DNA of 64,000 nucleotides, from assembly GCA_039000515.1 (NCBI GenBank), contig JBCFYV010000014.1, positions 1 through 64,000 on the forward strand. Reading direction: 5' to 3'. Shown here in pieces: positions 1 through 64,000 of this stretch. Position 1 is the first letter of the stretch. Each line of letters opens with the position of its first letter. A program made the position numbers and the translations under genes. This stretch comes from Timema cristinae. Lineage: Eukaryota; Arthropoda; Insecta; Phasmatodea; Timematidae. The notes under the pieces are model-generated. The model was not told the origin of the DNA and did not search any database. It was given only the letters and a program-made list of their open reading frames with translations.

Positions 1-639
1 GGTACTGTTCTGTTGGCCTTAGGGGTAAAGCACCCCCGGTAGCATATATGCCATCTATAATAGGAAACAAGAGTAAGGTAAAAATTAAAAAGAAAGTCAA
101 TTGTTTTCAAGGAGCACTGAAGTCCAGAACATGAGTGTGTAAACTTGTCAGAGGAAGAAGGAAAGGGTTATCAGCACATAGACAAGAGCCCTTTTTGTGA
201 AATTCTCATTTTCTTCCCTCTTTTCTATTTTGACATGAGCGTCTAAGTGTGGTAGTGCTTACACTGCTTGGGTGCGTCCAAGTTAAGATGCAACACGCTT
301 TGCAAAAAACTTCGAAATCTCCAAGTAGGCAACATCGTTAAGATAATTGTTATTTATTTTTGTAAAATCTAGTGCCCTTCTAGCCCTGCTTTTGTACAAG
401 GATCACAAATGACCTACCTGAAACGATGATCACGTGACCTAATCGTCTAGGTTATTAAATTGTTTTGCAGAAAACAGAGAAGTCGGGGTTTGAAGTCCAA
501 GCGGGTGTTACCAAGGTGAGATATTATATAAATGAATAACTAGTTTCCCAATCTTCCTTCTCGCCAATTCGAGTATATTTCCTATACATTTACCATCATG
601 TCTACTCATTAGTGTATAGATGGACCTATGGTGGCGGAA
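1..639. other. Unassigned AT-rich sequence
   Basis: No coding region, RNA gene or clear repeat boundary is seen. The first 40 bases (GGCCTTAGGGGTAAAGC) resemble the A-box half of a tRNA-like SINE head, but no B box follows, so no SINE is called. Confidence 0.4.
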
Positions 640-1010
640 CCAAAAGGAGAAAAAGGGGGGAGGGGGTAACGCAATTAAAAGGAAATTTTAAGAGGTTGGA
701 CTCCCATACCAAAGAGGGTTCCTGGACTCTATTCCGTCAAATTTCAGATAATGGTATGTCCCTATAAACTATTTGGTGTGGTCCTTGTAGGAGATTTTAT
801 TTTTTTTTACTTAAACTTTCCTACAAGCTATATGTAGTGGTCTTCCACATACAATTTTTGAAAATTTGGTGCAAAAAAGTTATTTGGGGTGCTCCTCTCC
901 GGAAATTTGTGAGATTCTAGAATATCAAAAGGAGGAAAATACACTTAGCGGGGGTAAAATTTACGTTTGGGGGAGAAAATTCTTTCCACGAGGAAACGGG
1001 GAAGGTTAAT
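640..1010 (+). repeat. Diverged tandem units of the '100-bp array' family
   Basis: Phrases such as AAACTATTTGGTGTGGTCCT (near 766) and AAGTTATTTGGGGTGCTCCT (near 877) recur at intervals. They match the reversed core of the tandem units at 14.1-15.05 kb and the direct units at 21.9-25.2 kb. The G-run followed by 'ggactccc' near 650-710 looks like the end of such an element. Units are strongly diverged and borders are approximate. Confidence 0.4.
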
Positions 1011-1075
1011 ATCCCATACCCACCTCTGCTCCACCACGAGTGGCCCGGACGCGTAGTAAGACGCGACGGAAAACA
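1011..1075 (+). repeat. SINE 3' tail fragment
   Basis: The segment ends in CGTAGTAAGACGCGACGG, close to the GGTAGTAAGACGCGGTG tail that closes the tRNA-derived SINEs elsewhere in the window (for example 7075-7092). The head is missing. Confidence 0.35.
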
Positions 1076-1588
1076 GAAAATAAACTAAAAACTTAGTCTA
1101 AGAGAGTAGGAATCAGAAGATCATTTACAGTAAATATATTAATATTAGGTTGGAGTGATTGATATTGTAGATACTTTCACATTTTTGTGTTTTTGGTATG
1201 TTTTTTTAGTATAATCTTATGAAGTCAAACTATGTAGAAGGCTGTAAAGGGAACAAATTCAATATATATTTCGATAGTTCAAAGAAGAGAGGGTATAGGA
1301 GAAGGTTGTGCGTGAAATTTATAAATTAGCACGGTGTTAATAGGGGTTCATAATGATTTGTGAACATTGTCAGAGATGCACCAACTTCAAATGTTTCCCA
1401 AGATAGAATACCTTGACCCCAAACCACCGTTTTTTGAAGGTCTTCGGCCACAAATCCTTCTACAACTATGGCGTGAAGCATAAGATTTTTCTCATGATAT
1501 GCCATTGCTGATAATAACAATAATAATATTAGACCACGAGGGATTGGGATCTAACTGAGGGCCGTTATACCTCTATTTGGTTCCAATA
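1076..1588. other. Unassigned AT-rich sequence
   Basis: Apart from the weak minus-strand open frame inside it, nothing is recognised. A short (AAT)-type run lies at 1509-1530. Confidence 0.4.
1326..1520 (-). other. Unrecognised 64-residue open frame
   Basis: An open minus-strand frame has fairly ordinary protein composition (one Cys, several aromatic residues, few low-complexity runs). A TTATCAG acceptor-like stretch lies just upstream of its second ATG. It matches no family I know and could equally be chance. It could be an internal exon or nothing. Confidence 0.12.
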
Positions 1589-2219
1589 ATCTATACTAAT
1601 ACTGTAAAGAGGAAAGATTTGATTTTTGGTTTTTTTGTTTGCAATGGATAAACTCAAAAACTACTGGACCGATTTTAGAAATTCTCTCACCAATATAAAG
1701 CTACATTATCAGCGAGTAACATACGCTATATTTATTATTTTGAAAATTTAATTTATTCCTCATAAAAATGTCGATAGTATATTATATAGACGTTGGAAAA
1801 AAAAGTTGTTGAAGGGAAAGTGGGGTTGGTGAAAGGGGGGGGGGGGGGGGCAGGGTGAGGAAAGAGAAAATGATGTAGTGACGAGGAACACACACACACA
1901 AAAAAAGATTAAAATAAAAATTGGGGAATCTATGGGAGTAAATGAAGTGGAGGAAGCTGAAAAAATTAATTGATTTTAACAATTTGTTTGATTGGTGTAT
2001 ACATAATTCCTTTCGCGCCTAGAGCAAACAAAATTATAGAGGGATGAGATGAAAATAGGAGGGAAGATAAAAGAGGAGGGGATTATCACGTGATGGTAGG
2101 ACTGTATTTTTTTTTTTTAAAGTAAAAAGTTTGGTTTTATATATTGACATGATGGATTGATTTGAAGCTTTGTTTTACAGGATTCTTTACAATATTTTTT
2201 TATGGGGAAGGGGGCTAGT
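1589..2219 (-). mobile_element. Dispersed ACTAGC...TATAGAT element, copy A
   Basis: On the minus strand it starts ACTAGCCCCCTTCCC and ends in the stretch containing AAAATCGGTCCAGTAGTTTT, then TATTAGTATAGAT. The copy at 20022-20638 is the same sequence in opposite orientation. It carries the same internal C-run (here a plus-strand G-run at 1838-1851) and the same AAATTTTATTATGAGG-like segment. The ending is one seen in many insect interspersed repeats. No protein is encoded, so it is a non-autonomous or 5'-truncated element. The class is uncertain: RTE-type LINE tail, SINE or Helitron-like. Confidence 0.7.
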
Positions 2220-2394
2220 CACTTTAAATTGTTTGTGAACATCATAAATAAATAAATTATGTAAAATAATGTTGATATTATTAGAACTTTTTTTTTTGCA
2301 CAGTCCTACTAACCATCTCAGTTATCCAAATTTGTATTAATGGTGTATATATTGTAAGGAATAATTTAGCGAAAATGTATCTGCATTTACTTGA

Positions 2395-2525
2395 AGTGAG
2401 AGTGTTAAGCCATTATGGGAAATATATCTTCGGCACACTTGTCCAGCATTTGAGCCCTGACCTCCCTGCCACTGTCAAACCAGACTAAGTGAGCATGACA
2501 TTTAGTTTGCGTGCCCATTGATAAA
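2395..2525 (-). mobile_element. tRNA-derived SINE fragment (family 3)
   Basis: The minus strand reads GGGCACGCAAACTAAATG, then CTTAGTCTGGT, then a B-box-like GGGCTCAAATGCTGG. The same order occurs at 34515-34745. The spacing of the A-like and B-like boxes is that of a tRNA-derived Pol III promoter. The body is short and diverged. Confidence 0.5.
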
Positions 2526-3930
2526 GGTTGATAATATTTAATGTAATCGCTGTTTAAGAAATTCACGAGTGTGTTTCTTAGCGATTATTATTTTAAATTG
2601 GTTTTCTAATATAACATATTTTTTTTAATTTTAAAAGGATCATTCAGGTTCGTAAATATACAATGAAATAAACTACCTGCTCCACTTCTCATATCAGCAC
2701 AAACTGACAAATATGGCAACAACGCTAACCAAAGGCTGAGGGGAACTCAAAAATCCACATATTTCAGTGAACAAACACTTTTCTTGTTATTGGCGTGATA
2801 GCATTCTCATTTTTCACAAGGTAGGCCATCCGCACAATGGCTTTCAAAAATAATTAGTGAAAATATAAGTAATGTCCCCAGCTGGGTATAATTATAATAA
2901 GCCCCAGTTTCAGTTCAGTTACAGTTCCAAGCTATCAAATAATAAAGTTTCATTAATGACAACTGTGCTAGTGAAACTGTGGATTGAAACCCTAGTTCGC
3001 CTGTGAACACGACTCATGCTGCCCCCGTCACACGACGTTCTCGAGGTTTTCAAGATCGAATTGTATAAAAGTGGCTCAAGTACCCTATTTCTCATCGCGC
3101 AGATGTATTTTGAATTGAGGTGTGACATAGATCTTACTTCTGAGGAGTCTAGACTAGTTGTGACCAATGCAGATATATTTCTGTGTTTTTCGGAGGGAAG
3201 AGGTTCTTGGAGGATGTCACTGTATAATATTTACTCATTTGGAAATTCGAGTTGGACTATGATCAATTTATAACGCGCATGATTCCCCTTAATTGCTATG
3301 ACATACCGCAATTTATATAAGTACCGCTATAAATTAATACCACAAACTCCGTTTATTTTCAATTGAAACGGAGGGAGGGGAAATGGCCAGGTTTTATCAA
3401 CATTTCAGGGCTGAAATGAGTATTCATATGATAACCTGTGTTTGGGTTATTTATGCAAAAGAATAAGCGTGTTAATAGTACTATTATATATAGTTAAAAA
3501 TATAAAATTCCAGTAAGTAAATTTGCGCCGAGTAAATTTATAACTTCTCTCAGGAATATTGATTTGAATACCTGAAAAGTATAACACAACTAAATAAAAA
3601 AATAAACCACATACCACTATTTCAAACCTTAGTTTTCATATCAATATCAATTTGTGTAGTAAAACTATTACAAATCTATTTTAATAATACTAATTTTTAA
3701 ATGTATTTCTGGCTGAGTGACGTAAGCAAACAGAGTTTGGATTCGATACCATATCTGGTTAAATTTACATATAGTACCGCTATAAAACTAAAGGTGACCC
3801 GTGATTAGTTTTAAACATTTTATAATATTTTTGTTAGGTTTCAATATTTAGTTGAGATTTATCTTGAGAGAAGAAGCTAATTTTTCCCATTTTAGTTTTA
3901 TGTTTATATTTATTAAATGAAAATTCTTAC
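2526..3930. other. Intergenic or intronic sequence downstream of the FAR exon
   Basis: If the fatty acyl-CoA reductase exon at 3931-4127 belongs to a gene, this stretch is its first intron. I looked on the minus strand for the next FAR exon (G-D-x-x-x-P-x-L-G-L region, then the YXXXK active site) and did not find it. Overlapping small open frames at 2919-3273 on both strands have no recognisable motif. Confidence 0.4.
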
Positions 3931-4127
3931 CTCCATATTAGTGATCGTTTGAAGACGATCCAGTGGACTTTTGCCTCTCTTGGCTCTCATTAGCATATAT
4001 ATCTTGGCTATGTCAGGGCACGATCTAAGAAGTTTTTCCACAAGCACCTTCCCATGAAGCCTGAAGCACCCGTGACAAACACATGCCTGCCCGCAAAGAA
4101 CTGAGGGATAGTTGGTAGTTCTGCCAT
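3931..4127 (-). pseudogene. Fatty acyl-CoA reductase, first coding exon with a frameshift
   Basis: Fatty acyl-CoA reductases (FAR) reduce fatty acyl-CoA to fatty alcohol with NADPH; insects use them for cuticular lipids, waxes and pheromones. From the ATG at 4127-4125 the minus strand reads [11 protein letters not shown], a typical FAR start, then the Rossmann NADPH motif [12 protein letters not shown] (TGxxGFxG). After a one-base shift it continues as [14 protein letters not shown] and [17 protein letters not shown], the family's conserved K-x-Y-x-L-x-R segment. The exon ends at 3931 in a good splice donor (ATGGAG/GTAAGA). One base appears to be missing right after the GFMG codons (near 4065), which would stop translation. 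It may be a real pseudogene or a sequencing or assembly error. No later exon is found in the window, so this may be the edge of a gene running leftward or an isolated copy. Identity is confident; function is not. Confidence 0.8.
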
Positions 4128-4689
4128 TCTCGTCAACCCGAGAGATCTTGTTGAGACCAAGCCTTAGACAAATATTAACATGTAGAGATTTAAAAAAAAT
4201 AATGGTAATCAAAACTGTTTTAGATTATTGTCTATCCAGATGATTAAGATGCATGGATTAATAATACTTTTAGGCTTTTCGGTAGAGAAATTGAACAAGA
4301 TCCTTTGATCCCAAAGAAAAATATGATAAGCTTAAAAACATAGAAGATGATTTTGGATTTTTGTTCAATGCTTCAACTGGAAATTAAAACATGAAATAAT
4401 TAAAACAAAAAAACACTTCAGATGCATGTTACAACCTAGATAACTTTTTAAAGGATTAAAATTGATGTGACATGGATGGAGCAGAATATGCCTCTGAGCT
4501 ATCAACATTAACTCAGCTGATTCCACAAGGTATCGCGACACCATTTAAGGTATTGGAATTCATACGCCACTAGGAGCTTGTAGAATTTTTTACTAAATAG
4601 TGAGGTAGCCTTGCAATTATTGATTGACTAATATGTCAGTATACTGTAGCTTCAGGGAAGACAATCTTCCAAATTTAAGCTAATAAAGA
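4128..4689. other. Unassigned sequence upstream of the FAR exon
   Basis: This would be the 5' UTR or promoter side of the FAR exon. No TATA box or initiator is convincing. Nothing else is recognised. Confidence 0.35.
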
Positions 4690-4985
4690 CATATTTAAGG
4701 TCTACTGTGACACATGATGGAAGAATTGAAAATATCAGATGGACAGACAGGATGACAAATTAGGAAAATTTAAAATTAATGGGTGGGAAGAGAACCATTA
4801 TGTATGTGAATCTTCGGTACAAATAAAATTAATACTTCCTTAGGAGAAAATGTATTCTGCACGACGTCGTAGAAGGAAAGCTTGAGGGAAAGAGGAGCTA
4901 AGGAAGAAGGAGGATTCCAATATTCGGTTACTTGAAGGAAAATTCCGGAAGCTGAAGGAGGAGAAGGAGGTAGAGGACACGGTGC
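4690..4985 (+). pseudogene. Non-LTR reverse transcriptase C-terminus, 'LHDVIEGK' type
   Basis: Across scattered stops the plus strand reads K-I-S-D-G-Q-T then RRKCILHDVVEGKLEGKRS followed by GRRRIP. This is the conserved tail of a class of invertebrate LINE polyproteins (pattern R-W-I-G-H-x-L-R-x-x-x-L-L-x-D-V-I-E-G-K). At least four stop codons interrupt it, so it is an old 5'-truncated insertion. A short (AAT)n run near 5040-5050 may be the 3' tail. The catalytic palm (YADD) is not present. Confidence 0.7.
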
Positions 4986-6329
4986 ATTGACAGTCTTAGT
5001 TCATTGACAAAAGGAACCTGTAGTAAGAAAGGACACATAATAATAATAAACAGCATAATAGAAGATTTCCCAACAAAAAAGTAGAATTATTAAAATTTAA
5101 TAAAACTTTTAAAATTATATAATTAATGATATATAAAGCTATAGGGTATGCATCATCTATGAATAATTTATTTTTTTCCAAAATAATACGTCAATCTATA
5201 GTCTTTTTTTAAATAAGCACTTTGAGCTCACACGTTTGCTTTATTTTCAGGATCATATTAAAACATAGCTACCCTATTTTTTTAATTTTTTTAATCTGGT
5301 TCATACCGTCTAACTGTCACGCTATTGGACTACTCTAATATTTTATTAAAAAAACTACTAGGCCCACATTTAACAATTCGGAATAAACCCCAAATTGCTA
5401 GGACCAGCCCTATCATATACATATAGATATGTTTGTTTTCCCTTTATATCCATTTTCTTTTGATAAGAGGTTTCCAAGTCAACTACCTTGGCAACGCCTC
5501 CTGGAGTCCTATTACTTCCTTAGCCCTTTCACACTACAATAATATATTTTTTATACCCAAAGGTTCACGAAGAAAATAATAAACTTTTTAAGAAGATTTT
5601 TACTTTTGATAACGCTTAAAGCTTGTCGGGCAGAATTTTTTTAAATAAAAATACCAAAACACCAATAATTATAGTTTTCTTAAGGTGACGCACCCCAGGT
5701 CCTAGAACTTGAAATGATGGAGGGGATGGGGGCAGGAGTTAGGAGAAAATAGAACGATGATTTTTATGTTAAAAGATATTGGGATCAATTAAACACAGAA
5801 ATCTTCAATGTAAACCCAAAGTTTCAAAATTTTGAGAGATGCTGAAACATTGAAAAAAAAAAAAATATGAGACAAATACTTGAAAAGTTTTGTTTTTTAG
5901 TTCTTGGGTAGGTCTAAAAAAAAATACTAGTTGAAGAAATGTGACAGTACCAAATTCTTTACATATATCAGTATCAAATTGTATCTTATAATAAAATTTT
6001 ATGCTGTCGCATTTATTTGAGTTAGTCTCCTTTTTCTAAGACTTACCCACGAATAAAAAAAACAAGACTCAATATACGAAATTAGTCTCTGACCTTAATA
6101 TTATTCGATCATTTAATTTTTTATTACCACTTTTAATAAGTGTTGATTATGAGCATAAATATAAGTCCGATAACTTCAAATCATACATGTTAAAAGGGGT
6201 CAAACTTGCAATGTTAGGCTTTTCAAATATCATTGTAAGGTAAAGTAATTAATGTATGGGACTGAAATTCACTAATATAACTAGACGTTCATATGAGCTG
6301 TACATAATGGAAATTTTCCCAACACATAT
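4986..6329. other. Unassigned AT-rich sequence
   Basis: Poly-A and poly-T runs and short open frames without recognisable content. No RNA gene or repeat border is seen. Confidence 0.4.
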
Positions 6330-6545
6330 TTACCCGTTTCAGTGGCTAAATGGAAGGCGTCATTCTCGTGTTAGGCTTAGCCTGTGATTATGGAGATATC
6401 AGGGTTCGAATCCCGGTTGTGTCTAATGAGGGTAAATTTCCTAAATGTTTTCTCAGTCTCCCCCACGCAAAAATGCGGGTATATATTACTTTAAAAATGT
6501 TTCCTTACTCATCCCGATCCCATTAAAGTAATATAGTAACGGGTG
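6330..6545 (+). mobile_element. tRNA-derived SINE
   Basis: The head CAGTGGCTAAATGG (A-box-like) is followed about 60 bases later by a near-perfect B box, GGTTCGAATCCCGG, at 6413-6426. The body has GAGGGTAAATTTCC and CCCCCACGCAAAAATGCGGG. The tail ends near ACGGGTGGTAAG, a worn form of the GGGTAGTAAGACGCG tail seen in other SINEs here. Confidence 0.65.
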
Positions 6546-6604
6546 GTAAGTTTAAGGTGCTAAAAAGTAATCTTAGTAAGTTTCATTGTCAAATCATGTT
6601 AGAT

Positions 6605-6905
6605 GTCTAGAATAAATTTAGAGTTTTAGAAAACAAAGAAGCCTTCTTAAGAAAGTTTTTGGGCCATAAAGAGATGAAGATGATGGTGAGTGAATGACGA
6701 TCAGATTCTAGAGCCTTGTTCAGGATACTGAATGGAAACCCAATGTTACGAGACCATTGGGAAGACCTTGACGCAGATGGGAAAATAACATTTATAATTA
6801 ACCTGAAAGAGAGAGTGTGTAGTGAGGTGGAAAATAGATTAGCTCATGATAGAGATAGGTGTGTACTTTTGTAATTTTGTCAATTAATTTTTGAGTTCCT
6901 AATCC
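6605..6905 (+). pseudogene. Non-LTR reverse transcriptase C-terminus, 'GPKRDE' type, copy 1
   Basis: Plus-strand translation, with stops and shifts, gives the F-G-P-x-R-D-E-D region, then N-G-N-P and R-P-L-G-R-P, and finally RLAHDRDRCVLL near 6838-6872. This is the order at the end of a LINE polyprotein family very common in arthropods (GPKRDE..., RWAGHVARM, GRPRRRWED, LAQDRDRW). It is the same family as 8765-9150. It is decayed and 5'-truncated. Confidence 0.65.
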
Positions 6906-6925
6906 CTTTGATTAATTTTAAATTT

Positions 6926-7120
6926 CCCCCCTTCACCTTGACAAGACATCTTGTGAATCGGGGGAAGCCGGGGCCTCCACCGTGGTTCGGATACCACGTT
7001 AAACTGTAGGTCCTCCATTTCATCTCACAATCAACCTTACCATTACACATTAGCGTAAGTGCGTATAACCGAACGGGTAGTAAGACGCGGTGCTAATAAT
7101 AATATTAATAATAATAATAA
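6926..7120 (+). mobile_element. SINE family 1, 5'-truncated copy
   Basis: It begins inside the body (TTGACAAGACATCTTGTGAA), continues with CCACCGTGGTTCGGATACC and AAACTGTAGGTCCTCCATTT, and ends in GTGCGTATAACCGAACGGGT, AGTAAGACGCGGTGCTAAT, then an (ATA/AAT)n tail. The tRNA-like head is absent. It lies just after the LINE fragment at 6605-6905. Confidence 0.8.
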
Positions 7121-8329
7121 GTATTATTTACGTTAGTCGTTGAATGTATAGTTTGCTTTTATGACAGTGTTACCGAAAGTGGTTGAGGTATTTAATAATG
7201 GGTATTTATTTGAATATTCTCACAGAAATCATAAAACAGTTGGAGTTTTTTTGGGGTTTCCTAAAAATTTCTGAAATTTTTGGACAGAAAGAAATTTGAC
7301 TTTAGGGTGTTGCCACCTTAGACGTCACCGTAAGCGAAGATGGAATTTCTTACGTTAGTGTTTTAACGAATTATTTGGGAGTTTTAAAGTTATAACATTG
7401 AAAAAAAAAACCAAGACATTCTTAAATATAATCCAAAAATATTCTTATTTCGTCACAGTTTAAATTTATTTGTGAGTGTTTTGTAAAACTTTTTTTTTTT
7501 AAAACTGTAAACAACTGGGTTTAAATTTAGTTTATTCAAAAAAATGACCTTTAACTATTTTCTTGCCAGAATATAGATTAAAAATATTCCGTGAAGCATT
7601 TATCTACTATAATTGTAAAGAAGGAAAAGGTAATTTTGAAATGCAAGTCAATGCTGTTCAGCACAAATAGTAGAGATAGTGTGTATGTCAGTGGAAGAGG
7701 GAGAGTGTCACCCAGCAGGTAAATTAGAGGCCTTGAACGGTGATTTACTAATTGAAAATCCCTCTCTATATATTTCATATTGGTGTGTAAATGTGATAAT
7801 GCTTAAAGTACGTAGGTGCTTCAAGGAAAAATTTACAACTCGCTTTACAAAATATCTTGGAAATCACTAAATGGGCAAATTCGATACAACGACTAGTAGT
7901 GATCCTATATATTATTTCTGTTGTAAAACATCCCTTTTCTCAACTACTAAAAAGCCTACAGCGAGAATAAGGTATCATTTGGATAGGATTTTTTTACCGA
8001 TTTTTGACACAGCATACTCGGTTTAGTTAAAACACATTGTTTGTTTAAAATTAAGCTAAAAGAAAAATCTAACAATATTTTTGTATCAATTACCAATAAA
8101 CTCTCTTTGCTATTTTGTGTATACACTTCGCTGAGTATTTAATTTCAAAAAACCCAACAAAAGACTAAATTATTGTCTTAGGGGGTGGGGTGGGGTTTGA
8201 ATGTGCGAAAGTTTCGCAAGGGCTTACTGGTTTAAAACATAAACGGACTAACTACGTTAGATTTGGTTTTAGTTACAAAGCTCACTAATTACCTTGGTTT
8301 TAACTGTCTTTCCCCATTTATTGGTCACG
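7121..8329. other. Unassigned AT-rich sequence
   Basis: No coding or RNA gene is recognised. Short open frames at 7578-7870 on both strands carry no known motif. Confidence 0.4.
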
Positions 8330-8545
8330 GGGGGCTAAACGTCAAGGTCATTCAGTCTGGTTCGCCGTGATGGGGAGGTCACGGTTTTTAATCCCGGTCA
8401 GTTTACTTTACAGTACTTTAAACACTTCACTACACACAAATGCATGTACAGTTCCTTTAAATTACAGCTTTGTATCCATACCCCTTAGTGTAGATAAATG
8501 CGGGTAGCCTTGAAGGCAGTAAGACGCAACTAAAATTAAATTGGT
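8330..8545 (+). mobile_element. Decayed tRNA-derived SINE
   Basis: A worn B box (CGGTTTTTAATCCCGGTC at 8383-8400) sits behind a tRNA-like head. The body includes CACTACACACAAATGCATGT, and the tail reads GCGGGTAGCCTTGAAGGC, AGTAAGACGCAACT. The tail matches the common SINE tail in this window. Confidence 0.55.
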
Positions 8546-8764
8546 GGTTAAATTAAATTTCAAAAGCATTTTTACTATTTATTGTTTTTTAAATTTCTTT
8601 TAAAAACTGTTTTAATTGATAAAAAATTTAAAATTTTGAGCATTTTCCAAACCTATTAGCTGTAAGTGTTTTTTTATATATCTTGTTATCGGTAAAGTAT
8701 TGTTGTTGTTGCTATTTCAGTTGTTTGCTATGGGTGCGAAATATGGCCTCTTATCTTAAATGAC

Positions 8765-9150
8765 GAAATAAATTTAGGGTGTTGGAAAACAAGGTGCTTA
8801 GGAAGATATCAGGTCCAAAAATGGAGGAGGATAGTGGGGGAGGGAGAAGGGTACATAATGATGAGACACATTATTTGTACTCATCACCAGACATTGATGG
8901 GGTGATAAAAACTAGAAGGTTTTCGGTGGGCAGGTCATGCAGCGCCAATGGGAGAATCTGAACCACGTTCAGGTTATTGATTGGTAAACCCAATCGGAAA
9001 AGGCCACTGGGAAGACCAGACGCAGATGGAAGGATAAAAAATTAGGATAGACCGAAGAGTAGGCTGTAATAAGATAGGCTGAATAGAATTAGCTCAAGTT
9101 AGGGATAGGTGGTGTACTTTTATGAGTGCGGTAAAAGAACTTTCGAGTTC
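8765..9150 (+). pseudogene. Non-LTR reverse transcriptase C-terminus, 'GPKRDE' type, copy 2
   Basis: The open part (8779-8961) begins MLENKVLRKISGPK and includes RRVHNDETHYLYSSPDI and GVIKTRRF. After shifts it reads GKPNRKRPLGRPDADG and ends near ATTAGCTCAAGTTAGGGATAGG (L-A-Q-x-R-D-R-W remnant). All these are landmarks of the LINE polyprotein C-terminus after the RT domain. It carries a premature stop at 8959 and later stops. Only about the last 120 codons of the original remain. Confidence 0.8.
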
Positions 9151-10520
9151 CTAATGCCATAGAATAAGTAAGTATGTTTAAATTAGGGGAAAGTGTAAAT
9201 ATTTCAATACATTCACCTGAATTCAGTTCTAAACTATTAATTTTTGCCACTACTACACATGAAAACTCATTTTAATTGGCAGTTTATTTTATTGTATTTA
9301 CTTTTTACCTTATTGTGTTAAGAGTTTAAATAGATTTCAAATTTTATAGCGGTTGGGTTATAAAATATCTTGTCAGCATTAGTAGAGTCGCTGTTTTTAA
9401 TACTCCACCTCGCTTAATACATTTTGCGTGTATCTACCCTATTTGAGGTGACCAAGCAGGTACGATCGTAGCGACCATTTAAACTAACATTATATCTAGT
9501 TCTTAAATCCAAAGAAACACCCCCCACCCCAATGTGTGTCAACTTGGTCACCTGACTTATAGCCACCCGGTTTTTAAAAACGATCATCGTTTATGCTGAT
9601 CAGTGCTCGAGTTTTATAGTTATTCTCACACGTTTGTCAGAACTAAAATAGGAATTATATATTTGCAGAGCCAACTAAGTCTATCGTTTTCCAGAGCTCT
9701 GCCATTCAAATGCTCAGAAAAGTATGATGAGTTAAATAAATTTACAAAAATAAAATGGAAACAAATTTGATCATATCTGACAGTAAAGTGGTTTATTCTG
9801 AGAAAAATAATAGTTATGCATTTTTTGGATAGTTTTCAGGGAGATTCAGGTTTCAAACACCCCTTTAAAAACTGAAGGGGTATTGTTTGTCCGGGTAAGC
9901 CTCTCCAAGGAGTTTTTTGAACATTGGTGTCCTTAGACGACTGGTTCTAAAAGTTTTATGGAACCCCTTCTCCACATTCTAGCTTGGGAAATTTCACGCC
10001 CAATTTTTACTTTCCATCTTTGTTTCTACCATTTTCCTAATCTTTGTTTGAAGATATACCTTAACAGTCTTCTACATGTCTGATTTATAAAGTAACGTCA
10101 GTCATATGTTTGGAGGGGGAGAACTAAGCAGACCTTAAAGCTCACGTGACAGTTATAATCTTATCTCCCCCTCAAAACAATAATGCCTGGCCATACATTT
10201 TTATAATGATTTTTTAAACCCTGATTTACAAATCGGGACTGTTTTTTGATATCACATTCCTTAGGATACATTTCACGTAGTTAACACAAGATATCGATTT
10301 GTTTTTAAAAATGCCTTAACCAAATATTATGATTACATTTTGTTTGTAGAGGATATAAAATATAAACTGATTTAAGAAAAATTTTCAACTCTCCGAGGGT
10401 AACCAGATGCTGTTAAATTGGTTTTGTCTTCCCTGAGATGTGAATTCCTTGTGTAATAACGCTTCAGCCTATTTTCCTTTTATTAAGAATAGGTGTTTGT
10501 AAATTTTACTATGCAAAACT
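9151..10520. other. Unassigned sequence
   Basis: Apart from a small inverted repeat (listed separately), nothing is recognised. Confidence 0.4.
9446..9553. repeat. Short perfect inverted repeat
   Basis: AGGTGACCAAG at 9446-9456 is exactly repeated in reverse complement (CTTGGTCACCT) at 9543-9553, 86 bases apart. It could be a tiny MITE-like insertion, but no target-site duplication is visible. Confidence 0.4.
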
Positions 10521-10816
10521 ATTATTATTTATTAGCATCGCGTTTTACTACCCATTCGGGTTGTACGCACTCATGATAATGTGTAATGGTAAGGTGATTG
10601 TGAGATAAAAAGGAGGGACCTACAGTTTAACGTGGGATCCGAACCAGGGTGGGGGCCTGGCACTCCACACATTCACAAGTTGTGTTTAAATTTACACGTT
10701 TTGTCAGAGCTGAAGGAAGGGTTTGGCAATCAGATAAATCTGTGCCGGGACCAAGGATTGACCCCCGGAAACCCTAATACAGAAATCTGACACCTTACCC
10801 TAGACCGACAGGTCAC
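10521..10816 (-). mobile_element. SINE family 1, near full-length
   Basis: On the minus strand: a tRNA-like head GGTGACCTGTCGGTCTAGGG (A box) and, about 40 bases on, the worn B box GGGGGTCAATCCTTGG. Next come the body (CAGATTTATCTGATTGCCA, CTGTAGGTCCCTCC) and the tail (ACCCGAATGGGTAGTAAAACGCGATGCT), ending in (AAT)n. It is the longest copy here and shows the family order: head, body, tail, microsatellite. Confidence 0.85.
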
Positions 10817-11685
10817 CATTTTAGTTATTCTTAATTTCGAAACTAAAATTTGCTTCTCTTATAATCCACTAAGAAAATTTAAATACTTTATTTCATGTTT
10901 CCCAAACTTAATAATTTCCTTGATAGCTAGTGCATGAATTTTAATGAATGGCTAATAATAGTTCGAAATAAATTAACATTATTTAGATCCCATCTAAAAT
11001 TATATTTAATTCAATGATGTTTTTTTTTTCTGTTCGGACACTTGATGAACAGATAAAAGTGTGGCCAACTATCACGGAATTTATTAAAGAAATACAGGAT
11101 TTTCCCCAAATTAAACAATCAAACTTTGGGAAATGGTAGGGATCGTAAAACTAACTCATAATGTTATTTGGTAAATATCTTCTTTTCGCTTCCTTTTTCC
11201 CGAGCTTATAGTAAATACTGAACAAAACTAAGGGTTAAGTATTAGATCAAATATTTTTAAATTTTTTTTGTTTAAATGATGGCCTCCTTTCCTGTAGACA
11301 ATAATTTGACCTATCAATGACAGCACGAATGGCTGACCAACATATTTGACTGTGAATAACCCAACTTATAGTTATTGTTTAAAATGTCCAACTCAAGGAA
11401 AATTTATTGGTGCATAACTTTTGAACAATTATTTCGACTTTATATTTTTAAGTTTTATTTAAAGCTTTTAGCTAAATAATAAAAGGGTCTTTTCAATTCT
11501 CATTGGATGTTTCAATTTCAGATTCTATCTAACTAAGCAAAATATCGGAACAAATGAAGAATAATATAAAGATAATTTAGTGTTTGAACAACTTTATACC
11601 AAGTGTTATTCACTATTGATTTTTAAAAAAATAAGTTTTTTTACGTTTGTTTTCTGTTTCTTCTTAAAGGATCTAATTCCAAAGG
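10817..11685. other. Unassigned AT-rich sequence
   Basis: Nothing recognisable; contains the left flank of the hAT-like element. Confidence 0.4.
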
Positions 11686-14005
11686 AGGGATGTTCGATTC
11701 TTTGCCCTCGATTAATCGATTTTTTATCGATTCAAAAAGGGCCCCGATTAATTTACGTATCAATTTTTTTTCTAGCGTTTCAAAAAGATCGGGTCGAAGA
11801 AATCAAAACTTCGAATCGATTCAGGAAATTTAATTTTGTTGGCTTTGGAAATGTTTTTGTTGACTATTAGTTCTAGGAAAATTTCTAAACCAAGTCTTGG
11901 GAAAACTTGGGCTCCCGATTAGTTATTATTTGTCTTTAGTTAGCTGATCTTTTTACGTCTATGTTCTGTAAAATGACCACATCACGTTTTTATTCTGTAA
12001 TATATGTATGGTGACATGTTGACCAACAAGTCAATAGTTTGAAGTTTTCGTAAAAAATTAATTTGCCAATGGAGTTTTAGTAGTTATAGAATGCTTACAT
12101 CTACAATCTGCATTTCCACCAAGCTAGTGATTCCCAAGTTTGAGACACACACTCCAAAAAAAGTTGTGAGGTTTCCTCAAGATGGATGCCAACAAGTTTT
12201 GTTTAGTTTTTAGTAACAATCACTAGTTCTCGAACAATTAATTCAAACAAATAATGCATACTGATTTCACAGTTTCTGAAAGATATTTCTGTGACTGAGG
12301 AAAGAAAATAAGTGCGTTCCTTTTGGGTCTAGTGGTTAAGGTTCTGGTTTTTCTCCAATTATAGCCTGATTTGTTTTAAGAATCTTCTGGAAGATCCTGG
12401 ATCCCAATCTACCTTTTAAGTTGGAGGGCAAAAACCTTTTTTAAAAAAAACATAATTTTACTAAAACCCCCTCCTTCCCCTTACATAAATATGGTTTTTC
12501 CAACACCACTGATTCTTCTCTTCGAGTAAAACATTTAAAGTGCAATTCAATGTGAATCAATTATTTTAGTAATCCTACCAGTACACACAAGCGCCCCTAA
12601 GTTTACAAAGGGGAAACAGAACAGAAACAAATTGTACATTGTATTTAAGTCTACACACATTATTTAAGATTCGATGGACACCTACTATATAAGAACGATA
12701 ATTTGTGCCCGCTATGCTTAAAAAATTGCATGTAACAACATGCGGTTTTTTTGCATTGCTTTAAAACTTTTTAAATATTTAAATGAACTATAGTAATAAA
12801 AAAGTTACAAGTTAATATTTACTTTCTTACAATAAGACTTAATTTCAATTAAAATTAAATTAAATAAAACATAAAATACAATAATATAGTTTTTGAAGTT
12901 ATACTATTATATAGAGAATAAGATAATTTTTCTATCATACACGCCCAATTTTTTACAATACAATAACGGGCACAAAATTTGATATTTTCAAATTAAATCA
13001 TGTCTGAACTGTTGAAAAAGTTCAGTAGCTGCCGGGTAGAATGCTCTGTCCTCGGAAGCGCCTCCCTCTCCTCCCCAAACCCTCTTTGGCATCAACTATT
13101 TTTTCATCTTTTTTTTATGTAAGCCAATGCTACTCCCCCTTCCCTTCCAAACATTTATTTCTCCTTCAGGTTAAACCACGTCCATTAACCTGTAGTACCA
13201 CTTTGATTTTTGAACTTTTTTGATCCCAAAATTTTTTGTAAATGGACGTCATCATGATAGCTTTTCTTTGGTTTTGTAGTAAGCAACAAAATTAAAAGGA
13301 TTAGGGTGGTGGTGCGGCCTGGAGTAAGACACTCCGAAATGGGTAGGGTGAGTATTAGAGGGGAGAGAGGGGGTTGTGTTGTTACTGCCCTAGCTACAGC
13401 AGCGCAGCTCCGGTGAGGTGTTAGCACATGGTACTACTTGGAGTAGAGCTTTGCCAAACACGAGATGTCCATCCGAATCTTAAGTCACTGCCCTTTGTGG
13501 TTACCACAAAAATAATATGATTACTTCCAGAGGCATTTAATAAGACATACATTTTTGCTGCCTCAAACCCCCCCTCCCCCTCAATACTTTTGATGCCCCC
13601 ATCTCTCGCTTCGATACATTTTTGACGCCTCTCCACCCCTCCGTTCGATACATTTTGACGCCACCCCCACCCTAGGCACATTTTGACGCCTCCCTCACCC
13701 CTCCCCTTGATACAATTTTGACACCTCCCCAACTCCCCCCTCGATACATTTTTGCTGCCCCCCCTCCCAAAGATACATTTTGACGCCGCCCCCCCCGACC
13801 ACCCTTCCCCATGGTGTAAACTTCTAGGTGCGCCATTTTTGGTTTAGTGTAGTCAGATAGAGCAAAACTTTATTTACATGAATCGTTAGATCGATATTTG
13901 GAAGATCGATTCAATGCACTCGATCTTTTGCCCGAATCAATACTACGCCTCTTGATCTAGATCGATCCATAGAATCGATTCAAGGCCCCTGAATCGAACA
14001 TCCCT
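11686..14005. mobile_element. Non-autonomous hAT-like element
   Basis: The ends are AGGGATGTTCGATTC (11686-11700) and its reverse complement (13991-14005), each followed inward by diverged CGATTAATCGATT/AATCGATTC-rich sequence. The flanking eight bases are TCCAAAGG and CCATAAGG, which agree at 5 of 8 positions and could be a worn 8-bp target duplication, the hAT signature. No transposase frame is seen inside. The interior carries a C-rich minisatellite (13545-13810) and a weak tRNA-like stretch near 12325. Confidence 0.6.
13545..13810. repeat. C-rich minisatellite, ~38-bp unit
   Basis: About seven irregular units share GATACATTTTTGACGCC followed by a C-rich run. The minus-strand reading frame across it (13421-13732) is a by-product of the repeat. 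Confidence 0.75.
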
Positions 14006-14046
14006 CCATAAGGGCATTTTGATCTATTTTAAATCCCCTACCCCAA

Positions 14047-15099
14047 GGCCATAGCCAGGGGGATTTTGGAGGTTCAGACACCCCCCTTAAAAATTTAAAC
14101 AATATCAAAATTGAGATACAAGTAAAAATTTTAGGGGCTGTGTTTCCATAAAAAGCACTTCAGAGAGCTTCTAGAGGTGTTTAATATTTATATTTTTTTC
14201 TAGTCTTCGACAGCTATGATGTTTTGTTGCCATAAACACTTTAGATATTCTCTAGAAAGTGTTTAATATTTAGAATTTTTCCTAGCCTACGACAGTTAGG
14301 GTGTTATTTTTGCCATAAAAAAAACTTCGGGTAGTTTCTAGAGGTGTTTAATATTCATAAATTTTCCTACCCTTTTCACTTCAGATAGCTTATAGAGGGG
14401 TTAAATGTTTGGATATTTTCCCTAACCTTCAAAAGGGTTAGGGAAATATGTTCCCATAAAAAACACTTCAGATTAGCTTCTAGAGGTGTTTAATATCCAG
14501 AAATTTGCTAGCCTTCGGCAGTTAGGGGTTTATGGTGCCATAAAAACACTTCAAATAGCTTCTGGAAAGGGTTTTATATTTTGAATTTTTCCTATCCTAT
14601 AGCAGTTAAGGGGTTATGTTGCCATAAAATAAACACTTAATATAGCTTCTAGAGGTTTTAATATCTAGAAATTTTCCTAGCCTTTGGGGTTAGGGGGTTA
14701 GGGTGCCCCTAGAAAACATTTCATGTAGCTTCTAGAGGGGTTTTTAATATTTAGAATTTTTCCAAGCCTACGGCAGTTTTGGGGGCTATGTTGGGCCCCA
14801 AAAAGAAAAGACACTTCAGATAGCTTCTAGAGGTGTTTAATATTTAAAAAAAAATTTCCCAGCCTTCGGCAGTTATGGTGTTCTGGTTTAAAAGAAAACA
14901 CTTCAGATAGCTTCTAGAGGTGTTTAATATCTAGAATTGGACCCAGCCTTTGGCAATTAGGGGGTTATGTTGCCAAAACAACACTTCAGATAGCTTCTAA
15001 GAACTGTTTATCATTTGGGAATTTTTTCTAACTTTTTGAAAATTGGGGGATGTGCCCACCAACCCCACCCCCATGAATTTATTGACCTTGGCTACCATA
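14047..15099. mobile_element. Element made of ~100-bp tandem units
   Basis: About ten units between 14141 and 15050 share CACTTCAGATAGCTTCTAGA, GGTGTTTAATATTTAGAA, TTTTTCCTAGCCTTCGGCAG and TTAGGGGGTTATGTTGCC. The array is bounded by GGCCATAGCCAGGGGG on the left and CCCCCATGAATTTATTGACC, TTGGCTACC on the right, which are weakly inverted (ATAGCCA / GTAGCCA). This suggests a discrete mobile unit with internal tandem repeats rather than a satellite. The same units in reverse orientation occur at 21900-23560 and 24590-25170. Confidence 0.65.
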
Positions 15100-15189
15100 A
15101 CCATTTTTGGGCCCTGCTTAATCCGGGAATATTCTTTTTATAGGCTGTAGAATCCCTGTGATAATTATGAAACTAATAATTTTCACAAG

Positions 15190-15375
15190 TGGAGGATCGT
15201 TTGGTTTGTCGTTGACAAAGAGATAAAGGGTTTACATAACTTATCTGGAGTGGAGAGCAATTTTAGTGAAAACCACCCTCGGTACACCAAACTGGGTTTT
15301 GAACCCAATCTCACCGTAAATCGGCAGAACATATAAGCATGGTGGGCAGTTATGAGGCTGGATGTATGTACACTG
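15190..15375 (-). mobile_element. SINE family 2, diverged copy
   Basis: The minus strand has a B-box-like GGGTTCAAAACCC (15295-15307), then GTACCGAGGGTGGTTTTCAC, the family body. The 15183-15434 open frame on this strand is incidental. Confidence 0.55.
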
Positions 15376-16607
15376 CATTGAACATTATTTGTTAAATCAC
15401 GACGGAAAAAGAAGTTTTGTGCCATGAAACCCAAATTTGTGTGAAGGTAGTTTTGATCCTAGAACATGATGGAACAAAACAATATCAAATAAATTCTTCT
15501 TTTCATGCTTTTTTTTTAGTCAAGATGGAGTAAAGTGATGAGTAAAAAGCGTTGTTGTTTTGGGTATTCTTTAAAATTAAACGTACAAATTCAGCTCTTT
15601 GCCTACACAAATACTATAAGTTTTTTTACGTCTTGCTCGGCAGTAAGTAGGCCTAAATCCTTTCCCTTCCGCTTTAGAACAGACATGTTGATAAATACAA
15701 AAAAATCTAAACAAAACTAACGTCAACAACCAACTAGCCTTAATTTAACCAACACACTCCACGCTACATCGGGACAGTCTATTTTGCCAAGGAGGTTTAA
15801 ATATTACATGATGGTGACAGACGCACGCACGTGCACTACAAAATGATCCGCTCCTTTTTTTTCCATGAAAAAATGTGAGCGAGGAAGAAAGCGATTTGTG
15901 TAGGCCCTAAACGTGTGTTTCGTGTGTTATTGTTTTGTTTGATCATGTTCCATGCAGTGTGCGCCCACTCCATTTGAAAAACAAGCAATCAAGAGATATC
16001 CACACATTATAAGACAAAAATGTTGCTGTCCCATCGTGTTAGCACTTATTGTTCTTTGCACTGTGCATCCAGTCGGGGCAAAAATAATACATATTTTCAT
16101 TTTCTCTTACGTTAACTAGCCTGGAGGGTGTCACCATCCCCAAAAATTTAGCATCAGACGACGTTCGTTTTTTTTATATTTCAGCTTGTTTCGTTACAAG
16201 GGAAAAATAATTGCGTGAACCCGCATTCATCCATTATAGTCCGAGGGGTGGAAAAATGCCTGGTACTAAAAAAATGTGTAAATATAAAACTATTTAATAA
16301 TTTAGGGGTTCCCATAGATAAATGTGTACCAAAAAAGAAAAATTCCGTCCAATTTGTACAGCTTTGCTTATTTACAAATAAACTATATATATATAATATA
16401 TTTTATAATAGTATATAATTATAAAAAGTATATTATATGTATATATATATTTTATACATATATATACTATTTTATAACCATAACGAATTTCTTCAATATT
16501 GTATGATAACTTATTTTATTGTAACATAAAAATTACAGTTTTGAGTCATGTTTGATTAGATTTTGAAATATCATCATTTGTTTGAACATATACATTTAAG
16601 ACCCAAG
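15376..16607. other. Unassigned sequence with a TA-rich patch
   Basis: 16384-16480 is a TATA/TTATA-rich low-complexity patch. The remainder, including the 15535-15720 open frame, has no recognisable content. Confidence 0.45.
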
Positions 16608-17016
16608 AAATAAATGGTACGGAATTCCGTACGGACCTTTCTCGCTCTATTGTATAAAAATTGAGATATTTACTCAAAATTCTTAGTATAATTTACATTA
16701 GCGAACCCGAGAACTGCGCTATACTTACGTAAACCATTTTTCTACTCACGGTTTTAAATTTTATAATTCTTTTTTTTAAAGAATTAACGTCTTCATTTGT
16801 ATACATGGACCAATAAAAATATCGATTTTGGATCCCCAAGGGTGAACACTTCGTGTTAAAATTTTGACTTCCGCTTAAAATTTTCAGCATTTTATTAGGG
16901 ATGAACATCCTATGGTTATCGCATTTCTATTACATTTTCTTTTATAAATTTTGACCAATAAAATATGTAATTATTGATAATGAGTCTAAAATGAGAGATC
17001 TAGATCATTGCAATAA

Positions 17017-17648
17017 CCAGGGGTGGAACCCAGTAAGGGGTTGGGGCGCGTGCCCCCTTTCAAAAAATTTTAAACCCAAATTAAATCAATGTCAAAGTCC
17101 TACTAGTTTTATTGTCACTTTATACTATCTCAAACAAGATTAATTTTTTTTAAATTGTTATTGTTAAAAATTATTAAATTATTAATATACGGTAATTATT
17201 ATAAAATACTTAAGACAATTACATTAAGTTTTAAAAATAGAAAAAGTAAGCATTAATGAAATTTCCCATAATTTAATTTGCCGGGGCCAAGGATTGAACC
17301 CGGATCCCGAGCAAGAATTTTGTCACCTTGCCTTAGACCACCAGATGACAAATAATTATAACAATGTTTAAACTTATTTCCCTCTTAAAAATCACTATTT
17401 GTTGATAATCTTATTATTTGCTTTTAATAAATTTCAAATACTAATTGCAAATTTCGAGCTATAACCTTCATTAGAGGATTATTCTCAAGTTTAGCGTTAC
17501 ACTAAAAATGAATTTAAAGATTTACTCTAAAAATTTTGAGGTATTATATATCAATTTTTTTAGTCTTCCCCTCCCCCTCCCCCCCTCACTGACCTGATCC
17601 TGCTCCCCTCCCCCACCCCCTCACAAAATCCTGGACTCACCCCGTGCT
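17017..17648. mobile_element. Small hAT-like insertion in the left fold-back arm
   Basis: This block is absent from the opposite arm: TGCTGTACAGAC there corresponds to TGCAATA...CTCTACAAAT here. Its ends CAGGGGTGGAACCC and, inverted, CACGGGGTGAGTCC resemble hAT terminal repeats. A worn 8-bp target duplication is possible (GCAATAAC / CTCTACAA), but poor. It contains a SINE family 1 head and C-rich runs near 17570-17625. No frame encodes a transposase. Confidence 0.5.
17278..17352 (-). mobile_element. SINE family 1, tRNA-like head only
   Basis: The minus strand reads TGGTCTAAGGCAAGGTG, then GGGATCCGGGTTCAATCCTT, ending CCCCGGCAAATT. The A and B boxes are both recognisable. Body and tail are missing. 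Confidence 0.65.
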
Positions 17649-20021
17649 CTACAAATAAATTTGCCCTAAGAGGTTAAAGGAAAAACATCAACTTCTTGAA
17701 AGACTTACTTATTTGCTTACCCTATGGCATTAGAAAATTATTGATTTAAAACTTTAGTATTTCTTACAACCAAAGCTCACAAAATTGTATTAATATATTT
17801 GCCAATATCTCAGAAACTATTGGTTTTATAAAAATATATTTCAAGAAAAATTTTTTTATTTTTGATAGTACTAAAATTTTTCAATGAAAATTTATTTAGG
17901 GATTCAAATAGTTGCGGCGATCTAGAAATATTTGCCTATGTAAAGAACCCTAAAATTCATTTTCATGGGAAAAAGAAAACCACCCTTTTGTTTATAATTT
18001 TAATCAAAAGCCTAGATATGAAAATTTTTAAACAAAATCGTTTTAGGCCGATTTTGAGAGAATTGAATTATTCTCTTTTTACCCTTTAGTAAACTGCTCT
18101 TAATTTTAGGGTTTTGACAGACACACAGACAGACGGCTTTGTAAAAACAACTTTTTATGGTTCGGGGGGTCATGAAAAGTCAAAATCCATCAATATCTCA
18201 GGTTAGATTTTTTTGACGGGCAATACTTTACCTTAAAGTGTTGGAAAAATTAAAAAATAAATAATTATTTTGCGTGTAGCTTGAAAAACTATTGGTTTTA
18301 TATAAAAATATATTTCAAGTAAAATATGTTTATTAATAAAAGGTAACATGTATGCAATGATAAGTAATTTCATTTTCTCAAAGACTTACGAAGATAAAAT
18401 TAAAAATTAGAATCTACGAATCAGACAGAAACTCTTAAAGTCTATTTTGACGAAATATTGAGAGTAGCCATTTTTTTTGGAATATTTTTTTATAAATGTT
18501 TGAAATTAAATTCAAATAAATCATTAGAGACGATTTTTGGGACATTGTTTTTTTCTCTTTTTGCACGTCAGTAACTACCCTTAATATTAGGGTTAGATAT
18601 CCAATTCCAAAATCCTCAGAACAGCTATGAAACCTCTAGGTTTACAAAGTTTTATCCAGTTTGGTTGTTTAGTTTAGGATCTAGTCCAAAGTCAGACATG
18701 GACTGACAGACGGAAATTCTAATACAACTTTTTTGGATTCGAACACTTAATGAATAGTATTGCGACCGTCAAAAAGATCTAAACAAAGATGTAGATGGGT
18801 GTGACTGTTTTTGAATCTCCGAACCCTAAAAAGTGTGTTTTTGCAAGGCTCGCCTGTCTGTGTGTCTGTTCTAAACTCTAAATTAAGAGTAGTTTACTAA
18901 AGGGCGAGAGAGAAATGACCTTTTTCTCAAAATCGGATCTTAAACCATTTTTATTAAATTTAGTTATCTATGCGTTTATTAAAAAATTATAAACAAAAGG
19001 CTATTTTCATTTTCCCATAAAAAACAACTTTTAGCCTCTAGGCTACTTTACATAAGCGTAATTTTCCATATATCGGCAATTATTTGAGCTACTAAATTGT
19101 TATCATTGCAAAATTGTTGCACTATTTAAAAATAAAAACTTTATTGAAATATATTTGCATAAAACCAATTGTTTCGAGATATTGGCATATTATTTTACAA
19201 TTTTTTGAGTTTAGTAGTAAAGAGATACTATTTATATTTTAACAGCAATATTCTCTAATTCCACAAAGTAATTCAATTTTACGTAAGTCTATCAAAAAGT
19301 TAATGTTCTTTTTGTTTAACCTCTTAGGGGAAATGTCTGTACAGCAATAATCTTCTCAATCATTTTAGACTAAATTAGAAAATTTAGCATTTTAAATTGG
19401 TCAAAATTATAGATTAGAATTTAATAGCAATTCGATGACTAAAGATGTGTAACGTCTATAAAATTTCAGATATTTAAACCGAAGTCGTAATTTTAATACG
19501 AAGTGTTGACCCTTGTGAGCCAATATTGAACTTTTTTTTATTGTCCAAATATAAAAAAATGAGTACTTTAATGGTCTAAAAATAAAATTGTAAAATTTAA
19601 AACTGGGAGTCAAATATGTTTTACGTGTGTATAGCGAATTTGTGTGTGTAGGAATATTCTAGTGTATATTGTTTATTTTCACATGTATACGATTTTGAAG
19701 TAAATATCTCCATTTTTAGACAATGAAGCGAGGAAGTCCATGCGGGGTTCCGTACCATTTATTTATTTTAATAACGCAGAGAAGATTAAGTGCACATTCA
19801 AATTATTGATCGAGATTTAACCTTCTACTAAGATGTATTTATTTTGTTAATGTAGTCTACTTGGGCAGGCTCTCCCCACACAAACTTCTCAGGGGTTGTT
19901 GCACATTGATTAAGGTTGAATTATCACAGACCCCGCAACCTTACATCACCTGCACTATGAGCAGTGGAGTGACTAGGGTGAAGCAGGTGGTGCACTTGTT
20001 ATGAGACCAAATGTATTAACA

Positions 20022-20638
20022 ACTAGCCCTTCCGCCGTAAAAAAAAATTGTAAAGAATTCGTAAAACAAGCTTCAAATCATCATCATGTCAATATAAAAC
20101 AAAACTTTTTTTTACTAATTTCTTTTAATTCCAGTCCTACCTTCACTGTATAGCCCCTCCCTCTTTTTATCCTCCTCCTATTTTCAATCTTTTCCTCTAT
20201 AATTTTGTTTGCTCTAGGCGTGAATGGAATTATGTATACACAATCAAAAAAATTCTTAAATCAAATTATTTTTCAGCTTACTACACTTTCATTTACTCCC
20301 TTGATTCCCAATTTTATTTTAGTCTTTTTTTTTTTGCGTTCCTCGTTACTACATCTATTCTCTTTCCTCAACCCTTACCCCCCCCCCCCGCCCCTTCACC
20401 AAACCCACATTCCCTTCAACAACTTTTTTTTCCAAAGAATATATAATATACTATCGACATCTTTTATGAGGAATAATTAAATTTTCATAATAAAATTATA
20501 AGCCTATGTTTCTCGCTGATAAATGTAGCTTTATTGGTGAAAGAATTTATAAAATCGGTCTAGTTGTTTTTGTGTTTATCCATTGTAAAACAAAAAAAAA
20601 ACAAATCAAATCTTTTCCTTTTATAATATTGTATAGTA
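20022..20638 (+). mobile_element. Dispersed ACTAGC...TATAGTA element, copy B
   Basis: It starts ACTAGCCCTTCCGCCGTAAA and ends AAATCTTTTCCTTTTATAAT, ATTGTATAGTA, containing AAAATCGGTCTAGTTGTTTT. It is the inverted partner of 1589-2219 and agrees through the internal C-run (20381-20391) and flanking segments. The 20205-20480 open frame is a by-product. Confidence 0.7.
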
Positions 20639-21899
20639 TAACAGCCGAATTAGAATTTTATTTTTTAACATTAAAGTGTATTTTGTTTTATTTTTAAAAG
20701 CGGTTTGTGTATTTATATTATATCATGCAGAATTTAAAAAAAATCAACAATTTTCAAGAGGCGTCATTTTTTTTTGCAGGATGCCACAACCCTAGTTAAT
20801 TCTCTGACTATTGGTAATGGATTTCATCCTTGTTCCAGAAAAAAACTGTTATTCATTTACTCATTCACAACCTAAGTATTTCTTTTTTACATAAATCCAC
20901 TTTAAATGGAGGTTTTTAAATAAAAAATATTTTACGGTATACACTCACAATAGTGAGTTTTAAGTTAAATATTTGTATTTTCAAACATATTTTTAGTGAG
21001 AATTTAAAGTAATATTTGGACTACCTTCGCAAATATCAGTGTCGTTACTTAGCGCTAATCTTCACGTCGTATGAGCAACTACTTCTAAATGACTTGCTGA
21101 AGTTTCCTAGTAGTTAGGACAAAAACTGTGTCGTGTCCTTCCACCTACCTCCTCAATCGCTTCCTGTGCCAAGTTAATATTATTCCACGAGGTCAGTCAC
21201 TCTTAAGGGCACACTCACATGGTAAAGTATCTTTAATTTAACAAATACTATGTGATTTAATTTGACCTTCACAAACCTAGGACTATTTGTAACGACAATG
21301 AAACACAGAATGCACTCAAACATTAGGGAAATCTATGGTGTTCATATAACAAGTTTGTTGCAGTACTCAGTACAAAGTCTGAATTCATCAGTATTTGGGT
21401 CATACTCATGATGTAATAAGAAGATGCGACTTACTAATTGGCTATCCTAATCCTGGTGAAATTAGTGCAATGCTACCACAAATACCGTGTGAAATCTCTG
21501 GTAAATTTTAGCTGTATGTTCCAGGCTCCTATTGAAACCATAGTTTTTGAGGTGTCAGCGTGCTAATTGCGTCACCTGTATTTTGTTTTTTGTGGTTCTG
21601 TTGAGGCCCGTTTTGTAGACGTAAGACTTGTTTAGTCGGTAATGCTTATTCGCTTGAAATTATTGATTTTAGTGGCCTCACGCAAGTAAGGATTCCCTCC
21701 AGAAAACCTGGAAAAGGCAATCGTTCCCTAACCTTATAGTTAATGTGAAAACATGTAGAACAATCTCAAGATATCCATTATTGGATCATAATCAATGTTA
21801 GAGCCATTAAGATATATTTTAAATTTTTCAAAAATCAGTTGTTAGTAATTACACTTAAAATACATTTTATTTCAAAAAAAAGTACATACCCATAAGGAA
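20639..21899. other. Unassigned sequence
   Basis: No gene, RNA gene or clear repeat border. Confidence 0.4.
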
Positions 21900-23560
21900 A
21901 AAGGGGATCCGGACGCTCTTTGAAAATTAAGGGTGGGCTCCTGGATGAATTTTAAAGTTATTTGAGGAGGTTGTTTTCATGGGCTGTAATTTTTGTTGGT
22001 CTGTCTGTGTCTTTATATTAGTAACAACATAGATCCTTGGGTGGTTAAGAAAATGGTAACTTTTTTTTCGGTAAACAATTAAAAATTTGATGGGTAGGAT
22101 CTTCTATATTTTTATTTTATAGGTAGTGATACTCGAACCTTATTGTGTATTAGGCATTTAGCACAAAATAGGTGTTTTAACGTAAGGGCCCAAGCCAAAA
22201 GGGGCATCGGAAGCATCCTCCAGAGATTCTATTCGAAATTTGGATTGCCCTTAGAACTTACATAGAGTGGTCCCCACACTGGACAAAATTTACGAAAATT
22301 ATATTTTCATTAAAGTTATTTGGAGTGTTTTTTCTCTTAGAAGATTTTTTTTTTTTTAAATTAGGAGTTTTACTAATAGTATTTATGTGTTCACCTGGAA
22401 AATCTTTTGAAAATGTATTGCTGTAGATGTTATTTAAAGTGGTTTCTCCGACACAATTTTGAAAAATGGTGGCTCTAAAAAGATATTTTTAGTTTCTTTG
22501 ATTTCACATACTTTAAAACAGCGCTAATATGGTCTACACTTTAAATTAATTTACTTTTACCTGGTTTCCCAAATCAAAATAAATTTGTACTTTCGCGGTT
22601 TTTATAATAAAGTTATAACCCCACAAAATCGCATAATTTTCATTACCTTCTATTAAATTTTGGCCACAATATCATCAATAAATTAACATTATTAAAACTC
22701 GTAGTTTACACTTGTAATTTCTTTCTTTTTCGTTATCTAACAAATTATTGAAAATTAAAAAATCAAACTTAAATGACATTTTATAATGTATCTTTTACCC
22801 TGAAAAGTAGCAGGCCTTACTAGTCTCATGGATTTAAGAGAAATTAATTTTGAGAGAATTACATATTATACTTTTCACATATTGTTAAGATTTCTGAGAG
22901 ATAAGAAAAGGATTTTTAAAAAGTGGGGTGGGAACTCTATTTGTCTATGGGGTCTAAAGGTATTTTTTTTTTAAAATCCCTCCCAGTAATGTTTAAAATT
23001 GGATGATCGGTACGTAGAGTGGTCCTTAAAGTGATTATTTTTGAATAATATATAATATTTTAAACTAAAATTTAGAAAAGTATTCCCCCGATTTTTTCAA
23101 TCAATAATCCTAGAGGGACTAGTTAGACTAGTTCTCCAGCAAATGTTTGAGATTTAGATGCCTCTAAAAGCTATTTTAAGTAGTGCTTGCTCAGATATTT
23201 ATTTAATAGGGTTCTACAAAATATCTAGTGGTCCCCCCCCCCCCCCCCATATTCTCAAGAAACTTGATGCATACTCATAATCAATTTAGAGGGTTTCTCG
23301 TCTGATTTTAAAATATCAAAATTATAATGCCTCTAGAAGCTATTTGAAGTGGTCTAGTCCCACCTATGGTTTGAAAAATGTGCTGTTGTAGATGATAAAT
23401 ATATCTCTGTAAGATCGGATTCCAGAATTAATTAGATATATAGTTTCACAACAAAGCTTCTTTAAACGGTCTTTTGCATCAAAGTTAAAACGTCAGAAAA
23501 ATGTTCTGAGAGATGTGGGGGGTTTGAACCCCATATTTACCTCTAATACGCCTTTGTTAT
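21900..23560 (-). repeat. Diverged array of the ~100-bp tandem family
   Basis: Units are recognised by CCTCTAGAAGCTATTTGAAG (23329), CCTCTAAAAGCTATTTTAAG (23161), TTAAAGTTATTTGGAGTG (22311) and by runs of 'tttgaaaaatg' between them. Orientation is opposite to the 14-15 kb array. The right end GGGGGGTTTGAACCCCATAT (23517-23536) looks like an element terminus. A C-run lies at 23231-23248. Confidence 0.55.
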
Positions 23561-24589
23561 ATTTATATAGTTGAAATACGCCATTGTTCAAGCTACAATG
23601 TAAGCCTGCTACATCTCGCTAGGACTAATTGTAGTATCAACCCTGTCAAGAACTATATTGTCAAAAGCAATTAATGAATCTTTAATCTAGTGATGATTAA
23701 ATATTTAGTATTTTTTCTTACGAGCCACGCATACAAAATAAAATTTAAAATTGCCAACAACCTTTAAAGTAGGATCTAGGTTTGAAAATAACACCATTTT
23801 TATTCAATGACAACAAGCAATATTATTATTATTATTGATGTCCAGACTTATTATTCTCACTAGGGTCGGATAAATTATAGAAAAAATAAAATTGAATTGT
23901 AGTTGAAAAACCGCCTCGTTGTCCAATTAGACTCACAATTAAAATTGAGAATTTTTTCAATTTGTTCTTATCTGTTTCAAAAAGGTCTATAAGTAAAACC
24001 CTTGTGCTTTAATATTATGGCAAGTTTTATATTTAAGAATCACAATGAGGTATTATGTTAGTTACAATATTTTTGTGAAATTTAGTTTTTTTTTCGTGTG
24101 CGTAAAAAACTGCAAAGCTTATTTTTCTAATAAAATCAATTACTAAATGTATGTTTTATTACTTAAAATTACAAAGCTAAAGGTAACGTTTGTATATTTT
24201 ATGTATGGGGTTTGACTTTTACTTGGAAATATTGGGGGAGGGGGTCTTAAGCTAGTCTCTGCCCCCAAGATAGAAAGAAGAGGGCTCAAGACCGTCCCCC
24301 CCCTGTTCTGGAGCCGCCTGCATGTACAGTAAACCACTCCCTATATATCAATTTTGAAATATAAAACTTTGAGCTATTTTCAGAATTTTCTAGTTTTCAA
24401 ATATCAGTTTTCGTAATTAGGCTAAAATAAAAATCCTTTGATTTGAGCTAGAAACATCCAAATCTAACTATCAAGTAAAAATTAAAACCAATCAAACCGT
24501 TAAGGCTGTGGCCCCATAAAGAATGAAAAAAACATTGGGGCAGAGAGAATTTCAAGCTCAATTTTTTTGAATTTTTTGGGATACACAAA
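23561..24589. other. Unassigned sequence
   Basis: Contains an (ATT)n run at 23821-23837 and a G-rich/C-rich patch at 24229-24305. The 24143-24337 minus open frame over that patch has no recognisable motif. Confidence 0.4.
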
Positions 24590-25170
24590 ACAAACGGAGT
24601 AGCCAGGTATATTTTTTAGGGTGGGTTAGGGAGGTCATGGCTCCCTATCGTCCACAGGTTAAGCAAACGTAACGTTTATTTAATGTCTCTCAGAAGCTAT
24701 CTGGGGCTATATAATTTATGGTTATTAATGGGCAGGGATTTAATACACTGGTCCTTTACAGTTTTATTTATTATTTAGAAACTTAGATTGAGCATCCTCC
24801 TCCAGGTTTGAAAAATGTAAATAGAGAGCTTCACACGAATTTTAAAAATTCTAAATATCTTCTAAATTCGAAGGCGTTTAGCTAATATTAAAAGAAAAAT
24901 AATCAATTGATGGGCCGTTATAAATATATCTAGAGGCTTCTTAATTGTTTTGTTTTTTTAAATATGAGGTAAGACACTTCTTAAATGATTTAGGACGAGT
25001 ATGATTTTTTTTTACATCGTGTAATACTCCAAGAGCTAATAAAGTTATCCAACTGTGAAGAGTTTTCCAGGGAAGGCTGAACTTTTTAGGGCTGGGGATG
25101 GGGTACAAGTCCTCAAAAATCTATTCTTGGTTAATTGTCTCTCCCCCCCCCCTTTCACACATAAGGGTTC
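24590..25170 (-). repeat. Diverged array of the ~100-bp tandem family, second block
   Basis: GTCTCTCAGAAGCTATCTGG (24684) and AGGTTTGAAAAATGTAA (24804) match the family. The block starts after GGAGTAGCCAGGTATATTTT, which resembles the left terminus at 14047 (ATAGCCAGGGGGATTTT). So it is probably a separate element copy. Confidence 0.5.
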
Positions 25171-26287
25171 TGCAGACACTGAAACAAACATTTTTAAAGA
25201 TGATTTCGTCCTTCTCTAATAAAGTTTGAGTATCAAAATTTGTACTTGAAAAAGGTTAAGTTCACCCCTGCTCATATTTGAGAATTGTAAACATTTTTTT
25301 ATTTAAAGGCCTTTCAATACTTGGACCAAATGTATGGAAGATTTGACTCATATCTAGCTGCAATCTTTTGAGGGGTTGGTATCTGGAGATCCCCTCCCCC
25401 ATATCTTATCCATATTCTTAATTCCTATTCAGTTAGAGGACAGATCCCGTAGTGTAGATGCCTGTCTTGCGACTTCGCAGGCGTGTGTACGCGAGGTAAT
25501 CAACCACTGCAACCCTCCCACCCCCCAGACACAACTCTCTACCACACCCGCCCGCCCAACCTAGTCGCTGCCCACCCCACTAGCAGTGCTTAATACTCAA
25601 GGGCTTTTTGTTTAACCCTAACTCTAGAACCCACTACACCCCGCTTCCACAGTTTTCCCCACTTCTCACTAATACTTTACATTCCTTTCCAATAATTTTT
25701 GCTATTAGACTACACTGCTTTGTTGCATGAATAATCACAAAATCTACAACCTATTTGCTAGAAAAATTACCTAAAACCTATAGTAATAAATAAATACTTG
25801 AATGTTCATTTGTCTGAAACGTGTAAATAAGGCAGTAGTATTAATTTTTTATTATGGATTTTTCGGAGTGTTGGGTGGTTTTTTGAACATCCAAACCTAC
25901 CCTCTGGATACAGACTTTACAGAATTCGTCAATATCCAACTTCATCTTGAGGTCGAAAACATTCATGGTTACAAGACTATTTCCCATAACGAAAGTAAAG
26001 ATAATGCTCGACGGAAATTCTAAATTATTCATGAATTTAGCTCAGTCTTATAATCATCTTTACAAATGTGTACATTAGTAAAGAATACCTTAAAGGGAAT
26101 TCACCATGGGACTTGGCTTGCGCCTCACCACGTTTTGTTTTATGTTTAGCATTTTACATTTTTTACGGTTACAAAATACCGTGCTATATGAAAATTATCA
26201 GAGTTCATGGCTTTATAAAATCTTTGTGAGGATTTATTGATTACCAAACCCGCTACTTAGCTATGACAAGTCGTGTATTAATCACAA
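25171..26287. other. Unassigned sequence
   Basis: Slightly GC-richer at 25380-25570 with CpG dinucleotides and C-rich runs. The open frames here (25376-25564, 25802-26032) are not recognised. Confidence 0.4.
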
Positions 26288-26470
26288 TCTTGTGATTGTG
26301 GGGAATGCCAGGCCTCCACGGGGTTCGGATCCACGTTAAACTGTAGTAGGTCCTCCTTTTCTATCCACATCCCCCTACCATTAACAAATTAGCTTAAGTG
26401 CGTATAACCCAAAGGGTAGTTTAGGACGCGGTGATAATAATACTTATAATAATAAGAATAATAATAATAC
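26288..26470 (+). mobile_element. SINE family 1, 5'-truncated copy
   Basis: Begins ATCTTGTGATTGTGGGGAAT, then CGGGGTTCGGATCCACG and AACTGTAGTAGGTCCTCC. It ends GTGCGTATAACCCAAAGGGT, then AGGACGCGGTGATAAT and (AAT)n-like sequence. Orientation and truncation point are like the copy at 6926. Confidence 0.8.
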
Positions 26471-27539
26471 TTTGTTAGGGATCAATTAACCAATATTTAC
26501 ATTGCTAATGTTATTATAAAATAAGTTTCACACATTTATGAAAGGATTAGGGCTTTGTTAGGGAAACTCCATAAAATACTAAAAGTGGTTGTTTATAATC
26601 CATCTAAATTAATTGTTCTAGTTTAGAAGAAAAAATATTTGTTCTTCTAATTATTAAATGTAAGTCTCAGAAAACAAACGAAATTTCCTACAATCATTAA
26701 TACTATGTTAACGGATATAAACTAAATTCAATAGTAGGTGTTGTGTTTATTTTCTCAAAATTATATTTAGAACTTGAATACCACCACTGGTGGTCATAAA
26801 GCGAAGGTCACAATAAGTCTTGGTCTGATTTTCCCACGTATGGTGAGGTCGGGTATTGTATTACAGATGGGCTTATAGATTTTCCTTTTTTAATATGTTT
26901 ATACCCTACTCCCTTTAGGCAAATAGCATACATGTTTCTAAATTCTACCTTCCTTATCCCTTTCCCAACAAAATAAATATGAGGATTTTAAGGGGGCACG
27001 ATATGAGTAATAAGGACGCTGTGCAATGTAAATTGCTTTAGGACAGTCTGTGCCCTCTCAAGCCCACAACCCTAAGCAATTGAAACTTTTTTATTAGTAA
27101 AGAGTTTAAGTGAGTATTACTAATCGCTTGGGCTTACATAATGGTTTTGCAGTTAGCTAGGTGCGTCTTCAGGGAGGGGGGGGGGGGTGACCTTATTTAT
27201 AGCTCCCTTCCATATCCTACTCTCTTAACCTCACACCCTCAATTTCCCCTCAACCTTTTCCACCCTCTTCCCATACCCAGGTTATTGACTCCCGTGGATT
27301 GACGGCTCACGATAGTTTTGGTTGGAACATTACTGTTAAAGTATATTGTGCAATCTGGTTTTCCCGTTTGTTTGTGACGTCATCCCACCAACTTCCTCCT
27401 CAGACTGATAGATGGTAGAACTCGTTCACCATGAGGTATAGCTCCGTTCCCCATCACCATCACCCACTTTACGCCAACCCCCTTTTTATATTAATATTTA
27501 GAGTGTTTTCATGTTCCCTGGGAAGGGTATATAGTGATA
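26471..27539. other. Unassigned sequence
   Basis: A 13-bp palindromic-looking ACCACCACTGGTGGT lies at 26780-26794 and a G-run at 27175-27188. Nothing else is recognised. Confidence 0.4.
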
Positions 27540-27770
27540 ATTGGGTGAGTATTCACAAAAATATTATTTATAGGGGTTAGGAAGTTTTTTATAATATTGG
27601 AAAACGAGCTTACATTTTGCATAGAGGTAGAAGAGTGGAAAACTAATTTTGGCCAAAACAACCCTGGTAAACATGAGCCGAGATTTGAGCCATCGATCTT
27701 CCCCATATCAGCAGTCTGTAGTTAACTGTGAGAGTAACACCTTAGGCCACTGCGGCCACCGAAAGCGTGT
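27540..27770 (-). mobile_element. SINE family 2 copy
   Basis: Minus strand: head GGTGGCCGCAGTGGCCTAAG (A box), TTACTCTCACAGTTAACTAC, worn B box GGCTCAAATCTCGG, then the body TTTTCCACTCTTCTACCTC. It is 5'-complete and 3'-worn. Confidence 0.65.
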
Positions 27771-30700
27771 TTGTTAGATTAAAAAGGGGTAGATATTTGA
27801 AAAAAAGGGGTATTGTAACGACCAGTGACAGCTCGTTAGCTAAAATTAGTGTGGGTTGCTGCTACAGAAATTTTTAGCCTTTGTTTTTAAAAATTGTTGT
27901 TAAAAAGAAAAAAAAAAAACACATAAAAAGAAATTTTATTCAGGAACTATTATAAAATTTCTTAACAAAAAAACAACAGTTGTTTATTACTTAAACTTAT
28001 AATGGTTACTGTTTTAGCTTTGATCTATTCATTTAAATATGAATCCATTCTTCTTGTTTATTGGCGCAAAAATATCAATAATTTTCTCCTTGTATCTTGG
28101 AGACAATGAGAAAATTTTATCCATTGAAAGTACTCCAATGCGCATTAGTATTTTCTGTTAAATAATAGAACCGAAAATAAAAAATGGACTCCAATAGAAT
28201 AGCTGGAGGCAGATTAATAATCTAATTCTACTCTCTTCTAACACTTTATCAACATTCAGAATATGGTACACGGTTTTTAAGAACAACACATGCTGAGTAA
28301 AAAAAAATTTCCTTCCCCATCACCGCCAGAGGCCGGCACTGAGAGAGCAACAGTGCTCTCTCTACAGGGCTGTACCCGCCTTACTCCACCACTCCTATGT
28401 GGCGCATTGCTCACCACAGTCAAACACCACGGTCGCATGTCCTGTGAAGCGGCCATAGTTCCATACAAAGTATTTTTTCTTTGTATCTTTTCATAACTGG
28501 GGATCTGTATGAAGTACTGAATTAAGCTTAAGGAATATATATTGTAATCCAAAAATAAATAAGAATTAATAAAAAGGTCTCATATTAAATGTTATCGATA
28601 ATTTCAAGTGGAACTAGGAGGTGTGAGTTCCGCAGTGCCTATACACGAGCCGCACTGGTAAACGCCAAAGGGAAACAGGAATTGAGGCAAAAACGGGGTG
28701 CGTGTTCAATTAAAAAGCTACAGAGTGAACAAATTGGAGTACGTATTGACCAAATGGAGAAAGAATTGAGCATATGGGGTGAGTGATCATTAAAAAGGTG
28801 ATACAAGAGGTTGAGTAAATAGGGTACGTATCAATCATAAGGGTAAAACTATATTTAGACCAATGCGTGTTTCTTGTCTCTTAATTTGATGTGGTGCACT
28901 TCTTCTAAATTTTCTTCAATTACCCTAGTCCTTAATATAAAGATTTTAATAACTTAGTGACTAGAGCAGAAACCTAATTTTACCAATTGGTGCTTAAAAC
29001 TAGGTATGCTAGGGTTTACTAATGTTCCCAGATGTAATATGTGGAATTATATATCCAAATCACTAAAATTAGAGAGTAGTTCTCTTAAGGGCTGAAAGAG
29101 AAATAATCAGTTTTTCGCACTCAGCTTAGCAATTGTGATTTAAAATTCGTTTATCAATGAATTGCTTAATATTTAAAAAAAATTACTCATTTAATTTTTA
29201 CGTAAAAAATGATACACATAAAGGTAGCTTAAAACATATCAATTATCTCTCCATTTTTGGTTTCATTCTCCGCCAAATCATTGTGATAAGAAAATAACTC
29301 AATTAACAGTTCCAGTACTAAAAGTCAAAACATGTTACCTGAAATATATTTTTATAAGACCAATATTTTCAGAGTTTAAGGAAAATTATTTAGTTTTTAA
29401 ATCGAGAAGCTATGTGAAATGGGGACAGTTGGTTATTGATAGGTTCTTGTGGGACGAGAAGGTTTTCTATTCTCAAAAAAGTTTCTGAAACTGCTTCTAT
29501 CATTTCATGTATGGTCTTTTGTGGAATATGATGCTCTTTTTGACGTGAATACGTATTTAATTTGCTACCATACGGGGGCATCCAAAAAACTAATGATAAC
29601 AAAATCGGGGGGATACAGTGTGGGCGTTTTGTAGTTTCGATCTATCCTCTACATCCAAATTAAATTATACCATGGATAGCTAAAGAATCAAAGAATGCAT
29701 TACGATACGCTGAGAACAGTGAGCATCGCGTGCCGGTTGTGATGGGGGAAGCGCCGCCATTTTGAGGTTATTTTGCTGCGTATCGTGGATTTGAATTAGT
29801 ATAAACTTTTGGACTCGGAGAAGCTAGATATTCGTTTAAGATTAATCGTCAGTGTCGTCAAAATCTATCAATTGTATTACACATTAGTTTAAGGGGAACC
29901 CCCTTACCTTTTATTTGTTTCAAATCGCTTACGCTTCGTGCTTGTAGAGAACTATTCAATTAATTCCCCTTGGGTTAACTCCTCTTTGTGTACAGCCAGA
30001 CATCTCGTCGCCTTTAGGTTGATATGACTGGCAGTATAAATTCTTTCCAAAATAGATTCCCGAGACCAAGAAAGTAGAGGGTTGGTTTCTTCTTTTTTTC
30101 TCGGCTAATGTTTGGAAGCCGGGTTTGGGTTCTATTCAAAATCTATACCTTAGCTGTAGTAGTTTTCATTCACATTATTTCAGTGTGTACAACATGTTAT
30201 TATATAGTATATTATATTTATCAATAATAGTATATTAGATTTGTATTTTCTAATTAAGGCTGTAGGGCTAAAGAACCTTGATATTATGCATTATTAATAC
30301 CAATAAATAATTTATTTGAAATTTAATCGTTTTTAAAATAAAAGTTCACCAATAAATTAAAATGCGGGTAAATCTTTTTTAATAGTTTTTATAATAATTC
30401 ATAATAGACCAAATTAAAACTACTCTTGGATAAAAGACAATTTATTTTTACATATAACTTTATATGCAGGATTTTGATTATAATATTTAAAATTAAGAAG
30501 GATCTTTTTATTGGAAATGCACAAACATTCTTCTGACAAGGATGTAAATAAAGAATATGATAAACTATAAAGGTGATAAACCATCCAAGGCGTTTTGGCC
30601 AGGTTATTACTCTAATTCTTTAGGAAGAACAGGTTTAGAAAATACAAATAATAACATAAACAAAAAATGGTGGTCAAATAACTTAATAATTATTTTAACG

Positions 30701-32582
30701 GAGGCCTATTTATAATTATATTGAATAGTTTAAAGATGTAAATCACATTACTGAGCTATGAATAATCAATGTAGTTTTACTACCGTTTGTGACAGTCATT
30801 TTACTCGTCTTACGATCAAAATTATAGTATACTTAACATAAGACAATAAAATATAAAATTATATTTAGTAAAATTTTACAATACTTTACAAAAAACAATT
30901 GTGAAAAGTTAATACATTACATGTGTGTTTAATTCGCATTGTATTTACAAAGTCCATTCAATTTAGGTTAGGGAAAGAACTATAAATAAAACAATGACAT
31001 ACTAATCATTTCTCATTTATTTATTATTATAACAAAAAATCTTTGTAAAGTGTCTAATCTTTAAAATTACTTAAATTAAGTAATGGAAGTTAGTGATTAA
31101 CTAATGTTGAAATTAAATATAACAATATAAGATTTCCTTAAATGATTGAGTAATGTTGTTTTTGGGGTTTCCTATTGTTTACAAGTATCAAACAATGGTA
31201 TGTAAAAGTGTAATTGAAAAAGTGGTTTTATAATAAAATTAAATAAATTTCATATAGAGTCATGTCAACAATATAAGTTAACAATAAAGATAAAAATGTA
31301 AAGGTAAATAATATGGATGCAATAGCTCTTTGTTACAATTGCATATAATTAGAGCAAGTAGAGTTAGCTAAGACAGGGTTGTTACAATTCTATCTAGCCC
31401 AAAGAAAACCCATATAGGTTTTTAGTAAAAAATACCCACTTAAAAAACAAACAAAATATTATATTTTGAATACAAAGCAATTGTATAATTTTTTTTAAAG
31501 TAGTTAGTCTATTTTCCTTTTAATATTTTAAAATATGATTAATTACTTTAATAAAAATATAGATAGATTGAAAATGGAATTAAACATACTGATATTGGAT
31601 TAGATTAAACTAATGTTATTGAATATTTTAAAGAATTCACATACAATTTTAAATTTAAAACATTCATTTTTAAGAACCAAATTTTACTAACATGATTGGA
31701 TGAAAGTTTTATTTTGAATTTTGTTAACCAGTGTCTATTGTTTTAAACCCTTAAAAAAATTGATTTACAAAATATAATATTATCGTTAGGCGTGGACGTT
31801 ACTTTCTTTGTAAAGTAACAGTCTAGGCACTAATTAATATGTTAGAATGATTGGTCAAATTAGATAACATACATAATATCTTTAATCAAACCACAACAAA
31901 CCCAATAAAACCTAATACAGCCCAACTTATTTTTTAAATAGCCGGGTCTTTTTCAAGCCTGAGCTAAGAGCTATTCATTGAGAATACAAAGTTAAACAAT
32001 TAAAAATAACAATTCTAGAATTGTACTTTTGTGTGTATGATATTTGAACACACACAAACACATATACAAGGACACAAACATGTTTGGTTTGTGATCTTCC
32101 CCTGCCCACAATTTATAAGCGAAGGGTGTCCAAATTAATGTGTATTCAATAAATAAATGGTACAGTGCACCGCACAGTAATTCCTTTGGGTTACTGACAA
32201 CAAATTATGAAAATTTGTTTCCTAATTGTAATATACAATGGAAGTAAACCAACTATTGGTTAGTTACTAAATGAGAACGTATGTAAGATTGTGTCGTACT
32301 ATACATTTTAATTTATATGAAAATGTTTATAAAGTGATAGTTTTCCATTAATTTATCACAAAATAAAATACTGTCAAAAATGTTTCCAAGCAAAAAAAAA
32401 AAAAATCAGTTATTTTAATAGATATAATGTAGTTCTGATAATTTATAAATGACAACATATTAACATAGAAAATTTGAGTGTTTCCTCAAATTGAAGCTGT
32501 ACCACCAAAAAAAGAATAATGCAGAATTTCTCTGTTTGTTCTTCCTTGGGTATTAAATACTCGCGTGTTGTGTGTGTGAGAA
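27771..32582. other. Long AT-rich unassigned stretch
   Basis: Two CpG-bearing islands stand out. 28310-28460 holds overlapping open frames on both strands (28277-28552 and 28290-28496) with no recognisable domain. 29700-29770 holds GCCGCCATTTTG, a YY1-like motif. The 28589-28786 open frame is also unrecognised. The rest (29900-32580) is very AT-rich with no signal. Confidence 0.4.
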
Positions 32583-32591
32583 TATAATATA

Positions 32592-32642
<51 letters not shown>

Positions 32643-32652
32643 TATATATAGG
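32583..32652. repeat. (TA)n microsatellite
   Basis: About 65 bases of alternating TA with a few TATTA interruptions. Confidence 0.95.
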
Positions 32653-32984
32653 TCAGTGGCACGTCCAATAGAGAGAAAACTGGGAATTGGTCTCCCTTAA
32701 GACTCAATACTATTTTAATAAATACATAAATCATGTGATTGTTAAAATAAAGAGCATTAAAGATGTGTCGAGTGCATAAGATACCTTTTAAAACCAGGTT
32801 TACGATTTATATTTCAAAAGAGATAAATGCTCTACACATTAAAATAGCCCTTGAATTTCCTATTGAAAAAAAAGTAAATTCACACTAGATTCGATATATT
32901 GTATGCAAGGCCAGATAAATATTGAATTAAAACTACCTTATTTATTGTTTAAAAATAACAAAAAAACTACAAGGAACGATCTAT

Positions 32985-33240
32985 ATCTAATAGTATTGTG
33001 ATTGTCAAAAAAATCTAGCTCGAAATTTCGATAAATGTCAACGTTTCATGACCCTGAAACCAAAAACATGGTTTCCACAATGTTGTTTGTTTGTCCGTCT
33101 GTCTGTCCGTCACTTTTCCCTTAGTACCCCTTTTATATGCTTAAACCTTATTTTTACCTTATTAAACCCTTACAAATTAAATTGCTTTAATTTTTACTCT
33201 TTTTAATCTTTTTAGTTACCCTAAACTATTCTCCCGGGCA
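32985..33240 (+). repeat. Fragment related to the fold-back element
   Basis: TATTGTGATTGTCAAAAAAA, TCTAG, then TTTCATGACCCTGAAACC and TTTGTCCGTCTGTCTGTCCG match the arm or centre of the 16608-19764 element (TATTGCGACCGTCAAAAAGA, TCTAA, GAACCCTAAAAA, GTCTGTGTGTCTG on the minus strand at 18760-18870). No termini are seen. Confidence 0.45.
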
Positions 33241-34514
33241 AAGCTGTACTTCATGCTAGTAATAAATAAAAACAAAAGTGAGTTTAGGTGTGTGTTCAGA
33301 AAAATCCAAGCCCCTTCAAGATAGGATGAAAAATTGAAATTTTGAAGATCTTTAGAAGGACCACCTCATTTAACAAGGAAAATTTACCAAAAGAGGAATT
33401 TCAAAATTGGGCTCCAGGACTTGGGGGAGGGAGTCGTCTTAACTTCGGTATAAAATTGAAATTTGGGGAAAAGGTAGGGGGACTACTACAAAGAATAAGA
33501 TAAGTGTTAAAATTTCAAATGTATGAGTGAAAGCTGAGCGTGAAATTTAAATTATGATTGCCGTAGTTAGCTTGGTATTGTGACAGTAGGAATTATATAA
33601 ATGCTAGCAGCCGGATGTTGAACGTCCTAATTTGAATAGTTTGATATAGTACTAAGAATGGATCAGCCTGCTAGTAAATTATACATGTGAGATGATTTCA
33701 CCCTAAGCCATTATTTGAAATAAGTCTCTTCTCTAGCCCCCTCCACAGTAAACACAATATAATATTTAGTTATAAAAGAATGTCTAGCTATCTGGACTGT
33801 TATTATGTATGTTATGGTCAGATAAATAAATCGAGTGTTGAACAATGACGTTCATGTAGTGACGAAAAAAATAATTTGCTTAAATAATATTTGTTTTAAA
33901 TGAATTAATAAAAATGCATAGCATTTGTTAAAACAAAAACAATATGTGTCATAAAATAGATTTGTAGTTGTCAACACAAAATTGATATCTCAAATACATA
34001 AAAATGCACACAAGTTTGCAAAACAATAAATTAAAAAGGGGAATTAGTCATAAATGTTAACACTAAATGAATATACTATTTTAAAAAATCCCGTAGCTTA
34101 TGGAAACAGTCGTTATTTAAAAAATGTTCTTCACTAATTTAACACCCTTTAACATTAGCCCTAATCTTTAGTTTACTTTTTTTAAATCACCATAAATATT
34201 TGTATTTACCTAATGAGTTTATAGGAATAAAATATTTAAGAATCTCTTGGAAATAAACAAACACAATATTTCTATTGACAATATTTATTTGACATCTTTT
34301 CTAATCAAAAGAGGAGTGGTGATTTTACGCTCAAAGCTCCTCAATGTGTTGATTCATGTAAAGTTTTTTTAATGAGAAAAACAATATGCAGATTAAAAAA
34401 ATTCATACAAGTTAACACAAATAGCTATTTGGCATTTTAGTAAGGTTTTCCCTGGCTCCTATAATGAGCACAACACCCTAGATAAGGTCCTGCTCGACGT
34501 TCTTCGACTTTAGT
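33241..34514. other. Unassigned AT-rich sequence
   Basis: 33300-33500 contains repeated 'aaaattgaaattt' phrases, perhaps an old repeat. Otherwise nothing. Confidence 0.35.
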
Positions 34515-34745
34515 TTTTAGCTCATTGCCTTACTAACCGTTCGGGATATACAAATTTACTCCCGTTAATAGGGTAGGGGTGATGAAGGTAGAATGTAGGT
34601 GAAATGTACCTGTACTTGCATATAGAAATAAAAGAATAACAATTAGAAAAATATTTCGAGAATGACCGGCTGAGAATTGAACCCCGATCTTCCCGTTGCC
34701 AGTAGGCTAGACTAAATGAGCCTTGCATTTAGTTTACGTGCTCAC
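34515..34745 (-). mobile_element. tRNA-derived SINE family 3
   Basis: Minus strand: GAGCACGTAAACTAAATGCA, then ATTTAGTCTAGCCTACTGG, B box GGGGTTCAATTCTCAG. Its tail reads GTATATCCCGAACGGTTAGT, AAGGCAATGAGCT, a worn form of the shared tail. It matches the fragment at 2395-2525 in the head. Confidence 0.65.
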
Positions 34746-34865
34746 TAGTGCAGCAACGAATGATTTTGGTTGAGATTTTTATTCCTATTCTTGAGCAATA
34801 TTTGGTTTTGTGTTTGTTGCGCTATCTTCATACTTTAGCATTCAATCATATAATAATGCTAGAAG

Positions 34866-35165
34866 TTTGGTCGACTTCAGTGGTCTTGGAGTAGAGTGCT
34901 CGCCTCAAGATCAGGTGTTCGTGGGTTAAAACCCGCCGGGGTCAAAGGATTTCTTTCAAGTGATAACAATTAATAGCATAACTTCTTTTGGAGGGAAAGT
35001 AAAGCCATTGGTCCCATGTTGATTGTGGTATGTAGGATAACCCTGTAAGGTTTTGAAAATACCTTTCCCGGCAAAATTGTTAGGCCCTTTTGTTCTCACT
35101 CATAAAAATTCTCGTGTGCTCATATATAATCATTTGGTTCAGAAAGCGCATGTTAAATACAACAA
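34866..35165 (+). mobile_element. tRNA-derived SINE family 4
   Basis: Head TTCAGTGGTCTTGGAGTAGA (A box) and GTGGGTTAAAACCCGCCGGG (worn B box, 34921-34940). The body includes GGGAAAGTAAAGCCATTGG, AACCCTGTAAGGTTTTGAAA and TCTCACTCATAAAAATTCTC. It belongs to a different family from the other SINEs; its tail lacks the AGTAAGACGCG motif. Confidence 0.6.
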
Positions 35166-35339
35166 ATGAATAAAACTAGTAGTTGGACCCGTTCCTTACC
35201 CACGAAATAAAAATTCAAATAATCAAATTAATACGTTTAACACCAAACAAATTATTATCATTAATCCAGCCCTGCTGCTATCCATCTGTGTTATACACAT
35301 TTTAATTATTATAACGGAATAGAGCTAAGGAAAATATAT

Positions 35340-35460
35340 ATTAAAGTAAGCCTATCCGCATTTGCGTGAAGGAAGCGTGGATAAACACTTAGGGAAGAAC
35401 AGCCCTCGGTCCACGTGGCTGAGATTTGAACCCAGAACTTCCAGATACGAGCAAACCAAA
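35340..35460 (-). mobile_element. SINE family 2-like fragment
   Basis: Minus strand: GAAGTTCTGGGTTCAAATCT (B box), CGTGGACCGAGGGCTGTTC, CACGCAAATGCGGATAGG. The body resembles family 2 but the head is cut by the adjacent family 1 SINE region. Confidence 0.5.
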
Positions 35461-35478
35461 CATGATCTTGAAACTTGA

Positions 35479-35682
35479 TTGTGAAATCAAATGGAGAACC
35501 TACAGTTTAATGTGAGATCCGAACCACGGTGGAGACCTGGCATTCCACACATTCACAAGATGTCTTGTCAGAGGTGAAGGAAGGGTCTGGCAATCAGATA
35601 AATCTGTGCCGGGACCGAGGATTGAACCCTGGACCCCTAGCACAGAAGTCCGACAACTTACCCCTAGACCGCCAGGTCACCG
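35479..35682 (-). mobile_element. SINE family 1, head and body
   Basis: Minus strand: GGTGACCTGGCGGTCTAGGG (A box), CCAGGGTTCAATCCTCGG (B box), TCCCGGCACAGATTTATC, AAGACATCTTGTGAATGTGT, ACCGTGGTTCGGATCTCAC. It is one of the best-preserved heads. The tail is missing: the copy stops after AAATGGA, TTTGATTTCACAATC. The 35529-35738 open frame lies over it and is not a gene. Confidence 0.85.
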
Positions 35683-36984
35683 ATTTAATAGGAGAAAAAT
35701 TTACAAATCTATTAAATAATAACTACCATCAGATTTAAGGAGGTTAGTAGTACAAGTATTTTAGATATTTGGTGGGAGTTCCCCTTAATACTTATGGTTC
35801 CTAAAAGTGACAGTGAAACAACATTATTAACGTGTTTATTTGACTTCTCATGCTTTTCAGGTTTTTTTTTTTCATTTTGTTTATATTTCTAAAACCATCT
35901 TTTATCCTTGTTCCTTGTTTTAAATTAAATTCCATGTTTTTCCTGACACTAAATAATTCCCTGACTTTTTCAGGTTTTCCATATTTTCTCTGTCTGTACC
36001 CACCTTGTGTTTGCTTATTTCCAAGCCGTCAGCCGATAATTCATTTTATTTATTAAAAAGTTTAAAAGATTGTATAGTATTGTTGTTCACTTGTTTGGTA
36101 CAAAAGAACAATATATAGGTTAGATGAGAGTTTTAATACACCACAATATATTCTCTTTCTTGTAAAATAAAATACACTGCCTGACTTTCTATTCTGAGAG
36201 GAATTATCTTGTAATAATTTTAATAAGTTAAATTTTATTTTGTTCCTATAATGTGGTCTAAAGTTTTGGTTGTAAATTTCACCATGAATAAAATAACATT
36301 TCATTCAGGAACTTAGTTTATTTCGTTGCTTGTCTTGGAATTCAATTTTGTAAGCTTGTAAGTATTTAAAATTCTGGTTTTACCTCAAATTCTTCCTTTG
36401 GCTTCTTAAGGGGAGTTTAATAATATGGGTGCACACCTTCAGGCATAGAGGCAACACCTTTGTTTTGAGAAGTGTTTTTATGGTTTTTAAACAATAAAAG
36501 AACTATTTTTTTCAAAACTAACTTTCTTTAAAAATATATAAATTTTCAGAAGGGACTTCAGGTTTTCACAAAAGCCATCAAGTTTTTCAATTATTTATTT
36601 TCATATTTTATTGCATTGGGTATTTATTATTAAATGAGTACAACCTAAATACATTTTGAGCTACACTCTTATTTAATATATTATGATATTAAAATACTCA
36701 CTAAAAACGGAAATAATAAATGTTAAACAAAAAATTATGATTTATTATATTTATATTAAAAAAACAAAGCTAGTAGTTTATACTATAAATATTGTTTGAA
36801 GATAAAGATAACTTTAATGGTAACATCACAAATTTATATAAAATAATTTAATTTTAAAGAAAGTTTGGGTGAAAATATCATCAGTAATTAAAGAAATATA
36901 TATAGGCTGATTTTGGGTGAAAGAATAGTTTAAACTAGCCTTCCTTTTTTACAATACCTCTTGCTTCCCGTTTATCTACCAATT
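35683..36984. other. Unassigned AT-rich sequence
   Basis: Contains CCCTGACTTTTTCAGGTTTT (35961-35980), a phrase I associate with dispersed repeats in other genomes. No borders found. Confidence 0.35.
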
Positions 36985-37123
36985 ATGCCAATGGTTTTAG
37001 GAATTAGGAAGGTTATATTTATAAGTAGTGTGCCTACATTTGCATGGAGAAAGAGGAGAAAACCATGTTGGAAAAACCATCCTTAGTACACCCGACCAAG
37101 ATTAAAACCTGTTGTTGGTCGTT
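36985..37123 (-). mobile_element. SINE family 2 body next to the 51-bp array
   Basis: Minus strand: worn B box GGTTTTAATCTTGGTCGGGT, then TACTAAGGATGGTTTTTCC, TTTCTCCATGCAAATGTAGG, matching the bodies at 38231 and 39150. Its 5' (head) side runs directly into the tandem array at 37124-37590, whose units are the A-box half of the head. Confidence 0.7.
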
Positions 37124-37590
37124 TAGTCTACTGCGAGAGTAGCGTGTTAATAGACCACACAGCCAATGAAGCGGGGTGTAGTCTCACTGCGAGAGTAGCG
37201 TGTTAGACCACGCAGCCAATGAAGCTGGTGTAGTCTACTGCGAGAGTAGCGTGTTAGACCACGCAACCAATGAAGCTGGTGTAGTCTACTGCGAGAGTAG
37301 TGTGTTAGACCACGCAGCCAATGAAGCTGGTGTAGTCTACTGCGAGAGTAGCGTGTTAGACCACGCAGCCAATGAAGCTGGTGTAGTCTACTGCGAGAGT
37401 AGCATGTTAGACCACACAGCCAATGAAGCGGGTGTAGTCTACTGCGAGAGTAGCGTGTTAGACCACACAGCCAATGAAGCCAGGTGTAGTCTACTGCGAG
37501 AGTAGCGTGTTAGACCACACAGCCAATGAAGCGGGTGTAGTCTACTGCGAGAGTAGCGTGTTAGACCACACAGCCAATGAAGCGGGTAAT
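37124..37590 (-). repeat. 51-bp tandem array made from a SINE tRNA-like head
   Basis: About nine near-identical units (plus strand: GTGTTAGACCACACAGCCAA, TGAAGCGGGTGTAGTCTACT, GCGAGAGTAGC). Reversed, each unit reads CATTGGCTGTGTGGTCTAAC, ACGCTACTCTCGCAGTAGAC: a tRNA-like A-box and anticodon-arm region, as in the head of family 2 SINEs. The unit is 17 codons long, so a plus-strand frame stays open (37200-37505). That frame is a by-product of the repeat length. Confidence 0.9.
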
Positions 37591-38215
37591 TTACAAATTA
37601 AAAGTTAGAAATATTGTAGGTATGATTATATTTGGTAGAGGAGGCAATATTTGGGTCAGGTCGCTTTTGCTTCAATCTGGATTCTCACTGTGTTCTAAAT
37701 AATAATAATAGTAATAAAAAATATGAAACCATAATCATTTAATTAAGATTAAAACGTTATCCCTTTTTTCCCTTAAAGCACATACATACAGACTCCAACA
37801 ACATTTTTTTCATTTGTTACACTAAAAATATATTCTGTTTTGTATGAAATAAAAAAGGGTTTTGTAGTTTAGAGCTCAAATGTATTTAATTGTGGCCAAC
37901 AATGATAACATTTTACAATATTACAGGTTTTAATTTATATGTAATGATATCTATCAAGAGTGACAGCTTCAGATAACACAACTTGGTGTACGAATATATT
38001 AATATTGTTTTATTAACTTTAGTAACGACCAGATACTTTTCTTACTATCATATTTTAAGGCTCTCATTTGAGAATAATGAGCATTAGCAAACAAAGTAAG
38101 CATAAAATCATCACATTTTCTTTGCAATCCCCTGAAATTAATTTATATATTAAAAGCCTACATTTCAATAAATAGGAATAAAAAGGACATTTAGAGAAAA
38201 TCCTCTCCAAAACCT
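37591..38215. other. Unassigned AT-rich sequence
   Basis: Nothing recognised between the tandem array and the next SINE. Confidence 0.4.
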
Positions 38216-38230
38216 TAATAGTCTTGTGGA

Positions 38231-38485
38231 TTTAATATTTAGCATCGTGTCTTACTACCCATTCGGGTTATACGCTTAAAGTACTAATTACGCTAATGGA
38301 TTAGGAATTGGGAAGGTTGAATTAAAGGAAGTGAACCCGCATTTGTATGGAGGGAGAGTGGAAAACCCCATTTAGGAAAAACCACCCCCAGTTCACTCGA
38401 CCAAGATTCGAACCTTGATCTCCCCGTCCTCAGCAGTCAAGCTCAACACGACAAGCACGTTAGCCAACTACGCCACCGAGGCGGG
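38231..38485 (-). mobile_element. SINE family 2, full length with target-site duplication
   Basis: Flanked by a perfect 15-bp duplication TAATAGTCTTGTGGA (38216-38230 and 38486-38500), the mark of LINE-mediated retroposition. Minus strand order: CCTCGGTGGCGTAGTTGGCT (A box), GCTGAGGACGGGGAGATCAA, GGTTCGAATCTTGG (B box), body AGGTTTTTCC/TCCACTCTCCCTCCATAC, tail TAACCCGAATGGGTAGTAAG, ACACGATGCT. The tail matches that of SINE family 1 although the heads differ. It is the youngest-looking SINE in the window. Confidence 0.93.
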
Positions 38486-38500
38486 TAATAGTCTTGTGGA

Positions 38501-39149
38501 GATATATATAATATAAAAGTTAGTATATTATTTTTTTCTCTACCAAATATTCTAACTGAAGGCATAAAACTAGATCCTAGTATGGGAAAACAGACATGCA
38601 TATTTATGAAAACATATGTTACTGGTACCGTAGTGTGAAATCTGGAAAATGTCGAGATCAGCCGGAAATAAGCTTGACATTAGCCAGCAACACTTGGATA
38701 ACATTGAATACTATTTGTAAAACTAAGCATGTGTAATAAGGATTATATTTTGGAACGTCATTTTGATCCCTGAAATTGAAGCATAGCAATACACTAACAA
38801 TCGAAATGCCTCATTTTGATTCTTTCTTAACCACTAAACAAACATAGCCTAAACTCACCTAAAATAACATAGCCTAGCCTAGACTAAGCTAAGCTAACCT
38901 AACCTCAACCCTAAAATTTTGACATTATTCAAGTGTGGGTGTATAAAATCAATATTAACCAGATAAACTTCTAAAAACATTATTTAATGCCCTCTCATTT
39001 AACACTATCCATGCATTTTGGACAATTTCAACATTATCTGGATAATATTGAGTGTATCCAAATTCGGAGTGTACCCACAGCATATATAGAACACTGAAAC
39101 AAATTACAGCTTATTACATGTTCAGGTTATATGCTTACATATTATTTAC
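38501..39149. other. Unassigned sequence
   Basis: Contains repeated 'agcctaacct' phrases at 38850-38905 (CCTAGCCTAGACTAAGCTAA), a simple-sequence patch. No gene. Confidence 0.4.
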
Positions 39150-39330
39150 CCTTATGGTTTTAGGGATGAGGAAAATTATATTTATAGGAAGTGTAATCGC
39201 ATTTGTGTGGAGGGAGAGTGAAAAATCAATTTGGAAAAAAACTCATAGACCTACAACCGACGGAAATGCGAACCTTGATCTTCCAGTCATCAGCAGTTGT
39301 AATGTAACTGACCTGCCCCTAAAGAATATG
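39150..39330 (-). mobile_element. SINE family 2 fragment
   Basis: Minus strand: CTGCTGATGACTGGAAGATC, AAGGTTCGCATTTCCGTC (worn B box), TTTTCACTCTCCCTCCACAC. The tail is missing. The overlapping 39052-39333 frame is not a gene. Confidence 0.6.
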
Positions 39331-39435
39331 TGAGAGCATTGACAATAATATCGTCCTAATTATATTTGAACTTTATAATATATTACGTGGCGCTTAAAGC
39401 ACTTCTTCTTCTAAGAAGGCAAGAGCTATTGTCAG

Positions 39436-39640
39436 TGACGTCAGAGTGCATGACGTAGGACCTATAGAGTCAATATGACAATTTAAGGTTTTTAATAAAT
39501 AATAACTTCCTGTTCTGGGAAGATCGAATAGAAATTTTAAAAGCTAATTTGAGGCAGCTTCCGGCTCTCGGACCTTCTACTGCCACCGAGATGGCAGCTT
39601 CTAGAAAGTTTTTTCGAAGCGAGTTATATACTCGGCGTGT
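39436..39640 (+). promoter_or_regulatory. Promoter-like cluster: CRE, heat-shock element, TATA
   Basis: A perfect CRE palindrome TGACGTCA is at 39436-39443, with a half site TGACGTA at 39451. CTTCTAGAAAGTTTTTTCGAAG (39598-39619) reads as alternating nTTCn/nGAAn blocks, the heat-shock factor site. TTATATAC (39624-39631) follows as a TATA box, then CTAGCACTGGCTCACTAG as a possible start region. No coding region follows. It could be a solo LTR promoter or the promoter of an unrecognised gene. Motifs are seen; function is inferred. Confidence 0.4.
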
Positions 39641-40484
39641 TGAAATAAACTAGCACTGGCTCACTAGTACCCTGACTGTGACTGTCTGTCACTCCAGCCT
39701 TCAATACGTACGGTCGTGTTATCATTATCAGTCGCGTCTCGAAATTGTTAACGACATGATCAGTATTACGATAAAGACAATAGTGATATTAAAATAAAAT
39801 CACATCCAACCTAATAATTGTGTATTATTTTAAAGGTTATAAATATCTCCCAAACACGAGGCAATTATCATCAACATAATTTAATAATGTTATAAAAGGC
39901 GCAAAACATAGAGGCAATAACAGGATTGTTATAAATCGGGCCCATCGAGGGGTGATAGTTCAATAGTTCAACAATTGGTGCTCGATCACGGGGCTATAAT
40001 TTCCAATTATATCATTAAGGTACCGTACCGCTTTAATTAGTGCTCAATCACGGGCAATTATCAGCTAATTAATTCAAGAGGTGTTATACAGTTTATTCTA
40101 CTACAAGTATGGCATGTTAGACCACAGCGGGCTGATAGATATTAATAGATGTAAGATAACATAACTTACAGGGTTGTTTTCGCATGTCCGAAAATCTCCG
40201 AGAGCTGAGTTTTCAATGGAAGGGGAGTGAGATGATGGTTCAATGTGTTCCTTTACAGATGTTGACAAACACCTTTGTAGGATCGGAGGATTACCATTAG
40301 TGCTTCTACAAAGTGTTCTTGAAGTCACTACAAAAACAAAACATAATTTTTGTGAAAATAGAGCTAGAAGATTTGCTCCTATATCTCTATTAAGTGTGTG
40401 ATGTATTTAAACAATAAATAGTTTTAAAATCTATTTTGTAAAAAAGATTTGTTAATTTTTATAAGAGACCCAAACTATCTTCTT
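39641..40484. other. Unassigned sequence with a local duplication
   Basis: ATTGGTGCTCGATCACGGG (39974-39992) is repeated as ATTAGTGCTCAATCACGGG (40036-40054). The 40101-40328 open frame is not recognised. Confidence 0.4.
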
Positions 40485-40918
40485 TAAGCTATGTAGCAAA
40501 AGGCAAAGCTCACTGACTCACTCATCACCATATCTCCCCAACCCCTGTGCCGGGAAATTTGACATTTGGCGTGAAGGAGGCCCTAAATAAGAGATGAGCT
40601 TTTGTGAAATTGAACCTCTAAGGGATGAAAATGGGAGGTTGAAAATTTTCAAAATTCACATATGTATCCTTTGAACCAGTTGACATAGAGCATTGAAATT
40701 TAAAATGAAGGTTCTTTTTAAAATTGGGTTGACACTTGTGAGGATTTTTTTAAATTTCACCCTTAAGAGGGTGAAAAGGGGCAGAAAGTTGTGTGACTCA
40801 CTTATGACTGTACTTCCCCAACCCCTGGGTTTGTTTGCTCGGCAGGAAGGTATCAGGATTGTCCCATATAACCAGAATAACCTCAATAGCCCCGAGATAC
40901 CACTGCCCTTCATATAAA
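40485..40918 (+). repeat. Two-unit dispersed repeat ('actcactcat...ccccaacccc')
   Basis: CTCACTGACTCACTCATCAC, CATATCTCCCCAACCCCTG at 40509 is repeated as GTGACTCACTTATGACTGTA, CTTCCCCAACCCCTG at 40793. Each is followed by an 'aaattt' stretch and a 'ggg(t/a)gaaaa' phrase. The two overlapping 40656-40917 open frames lie in it and are not genes. Repeats with this phrase are familiar from several invertebrate genomes; no class is assigned. Confidence 0.5.
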
Positions 40919-41227
40919 CACAACTATGGGTTTTCCCTCGAGAAATAATGAATGAATAAGCTTTTGATAACTTTACTTACTCAAAATTATCATAAGTTAC
41001 TACTTTATCATTTATAGGAATATATCCTAGTTTTAGGGAGTGGCAAACAGTTTTCCGATCTATTTGACCGCCCCGTCACTTGTAACATTGATATATTTAA
41101 TTCCAGCATGGGCCTTATCTTAAAATGGATACAATCATATCCTCTGGAGGGATCATGTCATTGTAATCCTCTCCAGCCCACTTCTCTCTTCTTAGTTCTT
41201 CCTACTCTATCAAAAGCGTTTTCCCGT

Positions 41228-41434
41228 GAGATGTGAGATGAAATGGAGGACCTACAGTTTAACGTGGGATCCGAACCACGGTGGCGACCTGGTATTCCAC
41301 ACATTCACAAGATGTCTTGTTAGAGGTGAAGGAAGGCTTTGGCAATCAGATAAATCCATGCCGGAACCGAGGATTTAACCCCGGACCCCTAGCACAGAAG
41401 TCTGACACTTTACACCTAGACCGCCAGGTCACCC
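41228..41434 (-). mobile_element. SINE family 1, head and body
   Basis: Minus strand: GGTGACCTGGCGGTCTAGGT (A box), CCGGGGTTAAATCCTCGG (B box, one change), then GATTTATCTGATTGCCAAAG, AAGACATCTTGTGAATGTGT, ACCGTGGTTCGGATCCCACG. Tail missing, as in the copy at 35479. Confidence 0.85.
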
Positions 41435-42751
41435 AAAAAACCTCTTAAACATGATGATGTCAAGGAAATAACAAGATAACTGACTAGTTTATATAAATCA
41501 TTATGAAACTTATCCAACCCAGCTTAACATAACCTATAAATTTATAAATCTTGGTGTCATCCGATTCTATGTACTCTTGTGTGTGTGGTGGAGTGAATAA
41601 AATATATAAACATTGTATCCTGACAACTAAGAAAGAGCCTTAAATAGGATAGATAAAGTGTACTACTTCCAATAAAAGTTATTGGAGAGGAGGGTCAAAG
41701 GAAGTTAATCTGCCCATTCAATTTCATCAGTTTTTCAACAATACTTTTAAAAACAAAATTGAGACATTCCACACAATGCTGAGGCCCTGGCACAGACTCG
41801 GTATCCATAGGTTCGTAAGAAATTGATGTCCCACTATCAGATTGCTTGGCCACAGAGTTGATCAACATTCACTTTCTAGGGACTACTGTAGTTTATTCAG
41901 ACTACCAATCACAGCTGAGTAAATAAGTGCATGCACGTTGGGATCCATCTTAAACACCCAAATAAATTGTTTATAATTAGATTTTATTTTGTGATTAGTT
42001 ATATATTTGAAAAACCATATGTAAATAAAGGAAGCACCAAAATTATATTAAAAGTGCTTGTTTTGTTAACATTCAGAATATTAGTAGGCCTACTTACATT
42101 TGTTTTGAATTAGCTAATTTATTTTAAGTTTCATAGCTTGAGTAGTGTTGTGTTGTGATTGTACTACAGTAGTACATTATAAGTATATCCTGGAAGTTTT
42201 CTCAAAAAGTTGTTTTTATAGTTTTCTTTATTGATCAGCTGACTAATTGGCACTCACCCCTTGCTATAGGGGATTTTCTTTTAAAGTTTTTGCTTAGTTG
42301 GAACGGTCACGTGATTACGTAGGCTATATGAACTGTGTAATCGAGAATATAATTTCTTGAGGACCAGGATCATGGAGTACGGAGTCTCTGTCAGGACCTT
42401 AACCATATACAGACCTCGTCAATTCTGTGAGTTTTAGAATCTTCTTTTTTTAATGGTCTGTAGGCTCCTAATTGTTTGACAAAGTTTGTTATGTTTTAAT
42501 CAGAAACTTCAAAATCTTGTTGTGTGTATAGTGTGCTAGAAAACGTTATATTTAATTTGACACTGAAAAAATAGAGAATTCCACCTTTGCTTTGTACTAT
42601 CCCCCACAATGCCCTTTCAAGGACAATAGCCACATTTGTGGTGTACTAGATAAGCTACCCTGCCCCTGCAACGCTATATAAGCACTGATATAATTTTAAA
42701 AAAAACTTATTTTAATAATTCATTTACCTAGGCCCAAGTCAAAAGGAAAAC
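41435..42751. other. Unassigned AT-rich sequence
   Basis: No gene recognised. The 41931-42113 open frame is AT-rich and featureless. Confidence 0.4.
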
Positions 42752-42754
42752 TTA

Positions 42755-43452
42755 GGCTGTATCCAAATAGTCCAAGGATCCTTGTCAAGGATCTGTGAGA
42801 TGAAGTCTTTATGAATTCACACTTGCCAAACGAAGACAGCATCAAACTATTTGAATGCCAATGAGCTTGCTACATCCCTGGGCCCGCAGTGCTGCTCTCT
42901 AGCAATGATCTTAGAAACTATGTAAACGTCATCTATTAGCCCTAAAGAAAACTATTCCGGCATACTAAAATTGGTATTTTTTAAATTGTTGGTCGTAAAA
43001 TTTGCACAATTTCATAAATTGCTATTATTCTTTAGAAATTTTGTTTATGGTACATCATGCCGAGAAACAATTTGATAGTTTTGGCAACATTAAATTCTAA
43101 ACATCGATTGATTATTCAACTTTTTTATATTATCAATTTATTATTAATGGCAATTATTCAAACTCAGAATCAAGAGCATCTAAGAAACCAACCATTGTCT
43201 CTATTATTGACAAATGACAGTCAAATAAGATAATAATAGAGCAGTTGCCGGTCAAACTCCGCACCAAGGTTGAACTAGGACGTATCTACGACATGTGGCT
43301 TCCATCCTTGGATCAAGGACATGAAGAGGGATGCACCAGCATCCTTCGTTCATAGCTATTCAGACAGATCTACACTTGATCACATGATTTCCAATGCAAC
43401 TTTCAAGGATATGTATCAAGGCTACAGCACTAAAAACTATTAGGATACAGCC
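42755..43452. mobile_element. Harbinger-type MITE
   Basis: The termini GGCTGTATCCAAATAGT (42755) and, inverted, GGCTGTATCCTAATAGT (43452) differ at one position. They are flanked by TTA on both sides (42752-42754 and 43453-43455), the target duplication typical of PIF/Harbinger. The 698-bp interior has no transposase frame, so it depends on a partner element. Confidence 0.8.
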
Positions 43453-43510
43453 TTAATCTTTATTCCACTTTATAAAGGTTGTGTTTTAACTCCATGGCAT
43501 CAGACCGCGA

Positions 43511-44440
43511 TTGATTGATTGATTCTTTATTTGGTTTATAAAGAGAGCCAAGTGGCTTGTACATATATAAACATCCTAGTATTGGCGTGGATCAAAACCA
43601 ATTAGTTTTAAACATTTAGGATAGTGAAAAAAGTGTACAGAAATTTATTAAGTGTCTTCATCTAGTCATAACTTACAAAATAAATTAGCAGGTTTTAACT
43701 ACCTATCATTATGATAACAATAATATAATATATATTTTTTTTTTAAATAATTGAAAAACTACATTAGTATGGCCCACATGTGTACATGTATGCAAACACA
43801 CATCATAATTTGGTAAACTGATAACAGCAAAAATATTTCAAATCCAAGCAATTCAAACACAAGCTACACAATTCTACACACAAAAAAAACGTGTGGCTCA
43901 TACGATATATAAAGTTGATTTAGTCTATATAATTTTCCAAAATATATTTCTTAACTTCACTTTTAAACCAGTTTAGGTTTTTATTTTTTATTTATTTTGG
44001 TATTTTATTAAAGCTTTTTAAATCAGGCTTCCTTAATGAAAAAATACCATATGTGGTTGTGTTAACTCAGTGCTGGAAAAAAATATTTTGACTTCTTGTT
44101 TGGTTTGTTCCCCTCTTTTCTTACTCCAAATTTTAAATTATTGTTAAATTGTTTATAAGTATATATACCATTACCACAGTATTAAAAAAAATGCTTCCTT
44201 TAATTTTAATATACCGAGCTTTTTATTTTTTCTTCATAATTCTTAGTTGAGGGTAGAAAATAAGTTTCTTATTGCTGCATTTTGCAACCTTATCAGTGGT
44301 TGAAAGTATTCCCCCGGACCACATTTAATTAGAACAGATGTGAGTGAATCAGAGCAATTTAGTACGTGTGGGGTAAATTTACATGAAAGTTTCTTTAGTA
44401 CCCCAATTGGAGCTCTAATTTGTTTACTTCCCTTACTTGT
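43511..44440 (-). pseudogene. Non-LTR retrotransposon, RT C-terminus and 3' end
   Basis: This is the downstream half of a minus-strand LINE split by the transposon at 44441-50074. The frame at 44440-44243 contains GVLKKLSCKFTPHVLNC and YFQPLIRLQNAAIRNLF, the thumb-side landmarks of Jockey/CR1-like reverse transcriptases (pattern G-V-L-x-x-L, then L-x-x-L-Q-x-x-A-I-R). Further down a stop-ridden frame has GLKVKLRNIFWKII (44000-43940), like the FKxKLKxYLLxN end of such ORFs. The element ends with AATAAAGAATCAATCAATCA (minus strand, 43530-43511), a poly(A)-signal-like AATAAA followed by an (AATC)n tail. Confidence 0.75.
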
Positions 44441-44780
44441 TAGTCCAGGGAATAGAGGCTGAAAAAGGGGCCTTACCTTACAAAAGGTCAAGTAGTTCTA
44501 ATTTTTTATATGTTATATAGGTTGGTCCCATGGCTCAAAATCCAAGTTTTTGACCTTCCCGCCCTTGTGCGTTCGCTGTGGCGCGCCAAAAACCGACGAA
44601 ATTCCAGTCGTTTTTCAGTTTATTGATCATATCGTTTTACCAATGCATCTTAGAGAGAAAAGGTTTAATTAAAAGTTGTAGAGTATTAAATTTTCTACAA
44701 CTTTTGTATTAAAAGTATTTTGGTAAAACTATTATGTAAGGAGTTACGCAGCATCAAAGTTACAAATTTTCATAAAAATT
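44441..44780 (+). repeat. Left terminal inverted repeat
   Basis: Matches the reverse complement of 49737-50074 with scattered differences and small gaps. The match extends outward past TTGGTCCCATGG through TATGTTATATAGG to TAGTCCAGGGAATAGAG. Confidence 0.88.
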
Positions 44781-45325
44781 GGTAAACATTGTTAAAAACG
44801 CTCCGCTCCTGTATTCCAGGAATTCGATTCAAGAGGTTGCGCGTACTTGTGTAAACAAACAAACGTAGGGGGAAGGAGAATGGAAGAGTGGCACCAGCAG
44901 GTGTTGTTCTCTCCCCTCCGACCCCCCCCCCCCTCCAACCTTCCCGATAGTATTCAAACCCTACGGTCACTACACCACTCTCAGTCATGTATAAACATTG
45001 TATCGGAACATGTGTGTTTTTGTAGACCGCCCTTGCTTTATATGTGACGGTAGTTTGAGTGGTGATGTTGTGTTGTTGTTGTTGTTGTTGTTGTGAAAGA
45101 GAGAGGAATTTAAACTATACTAGAAGCAAGCATACAACGAAAACAGCTCAATCATAAACATTATTTGAAAGACTTGAAACATGTAAGTGTACATAGTGCC
45201 TGCCAAATAAATTATATTAACGAAAAATTGATCAAGGCTTACTTTCGTCGTCGAGTGGTCCTCAGTCCACACAAACGCGATCAACTGGTGACGCATTCAC
45301 GTTCAAAGATCTTTTTCTTTTTGCA

Positions 45326-48300
45326 ATGAAAAAATAACTCCTGAGTTTATTGAAATCCAGAAAAAACTACCGATTTTCAGAAGAACATTAGCACATTTAG
45401 TGCAGATGGATACTTTAAGAGAGACTGTCTTGACAGCTGCCCAAAAAATGGGAGATGTAAGAAACTGTTAAGTGTGAGCAGATCTTGTAGCAGCTGACGC
45501 AATGTACCATGCAGTATGTCAAAAGAGTTTTATGGCAACAATGCACCAACTAGAGAAAAAAGAGGTTATCGACCTGCAACTGCAGTAGAAGAAGCGATGG
45601 AAAACATATATGCCTACCTTGCTGATAATTCAGATGAGTTTCAGTTTTCTCTTCAAGAACTGATGGAGCAAATAGAAGGAGATTTCCGCCCAGACATAAG
45701 AACTGTGAAAGATCGTCTCTTTAAAAAATATGGAAGTGTCATTATAATTGCAGAAACATCCAACAAAATCACAGTGGTTTGTTTAAAAAATACAGGTTTT
45801 AAAATTCTCTCTGATAATTGGTATGAGAACAGAAAGAAAGATCCCGAAGAAGAACGCCTGAGCGTAGTTAAAGCGGCCGCAGCAATCATTCAGGAAGACA
45901 TCCGCTCACAAATTTACACCACAACACAATACCCTCCATCAGATACATTTTTAAGTGACATTGAAGACGTCATTCCACAGTCATTACTATCATTTTTCCA
46001 AACTGTTGTGATTACCAATAAAAGGGGATCCTTGAAAAAATGGAAAAAAAAAATGTATCGCTCTATCACATGCTGTTATTTCAGCTGCTAGACCTCGTTC
46101 ATTTTTATCCTCTATGCTGACAGGGGTGAGTGTGTACTTGTATAACAAGTTTGGGTCAAGGCAACTGATTGATATCCTATCTGCACTTGGTTTTTCATCA
46201 AGTCATCACGAGGCAGTACTACTTGAGATGTCAACGGTACTGCAACCCAACGTTCAGTTGATTGATAAATCAGCTACTGATGTATTTATGCAATTTATCT
46301 TTGATAATGCAGATTTTAACGTTAATACCCTTGATGGTCTCAATACGTTCCATGCAATGGGGGGAATTATGCCAATAATCCAGCAACCGCTGTAACCGCT
46401 GAAGAACCTGTGAAATGCTTGAAAAAAATAACTTCATCTGACCTTGTCCAGCAAGCAGGTATGATCCAAAGCTTTCAAAAGAATGAAGCTGGTGGCTTGA
46501 GCAGCATTGATAATCAGGATCTTGAAATTCTTTGCCCGATTGGAAACAATATCAAATCATCTAGTGCTGATATAATATGGCTCTATGGCAAATCGACCAG
46601 CATGTCTCTTCCTGGATGGAGCGGTTTTATGGAGCAAGCAACTTCTAAAAGAGAAAGCAAACGCTCAAAAATCATATATCTTCCTTTTATAAATGCCCCT
46701 CCAAGTCAGCATGATACAGTGTACACGTCTCTTCTTGGGCCAACCAGAGATGCAAGAATTTAGATCAGAAAACGTGTTTCGTGACATACGATCAGCCCCT
46801 TTATATAAAGGCAAAAGGAATTCTTCACAGTGGTAAAACCCCTGAATTGGATAACGTCATTGTGAGACTTGGGGGGTTTCATCTATTAATGTCTTTTATG
46901 GGAGCTATTGAAGTAATAATGGCTGGGAGGGGTCTAAAAGATCTGTTTGGCTGTATTTTTGCTGAAAACAGCATCACAACAATCATGTCTGGGCATGCTT
47001 ATTCCAGGGCAATAAGAGCACATTTATTGGCCCACCAGGCATTAGCCACTTTGGGTGTCGAAAGAATTGACTTTTCAGAGGAAGATATAGATGTGTTGGA
47101 AAACTTACTCACTTGGACCGATCTGTTGTACTAACAGCTGACAAAAGGGAGGAGTTCCAAAGGGTTGAGAATAAGTTTCATGAAGCACTTGTTCACCTGC
47201 AAAGTAATGGGCCAACTGCACAGCTATGGATACAGTATTTGAAAATGGTGTCACTGGTGAAAAAGTTCATCGAAGCAGAAAGGATGGGTAATTGGTCACT
47301 CCACATTCAGACTGTGAAGCAAATGATTCCATTCATTCACGCAGCCAGGCATTTATATTACGCTAACTGCGCTCACTTTTATCTCCAAGATATGTGCAAC
47401 TTGCAGGAAATGATGGACCCTGAAGAGTATATCCGATTCACAACAAAAGGCTACTTTACCATTAGGAGATCATAAAAGTTTTGGTCAGGCATATGGTTGG
47501 ACATGACCATTGAGCAAACCATGATGAAGAATATGAAAAGTATTGGTGGACTTACTCATGGACGAGGAATGTCTGAAAGCGTACTTATGAGATGGACATT
47601 GGGTATGGTAGGCCTTCAGAACATTTGTGAAGAAGTAGACAAATATACAGACACAATTTCAGTTAAATCCGAACAACACATTGATATGAGGCGAACCCAC
47701 ATGGAAAGAGACGACAGAGATGTGGGCAAGATCAAAAATTGGCTGTCGACACATTCTCCTTTTCCAGTGATTGATGTGGTTATATCAATTAGTTCTGGTG
47801 TCGTAGTCAGCGAAAAAGTGAATTGCCACTTATCACAAGCATTTGGGATAGCAGCAGTTTCCAGTATTGTTGGTGGTAATTTTGGATCTTTGAAATTGAA
47901 AAGGAGCAACAAGGTGGTGACATTAACATCTGAGATCAACTTTTTGAAAGTAGGGGATAATAAAGTGACAATTGACCCTCTGACACTTTTTCAAAGAATT
48001 TGCATTGCCAAGCAGACACCGAAAGATTTGGAAGAGTTTTTCAAATATGAACTGGCTCCTTACCCAATGTCCCTTTTTTCAGGAGACGGGATGCGTAAGG
48101 GTACAAAATCATATCTGTATTCCGCATTTTCATCATTACCAAACACAACCAAACTTCCACCCAATCGAACTGCAGTGGTAGAGGGTGGATTCCTTCTCCA
48201 CAAGGTTTTATGGAGTAGAACTGACAGTTTCCATGAAGTTTGTAAAAGGTATGTTAAATTCGTTCGTGATCATTATGGAGCAAACGTTGTGGTCATTTTT

Positions 48301-49370
48301 GATGGTTATCCTCTTGTTCCTGAGTTGAGCAGTACTAAAAGTGCTGAAAGGTACAGAAGGTGTCATGTGAATGCTTCAAGTGATGTCATTTTTGATGGAT
48401 CACCAATCGCTCAAGTGCCAAAGGAAAAATTCCTAGAGAACGAAAATAACAAACTTCGCTTTATTTTACTCCTAAAGGAAACGCTCATTCAAGACAATGT
48501 AACTGTGAAGCAGGCAGTGGAACATCTGCTATATCCCTCGCTACAGAATATGATGCTGTGGAGATCATCGGGGAGGACATTGATTTGCTAGTTCTCTTGA
48601 CAACTTTGGCTCAAGATCTCCCCATTTACTTCCAAAAACCTGGAAGAGGTGGTGCTTCACATCATCCTACAACTACTCAGCACCTGAAAATCTACTTCTT
48701 CTTCACGCTTTGAGTGGGTGCGACACCTCATCGTCCCTATTTGGATTTGGAAAAACCAAATTCTGCACTGTTTTAGAACAAACCAGCATTGCATGAACTT
48801 ACAAGGATCTTTAAAGATCCTAACGCCAGTTTTCAACCATTTCTGAAGCAGGAGAGCGTATACTTCTTGCTCTGTATAGTGGTGACAGGGCCACAACATT
48901 AGATGCTTTGCGCTATCAGCTATTCTCCAAATCTTCTACTGGCAGTAAGATAAATCTTTCAAAGCTGCCACAGACATGTGATGCTAGCTATGTACCATGT
49001 CTTCCGCACCTATCACCAAGTTCACACATGGATGGGCCAACTGAAAAACCCTCTGGATTGGGGATGGAGGAAGGACAGTAAAGGACTTGTTCCTATTAAA
49101 ACCACCACAGATCCATCTTCTCAGTCAATCCTGACCTACATTTCCTGTCAGTGCAGGAAAGGATGCACTAAGGCCTGCAGTTGTAGAAAGGCCGCTCTCA
49201 AGTGCTCCATAATTTGTAAAAACTGTTGTGGACAAACCTGTGACAATAAAGTGGACATCATAATAAATGACAATGAAGAAGACGATCCAACTGAACTGCT
49301 GATGGAAGAAGTCGAGGAGGAACTAGCTGAGCCTTCCAAGCCACACAAAACTAAACGTAGAAAATTATAA
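45326..49370 (+). pseudogene. Large transposon-borne protein with FEN/PIN-like motifs and C-terminal CXC domain
   Basis: About 1,340 codons when all frames are followed. N-terminal landmarks: ADLVAADAMYHAVCQ (45478-), preceded by stops at 45469 and 45475. Middle: ARPRSFLSSMLTGVSVYLYN, LGGFHLLMSFMGAIEVIMAG, SGHAYSRAIRAHLLAHQAL, FIHAARHLYYANCAHFYL, IEQTMMKNMKSIGGLTHGRG. Then nuclease-type motifs: VVIFDGYP (48290-48313), GEDIDLLVLL (about 48569-48598), HALSGCDTSSSLFG (about 48705-48746). Their acidic residues and order match FEN1/XPG-type flap endonucleases (FDGxP, D-x-D, GCD). The acidic motif expected between the first two is damaged. C-terminus: CQCRKGCTKACSCRKAALKC then CKNCCGQTCDN, a tesmin/TSO1-like CXC zinc domain, and an acidic tail ending KTKRRKL. 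Frame breaks lie near 46040 (A-run), 46360 (G-run), 46735, 47110, 48525 and more than one in 48650-48980; an in-frame stop lies at 47473. I recognise the family as large 'uncharacterized' proteins of invertebrates. This copy is dead. Confidence 0.85.
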
Positions 49371-49736
49371 ATTTTCTAAATTGTAAGTATTATTGTTATT
49401 ACCGTTATTATATACAGATATATACATAATAATAAAAATTTCTTTTTATTATTTTACTATAGGCCTACTATTATTATTATGCATTTTATTTTTAATTAAA
49501 GTTGATTGGATTTACATAAAGAAACTCTTTTAACTAACACCTCTAGCTATACTCAAATTAGCATAAATATTCACCTTATAACCCTTCAAAGCAGCGTAGC
49601 TCCTTTGTTTAGTCTAAGACAATATTTTTTTGTTTTAATCTTATGGCAAATTTAATGTCTTACAACTTGTATTCAAGACATTTTTCTCCATGACGTACCG
49701 TTCTGGAGATATAATAAAAAAAAAATCGACTAAACT

Positions 49737-50074
49737 TTTTAAAAATTAGCAATTTTATGAAAAATATATATAACTTTGATGCTGCGTAACTCTTTACATA
49801 ATAGTTTTCAAAAAAGTTTCATATAAAAGTTGTAGCAAATTTAATATTCTACAACTTTTAGATTACAAGCTTTCCTAAGATGCATTGGTAAAACGATATG
49901 ACCAATCAACTGAAAAATGACCGGAATTTCGTCGTTTTTGGCGCGCCACAGCGAACGCACAAGGGCGGGGAGGTCAAAAACTTGGATTATAAACCATGGG
50001 ACCAACCTATATAACATATCAAAAAATCAGTACTTGATCTTTTGTAAGGTAATATGTCTCTATTCCCTGGACTA
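49737..50074 (-). repeat. Right terminal inverted repeat
   Basis: Inverted partner of 44441-44780. The 49917-50111 open frame crosses its outer end and is not a gene. Confidence 0.88.
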
Positions 50075-50535
50075 TGTGTCAACATTTGATCACCAAAACT
50101 TATATGTGTAGTTTATAATTGGTCTTTCCTTATTTCCCGCCTAGTAAAGCTAATGTAGTTTGATTTCTGAAGATTTAATGTAAGTTTATCGAGTTTTAAC
50201 CAAGAATGTAACAATTTTATGTCCGAATGAATATTATCTATTATAGTTTAAAGTTTTCCCCAATATAAAATAAGCTTGTGTCATCTACATAGTTGCAAAT
50301 GACCCTCAAAATGTACCTGGAAAATATCATTAACATATATAAGAAACATAATGGGTCCAATTACTGAAACTTGTGCGACTCCACATGTTACAGTTTGCAT
50401 CATACTTTCATGGTTATTTAGGAGAGTAGGCCTATATTTTATATATTGTTTATATAATATATATCTAGGAGAGTAGGCCTATATTTTATATATTGTTTTC
50501 TGTCTGTGATATAACTGTTAAACCATTCAATCGTG
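50075..50535 (-). pseudogene. Non-LTR reverse transcriptase, palm region
   Basis: Upstream half of the LINE that continues at 43511-44440. Minus-strand reading: IEWFNSYITDRKQYIKY (50525-50475), TVTCGVAQVSVIGPIMFLIY with N-D-I (G-V-P-Q-G-S-x-L-G-P motif, 50390-50325), YVDDTSLFYIG (catalytic Y-x-D-D, 50300-50265), then WLKLDKLTLNLQKSNYISF (50205-50150). Frameshifts and stops separate these pieces. A 48-bp tandem duplication (50420-50451 repeated at 50468-50499) interrupts it. Upstream of 50535 the homology fades. Confidence 0.82.
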
Positions 50536-52856
50536 CATTAGCAACCGTTGCATTTTAACACTTACCATTTAAGAGATAAACAGTATGTTTTAATACACTC
50601 ATTTTAATTTTTGTTATTTTTAAAGTGATCATATCAATAACAATAATTATTGCTAATTCATAATAAAATTTAAACTCCTATTTGAACATTTATTCTAGAC
50701 AGCACAGATCATCACAGACTCACAGATTAGTTACACTTAAAATGTTTATAAACTAAAAACGCTGTAGTGTAGTTTTTATACTTAACTAGTACTTATGTGC
50801 CATCATGTCGAATGATATTGACTCCTGTTGGATAGCATCTGTTATTCAGCAATAGTTTTGTATGTACAGCCTACATAGCCGAGAGAACGTTTTTATAATA
50901 ATATTAGCTACATATTGTCTCAAATAAGCACATCCTATATTTTAATGTACTTCAAGAGTATATTATTTTAATGTACTTCATGAGTATATTACATTTTTCA
51001 ATTATTAAATAAAAAATTAGCTTTATTTAAGCTCATAGCGTATTTCAAGATAGATGTTATTAGAATATTTTGTAAGTTATTGAACTAAATATCACTACTG
51101 CATGTTGCACTTATTTTCTCTATCGTATTAAAAACTCGAAATTTCATTGCCACGCTTAAAAAATGATACCACTAATCCCTTTATGGTTTCAGTTCAATCC
51201 AATCCACCTTATTGCATTCTATCTCTTTCAGGTATATTAAAATGTTATCATCCCATCGGCGTCTAAGTCTTTAAAAGGTAGTCCCATTGGGTTTATCATC
51301 CAATACCCTAAACATAGTTCTATATTCTTCCATTCCCACTACATGTCCAGCTCATCGGAATCTGCAAGGTCTGATTATCTTAACACTATCTTGTGTTGAG
51401 TACAAGTTATGTAGCTAATCATTATATAACCTCCTACACACCTCAATACCGTCATCCCTTTTGTAACCAAATATATTACTAAGCACCGATGTTTTCGAAC
51501 ATCCTAAATAATGTATAATCATCTTTACGATACACCAAACAAATACTGAATTGACATACTTATGATGTATATTTTTATCACCAACAAATATGAATGAAAT
51601 AGAATACCGTCCATGAATAACACAGATTTATGTGGGATATGACATTTTGTATTTAATTTTTCTCTAAATAAATTGAGTTCTATGACATATTGCTGCGTTG
51701 TAAGTTAAAGTTATTTTTTTTAGATAAAGGTAAAATCCAGGTTAATTAAGCACATATCAAATTAAAAAACATAAATTATTATTTAATACGGAGCTCAATA
51801 GCCTCATAAAAAAAATTATTATATTGTTTTTTAATTATTGACCTAAATAAAAAGTAACACTAGCTACACAGTAGCATACAATTAATGGTATCCACCCTAA
51901 AGTAAAATAAAATAACGAAGAACAAATCTTCTTCCTAATCAGGAGAAGTGAATAATAAAAAAGATAACAATCTTGAGGGAGAACAGATTTCAACTGCTGC
52001 AAATGATTCAATTTTTTAAGTATAATTTTCCTAGGTTAACTGTTAAATTTTGGCCATTTAACTGTAAAACTCACAGCTCCAAAATGTTTGGTAGTAGTTG
52101 CCACTCTTCTTCAAATTCAAGCTTAAATAAAATCTCTCATCTGGGGCTTATTTGAGACAACTAATATTAGTCACTTTATTCTGCTCAGGCCTTATGCTAT
52201 GTAATCTTTAATTAGAAATGATGTAGAGTGATAAAATATTTTGTGAGGGTAAAAAATCTTGACATTTTAAATGGGTTGTTCAAAATTAAGAAACAGTTTA
52301 TGTCAAGGTCAGAGGAATAATTTGGAAAAGGTTTTTTTAAATAGACGAAGAATGTGGAATTAAAAAAGATCTTATCATAAACATTTGGTAATCAATATTG
52401 CTTATTTTAATATTTTAGTTCTGAAGATTGGTAGTATACACTCCAAATCTATTTTTAATAGATTATTTTCAATCTTAATAAAACTGTACAAATTTAATAT
52501 TTTTTAAGATAAAACCTAAATAAATACTGTGTGGAAAAAGAGTAAATATTAGTTCAAAAAGTTAAAACAAAATTTGAAGTTCAAAAGTAAAGAAAAATCC
52601 CCCCCTTATTAACTGATCTTTGTAAAGATGCCACTGATTAATCACTGACTACTTCATGGTTCGTCCACTTGACTGCATATGGGAAAGGTTTCTTCCTCGC
52701 TTCTTCTGTGACTATTATGTAGTTACTTCGATTATATTGGCCTTTTCTTTATTTATTTTTCAATGGTGCCGTTAACAGAATCACATTCCATTTGATTATG
52801 CCATTTTTCCTAATAATTCTTTCTGGGTGATGGTTTGTTTATTATTAATGGCATGG
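50536..52856. other. Unassigned AT-rich sequence
   Basis: 51190-51420 has phrases resembling the 'attgggtttatcatccaata' end of old LINE copies, but no frame is recoverable. Nothing else is recognised; the 51973-52155 open frame is featureless. Confidence 0.35.
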
Positions 52857-53080
52857 TGTCTTGGAACGTGAGATAAATATAATTGTATTTGTCTGGGATA
52901 ACCTGTATACATTTATTAAACACCTACAGAAACTGGTTAATATAAACTGTAGTTTTAGATAATGAACAAAGAAAAAGATGCGACGAAAGACTACCTCACA
53001 AGAATACAAGCGTAGTGGCAGCGCTAGCTTGCATGTACCATCTCACACTAGTAAGTACGAAAACTTAAATACGTGCTTCA
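52857..53080 (-). repeat. Copia 3' LTR
   Basis: Aligns with 60188-60418 from CTTGGAACGTGAGATAAATA through ACAGAAACTGGTTAATATAA, CTCACAAGAATACAAGC, ACCATCTCACACTAGTAAGT to GTGCTTCA. On the minus strand it would start TGAAGCA. Confidence 0.82.
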
Positions 53081-53186
53081 ATACTCTCGATGATTGAGTA
53101 TTTTAAATGTTTAGAAAATAGTTCCAACATTCCACATAAGATGAAAAACGATCTCATGGAAATGTCTTCATACATGTATCAGCACG

Positions 53187-54240
53187 TTAAAGTATGGTAG
53201 AAATATATTTCACTTCAATTTCACACTCATTTACTCTTTCACGAATATAGTGGTATTTAATGTCAATGTGTTTAGTACGTTTGGGGCGGACCGGATTCTT
53301 TACCAATTGAATCGCAGCTTGATTATCGACATGCAGAACAGTTGCACCATTACATGAACATCTAATATCGTTAAGTATTTGTATCAGCCATATGGCTTCT
53401 TTTTCAGCTGAGGCTACCAAAACATATTAGGCTTCGGTTGTACTGGTAGCTACACTCCTTTGCCTTTGAGAGGACCAGCTAACTGGCCCATTTTCAAATA
53501 CATAAATATATCCCATAGTTGAACAACGTGTTTTTTATCCTTTCCATACTCGACATCGGAGTAGCCTTGTAGACTGGCTTCCCTATCGCTGCTTTTGTAC
53601 GTTATACCCAAATCTAGAGTGCTTTTAAATATTTAAAGATCATTTTTACAGAATTCCAATTATCACAACCATGGTTACTTAAATATCTACTCACTGCACT
53701 AACAGCAAACGCCAAATCTGGACGTGAAACAATTACTGTCAAGAACATATGAGAACCTACTGCGCCTCTATATGGCACATTCGTTACTGCGTTTTAGTCA
53801 ACTAATGGACATAATACTGTGTGTGGGTCAATAGGCATGCTTAGGGTTTGTGCTTCATCATTCCATACTTTTCAATAATCATTTTTGCATAGGAGCTTTG
53901 GTGGATTCACATTATTTTGTTGATTTGATCTCTTTTTATTTGTAAGCCTACAAAACAACTTGTATCACCTATCGTAATCGTAAATGAATCATTAAATCTT
54001 TAAATATATTCTAATACTTTGATTGATTCAGACGCTATGAGTCCATAATCAACAAACAAGGCTAAAAATAATATCACTCAATCAATCATAATAGTATAGA
54101 TACATTTTTCAAATTCAGTCGGTATTCAGTTGAACTTTTACAAAAACTGAGAAACTTTACGTTCCAACAATAGACACCTTAAAATGATTTTTTGCAATTC
54201 ACACATCACTTCACTTTTCCATCACCCCGATTGTTGAAGT
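53187..54240 (-). pseudogene. Copia RT (C-terminal half) and RNase H
   Basis: RNase H: VASAEKEAIWLIQIL, VLHVDNQAAIQLVKNPV, RTKHIDIKYHYIRERV (53420-53187), preceded by GYIYVFENGPVSWSSQRQRS and VATSTTEA. RT side, in pieces: LFVDYGLIASES (Y-V-D-D region, 54055-54020), GDTSCFVGLQIKRDQINKI (53970-53915), SSYAKMIIEKYGMM. The catalytic DD has changed to DY, and stops are frequent, so it is inactive. Confidence 0.85.
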
Positions 54241-54249
54241 GAAGGAGAA

Positions 54250-55675
54250 AATGGGGTACTCCCTCCTCGATGTCCACGTAGGTTGGCTAGAACAGCTCGG
54301 TCAGCTGTCGGATGACCTCAGGTGTCTTCTTGACTGGAAGGAGATTTGCACGCTCCAGGCGTTAGACTCGTGGGTTTTTATCGCTGGTATAAGTAAGCGA
54401 TGAGGGAGAGAATTGGAAGGGTTGGGGGATTGTTGAGGGGTTGGCTAGCTAGGTCTCAGAGGGGACAGGTGACCTGGGTGGTAAAAGTAGTCAAGGTACT
54501 ATTTGGTGGTGGGAGTGACGTTAAAAGAGAGGGGGATGTCGTGTGGTCCACGTTGTCATGGAGCGGTGAAGGACCAGGGTGATCCTGGTGGGAGGAAATG
54601 GGGAGTAAGGTCTTTTAGGGTGTGAGAAGTGAAAGAGTTGGCTGGGATAGGTTGCTACGGAGTTCAGCTAGGGCCTGCAAAGGAGGAAGTGTATTAACCG
54701 GATGTTGGTTTGGAGTGGTTTCAGGTTGGAAAGGTATTCCGGAATAGCCCTTCCTCCTCTACCCGAAACGTTGGGTGTAAACCATTGGTTGCTGGGAGGA
54801 TGATTGGAGCTTGGCAGAGCTCCATAAATATGGGAATGGAATGAGGGTGAAGGAAGGAGCTTGGCGAAGAGTCACGATGAGTAGTGTGGAGCCCTGAGTA
54901 GGGGGAAAGGGGCAATAAGGGGCTCAATGAAGAGCCCAGTTGGAGTAGGAGGCTAGTGAAGAGTAGCGGATACTGGTGTAAATTTGGAGTAAGGGGAAGG
55001 GGAAATAGGGAGATCGGAGAAGAGTTGTGGTGAGTGGTGGGGAGCTGGAGTAGGGCGAAGGGGGAACATAAGCTTCAATCGAGAGTCATGTTGAGCTGTG
55101 TGAGCTGGAGTGGCCCCAGAGGGAATAGGGGGCTTGGTGAAGATTCGCAGTGAGTGGTGAGGGACTGGAACAGGGGAAAGGGGGAATAGAGGCTCAGCAA
55201 AGAGTCACGGTGAGTGGTGCGGATCTAGAGTAACGGGGAAGAATAATAAAAGACATGGACGTTGGTCCAAAAGAAAACACACTGGCGTGGTAGACACCCG
55301 TTTAGTCACAGAAGGGGATGTTGCTAGAAAGGTGCTGAGGCAACGATTGATGCAGGCCTACTCACCGTTCTCTTTTATTCGGTCCTATCGGGTCAATTTG
55401 GGGAGTCTCGGTCCAAGCCGTGTGAACCCCTAGCAGGTAGCAAAGCTAGGGAGGGTGTTGGTGCGTGGTGACTGGCCACGAAGTAGGGGTGGTTTTGGTG
55501 GAGAGGGCTGGAACTTGACGAATGGTTACGAGGCTGTTCTGCCTTAAAAAGGGGGTGAGGAGGGTTTATAGTAAGCGTGAAGTGAGCGTAAAGCTTTAGG
55601 AGTGCAAGAGGGCTGTAATACAGAGAGTAAGCAAAGGAGGGGGTAACAACTTTTATCACAATCGATTATCACTCC
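54250..55675. other. Insert 1 in copia RT: GC-richer block with a ~61-bp minisatellite
   Basis: It interrupts the copia RT just after the codons of FDVKTAFLHGNLKEELFMAI-S-E-G-V. Base composition is clearly G-rich compared with its surroundings. On the minus strand, 54370-54260 reads LERANLLPVKKTPEVIRQL, T-E-L-F, stop, P-T-Y-V-D-I-E-E-G, protein-like but unrecognised. The rest is mostly the minisatellite. Insert ends are approximate and no terminal repeats were identified. Confidence 0.55.
54860..55240 (+). repeat. ~61-bp G-rich minisatellite
   Basis: Six or seven diverged units share GAAGAGTCACGGTGAGTGG, TGGGGAGCTGGAGTAGGG, GAAAGGGGGAATAGGGGGCT. Start points lie near 54866, 54958, 55019, 55080, 55139 and 55199. 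Confidence 0.75.
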
Positions 55676-56045
55676 CTCCGAAATCGCCATGAAGAGCTCC
55701 TCCTTCAAATTGCCGTGTAAAAAAGCGGTCTTGACGTCAAACTTGGTGAGTTTAAAGTTATTTTGGGCTACAACACCCAAGAAAACGCGCAGAGAAGCAT
55801 ATCTGATGACCGGTAAAAAAAAGTCTCAGTGTAATCAACACCTTTTTTCTGTTGAAAACACCGTGCGACAAGACGTACTTTATATCGCATCATTCCACCA
55901 TCTCTATCAAGCATAATCTTGATAACCACATTTTGAATCAATCAACTTCTTCTTTGGGTCTCCTTTAATAACGTGACAAGTTCCATTTTTTTTCATGTGA
56001 TTGCAATCCCTCCAGTATTGCTTCCGACCACTTTGTTTTGTCATG
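55676..56045 (-). pseudogene. Copia RT, N-terminal half
   Basis: Minus-strand pieces: DKTKWSEAILEGLQSHEKN, HVIKGDPKKKLIDSK, ETFFPVIRYASLRVFLGVV, FKLTKFDVKTAFLHGNLKEE. These match the W-x-x-A-x-x-E-E-x and F-A-P-V-V-R-x-x-S-x-R, FDVKTAFLxGxLxEE region of copia polyproteins. The frame continues beyond insert 1 at 54240. Confidence 0.85.
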
Positions 56046-57780
56046 TAACACCCTTCCCCCCCCCCCCCCCATTTCCCATCACTCAGTAATAACAGTCAGG
56101 GATGGTAACAAGAGAGTTATTTTATTCAAGGTATTAAACAAATACTACTACTAAATACTAAATGAGAGAGTGAGACAGCATGCATGAAGAGTTAGGCCTT
56201 CAAAATAGTATATTATTTTAGAAATGAACATTCATATAATAGCACACAAAGGTTTTAAGAATCATGGAATTCGTCAGTGCTCAAACGGCATTATACAATA
56301 TGATAGCTCCTAATAACCAACAATTTATAATTGTGGGACACCTCCTCACGACCATAAATAGTGTTCCTAAACACATGATTAATCAGTAATTATATTGACC
56401 TTCATTTTCAAATTTCTATTAGCACCGTCATAATAGCAATTAACAGGCATATAAAAGGCCCAGGTATTGATAATTAATCTAGTAAACATGAAATAGTGAT
56501 TTAATTACCCTTATTGGCAACCCCAATTAGTCCAAACAATAACAATGTGATCCCATTTAACATCATCTCAACTAAATAGAACATATTGAAATTATCAGCA
56601 AAAGTTCTAATTTTGCGACTCGTGCCACGAAGTGGCTTACAAAGATATAAATATTAGAGCCAAACTAACAGTGTAAGCTCGCCTTCTCGCGGCCCCAACT
56701 TTGCCTAGCATACAATAAACTTTAACATCTCCTACATTAATAAATAATTTCCTAATTAATAACAAATGTAAACTCGCCGACTCGTGGCCCCAACTTTGAC
56801 TAACATATAATAAACCTTTAGCATATTCCACAATAATAAACGATCTCCTAAATAATAACAAATGATTATGTTCCCTCTAAAGGTTAAAAATAGGCTGAGC
56901 TGAAGAACGATGCTATCTGTTTAACCACGTTCTAAGATGGTGGTGCCCAAAAGATATAGATTCCATCCGTTAAGCGGATAAGCAAAGGATTTAAGTCAGA
57001 ATACAGGAACCAAATATCTCCCAAAAGCTCATAATATAAAAGGCAGATATATGGTTTGAATTAACCGTCTAAAAACATATTAAATAAGTTTTTTTTTATA
57101 GCCTTAAGAGAAAATTAACTAATATAGTTTCGCATTAATAATCAACAAATTAAATATTAAGAGTCCCGAAAGACAATTTTGAATCGATTGAAACATATTA
57201 AGTCTAAAGGGAATCATGAGTAATCTGCCGTTAATAAGCCTATGACAACGTTGCTCACTTTGTGATCAGCTGTAATGTGTGTCTATACCACAAAACCCTA
57301 CACTTATATATCCTCAGAATATGCCATGTGCTCTCAAGGCGTGGGAACAAAAGGAGTGAGAGAGGGGTAGAGGGTATTATGCTTTTAGAACATGCTTAAA
57401 CGTTCTACACGCTTGCAAACGCGCGCAGAATAGTTATATGAGCTTCCAGGACAGGGCTGACGGAGTGCATTGAACTCGCGCATATCGTTCATCTTTTTTT
57501 TTTCTGTGGGCGCGGATCGGTACTACCGTTGGGAAACGAACTTCGGACCTCGCTTCAGTCCAATGTTAGACAGTGCCGTGATGTGTTGTAGATTCACAGT
57601 CTTTCTGAAACGGGTCAACTGGGGCCATAATGGTGAGTCAAATAACCTTTTAGCATTCACATGTGGTAACAAGGTTACAGTAAGACCTATGTATGGGTTC
57701 TCGATTTGAATTCGGAGTGGGCTCATTGAAAATAACTTCATATCTTTTCGGTGGTTTGATGTTTTTACGATCCCTGAAAC
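56046..57780. other. Insert 2 in copia, between integrase and RT
   Basis: It begins TGTAACACCCTTCCC with a C-run (56056-56070) and may end at GGTTACA (57671-57677), so inverted TGTAAC ends are possible, as in a solo LTR; the flanks GTCA/GTAA agree only loosely. It includes a ~97-bp direct duplication (units starting TGTAAGCTCGCC at 56669 and TGTAAACTCGCC at 56766, both with GGCCCCAACTTTG). It also has a GC-richer stretch (57330-57560) with CpGs. No coding region is recognised. Confidence 0.45.
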
Positions 57781-58700
57781 CTAGTAGTTTGACTTAAACA
57801 TTTTCCGGCTTAGCAACCTCTTCGCCAGCTGACTCTTTGACTTTTTCTTCTTCTTCAAATACCTCAATTTTTTGTAGCAAAAAAATATTCATTATCATTA
57901 AATTCCATTGACAGTTTGTTTGAATCTTGTTCGTTGAATACGATATCTCAAGTGTTAGAGAACATTTTTTTGATTGGATCGAAACACTGTAATTTGTTGA
58001 GTCTTGTTCATATCTAACCATTACTTTGGCTTTGGATCAAATCACTTTCTCAGAATGATTGGAATATTAACATATCCAATTGACCCAAATACGCGTAGGT
58101 GGGAGACATCTTGCTTCTTACAGTTACAGATTTTTAAGGTGTCATCTTTGTATTATTTTTGGACATTGTTAAGTTCAGCATGTAAACCATGGTGTTTACT
58201 GCTTCGGCTCAAAGATGTAGTGGTACATCTTTTGATTTCAACATGGCGTGAGCGCTTTCCACAATTGTACGATTTTCACGTTCTGATTTTCCATTTTGTT
58301 AAGGCATGTACGACGCATTGCTTTCCATTTTTATAACTTTGGAAACCAAATGTGCTATCATATCTTGATGATAATATTATGATCCATTTTCCATATGCAA
58401 CACCTTAATTTTTCTCTTGAACTTGTTTAACATCATCATTTCGAATTCTTTGAATCAATTAAAAAATCTATCTTGTGTTGAATAAGGTACACATATCTAT
58501 ACCCTGGGACATTGTCATTGATACTCATAAACTACTTTTAACCTAGTATAGGTGGAGATTACATTGGTCCACACACGTCCGAATACATAAATTCCCCTGG
58601 CTTATAAGTTGACCAGTCAGCTGTATTCTGAAAGGTAATTTGTGAGATATACCAATCTGACAGGACTCACAATTTTTCACGTCACTCAATGCCCCCGCCC
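57781..58700 (-). pseudogene. Copia integrase core and linker
   Basis: Minus-strand pieces: ENRTIVESAHAMLKSKDVPL, H-L-A-E-A-V-N-T-M-V-Y-M-L-N-L-T (58265-58160, one stop), VSHLRVFGSIGYVNIP, then YEQDSTNYSVSIQSKKCSLT. They match the copia integrase C-half (E-R-x-N-R-T-I-V-E-x-A-R, A-E-A-V-x-T-A-x-Y-L-x-N) and the 'F-G-x-x-x-Y-V-H-I-P' linker. KNCESCQIGISHKLPF (58670-58620) fits the zinc-binding start (C-x-x-C). Confidence 0.83.
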
Positions 58701-58726
58701 CGCTCTCCAGCACCTTGTTTCACCAT

Positions 58727-58909
58727 CTAGTTTAACACTCTTTTATTCACATGATCAAGACGTTCATGCCATCTTCTGAAACTTGTTTTGGAGATGTTCT
58801 CTTTTTGATCATTTATAAATGATTTCTTATCTTGGAAAAACATTCTGAACAAGTCGTTGTTTTGTTTTGCACCGTATGCAAACATTTGATCGAACCTTTT
58901 GATAACCAC
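58727..58909 (-). pseudogene. Copia GAG-pre-integrase domain
   Basis: Ends in RRWHERLDHVNKRVLN, the W-H-x-R-x-G-H-x-N motif that precedes copia integrase (with G changed to D). Upstream is protease. Confidence 0.85.
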
Positions 58910-60173
58910 ACTTTTTTCCTTTAAGAGACTCTTCGAAACCTTTAGACGTTACAACATTAGCAGAAAAAAGATTTTTGCCTTTAATAGTTGCATTTCCCCA
59001 TTTACCGCGTACGAGTGTTTTTATTTGAATTTCCCAGTGCCTGTAACCTCACAGTTACCATTATCACCCAAATGGATTGTTTGAACACTTGATGGATGAA
59101 AATCTGCGAACCAATCGCTGGTAAGTAATGTGTTGTGAAGCACCACTATCGGTGAACCAGACTTCTCTTGTATCAAAGCTCAGTAGTTTCTGTACCTGTT
59201 CTTCCGACGGTAGGTTAGTATTCTCTTAATTTTTTGCTGCTATGAACGCACATCCGTTTGATGATGTTTCTGATCACTGAGCTTTCTTCTGCTTGTCACA
59301 GGTTATCTTACGTCAATCCCTAGCCATTTGACTTTTTTTTTCCACAATTAAAGAATTATCATATAATTTGTCCTTACTTCTTTGTTGTTTTGAGTTTTCT
59401 CCCGATTTCATGGCCCTTTTCCTATCACCAAAATGCATGGCAGCAAATGCGTCGTTTGCTTCTTCATCTGCTGTGAGACGGCATTCTTTTTCAATTAGTC
59501 TCTACATCAAACTGTTCACTGTTTGATTTTGTTCTGGCACACTATACAATGCTGTTTTGGTGTTAAACTTACGAGTATCTTTGCCATAATTGTCACCTCA
59601 TCCATTACTTGACCAATATCTTTAAATCGCTGTGCAAATTTAGGATTTTTGTAACATATTTGACTATTGACTCTCCCGGGTTCATGCGGTGTTCATGTAA
59701 TCGTTATTTTAAAATCAGCTCGCTTAAAGCTGATTTATGTCGTAAATTTGACTAAACTTGAGCCATATTTCCCGTGCTATGATGCTCGTTATCAATGGTC
59801 GTAATTGTTTGGATTCCATGGAAGACTATGTTAAATACATTGCCTTGGCATTTTGTTTGTACCACAGACTCAATGTTTCTGAAATGACGCCATTGTCCTC
59901 AGCCTTTTCCGGCAAGTTACTTCTACCTTACACCATATCAATTAACCCGCACGAAACTAATATTTGTGTGACTTGAAACTTACACGCTAAAAATTAATTA
60001 CCATCGGATTTTTTTAATATTCCTTGTAAATACTTCTTCTGACATTTTAATTTCGCACACCACACACGTTTTTGACAAAACAAAAAATGACCACCAGACC
60101 TTTACTGACGCGTTCCTTCCGAAAACCGTTCTTCACAACCAAATAATTTTTTTATTTTAACCACGCAACGTAT
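58910..60173 (-). pseudogene. Copia gag and protease remnant
   Basis: The aspartic protease signature VWFTDSGASQHIT is at 59155-59115 (D-S-G-A catalytic). Just before it is a worn CCHC knuckle region near 59340-59290 (M-A-R-D-x-R-K-I-T-C-D-K-Q-K-K). Farther upstream (59980-59440) only stop-ridden gag-like sequence remains. Confidence 0.65.
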
Positions 60174-60187
60174 CTGGGCCCACAACC
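60174..60187 (-). promoter_or_regulatory. Primer-binding site for initiator-Met tRNA (internal)
   Basis: On the minus strand GGTTGTGGGCCCAG abuts the 5' LTR. It differs at one base from GGTTATGGGCCCAG, the complement of the anticodon-region sequence CTGGGCCCATAACC of insect initiator-Met tRNA. Drosophila copia primes reverse transcription from that internal tRNA site (a half tRNA). Position and match are seen; the priming role is inferred. Confidence 0.75.
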
Positions 60188-60418
60188 TCTTGGAACTTGA
60201 GATAGATATAATAATGTATTTGTCTTGGTATATTATTTGTTCCACGCTATTATACGTACAGAAACTGGTTTGTATGAACTATAGTTTTTTATCATGAGCA
60301 TAGAACAAGACATGAAAAGGCTAACTCACAAGATAACAAGCATAATGATGGTGCTTTCCTTGCCATGCGCATACCATCTCACGCCAGTAAGTCGGAAAAC
60401 TTTATAATACTTGCTTCA
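60188..60418 (-). repeat. Copia 5' LTR
   Basis: Partner of 52857-53080: TCTTGGAACTTGAGATAGAT, ACAGAAACTGGTTTGTATGA, CATCTCACGCCAGTAAGTCG, ACTTGCTTCA. The minus-strand start would be TGAAGCAAGTATTATAAAG, with a TATA-like TATTATAAAG near the front. Confidence 0.82.
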
Positions 60419-60516
60419 ATAAGGTCTAACAATGCATTTGCTAAAATATTGTTATTATATTGATAAGTGCACCAATCCTTGTGTATAATTATTTTTGTTA
60501 TCAAGAACACAATGAC

Positions 60517-62107
60517 AATTGAGGAGTTGGTGGGAGGGGAGAATCAATTTGTCAAACTTGCCCTTTTTCAGTAAAATGCTTTATTTTGTAGCATGTGTTT
60601 CACTAAACGGAATGGTGAAACAACCATTTGAATATCTTTTTCTTTGGCTAAGTCAAAGCTGATTTAGTGAAGTGACAAAATTGCCTATTTTCCATAAAAC
60701 ATATGTTCTGAAGCTGAGTTAACAGAAAGTTGTTGTTATTAGTGTTTTATGTTAGTTGTTGAGTTATATAACATTACTGATTATTTATTTCATCTAAATG
60801 TAAAATGGATACAAATAATAATGATAGTGAGGATATGGTAACAATTGAATCAAGTAGGATTAGTGAGATTGATGACTCTGTACGTAAATGTGACAAAAAC
60901 AAAGTACGAAAGAAATTAAGCTTAGAACCATTGTGTAAAAAAGAGCTAATAAACTTAAAAAGGACCATGGTGTGCCTTATATAACTATTAAAGGAAAACC
61001 TATTAAAAAAATTAAATCATTACAGATATGCTGTTCACAACAATATCTTAACAAAGTGCCAACACAGGATCACACTATGGTGTTTTCATCATTCTGGGGT
61101 AGTGGTGATAAAAACGTACAGGACAATTTTATTACAAGCTCTTTAATACCTTGTAACCAAAACTAAGAGTAAACATTAGTCAATACAAAACAAGAGTGTA
61201 CAGTTGGAAATACCAGCTTATAATAGAAGATACAATCTACCCATTTTGCCGTTTGTTTTTCATAAGGCTTTTTGAACTTTCTGCTAAACGAGTTATGGTA
61301 ATTCAACAGAAAATAAGCAAAGGTCAGCTTGTAGTTTATGACCAAAGAAGCAAACAAGAAAACCACCCTCATAAGTTGTGTGGAAACTTGTAGATGAACA
61401 TTTATCATCCATCCCTTACCGGCAAGGCCACTACTCTCTTCAAAAGACAAAAAGGCTTTACTTTGACAGTGCTTACCTAGATATTAAGATATGTTTAAGG
61501 TCTTCTTTGAAGAAAAAACAGGCAGTCCTTTAAGTATGAAGTATTCTACTTACCACAGATACCTCCCAACTCGGTCTACGCAAGCTTTTCATAAGCCCAG
61601 GATTGATATTTGTGATTACCGTACTAAATGCGAGATTCTACTAAAAGATAATCCAAATGATCCTTGTAAAGCCGAATTCAATCTTCATTGGAAAAATATT
61701 TGGATCATACATGTTCCTAAAAAATAAATGATAAAGAATACCCACACTGATGACTCATTATTGGTGTTGGAGTTCGACTTTGCACAGCACCGACTCTTGC
61801 CCAAATTGAATGTAAACTCGCAGTGCTACAAGAGACTTTTATGGATGCATATATTTAATGTTCATTGTCACATTGTCCCGTGTCCAGGTGCCAATTTTCA
61901 ATTTTCAGAATATTATATCTGTGTAGAGTGATCCCTCACTAAATGTATACATAATAGCTTCGGCTATTTGATTCTTAATTTATTATGATGTTTAATAGTA
62001 ACAACCTTCCAAAAATAGTGCTTTATCATCTGTTGAAAACTTTGATTGTTGTTTTCTCGAAACTGCCATCTTGCAAAATTGCCCTTTTTCCACCCAGCTC
62101 CTCAATT
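60517..62107 (+). mobile_element. DNA transposon remnant with ~40-bp imperfect terminal repeats
   Basis: The ends AATTGAGGAGTTGGTGGGAG (60517) and, inverted, AATTGAGGAGCTGGGTGGAA (62107) match well for ~20 bases and loosely to ~40. Between them is one broken transposase-like gene. At 1.6 kb it is shorter than an intact copy should be, as the gene's second half is missing. No clear target duplication. Confidence 0.6.
60805..61931 (+). pseudogene. Transposase-like protein of a common arthropod family, truncated
   Basis: From ATG 60805 comes an acidic/lysine-rich leader (MDTNNNDSEDMVTIESSR), then in other frames GVPYITIKGKPIKKIKSLQ with a Cys pair (ICCSQQ) and TMVFSSFWGSGDKNVQDNF. Next come RVMVIQQKISKGQLVVYDQR and ENHPHKLC. 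Then FFEEKTGSPLSMKYSTYHR, FHKPRIDICDYRTKCEILL, and last LLVLEFDFAQHRLLPKLNV with KRLLWMHIFNVHCH. I recognise this order from large 'uncharacterized' arthropod proteins that behave as transposon genes. The E-F-D-F-A-Q segment may hold the first catalytic Asp. Frameshifts lie near 60970, 61170, 61400 and 61725, and homology ends at 61931 before the remaining catalytic residues. Superfamily unassigned. Confidence 0.7.
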
Positions 62108-64000
62108 TATGTAGTCAATTATAAGAGATGCAAAAGTGGAAAGTGGATGTTGTCAAATCAATATCTACGTCACTGAAGCAATAGAATAATATGCAATGAT
62201 GGGAGGTCAAATTGTACACCGTAAAATTATGGCAGCATAACTTAGTCTTGTAATAGAAAGCACTTTCCTGTATATATGGTGACACCTTGCATGTCTATTT
62301 AAGTACAGCGAAATGTTACTGCTCTTCCGAAATGTTATCATCTTCTTTTTCTTTCCAAGCTATCTCTTTTCTCGTTATATGGCGATTCCATTCTTCATCA
62401 TTTGTGTTTCTCGCCTCATGTTGTGCACAAGTATCACACTGATTTTTTTAAATGTGTATAAAGACAGAGTCTACTTATGAAAATTTTATGCAAATTTTGT
62501 TTCTTAATCTAGATTTTCATCAATAGCATTTATTATTTTACAATACATAGTATATAGCTGGATATTGAACCAATGAGTTGCTCGAAAAACAATTTAGAAG
62601 TGTTCTTTCTAGCATAATGCGATGGAAACTTGGGGAGATCATCTAAGAACTGTTTCAGTTTGTTTTAACTTTGAATTGAAGATGTAGTTCTCGAACTTTT
62701 TCTGTTCTTTTTTTTAGGCTTCGTGTGACTCACACATACCTCCCAAGCTTTTGTCGACCCATTCTTTGACAGAACGTTCTCCTAATGCCAGCGTATAAAA
62801 AATAATTATGCATACAAAATATCTGGTTTTATCCTGTAATTTCAAATAGTATAGGAAAGTGAAACCACTTCTTGATTTTTAATTAGGTAGCTTAGCGTTG
62901 CTTCGGCCCTATTTTATCAACATTATTTACAACATACACTATACTTTGCTTCCATGTCATTTTTGTCCAAAAAACAAAAATCTTAAGTCAACTTCATTTA
63001 TTTTTCGATAATTTCAGTATATTTCAGTAGCATCTCGTGACAAAAGTTCTTAGGAAAGCTGGAAGAGAGGTTAGAAGCTGGTTCGGGGTTGCCCTCTGTA
63101 ATTTTTTTAAATATTATATGCTTCATGAAGCTATTTGATATGATAATAGTGGGTTTGGGCTGTAACGATCTTACAAACGTGTACGAGTTCAACCAATTCA
63201 ACGCCAAGTAATATGGGGCTAAACTCACCACCTGCCTGTTGAACGGGCCCGCTTTCCGCTCGCCTTGGACACGCACGCACTCAAGAAAACCCAACGGACA
63301 CTGAGAGTGGGGCCGCTGCCTTCACTTCGACTGTGATTAAGGCCCCGCCCACCAAGAAGAAATCGTCGAACTTGACTTGAGCTGTTTCCGGTTCTCCTAA
63401 AATTAAATGCTATCAGCACTATCTTTAAACCCCAGAGCTGCCATTTTCTCCCACCTGAGCGCTGCTCGTTTCCTTTCGTTCATTTATTCCTTCCCTCATT
63501 TCCCCCTCTCTGAGGTCAGAATCGACGCTCACAAATTGTATAAAAATGACTGTATGCTTCTAATCTCTACTAACTATACCACAGGCTCATTAAGGTGAGG
63601 GTGTTGTCCGACGTCTCTTCTGGATTACTTATTCTTTGAAATTCCTTTTGGCATTGTTATGGGGGGGAACTGTTTTCTAAATTTACTGTTTAGGCTTAAC
63701 TTTGAGAGATTTAACGTGGTTCATGACTAATGGGATTTAAGTGGCGTATCCACGGCTTGTCAAAATTTACCTGGATCCTTTTGGTGCACCTTAAGTGCTA
63801 TCTTCACTCTTACCTTAATCGGTCATACTTGGGGTGCATTCAACCGGGGTGTAAAATAATCTTTATATGAAATTAAACCTTGGTACTTTGTTATGCTTTA
63901 TGTGTTAGGCTTAAACACGTTTTGGTGGCGTTATGTTAGCGCAGGTTATTAGACTGAAATTGTTATTGAGAGCATTTATTGGAGTTAAATAATGGGGACA
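62108..64000. other. Unassigned sequence with a GC-richer, promoter-like patch
   Basis: 62108-63190 is featureless. 63190-63600 is GC-richer with CpGs. It contains a GC-box GGCCCCGCCCACC (63341-63353) and GAGCTGCCATTTTCTCCC, and a donor-like CATTAAG/GTGAGGG lies at about 63588-63600. It could be the promoter and untranslated first exon of a gene to the right, but no coding exon is visible. The open frames at 62998-63598 are not recognised. Confidence 0.35.

Follow-up and report, generated by a model that had tools for sequence, protein, structure and literature searches.

Positions 44441-50074 of the window (the whole 64,000-nt stretch of Timema cristinae DNA that was analysed) very probably hold the decayed remains of an autonomous DNA transposon from the Academ superfamily, which we matched to the AcademX type by the features described for it. 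The initial annotation correctly recognised the gene as transposon-borne and as containing a FEN/XPG-type nuclease domain, but proposed a new class of element without a known kind of transposase. An RNase H-fold DDE domain is present in the same polypeptide, and AcademX has already been named. Because one polypeptide holds this DDE-type domain, a new transposon class is not needed; the upstream region, by its fold, led us to reject a class lacking a transposase. Since the AcademX features that could be tested were all found, we file the element as a new family within this named lineage. When intact, it would encode a single long protein (1475 aa in P0001, the closest relative with an open frame) in which N-terminal Cys-rich fingers are followed by a DDE/RNase H-fold transposase containing a helical insert, then by a FEN/EXO1-type nuclease and finally by a CXC-like tail. 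The features of the window copy are listed below with position, strand, description and basis.

44438-44440, no strand: left 3-bp target-site duplication (TGT); flank comparison
44441-44798, plus: left terminal inverted repeat, tip TAGTCCAGGGAATAGAG; repeat alignment and copy comparison
45025-46052, plus: N-terminal remnant (Cys-rich fingers and the part that follows), with several stops; aligned to P0001 residues 7-352
46045-47560, plus: predicted DDE (RNase H-like) transposase region in several broken frames; position from the window copy, fold from the relative P0001
46303-46305, plus: candidate first Asp (GAT) in the DNAD motif, still encoded in the window copy
46790-46792, plus: candidate second Asp (GAT) in DQPLY, still encoded in the window copy
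47512-47514, plus: candidate Glu (GAG) in DMTIEQ, still encoded in the window copy
48100-49060, plus: FEN/EXO1-like (PIN-fold) nuclease domain, broken; profile, fold and copy alignment
48181-48183, plus: Glu instead of the first catalytic Asp; window copy
48301-48303, plus: Asp of FDGYP; window copy
48576-48578 and 48582-48584, plus: Asp pair of GEDIDLL; window copy
48722-48724, plus: Asp of GCDT; window copy
49146-49247, plus: C-terminal CXC-like cysteine-rich stretch; window translation, copy alignment and source names of some relatives
49736-50074, minus: right terminal inverted repeat, ending CTCTATTCCCTGGACTA; repeat alignment and copy comparison
50075-50077, no strand: right 3-bp target-site duplication (TGT); flank comparison

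Element ends and target-site duplications

The borders first proposed, 44441 and 50074, proved exact and delimit an element of 5634 bp. Its inverted repeats, initially put at ∼335 bp, measure ∼340-360 bp and are 84% identical (over query positions 1-358). When the 1.29-Gb assembly, in which the window forms the start of contig C14 (175,898 bases), was searched with the left element end, at least 42 matching rows were obtained at E ≤ 0.001, 40 of them long (40 of 53 candidates scored). We fetched 20 stretches and compared those with both repeats. Duplicate insertions were removed (L009 is the window locus; L017, L019 and L020 equal L016; L027 equals L018), L024, L025, L026 and L028 were excluded as only a single end was visible, and two paired ends lying 15.7 kb from each other on contig C558 were left out of the comparison. 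This gave 12 independent paired loci.

The 3-bp flanks were identical in 10 of the 12 loci, the exceptions being L010 and L016, while 20,000 shuffles yielded a mean of 1.66 and a maximum of 7 identical pairs. Over 4, 5 or 6 bp, flanks matched at none of the 12 loci, and a target duplication of 4 bp or more was therefore rejected. Aligning the borders of the copies, as had been suggested in the initial annotation, thus revealed a fixed duplication of 3 bp. Inverted ends together with a fixed-length duplication at independent loci, the hallmarks of a cut-and-paste transposon with terminal inverted repeats, were hence both present.

Protein P0001 also detected, at 44-45% identity, another family in this genome, with repeats of ∼380-390 bp and the tip TAGTCCAGTCAAC. 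Two of its copies (L049 and L050) are 98.5% identical and are flanked by the duplications TAA and GTA, and a third (L045 with L051) by TAG, giving a 3-bp duplication at three of three loci. The tip TAGTCCAG was also seen at C7605:811373 and C1:70036186, with a single end fetched or found at each. For C7605:811967 and C12:16092660, blastn detected no repeat pair within 1.75-2 kb outside the matches; L042 showed no repeat pair, its flank being too short for the expected end, and L035 had a single tip-like end.

These loci bear on whether the gene might be a passenger, or host sequence that came to lie between inverted repeats unrelated to it. Relatives of the protein are indeed annotated as ordinary uncharacterized genes in several animal genomes. 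However, the coding remnants occur jointly with the repeats at the 12 independent loci, and likewise in the related family, where the repeats have just the tip in common, making such a reading extremely improbable.

The initial annotation also placed the element inside a LINE. Once joined, the flanks contain, on the minus strand and in different or broken frames, segments that were recognised by eye as LINE reverse transcriptase, so that a location in a LINE remnant is plausible. Elsewhere in the window, we observed a tandem array of a 51-bp unit at 37124-37587 (9 copies, 95% matches), arrays of 82-84 bp units at 14141-14999 (71-75% matches), and a rise in G+C (0.47) with a GC skew of 0.31 at 54001-56000, top among the 2-kb steps of the window.

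Two of the sampled copies showed further peculiarities. L009 (G000:C1:64959484-64965923) is 99.2% identical to window element 44441-50074 and shares its insertion site; contig C14 may therefore represent an alternative haplotype of this C1 region or else a duplicate. L018 contains an insert of ∼4 kb (L018:801-4802) that bears a 310- and a 563-codon ORF; at its junction, element positions overlap by 14 bp, as would be expected had a second mobile element inserted and duplicated its target.

Lesions shared between copies

Like most other copies examined, the window copy is dead: stops and frameshifts interrupt its reading frames at several places, which the initial annotation did not mention, and no full protein is therefore encoded in the window. 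FDGYP, GEDIDLLVLL and HALSGCDT can all be found, each in a separate reading frame. The Glu that replaces the first nuclease Asp recurs, among copies covering the position, only in L009, which is the same insertion. In addition, a 22-nt deletion at 48520/48521 eliminates the Asp pair of the EDAD motif and causes a frameshift. This deletion is present in 5 of the 12 independent loci (window, L010, L016, L018 and L021); in another five (L011, L012, L013, L015 and L022), the codon of the second Asp in this nuclease motif is GGT instead of GAT, and GAT is kept in two (L014 and L023). An internal 1.47-kb deletion between element positions 572 and 2043, which removes the N-terminus together with the region of the first Asp, was found in six (L011, L012, L013, L015, L016 and L022). 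L016 unites this deletion with the 22-nt one, which suggests exchange between subfamilies. Among the fetched family copies, no element-derived open frame exceeded 390 codons, the 563-codon frame of L018 lying in its insert.

Since the same lesions recur at separate insertions, defective copies must have multiplied, most simply with protein from intact copies. The shared lesions do not tell whether the nuclease is needed.

A DDE-type transposase region

Although the initial annotation saw no DDE signature, a DDE-type transposase domain lies upstream in the same protein, as indicated by fold matches and invariant acids. The predicted structure of this region in P0001 contains an RNase H-fold domain, whose best matches among solved structures were the P-element, Hermes, Transib and RAG recombinases, and a helical insert precedes the last Glu. 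The candidate DDE acids (D437, D602 and E844 in P0001 numbering) are invariant among relatives, in line with a DDD/E transposase domain in P0001. Plain Foldseek returned no transposase for the upstream part at E ≤ 0.001 (RAG1 ranked 6 and Transib 18 among chance-level rows), and the case for DDE therefore rests on the solved-structure fold matches, the strand order and the invariant acids. Pfam covers the transposase region as DUF6589, a family of unknown function, which was above cut-off in two of six relatives scanned; the broken window frames gave no meaningful Pfam match. A second, known transposase gene in intact copies had been named beforehand as an argument against a new class. In substance such a transposase exists, albeit as a domain of the same gene in open-frame relatives rather than as a second gene.

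A FEN/EXO1-like nuclease

The nuclease part is strongly predicted to fold like EXO1/FEN1, with ∼15% identity in structural alignments, so that the fold prediction bore out a PIN/FEN fold. The three motifs had been proposed to line up with the metal-binding acids of FEN-type enzymes, and they do align with those of EXO1, weakly, by profile (E 0.04), and lie within the part with the EXO1/FEN1-like fold, the acids being in register with the metal-binding acids of EXO1 where aligned. In P0025 numbering, D741, D781, D855, D857, D880, D882 and D937 are invariant or nearly so across 81 aligned sequences, and it is this conservation that suggests that the nuclease matters to the elements. The relatives thus have acids at the metal-binding positions of FEN1/EXO1, taken by FEN1 residue numbering; of these acids, the window copy has Glu at the first position and has lost two by deletion.

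Could the FEN/PIN nuclease itself be the catalyst of transposition, with no DDE enzyme, and the element represent a new class after all? The near-invariance of its acids speaks for this, and the negative Foldseek search points the same way. Against this stands the upstream DDE-fold domain with its invariant acids in the same protein. Furthermore, 10 of the 12 independent copies multiplied despite one of two kinds of lesion in the nuclease motif, a weaker point as supply in trans also fits. We therefore regard the nuclease as sole catalyst as very unlikely, and favour the DDE domain in that role.

The CXC-like tail and relatives of the protein

Of the tesmin/TSO1-like CXC domain initially assigned to the protein end, the cysteine-rich stretch itself was confirmed: its Cys columns are nearly invariant among relatives, and 11 of 120 listed relatives are CXC proteins by their source names, some of them 'Tesmin/TSO1-like CXC domain-containing'. 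In three fragments scanned, the best Pfam CXC match was preSET_CXC in one fragment (E 0.47), and no CXC model passed the cut-off.

Searching with the read-through protein identified 160 homologues at E ≤ 0.001 (region 420-1150 scored; 7987 candidates scored; best 120 of 160 listed), the closest being P0001, a recorded open protein with 81% identity over the query region. With residues 390-900 of P0112, we obtained 519 homologues (best 120 of 519 listed). Hosts named among the matches listed include ants, beetles, moths, butterflies, an aphid, a whitefly, thrips, a soft coral and a rust fungus. A search of viral contigs with alignment A1 yielded 88 pattern matches, none of them a relative. Three proteins of the thrips Frankliniella fusca (P0133, P0144 and P0147) match the transposon protein across the full query region despite unrelated gene names (elongation factor 4, CaM kinase-like and glycerophosphodiester phosphodiesterase), and are apparently fusions or mislabels.

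A large and widespread protein group, often called 'uncharacterized' or named after the CXC domain, thus consists of relatives of a transposon protein in which a P-element/RAG-like DDE core is fused to a FEN-type nuclease. Annotators can take such proteins out of host gene sets.

Proposed mechanism

What we observed of the mechanism are the repeats, the duplications, the predicted fold and the conserved acids; from fold, ends and duplications, we infer that the element works like a DDE cut-and-paste transposon. The DDE domain would excise the element at its TAGTCCAG tips and join it to the target DNA at positions staggered by 3 bp, which would produce the 3-bp duplication. The nuclease may play an accessory part, trimming branched or flapped intermediates at the ends of the element or in the gap that it leaves, and strand transfer would fall to the DDE domain. 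The window copy, unable to make protein, was presumably mobilised by protein of intact copies. A more tentative possibility, to which we give less than even weight, is that the flap nuclease performs a required step of transposition, for example the second-strand cut or the trimming of 5' flaps at the element ends. If so, the 3-bp duplication would depend in part on it, and transposition would be a two-catalyst reaction. The role of the nuclease in Academ transposition now becomes testable on defined ends.

Comparison with known systems

Academ elements reportedly often encode an XPG nuclease, and an XPG/FEN-type nuclease is present in our element, broken in the window copy. According to the sections of PMC10045372 available to us, AcademX is a named DDE transposon lineage with a nuclease; its duplications are 3 or 4 bp and those of AcademH 9 or 10 bp, a difference linked there to nuclease versus helicase. 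The 3 bp found here (10 of 12 loci, and three of three in the related family) agree with AcademX, as does the combination of DDE transposase and nuclease, and the length falls in the range reported for Academ. Among the features compared, which are known by description, none differed from AcademX; the available portions of the AcademX accounts do not mention a CXC-like tail. AcademH shares the DDE transposase and, by the literature, the superfamily, but has a helicase and 9-10 bp duplications where our element has a nuclease and 3 bp. Pfam scans of six relatives revealed no helicase domain at E ≤ 1, and what follows the transposase has a nuclease fold. AcademH was rejected because of the missing helicase and the duplication length.

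The element might instead belong to a DDE-plus-FEN superfamily outside Academ, unnamed so far, with the same mechanism in a different family. No source name among the matches listed says Academ, most rows having no name; the match to Academ is one of described features and not of aligned reference sequences; and Pfam knows the transposase region only by the DUF6589 matches described above. Yet nuclease and 3-bp duplication both fit AcademX as far as its published description was accessible (PMC10045372), and the 5634 bp are close to the mean of 5565 bp given for bivalve Academ elements in the accessible part of PMC10294476. A separate superfamily is therefore unlikely, and we retain the AcademX assignment.

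P-element and hAT (Hermes) transposases share the RNase H-like DDE fold, including a helical insert ahead of the final Glu, whereas sequence searches of solved structures gave no match to them. They are not known to carry a FEN domain and generate 8-bp duplications. With the structure-specific nucleases FEN1, EXO1 and XPG, the element shares the fold and the positions of the metal-binding acids; here, however, the domain is part of a transposon protein and its structural alignments reach only ∼15% identity. Finally, the Kolobok lineages KolobokE, KolobokD and KolobokP are described, in the part of PMC9587614 available to us, as having accessory nucleases, and thus likewise combine a DDE transposon with an added nuclease, although nuclease folds and superfamily differ.
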